The notes under the pieces are model-generated. The model saw only the letters and a list, made by a program, of their open reading frames with translations, had not been told where the DNA came from and made no database searches. Below, in pieces: positions 1-23,265 of a stretch of 23,265 nt of DNA. Positions within the stretch are counted from its first letter, which is position 1, and each line of letters starts with the position of its first letter. The stretch is from a virus: the IMG/VR virus record IMGVR_UViG_3300042465_001674, positions 1 to 23,265 of that record; one strand, 5' to 3'. The translations under genes and the position numbers were made by a program.

Positions 1-373
1 TCGTATGCAACTTGAAGAACAGAGAAATGCTCAAGAGCGTGAAATGGAAATGAAGTTAGCTCAAATGAAGATGAACACAGAGCGTAACACTCAGCTATTG
101 CTTGCTTATGTCAATAACGGTGCAAAGGTAGAAGTAGCTCAAATCTCTGCTGGAGTTAATGGCGGTGAAGGATTGCCACAAGCCTACGACCTAGATGAAG
201 ATATGGCCAAGGCTATGGAACATCCATTACAGCCTATTGCCTCTGCCATTCAACAAGGTAATGAGCAAATGACTATGGCTTTATCAGAACTCATTAATAA
301 TTTAAATGAGAACCAAAACAGACCAAAGCAAGTGATTAGAGGTCAAGACGGTAAGATTATTGGGGTTCAATAA
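1..373 (+). CDS. Portal protein, C-terminal end (partial)
   Basis: The frame is open to the left edge, so this is the 3' end of a longer gene; the first visible ATG (base 5) is internal. The visible 120 or so residues begin with a charged Glu/Gln/Met-rich helix likely to be coiled coil (residues 1-30), followed by a polar segment and a closing R-P-K-x-V-I-R-G-x-D-G-K-I-I-G-V-Q tail. That tail and the coiled-coil approach are what I know from the ends of portal proteins of podovirus-like phages. The portal is the dodecameric ring through which DNA enters and leaves the capsid. The position upstream of fibre, scaffold and capsid genes fits. The stop overlaps the next start (TAATG). A minor head protein encoded next to the portal cannot be excluded because the conserved core lies outside the window. 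Confidence 0.55.
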   Translation, partial: RMQLEEQRNAQEREMEMKLAQMKMNTERNTQLLLAYVNNGAKVEVAQISAGVNGGEGLPQAYDLDEDMAKAMEHPLQPIASAIQQGNEQMTMALSELINNLNENQNRPKQVIRGQDGKIIGVQ

Positions 374-1788
374 TGGCTATAACAGTCAAGCACACTAAGG
401 TTTCAACCATACCTGATGGAGATGATTCGTCATTAATCAGACCATCGGATTGGAATGATGACCATGCCTTAACTGGTCTAGGAACAATGGCGGAGCAAGA
501 TGCCAATTCTGTGGCCATTACAGGCGGTTCAATCAGCGGTGTAACTGTTAGCGGATACATTCCTACAAGTGAAAAAGGTGCAAACAACGGTGTTGCAACC
601 TTAGACGCTAATGGCAAAGTACCAACAAGTCAGATTCCAATGCAAGGTGATCTTAATTACCAAGGCACATGGAACGCATCAACTAACACGCCTACCCTAA
701 CATCTAGTGTAGGAATTAAGGGCTATTACTATGTCGTTGATGTAGCTGGTACGACCAATTTAAACGGTATTACTGATTGGCAAATTGGCGATTGGGCTAT
801 ATTTAACGGTTCAGTATGGCAAAAGGTTGACAATACAGATGCTGTAACTTCAGTTAACGGTCAAGTAGGTACGGTAGTCTTAACCACTACAGACATAGCT
901 GAAGGCACTAACCTTTACTATACCGATGTACGAGCAAGGGCATCCAATAGTGCTGGTACAGGCATTAGTTACGATTCAGCAACAGGAGTAATCACTAACT
1001 CTGCACCTGATCAAACAGTCGCTTTGACAGACGGAACGGCTATTGATGTAACTGGCACTTACCCTAACTTTACTATTAATAACACCGCACCTGATCAAAC
1101 CGTTGTTTTAACGGCTGGCACAGGAATAAGCACTAGCGGAACTTACCCTAACTTTACCATTACTAACACTAGCCCATCTTTGGGCGGTGATGTGGTTGGC
1201 CCAGCTTCTGCAACCGATAACGCAATAGCTCGTTATGACACGACTACAGGCAAGTTAATACAGAATAGCCTAGTAATTATTGGTGATACAGGTAGCGTAA
1301 CAGGCGTAAATGCCCTGACTGCTGAAAGCCTGACTGTAAACAATAACGCTACATTAGGATCATCTAATACAGATACTTTAGAAGTTTTAAGCCGTATTAC
1401 GACTGATTTAGAACCTAACGCTAATAACGCCAAAGACATTGGAACTAGCGGTAGAAACTGGCGTGATGGCTTCTTTGGGCGTAACTTAGATACAGTTAAT
1501 TTAAGCGTAACTGGAACAACTAGCTTTGATGGATCACAAGGTACAAGCGGTCAAGTTCTTACATCTGCTGGTACAGGTAATACTCCTACTTGGACAACTC
1601 CTACGGTTGGTACGGTTACATCAATTACAGCAGGAACTGGTTTAACAGGCGGCACAATAACGACTTCAGGAACTATCGCCATTGATTCTACAGTCGTTGT
1701 AACAACAGGTAGTTATGCAAATCCATCTTTCATAACCAGCTTAGATGGTAGTAAAATCACAGGTACATTAGATGGCGGTTCATTTTAA
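373..1788 (+). CDS. Tail fibre-like structural protein with internal tandem repeat
   Basis: A 471-residue protein rich in Thr, Gly, Ser, Asn and Asp, typical of trimeric beta-structured phage fibres. The N-terminus has a W-N-D-D-H-A-L motif near residue 27 that recurs in phage fibre/adaptor proteins. A segment around residues 65-80 resembles the A-T-L-D-A-N-G-K-V-P pattern of fibre proteins. Residues 211-238 and 239-266 are tandem copies (both begin A-P-D-Q-T-V and contain G-T-Y-P-N-F-T). The C-terminal part contains further T-S-I-T-A-G-T-G-L-T-G-G type repeats. It starts on TAATG overlapping the preceding gene and is followed 9 bases later by a second fibre gene, so the two probably form sequential parts of the host-recognition apparatus. 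The absence of a C-terminal chaperone here, in contrast with the next gene, suggests this is the virion-proximal component. The receptor is not predictable. Confidence 0.7.
   Translation: MAITVKHTKVSTIPDGDDSSLIRPSDWNDDHALTGLGTMAEQDANSVAITGGSISGVTVSGYIPTSEKGANNGVATLDANGKVPTSQIPMQGDLNYQGTWNASTNTPTLTSSVGIKGYYYVVDVAGTTNLNGITDWQIGDWAIFNGSVWQKVDNTDAVTSVNGQVGTVVLTTTDIAEGTNLYYTDVRARASNSAGTGISYDSATGVITNSAPDQTVALTDGTAIDVTGTYPNFTINNTAPDQTVVLTAGTGISTSGTYPNFTITNTSPSLGGDVVGPASATDNAIARYDTTTGKLIQNSLVIIGDTGSVTGVNALTAESLTVNNNATLGSSNTDTLEVLSRITTDLEPNANNAKDIGTSGRNWRDGFFGRNLDTVNLSVTGTTSFDGSQGTSGQVLTSAGTGNTPTWTTPTVGTVTSITAGTGLTGGTITTSGTIAIDSTVVVTTGSYANPSFITSLDGSKITGTLDGGSF
1003..1170 (+). repeat. Tandem 84-bp coding repeat in fibre gene
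   Basis: Two 28-codon units, 1003-1086 and 1087-1170, share the start GCACCTGATCAAAC and the segment ACTTACCCTAACTTTAC in the same frame. The middle of each unit has diverged. Unit number can change by recombination, which would alter fibre length. Confidence 0.85.
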
Positions 1789-1797
1789 GGATTAATC

Positions 1798-3174
1798 ATG
1801 GCAACGACAATTAAGTTAAAAAATAGCGTAACAACAACCAATGCCCCTAGTTCTTTGGAACAAGGTGAAGTTGCAATCAATGTGACCGATAAAAAGGTAT
1901 GGGTAGGTAATGCCGCCACAAGTCCTGTTCAGCTATTAGGCGATGGTGGAAGTGCTAGTTTTACTAGCGTTGCTTTTGCCGATGGCACTGCAGCTGCACC
2001 ATCTATTACTAATACTGGCGATACCAATACAGGTATATTCTTCCCAGCAGCAGATACTATTGCTTTCTCTGAAGGCGGTACTGAGTCAATGAGAATTGAT
2101 GCATCAGGCAACCTAGGTCTTGGTGTAACTCCTAGTGCTTGGAGTGCTACAACTTACAAAGTAATTGAGCTTGCAAATGCTGGTAACCATCTTCAAGGTG
2201 GACCTAATCAGGTGATTTTAGGTGCAAATGCTTATTTTAATTCAGGTTGGAAATATGGGGGAAATCTTCCTGCCACTCTTTATGACCAAAATAATGGTTC
2301 TCATTCTTGGTCTATTGCACCATCAGGCACAGCTGGAAACGCTATTACCTTTACACAGGCAATGACACTAAATGCTAGTGGTAACTTGGGTATTGGTACT
2401 TCAAGTCCAACTCAGAAGTTGCATATGGCTATTGCCTCTGCATCGACTATTTATCATCGTATCCAAAATAGTGCTGGTGACTGCTATCTTGGTCTTAGTG
2501 CAGCTGGTAACACAGAGCTTTCAGCAGACAATACAGGTAATCAACTTATCTTTAAAACTGTTGCAGCAGAAAGAGCAAGAATAGATGCCTCTGGTAACTT
2601 ATTTATTGGGGATAATGGCTCTGGTGTTGGTACTGGAGTATTGCGTGTAAAACAAACATCTAATGATTATGTAACACGATTTCAAAACACAAACGCAGCC
2701 CCTTCTGGATTAAGTCTTTATTATTCAGGCGCAGCTCCAAACGGAACAGGAAATCCATTTATTTATTGTGAGGATAATGGCGTTACATTAAGAATGTCTG
2801 TTCGCTCTAATGGCGGTATTGCCAACTATTCAGGCAATAATGTGAACTTGTCTGATGCTAGAGAAAAGACAAACATTGAATTAGCTGGTTCTTACTTAGA
2901 CAAGATTTGTGCCATTCCAGTTAAAACATTTAATTACATTGACCAAAACCTTGAAGAAGATGGCGGTTTAACTTTAGGTGTTATTGCTCAAGATGTTCAA
3001 GCTGTTGCGCCTGAGCTTGTAATGGAGTCTGATTGGGGAACTAAAGATGAGTCTAAGATGCGTTTGTCTATCTATCAAACAGACCTACAGTACGCATTAA
3101 TGAAAGCAATCCAAGAACAACAAGCAATCATTACAGACTTAAAAGCTCGCATTGAATCATTGGAGAACAAATGA
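1798..3174 (+). CDS. Tail fibre/spike with C-terminal S74 intramolecular chaperone
   Basis: A 458-residue fibre protein. The N-terminal 50 residues (I-K-L-K-N-S-V-T-T-T-N-A-P near residue 5, then E-Q-G-E-V-A-I-N) resemble virion-attachment domains of other fibres. The middle holds short G-N-L-G-(I/L)-G repeats typical of trimeric beta-helical shafts. The last about 107 residues match the peptidase S74/endosialidase-type chaperone domain: L-S-D-A-R-E-K begins at residue 351, giving the catalytic Ser352 and, five residues on, Lys357 (the known Ser-Lys spacing of the family). Then comes G-V-I-A-Q-D-V-Q and a C-terminal coiled coil. In this family the chaperone trimerises the shaft and then cuts itself off at the Ser. 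The mature fibre would therefore be about 351 residues. SD is a weak AAGGA. It overlaps the next gene by ATGA. Confidence 0.85.
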   Translation: MATTIKLKNSVTTTNAPSSLEQGEVAINVTDKKVWVGNAATSPVQLLGDGGSASFTSVAFADGTAAAPSITNTGDTNTGIFFPAADTIAFSEGGTESMRIDASGNLGLGVTPSAWSATTYKVIELANAGNHLQGGPNQVILGANAYFNSGWKYGGNLPATLYDQNNGSHSWSIAPSGTAGNAITFTQAMTLNASGNLGIGTSSPTQKLHMAIASASTIYHRIQNSAGDCYLGLSAAGNTELSADNTGNQLIFKTVAAERARIDASGNLFIGDNGSGVGTGVLRVKQTSNDYVTRFQNTNAAPSGLSLYYSGAAPNGTGNPFIYCEDNGVTLRMSVRSNGGIANYSGNNVNLSDAREKTNIELAGSYLDKICAIPVKTFNYIDQNLEEDGGLTLGVIAQDVQAVAPELVMESDWGTKDESKMRLSIYQTDLQYALMKAIQEQQAIITDLKARIESLENK

Positions 3175-3473
3175 ACTTAATTATCAACAACCTTGACAGA
3201 AACACAGATGGTGACATCGTAACTACTATTCATTGGACAGCTATTAAACAAGATGGTGACTTTGTAGCTTCTGTATATAACACTCAATCTGTAGAAGTAG
3301 GCGATACAGTCATTCCTTTTGCTGACATCACAGAAGAATTAGTAAAGACTTGGCTAACTGAAAAGCTAAATATGGAGTCATTGGAAGCTGCTCTTGATGC
3401 ACAGATTGAAGCTCAGAAAGCTCCTAAAGTAGCTAGTGGCTTACCTTGGGCAGTTAAAAAAGTAGCTGAGTAA
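3171..3473 (+). CDS. Small conserved phage protein next to tail fibre
   Basis: A 100-residue acidic protein overlapping the fibre gene by ATGA, so probably translationally coupled to it. It has a beta-rich start (I-I-N-N-L-D-R), an I-H-W-T-A motif at about residue 21, a conserved T-W-L patch at residues 64-66, and a Pro-containing C-terminus (L-P-W) at residues 92-94. I recognise this type of protein as a frequent neighbour of fibre genes in podovirus-like phages but know of no proven function. A fibre-assembly role is inference from position alone. It ends with TAATG into the next gene. Confidence 0.6.
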   Translation: MNLIINNLDRNTDGDIVTTIHWTAIKQDGDFVASVYNTQSVEVGDTVIPFADITEELVKTWLTEKLNMESLEAALDAQIEAQKAPKVASGLPWAVKKVAE

Positions 3474-3949
3474 TGTTTCAAACGGCTTTCCAAGCTAATG
3501 CGTTTCAAGTAAATGCGTTTCAAATTTACATCCCACCTACCCCTGATGCAAATCTTGGGGGTGGTGATGATGCTTCTTGGACATACGAAGAACTCCGTAG
3601 AATTAAGAAGATTCAGCAGAAAATAGCTGAACGCCAACGCTTATTAGAAAAAGCTACCAAAGATGCCAACGCATCACGCAAGCAAGCATTTAGAAATCAG
3701 ATTGATCCTGTTGCAAAAGTTAAGCAATCTAAAGTACAATCCAAACAAGAGGTTAAAGCTGATATACCGTTAGCTGAAACAGAAGATTTACAACGGTCTA
3801 TAAGCTACCTTGAAAGACAACGGGATAACATCCTTGCGGCAGTAGCTTACAGAAACGAAGTGGCTCGTATTCAATATGAGTTACAGGTAATGGAAGCCAA
3901 ACGCCTAGAGGAACTAGACGATGAGGCTGCTCTATTACTACTAATTTAA
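3473..3949 (+). CDS. Hypothetical coiled-coil protein with N-terminal FQ repeats
   Basis: 158 residues. The first 18 residues are a near-tandem repeat built on (A)FQ(x)NAFQ, encoded by repeated GCGTTTCAA words. A Pro/Gly linker follows (residues 20-33), then a long charged helical region from about residue 37 to 156, likely coiled coil, with many Lys, Arg, Glu and Gln. It begins on TAATG with the preceding gene. The F-Q-x-N-A-F-Q style N-terminus occurs in small phage virion-associated proteins, but I cannot name a function. The extreme 3' end overlaps the probable beginning of the glycosyltransferase gene and carries that gene's ribosome-binding site. Confidence 0.6.
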   Translation: MFQTAFQANAFQVNAFQIYIPPTPDANLGGGDDASWTYEELRRIKKIQQKIAERQRLLEKATKDANASRKQAFRNQIDPVAKVKQSKVQSKQEVKADIPLAETEDLQRSISYLERQRDNILAAVAYRNEVARIQYELQVMEAKRLEELDDEAALLLLI

Positions 3950-4842
3950 ACCCACACGCACAATATAAGTTAGCCTACGATAACCTACACGCAGGGCGTT
4001 ATGCTGCTGGATTTAGGCTATTTGAATACCGTTGGCATAAAGACATCCTAGCTAATCAACAAATACCCTATGCAAGACTGCCTGTAGCCCCTAAAACATG
4101 GCAAGGTGAATCACTTTTAGACAAAACCATTGTGGTTCAGATGGAACAAGGATTTGGCGATATATTCCAATACGCTAGATTCTTACCAGCTTTAAAGGTC
4201 ATGGGTGCTAAAAAGGTCGTAGTGCTGACAGTACCTAATTTATTCGGTGTTTTAGGTCAAATGGAATGTATTGACCAACTAACTAACCTGACAGAATCAG
4301 GGCCAGCACATGAATGTGACTACTGGATTGGATCAATGTCACTACCGTACTACATAGACTGTGCAATGCCCTATGTAAAAGCCCTATTTCCCATTACAAA
4401 CACAAAAGTTGTTGGTTCAGAAGGCTATTTTGAAGCTGAACCTAGTAATATCCCTAAGAAAATAGGCGTTAATTGGTCTGCAAGTAAGGGCAATTTGCAA
4501 TGGATTAAGTCTATTTCTGCCGAACACATGAATGAATTGGTGGGAAATGATGCTTATTCTCTAAACCCTGAAACAGATGGCAATTTCTACCCCTTACCTA
4601 ACGATGGGTGGAAGAAAGATTGGTCAATTACTGCTAAACACATGAAAGCTATGAAAGGCGTGGTCACAGTAGACACAGGAACGGCTCACTTGGCTGGTGC
4701 TTTGGGCGTTAAATGCGTGGTTTTGCTACCTAAAGAAGAATTTGTCTGTTGGAGATGGAAAAACGCAAGATGGTATGACAGCGTTTGCCTACTTAGACCC
4801 CACGAATACGATCAATTACCTGAACTTATAAGGAGAATGTAA
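3934..4842 (+). CDS. TPR/GT9-like glycosyltransferase, probable AUU start
   Basis: The conserved protein is longer than any ATG, GTG or TTG start allows. Reading from ATT at 3934 gives 302 residues: a TPR-like unit (A-G-R-Y-A-A-G-F-R-L-F-E-Y-R-W), then W-Q-G-E-S-L-L-D-K-T-I-V-V and E-Q-G-F-G-D-I-F-Q-Y-A-R-F-L-P, and near the C-terminus V-D-T-G-T-A-H-L-A-G-A-L-G followed by W-R-W. These match TPR-containing glycosyltransferases of the GT9/GT41-like type, which transfer sugars from nucleotide donors. The first GTG is at 4132 and would remove the TPR and half the N-domain. GAGG lies 7 bases before ATT; an in-frame TGA at 3922 closes the frame upstream. Alternatives are a real or sequencing frameshift from ATG 3921, or a truncated protein. 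Placement among structural genes suggests modification of a virion protein or of host surface glycans (inference). Confidence 0.7.
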   Translation: MTTNLNPHAQYKLAYDNLHAGRYAAGFRLFEYRWHKDILANQQIPYARLPVAPKTWQGESLLDKTIVVQMEQGFGDIFQYARFLPALKVMGAKKVVVLTVPNLFGVLGQMECIDQLTNLTESGPAHECDYWIGSMSLPYYIDCAMPYVKALFPITNTKVVGSEGYFEAEPSNIPKKIGVNWSASKGNLQWIKSISAEHMNELVGNDAYSLNPETDGNFYPLPNDGWKKDWSITAKHMKAMKGVVTVDTGTAHLAGALGVKCVVLLPKEEFVCWRWKNARWYDSVCLLRPHEYDQLPELIRRM

Positions 4843-5240
4843 TGGCATTGGTAAAAGTGATGGTTACTTGCCCATGTTGCAAGGTTGACCGTCAAGAATA
4901 TGACGAAAATCAGATGAGCGATAAGGAAAAGTACCTGACTTATTGGAATATCCCGTTTGACACCCCACAAGCAGAGCAAGCATGGAAAGACAAGCTAAAC
5001 ATGACACGCAGAGAAGCCCCTATGGTTGTACCTGACATTGAAGGCCACATTTCTATGGCTGATGGCTCATGGGTTTCTAGCCGTTCTAAGCACCGTGAGA
5101 ACCTAAAGCGTAATAACTGCGTTGAAGTGGGTAACGATGTACCAGTAGAGCAGAAAAAGGTTGAATTTAGCCGTAAAGAAAACGAAGCCCGTAAGCGACA
5201 AATTGCGGAAATTGCATACTCAAAACTTAACTACAGATAA
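4842..5240 (+). CDS. Conserved phage protein with N-terminal CPCC motif
   Basis: 132 residues, starting on TAATG behind the glycosyltransferase gene. The N-terminus has C-P-C-C at residues 10-13, which could bind zinc together with other residues. A conserved-looking patch lies at residues 75-97: S-W-V-S-S-R-S-K-H-R-E-N-L-K-R-N-N-C-V-E-V-G-N. I recognise the H-R-x-x-L-K-R-x-x-x-V-E-V-G-N pattern from small phage proteins encoded next to scaffold and capsid genes, but no function is known to me. The C-terminus is basic and helical. A DNA or capsid-assembly role is possible, but unproven. Confidence 0.6.
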   Translation: MALVKVMVTCPCCKVDRQEYDENQMSDKEKYLTYWNIPFDTPQAEQAWKDKLNMTRREAPMVVPDIEGHISMADGSWVSSRSKHRENLKRNNCVEVGNDVPVEQKKVEFSRKENEARKRQIAEIAYSKLNYR

Positions 5241-5249
5241 GGATAAACC

Positions 5250-6344
5250 ATGTCAGATGACCGCAGAGAATTACTTGAAGCAGCACTAGACCAAGCCGAA
5301 GAAGGCACTTTAGAAGCACCAATCGAAAAGGAGATAGAAGTAAATGACGATCCAATCCAAGCCGAAAACAATAGCGAAGAAGGTAGCGAAGAAAACTCAG
5401 ACCGTGATGAAAAAGGTCGTTTCAAAGCCAAGAGCGAAGAATCCGATAGAGAAACCGATCAAGGTGCAGAATCTACATTGGTTGACGAGGTTACTAATGT
5501 TAATGAAGAAGAAGTAAAACGCCCTACTACTTGGAAAAAAGAGTATGTAGAGGTATGGAACAAGATGCAAGAAGGCAAGCCTTTAGATAAAGCAGAATTC
5601 GTTAAGTTTGCTGAATACGCTAATCAAAGGGAAGCAGAATACAAGAAGGGCGTATCTGCTTACAAGGCTGAAGCTGACAATGCTAGAGAATTAACCCAAG
5701 CTCTAGGGCAATTTGCACCTGAGTTACAACAACAAGGTATTCACCCTGTAGCTTGGATTAATAATCTAGGTCGTGCTCACATGGTATTGAGTAAAGCACC
5801 ATACGAACAAAAGGTACAATTGTTCCATAGACTTGCACAAGATTATGGAATACAATTAAATCAAAATGCAGTTCAGATGCCTGAACAACAATATGTAGAC
5901 CCGTATCAGCAACAGTTAATGCAACAGCTACAAGCAACACAACAGCAAGTGCAACAACTGTCAGCGATTAGGGAGCAAGAAGAAAATGCTCGGTTGACCC
6001 AAGAAATCAGCCGAGTAAGTAGCAACAAAGAGCGGTTTCCGCACTTTGAAATGGTACGGGAAGATATGGCTCAATTACTTGAGCGAGGTTTAGCCCAAGA
6101 CCTAGAATCGGCTTATGCCAAAGCGGTGCGTATGAACGATGAAGCGTACAAGCTAGAGCAGGATAAACTCCTGAAATCAGCGAATACCCAAGCATCTAAG
6201 GCACAGCAAGTAGCTAAAGCCAAAGCAACTGCTGTTAGCCCACGATCCGTTACTCCTAGCGGTCAAGTGACTAAATCAGATGCAAAGGATAGACGATCCT
6301 TGTTGATGGCTAATTTGGCCGATGCAGAGGGTGGTCGGGTTTAA
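5250..6344 (+). CDS. Capsid scaffold-like protein
   Basis: 364 residues. The first about 90 residues are strongly acidic and low complexity (E-E-G-S-E-E-N-S-D type runs) with an R-D-E-K-G-R-F motif near residue 52. A helical central part contains a conserved-looking P-T-T-W-K-K-E-Y segment near residue 91, and a Gln-rich stretch at residues 205-240 (Q-Q-Q motifs) lies before a helical C-terminus. Acidic and helical proteins of this size immediately before the major capsid gene are typical phage scaffolds, which template procapsid assembly and leave before or during packaging. SD AAGGA lies 7 bases upstream of the ATG. No protease domain is visible, so removal of the scaffold by exit rather than cleavage is likely, but that is inference. 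Confidence 0.75.
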   Translation: MSDDRRELLEAALDQAEEGTLEAPIEKEIEVNDDPIQAENNSEEGSEENSDRDEKGRFKAKSEESDRETDQGAESTLVDEVTNVNEEEVKRPTTWKKEYVEVWNKMQEGKPLDKAEFVKFAEYANQREAEYKKGVSAYKAEADNARELTQALGQFAPELQQQGIHPVAWINNLGRAHMVLSKAPYEQKVQLFHRLAQDYGIQLNQNAVQMPEQQYVDPYQQQLMQQLQATQQQVQQLSAIREQEENARLTQEISRVSSNKERFPHFEMVREDMAQLLERGLAQDLESAYAKAVRMNDEAYKLEQDKLLKSANTQASKAQQVAKAKATAVSPRSVTPSGQVTKSDAKDRRSLLMANLADAEGGRV

Positions 6345-6367
6345 CTTAATTTAATAAAGGAAATATC

Positions 6368-7348
6368 ATGGCTTTTGCTAACTCAGCAATTACCGATATC
6401 ATCGCTACCACCATTCAAAGTCGTAGCGGAGTATTGGCAGATAACTTAACACAAAACAACGCAATCCTACAAAGATTGAACTCTAAGGGTAATGTACGCC
6501 CATTCTCAGGTGGTAATGTGATTTTGGAAGAAATCATGTACAACGACCCAGCAACTAATAACGCTAATTCATATAGCGGATATGAAGTGCTAAACATCAC
6601 TCCTGATAGCCCTATCTCTGCGGCTCAATTCTCTATCACTCAGTACGCAGATAGCGTAACAATGAGTGGTCTAGAAATGTTGCAGAACTCAAGCAAAGAA
6701 GCAATCATCGACTTGTTAGATGGTCGTATGCAAGTTTCTGAAGCTCGTCTTTTGAACCGCATTTCAGGTGACTTATACGGTGACGGTACTGGTAACGGTG
6801 GTAAGAACATTACAGGTCTTGCAGCTGCTATCTCTACTTCTCCTTCAACTGGTACATACGGTGGTATTAACCGTGCAAACTGGGAATTTTGGAGAAACCA
6901 ATCAACAACTGGTGCTAATGATGCTACATTAATTCAAGCTGCGATGACTACAGCCGCTATCAAATCTGTTCGTGGATCTGATAAGACTGACTTGATTATT
7001 GCTGGTAACACTTTGTATCAACGCTATGTTGCATCACTTCAAGCTATTCAGCGTATCGCTGGTGTAGAAGAAGGTGCTGCTGGCTTTGCATCATTGAAGT
7101 TCTACGGTGGCGGTATGTCTGCTGATGTGGTATTAGGTGGTGGTATTGGTGCTCAAGAGAACGCATTGTATATGTATCTTTTGAATACTGATTACATCTT
7201 CTTCCGCCCACACAAAGAGCGTAACTTTGTACCTATTGGTGGCGAGCGTCAGTCAATCAACCAAGATGCAATCGTGAAGTTATACGGTTGGGCTGGTAAC
7301 TTGACTTGTTCTAATGCCTCACTCCAAGGTATCTTGACAGGCTCTTAA
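6368..7348 (+). CDS. Major capsid protein
   Basis: 326 residues. Placement directly after the scaffold gene, a strong SD (AAAGGA) and size fit a HK97-fold coat protein. Recognisable points are the N-terminal helix with I-A-T-T-I-Q-S-R, the G-D-G-T-G-N-G-G-K-N-I-T-G-L-A-A-A-I segment at residues 138-155 (the usual G-D-G-T-G glycine motif of phage coat proteins), the Y-G-G-I-N-R stretch at residues 163-168 and the D-Y-I-F-F-R-P-H-K region near residue 275. There is no N-terminal delta domain of the long cleaved type, in agreement with a separate scaffold gene. It forms the icosahedral shell. Codon choice shifts toward GGT/GCT/AAC words, in keeping with high expression. Confidence 0.85.
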   Translation: MAFANSAITDIIATTIQSRSGVLADNLTQNNAILQRLNSKGNVRPFSGGNVILEEIMYNDPATNNANSYSGYEVLNITPDSPISAAQFSITQYADSVTMSGLEMLQNSSKEAIIDLLDGRMQVSEARLLNRISGDLYGDGTGNGGKNITGLAAAISTSPSTGTYGGINRANWEFWRNQSTTGANDATLIQAAMTTAAIKSVRGSDKTDLIIAGNTLYQRYVASLQAIQRIAGVEEGAAGFASLKFYGGGMSADVVLGGGIGAQENALYMYLLNTDYIFFRPHKERNFVPIGGERQSINQDAIVKLYGWAGNLTCSNASLQGILTGS

Positions 7349-7375
7349 TCAACTGACTAATTAAAGGAAATTATC

Positions 7376-7672
7376 ATGTCATATAATATTACCCCTACCG
7401 CAGGTATTAACTTGGATGAAGTAGTTTATACAAATCCTAACTCTGCTGGTACTGGCGTTCCTGTTAACGGCCCACTTGGTTCACAAGTGTTTGGTTCAGA
7501 CGGTTTGCGTTATGTACTAGGTGTTGCTGGTGCGGCTATTACAGCTTCTACAGCAACTTGCTCTATCAATGCTTCAACATTTGTTGTTACAGATTCAGGT
7601 GGCACTTATCTAAGTCCAGCTGTTGCCGTAGCTTCAGGTGACTATGCTTGGTTTAGCAAAGCTAGTGTTTAA
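7376..7672 (+). CDS. Small capsid-associated protein, possible decoration protein
   Basis: 98 residues, Gly/Ala/Thr/Ser-rich and beta-type, with almost no charged residues. The leader (AAAGGAAATTATC before ATG) nearly copies that of the major capsid gene (AAAGGAAATATC), which suggests both are made at high level. It sits directly between the coat gene and an intrinsic terminator. Size and location match head decoration or cement proteins of phages, but no diagnostic motif is visible. Confidence 0.6.
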   Translation: MSYNITPTAGINLDEVVYTNPNSAGTGVPVNGPLGSQVFGSDGLRYVLGVAGAAITASTATCSINASTFVVTDSGGTYLSPAVAVASGDYAWFSKASV

Positions 7673-7693
7673 TAGTAAAATGTAGTAAAAACA

Positions 7694-7726
7694 GGGGGTT
7701 GGCTCACAAGGCTGACCCCTTTTTTC
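7694..7726 (+). terminator. Rho-independent terminator after capsid genes
   Basis: A stem beginning GGGGTTGGC and closing GCTGACCCC (with G-T wobbles) around a short CACAA loop is followed by six T residues and CC. It lies 22 bases after the stop of the small capsid-associated gene. It would cap or attenuate the capsid transcript, letting head genes be made in excess over downstream tail genes. Confidence 0.85.
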
Positions 7727-7761
7727 CTTTAACTTTACCTAACTACTTAGGAGATTTAAAA

Positions 7762-8412
7762 ATGGCATTACCTTCAGATACACAAGGAGCAGATTCACGC
7801 TTACAAGTACGCTTTTATAAGAAATCCGTACAACAAGAGCAAGAATCAATGGATGCTGGCAGACCAATATACAAAGACTTTGATTTTGTTCATATTTGCG
7901 TTGCTGGCGATACACTAACCGAAATTGACACTTACGCCTTACAAAACCATAAGCAACGCTTTCCTATTCAATGGGCTAACTATATGAATAGACAAGGTGC
8001 ACACGATGAGGAAGTAGTAGGAACACCTGTATCAGAGTGGCCTTTAGTATCAAAAAGCCAAGCTGAAGAACTACGGGCAATCAAGTTTCAAACGGTAGAA
8101 TCTATTGCACACGCTTCAGATCAACAGTTACAGCGTATGGGAATGATTGCAGGAATGTCCCCTTATGCGTTCCGTGACAAGGCAAAGGCATTTTTAAATC
8201 TAGCAACAACGGCAGCAGAAACTGACAAGCGTGAACAAGAAATTAACGCACTTAAAGAAGAACTTGCCAAAAAAGAGTTAGAAACTGCTAAAATGAAACA
8301 AGAAACAGATGCGAAGCTGGCTTTGATGCAAGAACAAATGGCCACTATACTTGCTGCTGTTGGTGAAAAGAAACCCCGTAAATCTAAAGCGGTAGCCACA
8401 GAGGAAGCTTAA
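7762..8412 (+). CDS. Conserved phage structural-module protein, unknown function
   Basis: 216 residues. The start is ATG 7762 with AGGAG 8 bases upstream; the same frame is open from 7699, but that would begin inside the terminator. The first half is folded and basic (R-F-Y-K-K-S-V, then D-F-D-F-V-H-I-C-V-A-G-D-T near residue 50, and W-P-L-V near residue 94). The C-terminal third is a charged helix, likely coiled coil (residues 145-200), rich in Glu, Lys, Ala and Met, ending with a basic K-K-P-R-K-S-K cluster. Proteins with this layout are found between coat and connector genes of podovirus-like phages. A head-completion role is inferred from position only. It is separated from the next gene by a single base. 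Confidence 0.55.
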   Translation: MALPSDTQGADSRLQVRFYKKSVQQEQESMDAGRPIYKDFDFVHICVAGDTLTEIDTYALQNHKQRFPIQWANYMNRQGAHDEEVVGTPVSEWPLVSKSQAEELRAIKFQTVESIAHASDQQLQRMGMIAGMSPYAFRDKAKAFLNLATTAAETDKREQEINALKEELAKKELETAKMKQETDAKLALMQEQMATILAAVGEKKPRKSKAVATEEA

Positions 8413-8413
8413 T

Positions 8414-9316
8414 ATGTCATCAAATCTACTCCAATTAGTTCAACAAGTAACTGCTGAACTAAACCTTGCCGTGCCAACTTATGTTGTTGGTAACACTAGC
8501 CAAGATGTGCAACAGATTCTTGCGTTAATGAACCGTGCAGGGTATGACTTGCTAAAAGAGCATAACTGGCAAGCATTGGAGTTAGAGTATCGTTTCTACA
8601 CAACAGCAATAACCACAACCTGTGACACCATCAACAACACTTATGACTTATTAAATGTTGCTGATACCACAGGTTTGGACAACACCTACTCTATCGTGGG
8701 TACAGCAATTCCTCAAGATACTTATGTAAATTCAGTAACAGGATCAACAGTTACCACCACACAACTTGCTTCTGCAACGAGTATTGGTGGTACTGTTACC
8801 TTTAGTAAGACCAAGTATCCGCTACCCCCTGACTATGAAACAGTCACGGATAATACCCATTGGGATAAAACAAAACATTGGCAAATGTTAGGGCCAGTAG
8901 ATGCTCAACAATGGCAATGGCTTAAATCAGGTTATATTTCAACAGGCCCACGGGTTCGTTGGAGAATTTTAGGTAATGAGTTTCAGATTTGGCCGCCTTA
9001 CAACACTTTAGAATATTTAGGTTTTGAGTACCGTTCTAAAGGCTTTGTAAGAAGTGCAACAGGTGATGTAAAGAACAGCTTTACAGCCGATTCAGATACA
9101 ACGGTGCTAGACGATACAATCATGGTATTGGCTACAAAGCTTAAATACTTCCAAATTAAGTCGTTTGACACTACTGCATTGCAACAAGACTACAGCCGTT
9201 ATTTGAGCATTGCCAAGGCTAACGACAAGGGTTCAGCTACATTGTCATTCGCTCCTCAACCAAGTGCTGTATTGATTGGATGGGCAAACATACCTGATAC
9301 TGGCTACGGTAGTTAA
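8414..9316 (+). CDS. Head-tail connector/adaptor-like protein
   Basis: 300 residues. The N-terminal helical region ends in N-R-A-G-Y-D-L-L-K-E-H-N-W-Q-A-L, a pattern common to podovirus adaptor (gp4-like) proteins. A Thr-rich beta segment (residues 60-130) looks like an insertion. Then comes Y-P-L-P-P-D-Y-E-T-V-T-D-N-T-H-W-D near residue 136, followed by W-Q-W-L-K-S-G and R-V-R-W-R. These Trp-rich motifs are what I know from the tail adaptor family that docks beneath the portal. Helical C-terminal residues 228-275 would contact the portal. The assignment rests on motif memory and position between head and tail genes. Confidence 0.6.
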   Translation: MSSNLLQLVQQVTAELNLAVPTYVVGNTSQDVQQILALMNRAGYDLLKEHNWQALELEYRFYTTAITTTCDTINNTYDLLNVADTTGLDNTYSIVGTAIPQDTYVNSVTGSTVTTTQLASATSIGGTVTFSKTKYPLPPDYETVTDNTHWDKTKHWQMLGPVDAQQWQWLKSGYISTGPRVRWRILGNEFQIWPPYNTLEYLGFEYRSKGFVRSATGDVKNSFTADSDTTVLDDTIMVLATKLKYFQIKSFDTTALQQDYSRYLSIAKANDKGSATLSFAPQPSAVLIGWANIPDTGYGS

Positions 9317-9318
9317 TC

Positions 9319-11328
9319 ATGGCAGTACCTAAAAAGTTTTCTGCTAACACAACTTCTGTACCAGCACCTATTGGTGGATGGAACGCTAGGGATTCCCAAG
9401 CTAACATGAACCCAATGGATGCTATTCAGCTTGTAAACTGGTATCCAACCCCTACTGATGTGACCATGCGTAAAGGGTGGACACAATCTAGCTTATTAAC
9501 AACAACTACGGGCGTTGTAGCCATAAGCACTATTACCCGTGTAAGTACGGTTGCTACGCTTACAACGGCTTCAGCACATGGATTGTCAACTGGTAATCAA
9601 GTCGCTATTTCAGGTTGTACACCTTCTGAATACAATGGCGTATATACAATTACAGTAGTCAATAGCACATCATTCACCTACACAATGGCTTCCGTTCCTT
9701 CAGGTAGTGCATCAGTAGTCGGTAGCTATGAAAAGGGTATTACAACCCCTGTAAATACTTTAATGAATTACACAGAAGTGGGCGGTTACGAGCTATTTGC
9801 TGTGGCAGGTGATACTATTTACCAAGCTGATGTAAACCCAGCAGTTCGTGTATTTACAGGTATTCAAAGCGATAAATTACAGTCGGTCAATATAACCAAT
9901 ACAGCAGGACACTTCTTGGTAGCTTGTAACGGTGTTGATCCAGTAATGATTTATGACGGTACACGCTGGTTTTATGTAGCTACAACCACAACTGCCCAAA
10001 CAATTAGCACGATTACTAGGGGTGGAACTGGAAACTTAACCGCTACCGTGACTACTTCTGCACCGCATGGATTGGTGGACAAAAACAGAGTAACTATTTC
10101 AGGTGCTACAGAATCAAATTACAACGGCACTTATGTTATTGATGTAACGGGGGCTAGTACCTTTACCTATACGATGGCTACTGCCCCTACCGCAGATGCT
10201 TCAGTAGTGGGTACTTACACAACTATTGGTATTACAGGCGTTAATTCAAATACATTTGTTAATGTAAATTTGTTTAAAAATCGCTTGTATTTCACCCAAA
10301 AAGACACTTTAGCTTGTTGGTATCTTGATGTAGATGCTATTGGTGGTGCAGCTTCACCACTATATTTTGGTGGAATTGCTAGAAATTCAGGCTATTTGCA
10401 AGCAATGGGTACTTGGACACTAGATGCTGGTCAAGGTGCAGACGATTACGCTGTATTTGTGACTAGCATGGGTGAAGTGATGGTCTATAACGGCACAGAT
10501 CCTGATGACGCAACTACTTGGGCATTAAAAGGCGTATGGCAACTAGGTCAAACATTCAACCGTAGATGCTTTTTTAAGTGGTCAGGCGATTTACTGTTGC
10601 TTACCAAAGACGGTTTAGTGCCTTTGGCTTCTGCTTTGCAATCTAGCCGATTAGACCCCCGTGTAAACCTTACAGACAAGATTTATTTTGCTGTAAGTCA
10701 GGCCGCTACCTTGTATAGCGACTTATTTGGATGGCAAATTAACTATTACGCTAGTGCAAACATGCTAATTTTATCTATTCCTACAAGTACAGGAATGGAG
10801 CAATTTGTAATGCACAATATCACAAAGGCTTGGGGTAGATTTACTGATATTCAGGCTTATTGTTGGGAACTTTCAGGCGATTCCGAAATGCTTTTTGGTG
10901 GCAATGGCATCGTAGGTCTTTTCTATGATGGATATTCTGATAACGGTACAAACATTACAGCTACTGCACAGCAAGCGTACAGTTATTACGAAAGGCCTGG
11001 CCAATTAAAGCGTTTTACCTTGGTAAGACCAATTCTTCAGTCTACAGGTGGCGTACCCAATGTGGTATGTGGCTTAAGCGTTGATTTTGATACACAATCC
11101 CAACTAGGGCAGGTGCAATTTAACCCAAGTACCTTAACAGACGGTGTTTGGGATACCTCAAAGTGGGATCAAGCAAACTGGGCTGGCGGTTTAATTACTA
11201 CTAAGATATGGCAAGGCGTAACAGGATTAGGCTTTGCAGGTTCAATTAACTTAAATGTGGCAAGTCGTGGCATTGAGTTACATTGGGCAAGTACCGATTA
11301 TGTGATGGAAGCTGGGGGCGTATTGTAA
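9319..11328 (+). CDS. Large tail/stabilisation protein with duplicated beta module
   Basis: 669 residues. The N-terminus P-A-P-I-G-G-W-N-A-R-D and N-W-Y-P-T-P are typical of podovirus tail-completion proteins in the P22 gp10-like/stabilisation or tail-nozzle group. A roughly 70-residue Thr/Ser/Gly-rich module appears twice (residues 69-136 and 229-300); each has I-S-T-I-T-R, A-(H/P)-G-L, Y-N-G, S/T-F-T-Y-T-M and A-S-V-V-G. The remainder is beta-rich with W-x-L-G-x-x-F-N-R-R near residue 410. The protein probably forms the tail tube or nozzle between connector and fibres. The duplicated modules are likely surface-exposed add-on domains. It begins two bases after the preceding stop. Confidence 0.65.
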   Translation: MAVPKKFSANTTSVPAPIGGWNARDSQANMNPMDAIQLVNWYPTPTDVTMRKGWTQSSLLTTTTGVVAISTITRVSTVATLTTASAHGLSTGNQVAISGCTPSEYNGVYTITVVNSTSFTYTMASVPSGSASVVGSYEKGITTPVNTLMNYTEVGGYELFAVAGDTIYQADVNPAVRVFTGIQSDKLQSVNITNTAGHFLVACNGVDPVMIYDGTRWFYVATTTTAQTISTITRGGTGNLTATVTTSAPHGLVDKNRVTISGATESNYNGTYVIDVTGASTFTYTMATAPTADASVVGTYTTIGITGVNSNTFVNVNLFKNRLYFTQKDTLACWYLDVDAIGGAASPLYFGGIARNSGYLQAMGTWTLDAGQGADDYAVFVTSMGEVMVYNGTDPDDATTWALKGVWQLGQTFNRRCFFKWSGDLLLLTKDGLVPLASALQSSRLDPRVNLTDKIYFAVSQAATLYSDLFGWQINYYASANMLILSIPTSTGMEQFVMHNITKAWGRFTDIQAYCWELSGDSEMLFGGNGIVGLFYDGYSDNGTNITATAQQAYSYYERPGQLKRFTLVRPILQSTGGVPNVVCGLSVDFDTQSQLGQVQFNPSTLTDGVWDTSKWDQANWAGGLITTKIWQGVTGLGFAGSINLNVASRGIELHWASTDYVMEAGGVL

Positions 11329-11769
11329 TTGCGTAGAGTTACTACTGAAAATCAGGAGTTTATGCGAGCATGGATTGAACGCATATTATTCCAAAAGTTT
11401 GGTGATGAAGCTAGGTTTATAGGGCAGGAAATAGACGGTAATTTGGTAGCAGTAGTGGCTTTTTGCGGTTTTTTACCAAATGCTTGCAATATGCACATAG
11501 GTACGGTTGGTGAGAATTGGATGTCAAAAGATTTATTGTGGGCGTGTTTTGATTACCCCTTTATAAAATTGGAAAAAAAGGTTATATTAGCGACATTGGA
11601 TGCTGAAAATAAAGAAGCAGTCCGATTGAACCGACACCTTGGTTTCCAAGATAAATGCGTAATTAAAGATGCTCACGAAAATGGGGATTTATTAATTATG
11701 ACAATGAAGCGTGAAGATTGTAAATGGTTGAATCTAAACGCTCCATTAAGGAAATTACAAGGAGAGTAG
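11329..11769 (+). CDS. GNAT-family N-acetyltransferase
   Basis: 146 residues from TTG 11329, immediately after the previous stop; the first ATG (11362) would cut 11 residues, so the start is uncertain and no strong SD is visible. The C-terminal half shows the GNAT acetyl-CoA fold pattern: K-K-V-I-L-A-T-L-D-A-E-N-K-E-A-V-R-L-N-R-H-L-G-F at residues 83-106, where N-x-x-A-x-x-L/F-x-x-x-L-G-F is the usual family ending. The family transfers an acetyl group from acetyl-CoA to an amine. A GNAT gene of this kind between tail and ejection genes recurs in podovirus-like phages; its substrate is unknown, and a virion protein or a host surface amine are both possible. Confidence 0.7.
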   Translation: MRRVTTENQEFMRAWIERILFQKFGDEARFIGQEIDGNLVAVVAFCGFLPNACNMHIGTVGENWMSKDLLWACFDYPFIKLEKKVILATLDAENKEAVRLNRHLGFQDKCVIKDAHENGDLLIMTMKREDCKWLNLNAPLRKLQGE

Positions 11770-11770
11770 T

Positions 11771-12763
11771 ATGGGCGGTTTAGGCTTAAATACAATGGTG
11801 GCTACAGGAACTGGCGGTAACGCTCAAGCTCCTAGTTATGGCAATCAAAATTTGCAGAACGCTGCGACTAATTTCCAAACACAATATGGTAGCAATCCAT
11901 TTGTGCAAGCCGCTCAAGCTAACACTATGGGCAACATCCAAGGTGCTCAAACAGCAACTGCTGCCAACCGTGTAAATCAACAAACTCCTTACGGAAGCTT
12001 ACAATACACTCAAACTGGTACAGATCAGTTTGGCAACCCTATGTGGTCTGCAAATCAAACTGTAGCCCCTGAATTTCAAGGTGCTTTGGGTAATATTTCA
12101 AACCAATTAGCATCACAAACAAACACACCATTTAATGCAAGCCAATTTGCCCCACAAACAAGTGTGGCTGGTGGTGGAATGGAAGGTTGGGATAAGGCAT
12201 CAAATTTATTGATGAGCCGTTTAAATCCTCAGATTGAACAAGGTCAAGAGCGTTTACAAGCCCAATTAGCCAATCAAGGTATTGCTGCTGGAACAGAAGC
12301 CTATAATCGTGCCATGACTTTACAAGGTCAAAAAGAGAATGATTTAAGAACACAAGCACAAATAGCTGGCTCTCAAGTTCAAAATCAAATGTTTGGTCAA
12401 AATTTACAAGCTGGTCAATTTGGTAATCAAGCTCAAAATCAAGCTTATCAACAAGCTATGGGTGGTTATAACTTGCCATTAGCTCAGTTAGGTGCGTTTA
12501 GACAAGCTACTGCACCAACATACATTAACCCATACACACAAGCTGCTGTTGCTGGCCCTGATATTTTAGGTGCTTACACATCTAGTGAAGCGGCTCGTAT
12601 TGCTCAACAAAACGCTGATGCTGCTAAACAAGCGGCTTTAACTGGTGGTTTATTCCAATTAGGTGGTAGTGCATTAAGCAACCCTAGTGCAGTATCAGGT
12701 CTTGGTGGGTTAATTAACAAAGGTATTGGTGCAGCTGGTGATTTCTTAGGTGGATTATTTTAA
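11771..12763 (+). CDS. Gln/Ala-rich internal virion (ejection-type) protein
   Basis: 330 residues, unusually rich in Gln, Ala, Asn and Gly and poor in charge. Landmarks are N-R-V-N-Q-Q-T-P-Y-G-S-L-Q-Y near residue 66, a helical section with L-N-P-Q-I-E-Q-G-Q-E-R-L-Q-A-Q-L-A-N-Q-G-I near residue 151, and a Gly-rich hydrophobic C-terminus ending in a G-G-L-F motif that could insert in membranes. I recognise this arrangement from podovirus proteins encoded just before the ejection proteins. Strong SD GGAGAG lies 6 bases before the ATG. The likely role is a protein carried inside the head and ejected with DNA (inference). Confidence 0.6.
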   Translation: MGGLGLNTMVATGTGGNAQAPSYGNQNLQNAATNFQTQYGSNPFVQAAQANTMGNIQGAQTATAANRVNQQTPYGSLQYTQTGTDQFGNPMWSANQTVAPEFQGALGNISNQLASQTNTPFNASQFAPQTSVAGGGMEGWDKASNLLMSRLNPQIEQGQERLQAQLANQGIAAGTEAYNRAMTLQGQKENDLRTQAQIAGSQVQNQMFGQNLQAGQFGNQAQNQAYQQAMGGYNLPLAQLGAFRQATAPTYINPYTQAAVAGPDILGAYTSSEAARIAQQNADAAKQAALTGGLFQLGGSALSNPSAVSGLGGLINKGIGAAGDFLGGLF

Positions 12764-13125
12764 TGACACCTAGCGAAATCATCCAAGCTGATGCTAGTCG
12801 TACTGGTTACGACCCAAGCCTTGCTCTTACAAAACTAAAAGGGCAAGTTGAAAGCGGTCAATCCATTATGTTGCGTGAAAACGATAGCATTTTGGTATTG
12901 ACTAAAATTGGTGATGGTATTGCTGAATTACATTTATTTACAGCAGATAAACCATTAACTCTTGCTAAATCAGCTTTAAGGTTTTTAGAAAAAGTAAGTC
13001 AATCCGATACACAAAGAGTGTACGGAAAAGCAGATAACGACCAAATTGTGCAACTTCTTAAAAACTTAGGTATGGAAGTGCAAGAATCTGATCGCCCTGA
13101 ATATAACTGGATGCTAGACCTATGA
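12763..13125 (+). CDS. Small conserved phage protein, unknown function
   Basis: 120 residues, starting on TAATG with the preceding gene and overlapping the next by ATGA. It has a folded alpha/beta pattern: N-terminal helix, then a strand-turn pattern S-I-L-V-L-T-K-I-G-D-G-I-A-E-L-H-L-F-T at residues 42-60, then helices and K-N-L-G-M-E-V at residues 105-111. The K-x-L-G-(M/F) ending recalls GNAT-like acetyltransferase folds, but the acetyl-CoA binding signature is not visible. It recurs next to ejection-type genes, which suggests a virion or assembly role. Function unknown. Confidence 0.55.
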   Translation: MTPSEIIQADASRTGYDPSLALTKLKGQVESGQSIMLRENDSILVLTKIGDGIAELHLFTADKPLTLAKSALRFLEKVSQSDTQRVYGKADNDQIVQLLKNLGMEVQESDRPEYNWMLDL

Positions 13126-14018
13126 AACTAGATGCTCACTATGGAATGTTGCCATTAGGTGCTTTTGAGCATTGTGGCGATAAGCGTATCAAACCACAAG
13201 GCGGTGGCGGTTTTATTGGTGACATTGTTGGCGGTGCTGTTGACATCGTTGGTGATGTTGTAGGTGGCGTAGGCGATGTTGTTAGTGGTGCTGTTGATGT
13301 TGTAAAAGATGCTGGCTCATGGGTTGATGACAAAGTAAACGAGGAAATTCCAGGGGGTTGGTACACAGTAGCCGCTGTTACTGGTGCAACTATGGGTATG
13401 CCAACTGACTTAGGTTTAAGTGAAGCTGGTGCGGCAACTGCTGGAGCAGAAACCGCTGGTGCTGCTGGATCAGGATTTGGACTTAACCCAGCTTCTACAG
13501 GTGGTTTTGGTTTATCTACAAGTACTGCTGGAACAGGAATAAATACAGGTGCTTTAAATAGCATGGGTTATTTGGGTGGTGCAGGTAATTTAGCGGCAGG
13601 AACTGCTGGTTTAACTGCTAGTCAAATTGCTAATGCTGGTATGGCTGGTTCAGTTGGCTCTAACGCTTCTAGCGGTTTAGGTTACTTGGGTGGTGCAAGT
13701 TCATTACCAAGTGGTACTGCTGGCATTACTGGTGTTACATCTACGCCATTTTTTGATAGTTTAGGTGATGCTGCCAAGAGTGTTGGTGACTTAATGAGTG
13801 GTGGACAACAACAACAAGGTGGTTTAAATACTGCCTATATGTTGGCAAAAGGATTATCAGGCGGTCAAGAGAACGCACCTATTGGTTACAACATGAACCA
13901 AAGTCCTTTTACATTCACAGCACAACAACCAATTCAAGGGGCTTATAATCAACAAACAAGCCCTTTAAATATTTCAGATCAAACAAAGAATTTAGCTAAT
14001 TTATTGAGGAATACATAA
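13122..14018 (+). CDS. Gly/Ala-rich internal virion (ejection-type) protein
   Basis: 298 residues with extreme Gly, Ala, Ser and Thr content. After a short N-terminus comes an amphipathic repeat (residues 31-66) built on G-D-(I/V)-V-G-G-A-V-D type units, which alternates Gly, Val and Asp and could form a membrane-active helix or sheet. Two Y-L-G-G-A motifs recur in the middle (near residues 149 and 188). The C-terminus is Gln/Asn-rich. The composition fits proteins packaged in podovirus heads that form a channel across the cell envelope during DNA entry. It overlaps the preceding gene by ATGA and the next by TAATG. Confidence 0.5.
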   Translation: MKLDAHYGMLPLGAFEHCGDKRIKPQGGGGFIGDIVGGAVDIVGDVVGGVGDVVSGAVDVVKDAGSWVDDKVNEEIPGGWYTVAAVTGATMGMPTDLGLSEAGAATAGAETAGAAGSGFGLNPASTGGFGLSTSTAGTGINTGALNSMGYLGGAGNLAAGTAGLTASQIANAGMAGSVGSNASSGLGYLGGASSLPSGTAGITGVTSTPFFDSLGDAAKSVGDLMSGGQQQQGGLNTAYMLAKGLSGGQENAPIGYNMNQSPFTFTAQQPIQGAYNQQTSPLNISDQTKNLANLLRNT

Positions 14019-15346
14019 TGGCCCAACCTATCTATTTAGACCCTGAATTACAAGGTATTGAACGCCAAAGACAACTAGCCCAAGCTTTGCAACAGCGTGG
14101 TATGCAAACTCCACAAGGTCAAATGGTTAGTGGCCGTTATGTTGCCCCATCTTTTACTCAATATTTAGCCAACGCTTTTGATATTTACGGTGGTAAAACA
14201 GGCGTTGAACAAGCTGAAAAAGGCATGGCAGCTTATCAACAAAGACAACAAAAAACAGCACAACAAAATATTGCTGATGCTTTACGCTTGTCTAGGGGTG
14301 GCGAACAAACTGTGTATGGGGCTGGTATGGAAGGCCCAACTATGGAAGTTAAACAAGTTGCACCTGATACCAATGCTGCTATTGCTCAATTGCTAAGACC
14401 AAACGCAACCGCTATGGAAACAAACCTTGGTGGTAAATTGTTAGAAAGACAATTTAGAGAACCTAAATGGGAAAAAGTTGAAAGATTGAACGTTAGAGGC
14501 GATACAGTTGCTGGCATGGTGGATGTAAATAGCCCACAACCAGAGTTAACATTTAGAGAAATTGGCGTTTCTAAACCATCATTAACTCAAAAAGATATTC
14601 TTGATTTTCGTGATAGAGGCATTAATGTTGGCGGTGGTATGCCATCTAGCGGTATGCCTATGGTTGGTGCTCAAGGTGGCGGTCAAGTAAAACAAGTTTC
14701 AGGTGATGCTAAATATATGCCAGCTATTCTACCTGTTTATGAACCTGATCCAAATTTATCACCAGCACAAAATCGTGAAGCGGCTGGTAAGTTTTCAGAA
14801 GAACAGCGTAAAAATGTAAAAAATGCAAAAAATACATTTGATTTGCTAAAAGATGCTTCAAGTATTTTAAATACTGGAAGCCCTAGCTCTGGTATGTTAG
14901 AAAGTATGACTACATCAACTAAACAGTTCTTTGGTCAAGGTGGAGAAACATCTAAAGCAGACCAAAGATTGAATATGATTGCTGGTGCTTTAACTATGAC
15001 ACAACCAAGATTTGAAGGCCCACAAGGCGTTTTGGATGTGAAGTTGTATGAAAAACAAGCTGGTGATTTGGGCAATCCTAATCTTCCAATTGAAACTCGT
15101 CTAGCTGCAGTTCAACAGATGATTAACTTGCAGAAGAAATACTATCCAAACGGTGATTGGGAAAGCATTGATGTTTCAGGCCCAGTAATGACTAAACAAA
15201 CATTATTAAAAGGCGAGAAACGCTTTGACCCTGTTACTTTTAGACAAGGTTTAAAGCCACAAGATCAAGCAGCGTTTGATTGGTCAAGAGCAAATCCAAA
15301 TGACCCACGCTCCAACGAAATCAAACAAAAACTAGGAATTAAATAA
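14018..15346 (+). CDS. Probable internal virion protein
   Basis: 442 residues. The N-terminal 80 residues are Gln-rich and helical (L-D-P-E-L-Q-G-I-E-R-Q-R-Q-L-A-Q-A-L near residue 6, then Y-V-A-P-S-F-T-Q-Y near residue 46), a pattern I know from ejection-type proteins in podovirus-like phages. A mixed middle part follows. The C-terminal third is helical with Y-E-K-Q-A-G-D-L-G-N-P near residue 344 and W-E-S-I-D. No enzyme motif is visible. It is coupled to its neighbours by TAATG at both ends, which places it in a co-translated set of four. Confidence 0.5.
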   Translation: MAQPIYLDPELQGIERQRQLAQALQQRGMQTPQGQMVSGRYVAPSFTQYLANAFDIYGGKTGVEQAEKGMAAYQQRQQKTAQQNIADALRLSRGGEQTVYGAGMEGPTMEVKQVAPDTNAAIAQLLRPNATAMETNLGGKLLERQFREPKWEKVERLNVRGDTVAGMVDVNSPQPELTFREIGVSKPSLTQKDILDFRDRGINVGGGMPSSGMPMVGAQGGGQVKQVSGDAKYMPAILPVYEPDPNLSPAQNREAAGKFSEEQRKNVKNAKNTFDLLKDASSILNTGSPSSGMLESMTTSTKQFFGQGGETSKADQRLNMIAGALTMTQPRFEGPQGVLDVKLYEKQAGDLGNPNLPIETRLAAVQQMINLQKKYYPNGDWESIDVSGPVMTKQTLLKGEKRFDPVTFRQGLKPQDQAAFDWSRANPNDPRSNEIKQKLGIK

Positions 15347-16866
15347 TGGCCTTTAATCCTGATTTATATCTAAAAGCACAACGAGAAAAAGGTGATGAAT
15401 CTGCTCGTGCTAAAGGGTTTGACCCTGATGCTTATTTAGGGCAAACAGGTGCTGACAGAGGCAACATTATTAATACTGATGTTCCTACTGTTGTTGGAAC
15501 ACGACCAAATGCTGTAAATGCTCAACCTATTGAACAGCCAAGAACTATGGCTGATTACGCTAGAGCTTTGTATGAAGTGCCAGCAGCCGCATTAAGTTCA
15601 GTACCATCAGCTTTAGCTTACGGTTATGTGCCTTCAGGTTCTGCTCCTGAAGTTCGTCAAGCTGCCGAAGAAAGGGCTGCTAAATACCAATACATGCCAA
15701 GATCACCAGTTAGCCAAGATGTATTGGAAACTGTTGGTGAAGCATTAACTGATGCAAAAATACCACCTTTTATTCCAGTATTAGGTACTACAGCAAGAGC
15801 TACACAACAAGCTGGCAGAACTACAGCACCATTGGTTAGAGGTAATTTACCTTCTTTTGACCAAGCTACAACACCTAAGCCATCTCCATCTGTGATTGCA
15901 CAAGGTTTACGCCAAGCAGAACCTTCTGTTATGGAAGGTGTTGCACAAAGATACAAAGAGGCATTTAATGCACCAAAACCAGAGCCAAAACCTAGTTTTG
16001 CAACTGCTGAACAATTAGAATCTGCTTCAAACAAGCTATTTAAGCAAGCCAAAGATGCAAATATTCTTATTGACACCAAAGAATTTACAGAAAGCATGGC
16101 CAATCTTGGCAAAGAATTACGCCAAGAAGGTTATACACCAATAGTTTATCCTAAAATTACAGCCGCTTTAGATGAATTGACTAACGCTGGCATTCCAAAA
16201 GATTACACAGAGTTAAGAGCATTACGCAAAATTATTCAAGGGGCACAAAAGAGTCCTGATGGCGAAGAAAAGCGTTTGGCCACAATTCTTAAGAGCGAAT
16301 TTGATGATTATGTTTTAAATATTCCTGAAAGTGCTGTAACTCAAGGATCTAAAGAAGGTCTTAAAGCATGGAAAGAAGCTAGAGATATTTACAGCAGAAT
16401 GAGTAAAGCTGAAGTCTTTGAAGATATGCTTGATAAAGCTGAAATTACTAAAGGTAAATTTTCTCAATCAGGACTTGAAAATGCTTTATTTACAGAATTA
16501 AAGAATTTAGCAACAAATCCTAAAAAATTGCGTTTGTTTACACAAGCAGAGCAAAAAGCTATTAAAGAAGCAGCACAAGGAACAACCGCTCAAAATGCTT
16601 TAAGAATTATTGGTAAATTTGCCCCAACAAGCACGGTAAGTAGTATTTTTCCTTTGCTATTAACAGGAGCTAGTGCACCTCTTGGTCTTGCTACAACAGG
16701 AGCTGCAATTGGTGCAAGAGTTGGTGCAACTCAAATGAGAAAAAAACAAGTAGAACAATTAGCGAATTTAATGCGTGGCAGAGTAAATCCTGAATGGCAA
16801 GCAGAACCAAAGCCCGTTAATGAACAACTTATAAAAATGCTTAGAATGGATAAGGAGAGTAAATAA
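15346..16866 (+). CDS. Probable internal virion protein with C-terminal hydrophobic segment
   Basis: 506 residues. The N-terminus has two copies of a F-(N/D)-P-D-(L/A)-Y-L motif (residues 3-9 and 25-31). Residues 75-110 are Pro/Ala-rich, and residues 210-400 are helical and charged. A hydrophobic Gly/Ala stretch at about residues 425-465 could span a membrane. A basic helix (K-K-Q-V-E) follows. No catalytic motif is seen, so it is not an obvious transglycosylase, although proteins in this position often help phage DNA cross the envelope. It begins and ends on TAATG overlaps. Confidence 0.5.
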   Translation: MAFNPDLYLKAQREKGDESARAKGFDPDAYLGQTGADRGNIINTDVPTVVGTRPNAVNAQPIEQPRTMADYARALYEVPAAALSSVPSALAYGYVPSGSAPEVRQAAEERAAKYQYMPRSPVSQDVLETVGEALTDAKIPPFIPVLGTTARATQQAGRTTAPLVRGNLPSFDQATTPKPSPSVIAQGLRQAEPSVMEGVAQRYKEAFNAPKPEPKPSFATAEQLESASNKLFKQAKDANILIDTKEFTESMANLGKELRQEGYTPIVYPKITAALDELTNAGIPKDYTELRALRKIIQGAQKSPDGEEKRLATILKSEFDDYVLNIPESAVTQGSKEGLKAWKEARDIYSRMSKAEVFEDMLDKAEITKGKFSQSGLENALFTELKNLATNPKKLRLFTQAEQKAIKEAAQGTTAQNALRIIGKFAPTSTVSSIFPLLLTGASAPLGLATTGAAIGARVGATQMRKKQVEQLANLMRGRVNPEWQAEPKPVNEQLIKMLRMDKESK

Positions 16867-17144
16867 TGTCACGCAACGGATCGGGTACTTATACCCTACC
16901 TGCTGGTAATCCAGTAGTTACAGGAACAGCTATTACAACTAGCTGGGCTAATACAACCATGTCAGATATTGCTGCTGGTTTAACTCAATCTGTAGCTGCT
17001 GATGGTCAAACGCCAATGACAGGCCCTTTAAACATGACCAACAATTTGATTGAGAATGTGGCTGATGCTACTGCAAGCGGTGATGCTGTTTCCCTAAACT
17101 TCGTGCAAACAGGTACATACACCGTAGATTGCGGAACTTTCTAA
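16866..17144 (+). CDS. Stand-alone tail-fibre adaptor-like protein
   Basis: Only 92 residues. It matches in pattern the N-terminal virion-anchor segment of podovirus tail fibres: M-S-R-N-G-S-G-T-Y-T-L-P-A-G-N-P-V at the start, then T-S-W-A-N-T-T-M-S-D-I-A and a D-G-Q-T-P-M-T-G-P-L-N-M segment at residues 47-58. In the family this segment is normally followed by a long receptor-binding shaft. Here it stops after residue 92, with no shaft reading frame behind it. It may be an adaptor for the fibres encoded at 373-3174, or the remnant of an exchanged fibre gene. Confidence 0.65.
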   Translation: MSRNGSGTYTLPAGNPVVTGTAITTSWANTTMSDIAAGLTQSVAADGQTPMTGPLNMTNNLIENVADATASGDAVSLNFVQTGTYTVDCGTF

Positions 17145-17154
17145 GGTGCAAGTT

Positions 17155-17364
17155 ATGTCATTTGAAATTGATCCTGTTAAATACGGGCAACTTTGGGAAA
17201 AGGTTGACAATCTAACCGCTAAAGTTGACAAACTAGAAGAAGGCATGGAAGAACTGCTTGCTTTAGCCAATAAAGGCAGAGGTGGTTTTTGGGCTGGAAT
17301 GATGATTGTTTCCGCTTTTTCTAGTGTTATTGGTTTTGTAGCTCATTACTTCACATCAAAATAA
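17155..17364 (+). CDS. Small coiled-coil plus TM protein of the lysis region
   Basis: 69 residues from ATG 17155, which has AAGG 8 bases upstream; a GTG three codons earlier (17146) has no SD. Residues 9-40 form a heptad-like charged helix (L-W-E-K-V-D-N-L-T-A-K-V-D-K-L-E-E). Residues 45-66 form one hydrophobic membrane span rich in Phe, Val, Ser and Gly. It lies directly upstream of a membrane protein gene, a holin-like gene and a peptidase gene. It could be a small holin, antiholin or accessory lysis protein; this cannot be decided from the sequence. Confidence 0.6.
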   Translation: MSFEIDPVKYGQLWEKVDNLTAKVDKLEEGMEELLALANKGRGGFWAGMMIVSAFSSVIGFVAHYFTSK

Positions 17365-17369
17365 CTAGC

Positions 17370-17951
17370 TTGAAAGATTTACTGCCACAAATATTAGCTT
17401 ATGTAAGCAGTCCATTTAGACTGTTTGCAATTGTTGTTATGGCAGTACTAACCTTTACTGGTTACTTTGTTTGGCAGAATCAAGGCTTGATGCTTGATGC
17501 TTACACCAAGTCCAAACAGCTACCTTCTATGAATTCTGCTCGGTATGACGATGCTGCCAAGGTCATATTCAAAGGTACAAACGCTGACATGGTTGTTATC
17601 TTTTCAGTTAATCCCTTGCTTGGCACTCGTATTGTTGAAAGAGCCTACCTACCTGATAAGCGATACAAAGAGTTTGACGGCTACGATGTAGGTCTTTTTA
17701 CAGCCAATATAAACAACAACAACGACATTATTAAGCTGATGGCCAATGAAATACCCTGTGGCGAATACAAAAAAGCCCAATCTGAAATAGGTTTATGGTA
17801 CAAATCCGTGGGTATTAACTATACTTGCCGTGTATCTGTACCCCCTGACACTAACAAGTTTATAGGTCAAATTACAGTCGGGTGGAAAGAAGCCCCTGAA
17901 AGCCCTGAAGCAATGTTATTAATCGGTAGTTCAATGTTAATGAGGAAATAA
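17370..17951 (+). CDS. Single-span membrane protein in lysis cassette, unknown
   Basis: 193 residues from TTG 17370; the first ATG lies inside the membrane segment, so TTG (or an undetected start close by) is preferred although no SD is clear. One hydrophobic span lies at about residues 15-33. The remaining 160 residues would lie in periplasm or cytoplasm and contain an alpha/beta pattern with Cys130 and Cys153. One base separates it from the holin-like gene. A spanin role is conceivable in a Gram-negative host, but the usual coiled-coil spanin layout is absent, so I leave function open. Confidence 0.55.
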   Translation: MKDLLPQILAYVSSPFRLFAIVVMAVLTFTGYFVWQNQGLMLDAYTKSKQLPSMNSARYDDAAKVIFKGTNADMVVIFSVNPLLGTRIVERAYLPDKRYKEFDGYDVGLFTANINNNNDIIKLMANEIPCGEYKKAQSEIGLWYKSVGINYTCRVSVPPDTNKFIGQITVGWKEAPESPEAMLLIGSSMLMRK

Positions 17952-17952
17952 T

Positions 17953-18351
17953 ATGTTACCTATTGCAGCTTTACTAGATGTTGGCATGAAGGTTTTGGAC
18001 AGGTTTGTACCTGATCCTGCTGAAAAAGCCAAAGCCCAAGCCGAATTGATTAAAATGCAACAAGAAGGCAGATTAGCTGAGTTAAACGCTGACAACATTG
18101 AAAACCAAGAATTAACTAAACGCCACACGGCTGACATGGCCAGCGATTCATGGTTATCTAAAAACATCAGACCAATGACATTAATTTACATTTTGACAGC
18201 GTATTTAGCGTTGGCATTGTTTGATGCGTTTGGTTTAGATATATCTGATAACTTTGTAAATCTGCTTGGTCAATGGGGTATGTTGGTTATGTCATTCTAT
18301 TTTGGTGGCCGTACCCTTGAAAAAGTTATGGACATGAAGGGTAAAAAATAA
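17953..18351 (+). CDS. Three-TM-family holin-like protein
   Basis: 132 residues. It has a charged N-terminal half (P-D-P-A-E-K-A-K-A-Q-A-E near residue 20), then W-L-S-K-N-I-R-P-M-T-L-I at residues 67-78 leading into hydrophobic segments (about residues 75-92 and 103-117), and the ending F-Y-F-G-G-R-T-L-E-K at 114-123. The W-L-S-K-N-I-R-P and F-Y-F-G-G-R signatures fit the 3TM holin family (Holin_3TMs). Holins open the inner membrane at a set time so that the muralytic enzyme or its partner reaches peptidoglycan. The peptidase gene follows with a TAATG overlap, completing the cassette. Confidence 0.75.
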   Translation: MLPIAALLDVGMKVLDRFVPDPAEKAKAQAELIKMQQEGRLAELNADNIENQELTKRHTADMASDSWLSKNIRPMTLIYILTAYLALALFDAFGLDISDNFVNLLGQWGMLVMSFYFGGRTLEKVMDMKGKK

Positions 18352-18779
18352 TGCAACTATCTGAACATTTTAGTTTGGCTGAATTAACCCATACTGACCA
18401 TCGTCAGTTTGACAACACGCCTAATGCTTCTGAAATGGCCAATCTTGTCCGTTTAGCTACATTCCTAGAAGAAGTTAAGACGGTCTTGGGTGGTAAACCA
18501 GTAATGATTAACTCAGCTTTTCGCTGTAAACAGGTCAATGATGCCGTAGGTTCTAAAGATACAAGTCAACACCGTATTGGCTGTGCGGCAGATATTCGTG
18601 TACCAAGCATGACACCTGATGAGGTCGTAAAGGCCATCATTGCCTCAGGTATTGGATACGATCAAGTAATCCGTGAGTTTGACCGTTGGACACACATCAG
18701 TATTCCTAGTGAAGCTGGGGATAATCCACGCAAGCAAGCCCTGATTATTGATAAAACAGGCACACGCCAATACGCTTAA
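18351..18779 (+). CDS. Endolysin: M15-family peptidoglycan peptidase
   Basis: 142 residues, the normal length of compact phage M15 peptidases. Zinc ligands are visible as H74 and D81 in S-Q-H-R-I-G-C-A-A-D and H115 in W-T-H-I-S-I; the substrate-side S-A-F-R-C motif is at 55-59. The family (M15_3, D-Ala-D-Ala carboxypeptidase/endopeptidase-like) cuts peptide stems of peptidoglycan. There is no signal peptide, in keeping with holin-dependent release. It is the last gene of the rightward block; its stop overlaps the stop of the converging leftward gene by two bases, and no terminator is visible between them. Confidence 0.85.
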   Translation: MQLSEHFSLAELTHTDHRQFDNTPNASEMANLVRLATFLEEVKTVLGGKPVMINSAFRCKQVNDAVGSKDTSQHRIGCAADIRVPSMTPDEVVKAIIASGIGYDQVIREFDRWTHISIPSEAGDNPRKQALIIDKTGTRQYA

Positions 18780-19213
18780 AATATTTCCCGTAAATCTATA
18801 AACTTCCACAAGTTTTTAGGAACATCGTAGAAGTATTCACCCCTAGATACTGCGGTATTGGGTACTTCAATTAATGGACATTCTTTAATCTTGGCTGCCC
18901 TAATCCAGTACGCATGGGTATAGTCTTTAGTTACTACATACATCGTGGTTCTAGGATGATTAAATAGTTTTTCTTTGCGTTGAGCTATGTGGATGGTGTT
19001 ATAGGGGCAGAAGTTCATACCCCAATCCCTAACCTCAACTTCAGCAAACCCTATCTGCTCGCCATCCTTGCTTAATACAAGGTCAACAGCGTACTTATCA
19101 GGGTTGGGTTGGGCATCCACATACCAAAGATTTTCTAACCATGTGGCTACTGCTTCTCTAGCTGGTGGATCACATTGGTCATGTAATACTTGGTCAAACT
19201 TCTTGTATTGCAT
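18776..19213 (-). CDS. Putative PD-(D/E)XK-like nuclease-fold protein
   Basis: 145 residues from ATG 19213, two bases after the previous stop; an upstream GTG in the same frame would run through that neighbouring small gene. The central pattern Y-A-V-D-L-V-L-x(6)-I-G-F-A-E-V-E-V-R places an Asp (D44) at the end of one strand and E-V-E (58-60) in the next, resembling the PD-(D/E)XK core with Glu instead of the usual Lys. A helical I-H-I-A-Q-R-K-E-K follows at 74-82. Fold assignment is by eye only and the enzyme activity is not established. It is the last gene of the leftward operon and converges with the endolysin gene. Confidence 0.5.
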   Translation of the reverse strand: MQYKKFDQVLHDQCDPPAREAVATWLENLWYVDAQPNPDKYAVDLVLSKDGEQIGFAEVEVRDWGMNFCPYNTIHIAQRKEKLFNHPRTTMYVVTKDYTHAYWIRAAKIKECPLIEVPNTAVSRGEYFYDVPKNLWKFIDLREIF

Positions 19214-19214
19214 C

Positions 19215-19295
19215 TTAATTAACCAAGTGAATAGCACCAAAGAACAAGATGTATATGCCTATCGCTACAAGTAGCCCTTGAATAATCTCTCTCAT
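19215..19295 (-). CDS. Micro membrane protein (26 aa)
   Basis: Starts on ATG overlapping the stop of the preceding gene (ATGA), with AGGTGG 5 bases upstream. The product begins M-R-E-I-I-Q-G, then one hydrophobic span of about 16 residues (G-L-L-V-A-I-G-I-Y-I-L-F-F-G-A-I). It is too short for a fold other than a single membrane helix. The coding case rests on the coupling, the SD and the fact that the frame fills the gap between neighbours exactly. Confidence 0.6.
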   Translation of the reverse strand: MREIIQGLLVAIGIYILFFGAIHLVN

Positions 19296-19381
19296 AGGCC
19301 ACCTGTACGGATAACCCACACAGTTAATGGGATGACAAAGAAACAAACACCTAGGAATAGACCTTTAAGAATCATCATCAT
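19292..19381 (-). CDS. Micro membrane protein (29 aa)
   Basis: Starts on TAATG coupled to the preceding gene, with AGAGG 5 bases upstream. Three ATG codons follow one another (19381, 19378, 19375); the first is the coupled one. The product is one hydrophobic span (residues 4-24) with Lys at 6 and Arg at 25. The downstream micro gene overlaps its stop by ATGA. Confidence 0.6.
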   Translation of the reverse strand: MMMILKGLFLGVCFFVIPLTVWVIRTGGL

Positions 19382-19572
19382 TACATCCTCTCAAAGATTT
19401 CTTGTTCAATGCCTTCAATGTGTTTCTCTGAAAGCATCTCGTAAATGTTTTGACCGTTAATGCAAGCAGTTTCTAAGTAGACTGCACCGTTATAGCCAAC
19501 GCTATGGTCAGCATCTTCAAAGGCGAACTCGCAATCAAGTACGCAGTCCATGTAATTAATAGTTATGTCCAT
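19381..19572 (-). CDS. Small acidic hypothetical protein (63 aa)
   Basis: 63 residues, acidic, with an N-terminal D-I-T-I-N-Y strand, two Cys (C10, C14), a short helix and a helical C-terminus (E-G-I-E-Q-E-I-F-E-R-M). No known family is recognised. The leader GTGAGATAGAAAA before its ATG is the same 13-base word found in the leader of the upstream 56-residue gene, suggesting a duplicated leader. SD is weak. It is followed by two coupled micro membrane genes. Confidence 0.55.
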   Translation of the reverse strand: MDITINYMDCVLDCEFAFEDADHSVGYNGAVYLETACINGQNIYEMLSEKHIEGIEQEIFERM

Positions 19573-19597
19573 TTTCTATCTCACTTTTATTAAAGTA

Positions 19598-19611
19598 GCC
19601 CCCGTAGGGGC
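19598..19611. other. GC-rich hairpin between small early genes
   Basis: GCCCC-CGTA-GGGGC is a perfect 5-bp GC stem with a 4-base loop, in an otherwise AT-rich gap between two leftward genes. In the leftward transcript only TACTTTAAT follows, so it is at best a weak terminator or a processing/attenuation structure. Confidence 0.5.
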
Positions 19612-19618
19612 GGTTGAT

Positions 19619-19789
19619 TTATCTAACGGCTTTCCAAATTTGTCCATCTTCATAACTTCTAATCCAAATGTATTTGGCGGTAGTTTTTTCAACTAAACCA
19701 GTAATTACATTTTCTTTTGAAGAAGATTTGTAAGATTTGCCGTTGTAGGCAACCATTGTTACTTCTGCGTGTTTGCTGTATGTGTTCAT
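19619..19789 (-). CDS. Small hypothetical protein (56 aa), first gene behind second early promoter
   Basis: 56 residues from ATG 19789, with a strong SD (AAAGGAG, 6 bases before the ATG). It is a basic, beta-type protein: V-T-M-V-A-Y-N-G-K-S-Y, Ser/Lys turn, V-I-T-G-L-V, then Y-I-W-I-R-S-Y and I-W-K-A-V-R at the end. This could be a small SH3-like or RHH-like barrel, but no family is recognised. It is the first gene behind a predicted sigma70 promoter that carries the repressor-type operator, so it is likely to be an early, repressible product. Confidence 0.65.
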   Translation of the reverse strand: MNTYSKHAEVTMVAYNGKSYKSSSKENVITGLVEKTTAKYIWIRSYEDGQIWKAVR

Positions 19790-19810
19790 TTGTTGCTCCT
19801 TTTTCTATCT

Positions 19811-19826
19811 CACTCGTGATTGAGTG
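19811..19826 (-). other. 5'-end hairpin of second early mRNA
   Basis: CACTC-N6-GAGTG lies just downstream of the -10 hexamer, so the transcript would begin with a 5-bp stem about 20 bases before the SD. It could stabilise the mRNA 5' end. Confidence 0.4.
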
Positions 19827-19831
19827 ATGCT

Positions 19832-19860
19832 AGTTTATTAAGGTAGCTTAACAATGTCAA
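19832..19860 (-). promoter_or_regulatory. Leftward sigma70-type promoter P2
   Basis: Minus strand: perfect -35 TTGACA (19860-19855), 17-bp spacer, -10 TAAACT (19837-19832). The spacer contains an operator-like dyad (19838-19851). It drives the small genes from 19789 leftward. Confidence 0.75.
19838..19851. promoter_or_regulatory. Operator copy O1 (TTAAG-N4-CTTAA)
   Basis: TTAAG-GTAG-CTTAA, a perfect 5+5 dyad filling the P2 spacer. Copies occur at 22707-22720 and 22762-22775, both on promoter cores beside the Cro-like gene. The likely ligand is that repressor (inference). Confidence 0.7.
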
Positions 19861-19880
19861 CAACTATTTACATTTATTTT

Positions 19881-19897
19881 CTAAGGAAAACCCTTAG
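19881..19897. repeat. Short inverted repeat
   Basis: CTAAGG-N5-CCTTAG, a perfect 6-bp hairpin with no T-tract on either strand. It sits between the tRNA-like element and promoter P2. Possible RNA 3'-end structure. Confidence 0.3.
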
Positions 19898-19923
19898 TTG
19901 CGTAGAAACAACACTTTTGAATA

Positions 19924-19977
19924 TGGTGGGTCGGCAGTCCCGTGAAGGAGTATAGATTTTGTCTAAACCTGCCGCCC
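19924..19977 (-). ncRNA. Compact three-way-junction RNA with tRNA-acceptor-like end
   Basis: On the minus strand, GGG plus CGGCAG (19977-19969) pairs with CTGCCG plus CCC (19937-19928), leaving one bulged A; the strand then ends ACCA (19927-19924). Inside are a 4-bp hairpin TAGA/TCTA (19965-19953) and a 3-bp hairpin TCC/GGA (19949-19938). The whole is 54 nt, shorter than a canonical tRNA, and lacks a T-arm. The terminal CGACCCACCA matches the 3' end of lysine tRNAs as I know them. A perfect TATAAT lies 8 bases before it. It may be a small RNA, a tRNA mimic, or a structured 3' UTR of the nuclease mRNA. Confidence 0.45.
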
Positions 19978-19985
19978 TTGCATAC

Positions 19986-19991
19986 ATTATA
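19986..19991 (-). promoter_or_regulatory. -10 box (TATAAT) overlapping nuclease stop codon
   Basis: Minus-strand TATAAT in context GTATATAATG, partly formed by the nuclease stop codon. No good -35 is visible at 16-18 bp. The same GTATATAATG word precedes the structured RNA at 23005. Predicted start near 19980. Confidence 0.4.
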
Positions 19992-20730
19992 TACCGTTTT
20001 TAATTTGATATACCCTAAGTAAATGCTCAAAGCACTCCCATCCACTTTGTAGCTTTTCTTGGGAAACTTCAATTAGTTTTACTTGATTGGTAAGGGCGTT
20101 GACAAACACGATGGCACTTCTAGCCGTTGGCATACCAAGCCCCTCACGGTAGGCTGCCAGTTGCATTTCATGTTCAAAGTAAACATCAACTTTATCTAGA
20201 TCAGCTTCTTTGGTCTTAAAATCCACTACAAAGCCATTAACGGACATTAGGTCGCATTTACCACCAAACCCTAGCGGATGTCCAAAAGACTTCTCTGCGA
20301 GCCACAGTTGCTCTCCAAACGCATCTCTGAGGGCTTTATCAATATTATCCAAATAAGCTGGCTTTTCAGACATATATTTTTGTTCAAAATATCCTTCAAT
20401 AACTGCATGAATAGCTGTGCCTCGTTCTGCTGCCTCACGACCAGTAGCCTTGGAATCTTGCATTACCCTAGCCAACCATTCCTGTTCACCTTCACCATCT
20501 AATCTAGGCAAGGTCAAGGCAGCTAAGAGGACTTGTTGCTGCAACCACAAGTTAAGCCCTGATTTGGATAACTGGCCATTGATTGTTGTAACGCTTGGTA
20601 GAAGTCCAAGTTTTCTTGCATCCCTGAGCGTGGTCGGTCTTTCGCCAGTCTTACCAACGGTTGTATAGGCTGGACTGCCGTCTTTAGTGTACCAATGGCC
20701 ATTTTCTTGTACCTTTTCTTTAACTATCAT
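19987..20730 (-). CDS. RecB/Cas4-like PD-(D/E)XK exonuclease
   Basis: 247 residues from ATG 20730, which overlaps the stop of the preceding gene (ATGA) and has GGAAAG just upstream; a TTG six codons earlier is less likely. Motifs: P-S-V-T-T-I at 45-50, G-T-A-I-H at 104-108 (the His seen in RecB-type nucleases), G-G-K-C-D-L at 156-161 (metal-binding D160), V-V-D-F-K-T at 168-173 (D170, K172), and M-Q-L-A-A-Y near 192 (motif QxxxY). This is the full RecB-family core. In phages such nucleases process DNA ends for recombination or replication and often pair with an ssDNA-binding or annealing protein, here the SSB-like gene of the same operon. Confidence 0.8.
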   Translation of the reverse strand: MIVKEKVQENGHWYTKDGSPAYTTVGKTGERPTTLRDARKLGLLPSVTTINGQLSKSGLNLWLQQQVLLAALTLPRLDGEGEQEWLARVMQDSKATGREAAERGTAIHAVIEGYFEQKYMSEKPAYLDNIDKALRDAFGEQLWLAEKSFGHPLGFGGKCDLMSVNGFVVDFKTKEADLDKVDVYFEHEMQLAAYREGLGMPTARSAIVFVNALTNQVKLIEVSQEKLQSGWECFEHLLRVYQIKNGI

Positions 20731-20891
20731 TTTCTTTCCATTCTGCAAGTAAATTGCGATTTAGCTATCTTTAATACATCTTCAAAGTTTAATTGAGCGT
20801 TTCTGCCTTGTTTGTAGCCATGACCATACATAAGCACTAGCCCAGCAATAAATAACGCCACCCAAGCGGTTATGATGGCTACCTTAGTCAT
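20727..20891 (-). CDS. Small membrane protein (54 aa) upstream of nuclease
   Basis: Starts on ATG 20891 overlapping the previous stop (ATGA) and ends overlapping the nuclease start (ATGA). One hydrophobic span lies at residues 4-21 (V-A-I-I-T-A-W-V-A-L-F-I-A-G-L-V-L-M), followed by Y-G-H-G-Y-K-Q-G-R and a polar C-terminus with Cys49. N-in/C-out or the reverse cannot be decided. The layout resembles small phage proteins of the Rz/accessory-membrane type, but it is not part of the lysis cassette. It is too short for the usual reporting limits and easily missed. Confidence 0.65.
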   Translation of the reverse strand: MTKVAIITAWVALFIAGLVLMYGHGYKQGRNAQLNFEDVLKIAKSQFTCRMERK

Positions 20892-20983
20892 TTTTGAGTT
20901 ACCCAAACAGCTAAAGCTACTGAGATAATTCCTAAAAACAAGATTCCAAACCCAGCTAACACGGTAATCAGTACGGTTATCAT
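20888..20983 (-). CDS. Micro membrane protein (31 aa)
   Basis: Starts on ATG 20983 overlapping the stop of the 211-residue gene (ATGA) and ends on ATGA with the 54-residue gene. Almost the whole product is one hydrophobic helix (residues 2-28, I-T-V-L-I-T-V-L-A-G-F and so on) with a V-T-Q-K end. The exact double overlap supports real coding. Confidence 0.6.
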   Translation of the reverse strand: MITVLITVLAGFGILFLGIISVALAVWVTQK

Positions 20984-21615
20984 TCTTTTATTTCCACAAA
21001 GTTATAAAACCACTCATCTTTAGCAGTCCATTTAGCATGATTTTCTACGCTATACACTTCTGTTGGTATCTTAAAATCAGGTGTTTTAAGCACGGCTGGC
21101 ACTAATGACACATCGTACCAAAGACAACGGTTATTGGGCTGACAGGCAAACTGACCATTGTCAAGCTTAATAAAGTTGTAAGACTTATGCTCCTCAACGC
21201 CCTCACTAAAGCTAGTATCTAAACGATTGGCATCAGGGCTGGCAAAGTCAATGGTGAACAAGTAGTTACCAAAGTGAAACTGTTTATCTTTACCAAAGTA
21301 TTTGACCTTTAAACCACGCAGATTAGACTTTTCAATAACGGCCATGTCGTATGACAAACAATCCCAAATCTGTAAGAAATCTAGCGGTAGTGGATCAGTT
21401 ACTTCTTTCCACACATACGCACTAATAGGTAGTTTGTCGTACAAAGCACCGTAATTAGTCAACATGGATTCAATCCTAAAGGCTTGGCCCTTGATGGCTT
21501 TAGCGGTCATCCATACGCAAGGTTCTAGCTCACCGTGACCTGATTCGTGATTATAAAGAAACTCTTTACGCACAAAACATTTAACTGGTGGGATGTTAGC
21601 TACTAAAAAACTCAT
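20980..21615 (-). CDS. Conserved phage protein of unknown function (211 aa)
   Basis: 211 residues from ATG 21615 (SD AAGGAAA), overlapping the preceding gene by ATGA. It has an N-terminal F-V-R-K-E-F-L-Y segment with H23, G-H-G-E, E-P-C-V-W and many aromatic residues; D-C-L-S-Y-D near residue 85; and a beta-rich second half ending W-F-Y-N-F-V. I recognise the style as a conserved early protein of podovirus-like phages of Gram-negative hosts, but no enzymatic motif is clear. It is coupled to the Cys-rich protein before it and the micro membrane protein after it, so it probably acts with the DNA-processing genes or at the membrane. Confidence 0.65.
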   Translation of the reverse strand: MSFLVANIPPVKCFVRKEFLYNHESGHGELEPCVWMTAKAIKGQAFRIESMLTNYGALYDKLPISAYVWKEVTDPLPLDFLQIWDCLSYDMAVIEKSNLRGLKVKYFGKDKQFHFGNYLFTIDFASPDANRLDTSFSEGVEEHKSYNFIKLDNGQFACQPNNRCLWYDVSLVPAVLKTPDFKIPTEVYSVENHAKWTAKDEWFYNFVEIKE

Positions 21616-21731
21616 TTTCCTTGCACCTTTCTTAATATTGCTTTAATAAAATCAAGAAAACTTTGACTTTTCCTTAGTGGGCAATTTCTACCCTCATTGC
21701 AATCATGGTTACAACATTTACTTGATTTCAT
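21612..21731 (-). CDS. Small Cys-rich (zinc-binding type) protein, 39 aa
   Basis: Starts on ATG 21731, SD GAGGA 9 bases upstream, and ends on ATGA with the 211-residue gene. Residues 6-18 read C-C-N-H-D-C-N-E-G-R-N-C-P. Four Cys and one His are in a compact cluster, as in the small C-N-x-G-R-x-C-P-x-R proteins common in phage early regions. A basic helix follows. It is likely to bind zinc; role unknown. Confidence 0.65.
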   Translation of the reverse strand: MKSSKCCNHDCNEGRNCPLRKSQSFLDFIKAILRKVQGK

Positions 21732-21783
21732 TTTAATTTCCTCAACTTTACTTGTTAGGTGGGGCTACTCGCTGCACTAACTT

Positions 21784-21813
21784 AGGGCAATCCTTGTATA
21801 TAAGGGCAATCCT
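21784..21813. repeat. Direct repeat of AGGGCAATCCT, 19-bp period
   Basis: Two exact 11-bp copies (21784-21794 and 21803-21813) are separated by eight bases, TGTATATA, in a gene-free gap of 115 bp (21732-21846) between the SSB-like and the Cys-rich genes. The 19-bp period puts them on nearly the same DNA face. It could be an iteron-like or regulator site, or part of the Cys-rich gene leader. Confidence 0.55.
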
Positions 21814-21846
21814 AGCTCGTTAGCATCCGCTTTCACCCCTTAATTA

Positions 21847-22452
21847 TTAAAAGGGAATATCGTCAGGCATGTCATTAGCTACAGGTGCTTCTTTAGCCTT
21901 TTGACCACGCCACTCAGATGATTCTGCAATCTTTTCCTTGTAATACTTAGGCAAAGCATCGTACTTAGATTGATCAAATTCATTTAACCAAAAATGCAAA
22001 GTAGGATTAACGCCTTCAGGCTGAACATTACGCAAAGCTGACGGTACTGGACTAATGCCTGAGATGTTAGCGTATTTGCCATCTTCGCTGTGCGTGATGT
22101 TTACCATGCAGAACTTACCCAACAAACCTTTAAGGTCAAAGTTTTTGCGATCTTCAGGGCTCATCTTTTTGTTTGACCATGATTCTAAGTCTTGCCTTAA
22201 ACGAGCCTGATCGCCTAAACTCACGGTATAGCGTTTGGACACGATTAAAGGCTTTCCATCGTCTGTTTTTAATGGTTGACCTGCATCATCGTCACCGTGT
22301 AGCTCCCAAGTAAATACAACTTTGTGCATGATCTTGGTTTCGCCAGCCCATTCTGTAGCCTGATGGCCAAGGTCAATAATTGAATACAAGCGAGCCATGT
22401 GTAGACCAGCTGGTGCGATTTTAAATTCTTTACTGTTATCTGAAATAATCAT
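21847..22452 (-). CDS. Single-stranded DNA-binding protein-like
   Basis: 201 residues, ATG 22452 overlapping the previous stop (ATGA). The N-terminal part is beta-rich with P-A-G-L-H-M-A-R-L-Y-S-I-I-D near residue 14 and W-E-L-H-G-D near residue 49, then K-R-Y-T-V-S at 73-78. A basic helix follows, and the protein ends in a flexible segment closed by D-M-P-D-D-I-P-F, the acidic Phe-ended tail that SSB proteins use to recruit partners. The DUF669-like fold of phage SSBs is a good match in size and order, but OB-fold detail cannot be confirmed by eye. It would coat ssDNA and may recruit the PD-(D/E)XK nuclease of the same operon. Confidence 0.7.
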   Translation of the reverse strand: MIISDNSKEFKIAPAGLHMARLYSIIDLGHQATEWAGETKIMHKVVFTWELHGDDDAGQPLKTDDGKPLIVSKRYTVSLGDQARLRQDLESWSNKKMSPEDRKNFDLKGLLGKFCMVNITHSEDGKYANISGISPVPSALRNVQPEGVNPTLHFWLNEFDQSKYDALPKYYKEKIAESSEWRGQKAKEAPVANDMPDDIPF

Positions 22453-22661
22453 TGTTTACTCCCAAAAATGTTTGAAAAGTCGTCAAAGACTGCGTTTAGT
22501 ACAGGGTTAGGTCTAACTGGTGACGGTAATCCACACGCATAGCGTAGATCGCCAATTTCATCGAGAGTTATTGTGACCCCATCTTCTAGGTCTTTAAAGA
22601 TGCGTTCCAAGTGTTCTTGGAAGCTGTTGAAGTCTTGCTGTTGCGTTTCTATTTCACTCAT
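22449..22661 (-). CDS. Small acidic hypothetical protein (70 aa), operon head gene
   Basis: 70 residues with a strong SD (AGGAG, 5 bases before the ATG). It is acidic and helical: an N-terminal coiled-coil-like segment Q-Q-Q-D-F-N-S-F-Q-E-H-L, then I-T-L-D-E-I-G-D-L-R-Y-A-C-G-L at residues 31-45 and a conserved-looking C-G-L-P-S-P-V-R-P. It has no known family. It is the first gene of the leftward operon and is coupled (ATGA) to the SSB-like gene, so it could be an early regulatory or SSB-associated protein. Confidence 0.6.
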   Translation of the reverse strand: MSEIETQQQDFNSFQEHLERIFKDLEDGVTITLDEIGDLRYACGLPSPVRPNPVLNAVFDDFSNIFGSKQ

Positions 22662-22703
22662 AAGAGCTCCTTTACGGTTATCACGACATATTGCCGTAAT
22701 TGA

Positions 22704-22732
22704 ATATTAAGCCAACTTAAGCATCATGTCAA
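22704..22732 (-). promoter_or_regulatory. Leftward early promoter PL
   Basis: Minus strand: perfect -35 TTGACA (22732-22727), 17-bp spacer, -10 TAATAT (22709-22704). The word TTGTTGACAT covers the -35, exactly as in promoter P2. Operator O2 overlaps the -10 and spacer. The start would be near 22697, about 36 bases before the first gene. Confidence 0.75.
22707..22720. promoter_or_regulatory. Operator copy O2 (TTAAG-N4-CTTAA)
   Basis: TTAAG-CCAA-CTTAA, a perfect 5+5 dyad on the PL -10/spacer. Its centre lies 55 bp from that of O3, on the other side of the divergent region. Confidence 0.75.
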
Positions 22733-22739
22733 CAATTAT

Positions 22740-22768
22740 TTGCAATTATTTTGTAAATAAGTTAAGAT
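22740..22768 (+). promoter_or_regulatory. Rightward promoter PR of the Cro-like gene
   Basis: -35 TTGCAA (22740-22745), 17-bp spacer, -10 TAAGAT (22763-22768). The predicted start falls on or within a few bases of the ATG at 22778, and no SD is present. The transcript should thus be leaderless or nearly so. O3 overlaps the -10. Confidence 0.6.
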
Positions 22769-22775
22769 AGCTTAT
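22762..22775. promoter_or_regulatory. Operator copy O3 (TTAAG-N4-CTTAT)
   Basis: TTAAG-ATAG-CTTAT, one mismatch from the consensus dyad. It covers the PR -10 and ends 2 bases before the repressor ATG, so binding would shut off the gene itself. Confidence 0.65.
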
Positions 22776-22777
22776 AT

Positions 22778-22999
22778 ATGAACGCAACTGCAATAATTAA
22801 ACTTTTAGGTGGGCCAACCCGTATATCCAAGCTAGTTGGGGTATCTGTACCAGCCGTGTCTATGTGGCAAAACAGTGAGATTCCAATGGATAAGCTGGTC
22901 ATGTTGGCAGCAACCCTAGAAAAAGAGAGTCATGGGCTAATTACCCGAAAAAGCCTGTTTCCAAATAATTTTCAAATGATATGGCCTGAACTGGAATAA
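22778..22999 (+). CDS. YdaS/Cro-like transcriptional repressor
   Basis: 73 residues. The N-terminus gives a helix-turn-helix of the YdaS/Cro group: L-L-G-G-P-T-R-I-S-K-L-V-G-V-S-V-P-A-V-S-M-W at residues 9-30. I-P-M-D-K-L and the ending W-P-E-L-E complete the family pattern (in homologs often I-W-P-E-L). The gene diverges from the leftward operon and lies behind a promoter with a matching operator, so autoregulation is likely. No SD is visible; a leaderless mRNA is expected. Whether it is the lytic Cro-type regulator or the only repressor cannot be decided; no integrase or second repressor lies in the window. Confidence 0.8.
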   Translation: MNATAIIKLLGGPTRISKLVGVSVPAVSMWQNSEIPMDKLVMLAATLEKESHGLITRKSLFPNNFQMIWPELE

Positions 23000-23004
23000 T
23001 CGTA

Positions 23005-23010
23005 TATAAT
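23005..23010 (+). promoter_or_regulatory. Perfect -10 box (TATAAT) of the structured RNA
   Basis: TATAAT in GTATATAATG, six bases after the repressor stop. No good -35 at 16-18 bp. The predicted start is near 23017, just before the first pairing arm. Confidence 0.55.
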
Positions 23011-23016
23011 GGCATC

Positions 23017-23265
23017 AAGCGGATTGAACCCTGCGATGTTTTATATACCAGCCTAGACCCTTTAGGGTTATTCTGAGCGTTTTTTAAAGGCTGGCTGGTC
23101 TTTTACAAAGCGGGTTCAACTTAGAATAACCTTAAAGGGTTTTTTCTTTTCTGCTTGGTCTTAATTGGGCGGGAACCGACACCAGCGATTAAGATACAAG
23201 AGCAACTGGGGGAAAGTTGATGCAAAAGCTCAAATATAGGTGGCGAAGTTAGTGCCTATTCAACG
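23017..23265 (+). ncRNA. Structured noncoding RNA with pseudoknot (partial, runs off window)
   Basis: This stretch has no credible gene. Stem C: 23057-23077 pairs with 23120-23140 over 21 consecutive positions (two G-T). Its 42-base loop contains GGCTGGT (23093-23099), which pairs with ACCAGCC (23047-23053), and GGGTTCAA (23112-23119), which pairs with TTGAACCC (23024-23031). Both partners lie upstream of stem C, so they cross it: a pseudoknot. A T-rich run follows. Further hairpins: 23160-23167/23186-23193 (8 bp), 23203-23207/23215-23219 (5 bp) and 23236-23242/23253-23259 (7 bp, two wobbles). The region is probably the 5' domain of a large phage RNA; alternatively stem C plus T-run is a terminator of a 130-nt RNA. 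Confidence 0.65.

Follow-up and report, generated by a model that had tools for sequence, protein, structure and literature searches.

The window, by which we mean the whole stretch of 23,265 bases analysed, is a single IMG/VR virus record. Its + strand carries tail, amidase and further structural genes, and its − strand an exonuclease-like gene plus other leftward genes. A gene for a Cro/CII-like HTH regulator of 73 aa (22778-22999, + strand; PHROG 35/8008/409 matches) is followed, 17 nt past its stop at 22999, by the onset of the structured RNA element described here. As the initial annotation had stated, no ORF covers this region, which dismisses a coding reading of the element. The TATAAT it had reported is present at 23005-23010 (+ strand) and is the −10 hexamer of the element's own promoter, with a predicted start site near 23017 that coincides with the start of the element. 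Past the element, at 23158-23265 (+ strand), lies a match to the Rfam family RF02932, Betaproteobacteria-1 RNA (72.2 bits, gathering threshold 49.4), which is cut by the contig end and is here called module M1. Two operator-like palindromes, TTAAG(N4)CTTA(A), occupy 22707-22720 and 22762-22774 in the divergent promoter region near cro. Elsewhere in the window, the noncoding gap at 21735-21850 (− strand) holds two direct copies of AGGATTGCCCT; its fold was no better than that of shuffles (z −0.75).

The largest part of the element is P2, a terminator-like helix whose 5′ arm ACCCTTTAGGGTTATTCTGAG (23057-23077) and 3′ arm CTTAGAATAACCTTAAAGGGT (23120-23140) pair without a break over 21 bp, just as first reported. 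Including its extension, the pairing run comprises 23 pairs (23055-23142) and is the longest among 579 contig windows of 134 nt, for which the median was 8. Both back-pairings of the loop were likewise found as described: the pseudoknot, or kissing, helix A-A′ joins strand A, TTGAACCC (23024-23031), to A′, GGGTTCAA (23112-23119), which adjoins the 3′ arm of P2, and P3 joins ACCAGCC (23047-23053) to GGCTGGT (23093-23099) within the apical loop of hairpin P4. P4 itself (23078-23112; 23078-23090 with 23100-23112) is one of two features absent from the initial annotation. The other is P0, in which the 5′ strand AAGCGGA (23017-23023) pairs with TCTGCTT (23150-23156) past the U-run TTTTTTCTTTT (23140-23150) at the base of P2, so that the element extends beyond the T-run to 23156. 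P0 is exclusive with the 5′ hairpin P1 (23019-23034; 23019-23022 with 23031-23034), which holds strand A in its loop. All of these features are on the + strand. The nested part of the fold was much more stable than the folds of shuffled sequences, with z = −4.38 for 23017-23150 and z = −3.99 for 23017-23156.

A blastn search with window positions 22700-23265 against GenBank phages gave no matches; relatives were obtained via homologues of the Cro-like protein, through which 80 IMG/VR loci were reached, and a further 80 loci were reached via the protein encoded at 21847-22452. The signature of the window's sequence type, class A, matched 97 IMG/VR stretches, and the collected loci held 83 distinct class-A elements. 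A Cro-like homologue was present <60 nt upstream of 55 of these 83; the Cro-like gene is the usual upstream neighbour of the element, and the carriers are hundreds of freshwater phages. No tyrosine integrase was found in the 15 records checked, and a scan of genome contigs for a host returned a binned MAG fragment as its sole match. At a number of loci (L050, L042, L048, L103, L119 and others), the space separating cro from the element promoter holds inserted cargo genes of variable kind; judged by eye only, they are glycosyltransferase-like or reductase-like.

Alignment of 34 class-A sequences (A1), using a model of P1, A, P2 and P4, demonstrated that the element is a real RNA structure. The predicted pairs were formed in 97.7% of the cells, 25 of the 44 pairs were compensated on both sides, and 0 of 500 shuffles equalled the real alignment; offsetting the pairing partners by 1-3 columns lowered pairing to 34-56%. 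By helix, 100% of the cells were paired in P1, 99.6% in A (6 of 7 pairs compensated), 96.6% in P2 (11 of 21) and 97.8% in P4 (7 of 12), and P0 reached 96.8% with compensatory changes in two pairs. P3, which MAFFT could not align, was assessed by exchanging its strands among the sequences; complementarity was 17.7 for true partners versus 10.3 (sd 2.3) for exchanged ones. A second alignment (A2) of 21 class C sequences, distinct in sequence from class A, supported helix A independently, with 100% pairing and 5 of 7 pairs compensated. The pseudoknot first proposed from a single sequence thus has strong support, as the helices all covary in two independent alignments, with P3 added by the swap test, and related phages display compensating changes, the opposite of the uncompensated ones that the initial annotation had named as evidence against it. 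The reverse complement folds well, too (z −4.0), yet conserved G-U pairs (columns 64-113 in 34/34 and 69-101 in 33/34 sequences of A1) fit the + strand only, and a minus-strand RNA was rejected.

TATAAT with at most one mismatch ended 4-7 nt upstream of the element in 74 of 81 elements. It was retained where another gene separates cro from the element (23 loci), as well as in 4 loci without cro, which points to a promoter that travels with the element irrespective of the preceding gene. The palindrome TTAAG(N4)CTTAA, a putative Cro operator, was found near the element promoter in none of 83 elements. In 61 of 68 loci it was located past the element, at a distance of 225-534 nt, together with a sequence resembling a promoter for the genes that follow; the TTAAG(N4)CTTA(A) motif of the divergent promoter region recurs in this position before the early genes past the RNA cassette.

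Downstream of Cro, one architecture is realized by several sequence classes, A (the window), B, C, D, E and F. Unrelated sequences also take on this layout in the circular genomes MW202520.1, MW202674.1 (which represents class F) and MW202753.1. An A-A′ helix of 7-10 bp occupies the equivalent position in representatives of classes B, D, E and F; it was read by eye in D_L009 and two E members, for which the automatic search chose other pairings. The P1/P0 arrangement returns in classes D and E with different sequences (GTCGAGATT/AATCTTGAC; TGTTTCGTCAG/CTGGCGAAACG). P0 is uncertain in class C, where some alleles fit (GGACTG/CAGTCC) and others do not, and it was not seen among the class B and F sequences inspected. 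The classes have the fold in common and almost no sequence, which makes a small-molecule or sequence-specific ligand unlikely. In Rfam 15, the element had no credible match up to an E value of 10, the only match being RF02932 beside it, and the other classes had none. A known Rfam family was rejected for the element, as nothing passed the gathering threshold; within the scope of Rfam, no described RNA family covers it. In MW202753.1 (L298 853-1284), the GenBank hypothetical protein UOF81610.1 overlies an element copy plus an M2-type module and is probably a miscalled gene, since the stretch reads as these two units.

The covariance-model match to RF02932 concerns the neighbouring module and not the element. 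A complete copy was found at L008 4381-4502; a literature search on Betaproteobacteria-1 RNA found no paper. RF02932 directly follows the element on its 3′ side in the window as well as in some of the relatives. It is a separate unit, as the element also precedes four other modules or a gene directly. Elements of class A or of other classes are followed by at least five exchangeable types of module, the further ones being M2-M5, without Rfam matches (L013 downstream of 4360; L062 after 1940; L167 after 6650; L125, reverse strand). M2 is a structured RNA with the compensated stems GTAG/CTAC, GTGA/TCAC and GCTG/CAGC. Modules reassort with the type of the element's 5′ strand, and the boundary of exchange is exactly the 3′ end of P0, the 3′ border of the element. 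The module is missing in L040. Class B has no module; there, SD and start codon follow directly after the U-run at a spacing of about 10-15 nt, and this gene must therefore be reached through the element.

A P2 base of CCC/GGG followed by T5-T7 was present in 82 of 83 class-A elements, with T5 required by the search pattern, and a U-run at the P2 base occurs in classes B-F as well. The G-C-closed helix followed directly by a U-run has the form of an intrinsic terminator; a terminator scan did not call the site, owing to its loop limit of 8 nt. The initial annotation had suggested that the stem could terminate transcription as long as the pseudoknot has not formed, which would make the element a switch. 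The terminator part fits the helix-plus-T-run kept in every class. For the switch, which is still conjecture, support comes from the staged folding of prefixes and from the two pairings of the 5′ strand, which exclude each other, and termination in the absence of the pseudoknot would be one model among several, because stem and pseudoknot need not be incompatible through shared bases. The first seven bases can pair locally in P1 or, in P0, with TC(T/C)GC(TT/C) past the U-run. Since both pairings are kept and modules are exchanged at the 3′ end of P0, selection appears to act on RNA that extends past the U-run.

Folding ever longer prefixes of 34 sequences yielded P1 in 29, then A in 33, then P2 in 33 and then P0 in 32, that is, the order P1, A-A′, P2 with P1 and finally P2 with P0. 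These folds were calculated by ViennaRNA with no pseudoknots allowed and show the locally favoured pairings at each stage, not a spatial exclusion of A and P2; the apparent exclusion is in part a modelling artefact. P3 is tethered to the P2 base by 1-6 nt, and its partner in the P4 loop is about 33 bp away. From this geometry we infer that P3 can hardly coexist with a straight P2-P4 stack, whereas a kinked stack could hold every helix simultaneously.

The elements also differ sharply between close relatives. The cro DNA of the window and of L002 is 95.4% identical, and their elements are only about 51% alike. In G002, two strain versions of one locus at contig ends share a module at 98% identity while their elements are 63% alike, each carrying its own matching P0. 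On a finer scale, the sole differences between L026 and L071 are two compensated pairs of A-A′, and between L045 and L051 there is one such pair. Nearest-neighbour comparisons counted 8 compensated and 0 one-sided changes in helix A versus 4 compensated and 18 one-sided changes in P2. Whole elements are swapped between close phages with the fold retained.

The combination of a pseudoknot beside an intrinsic-terminator-like stem with alternative pairings resembles pseudoknot transcriptional riboswitches and attenuators. Unlike a metabolite riboswitch, the element has no conserved ligand-binding core among the classes compared, which share architecture and not sequence; from class to class the sequence changes completely and the fold stays. 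GOLLD and ROOL, of unknown function, are likewise structured noncoding RNAs of phages (PMC12286853); they have about 660 to over 800 nt and often lie near tRNA islands. The element, for which neither appeared as an Rfam match, is far smaller.

Our preferred explanation, held tentatively and at somewhat less than even chances, is that the element is an RNA-only conditional terminator heading an early phage transcript. A constitutive-looking promoter without the repressor palindrome would start the RNA at about 23017, and the emerging RNA would pair in stages, P1 first and A-A′ (with P3) next as the loop strands appear. The long P2 helix with its U-run should then stop RNA polymerase, whereas in read-through molecules P0 would capture the 5′ end and displace P1. 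Transcription into the downstream module and the early genes would be set by how early pseudoknot pairing (A, P3) is balanced against the completion of P2. Termination, the regulation of read-through and its trigger are what we infer in this model, which is favoured by the terminator-like helix with its universal U-run, the promoter at the 5′ end, the strand competing with P1 and the class B gene. Against it speak the genes after the module, which in most classes have their own promoter and need no read-through, the patchy occurrence of P0 in classes B, C and F, and the negative terminator scan.

The strongest rival, which we regard as not very likely, is a stable, trans-acting noncoding RNA of two domains, with the element closed by P0 as the 5′ domain, one of M1-M5 as the second, and the U-run as a weak stop or linker. 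The covarying P0, in which the 5′ end is joined to sequence located past the U-run, would be expected of such a molecule, as would the nearly constant co-occurrence and reassortment of the element with a structured second module, the compensated stems of M2 and the listing of M1 by Rfam as an sRNA gene. However, a linker would not need the U-run that closes off a G-C rich helix and is kept across otherwise dissimilar classes; the module is absent in class B and lost in L040, and no terminator was recognised at the module end. Own promoter, compact fold and intrinsic-terminator-like 3′ end would equally suit a stand-alone, terminated sRNA of ~125 nt acting in trans on host or phage targets or proteins. 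We consider this quite unlikely: the covariation of the 5′ end with a strand past the U-run would be pointless if the RNAs always ended there, the variable loops are paired with each other and not free for targets, and the class B gene depends on read-through.

The put RNA of phage HK022 binds the zinc-binding domain of the RNA polymerase β′ subunit and suppresses termination. Like HK022 putL and putR, the element is a cis RNA that belongs to an early transcript of a phage and lies near cro, with a presumed protein-free effect on elongation. It is a single copy of ~125-140 nt with a kissing pseudoknot, a terminator-like helix and a U-run, and no sequence is conserved between its classes, unlike put RNAs. 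Put RNAs act without protein and have ~70 nt, two stem-loops and two sequence-related copies (PMC9378689). A search of the records for a second copy with the class-A model, which could miss other classes, found the element at one place per genome, G002 excepted; a nutL/nutR-like pair was rejected on the same count. A put-like processive antiterminator that modifies RNA polymerase to pass later terminators is thus very improbable, as the element, for all its location behind cro, close to the putR site of HK022, and its apparently RNA-only nature, has no left and right pair in the searched records, ends in its own U-run and lacks the sequence conservation of put.

The phages thus carry an abundant structured RNA without Rfam match, one class alone accounting for 97 IMG/VR stretches. 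Its most unusual trait is the allelic exchange, with unrelated elements of the same fold next to near-identical cro genes. This constitutes a natural experiment, in which one fold is built from several sequences that are unrelated and substitute for one another at a single locus, and both pseudoknot strands change in step. That the kissing strands form a rapidly switched RNA specificity code, an intramolecular lock and key re-keyed in step and compatible only with itself, is a rather unlikely reading, supported by the near-identical pairs L026/L071 and L045/L051, the change counts of helix A and the exchange of whole elements; such a code could keep co-infecting phages from mutual interference with their early RNAs, or evade RNA-directed defence, or else the strands of different copies might pair with one another, giving RNA oligomers. 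If the code is selected to change, RNA-level conflict between phages would become testable. If the conditional terminator controls early transcription, it would be a switch made of RNA alone and governed by folding order, not by a ligand.
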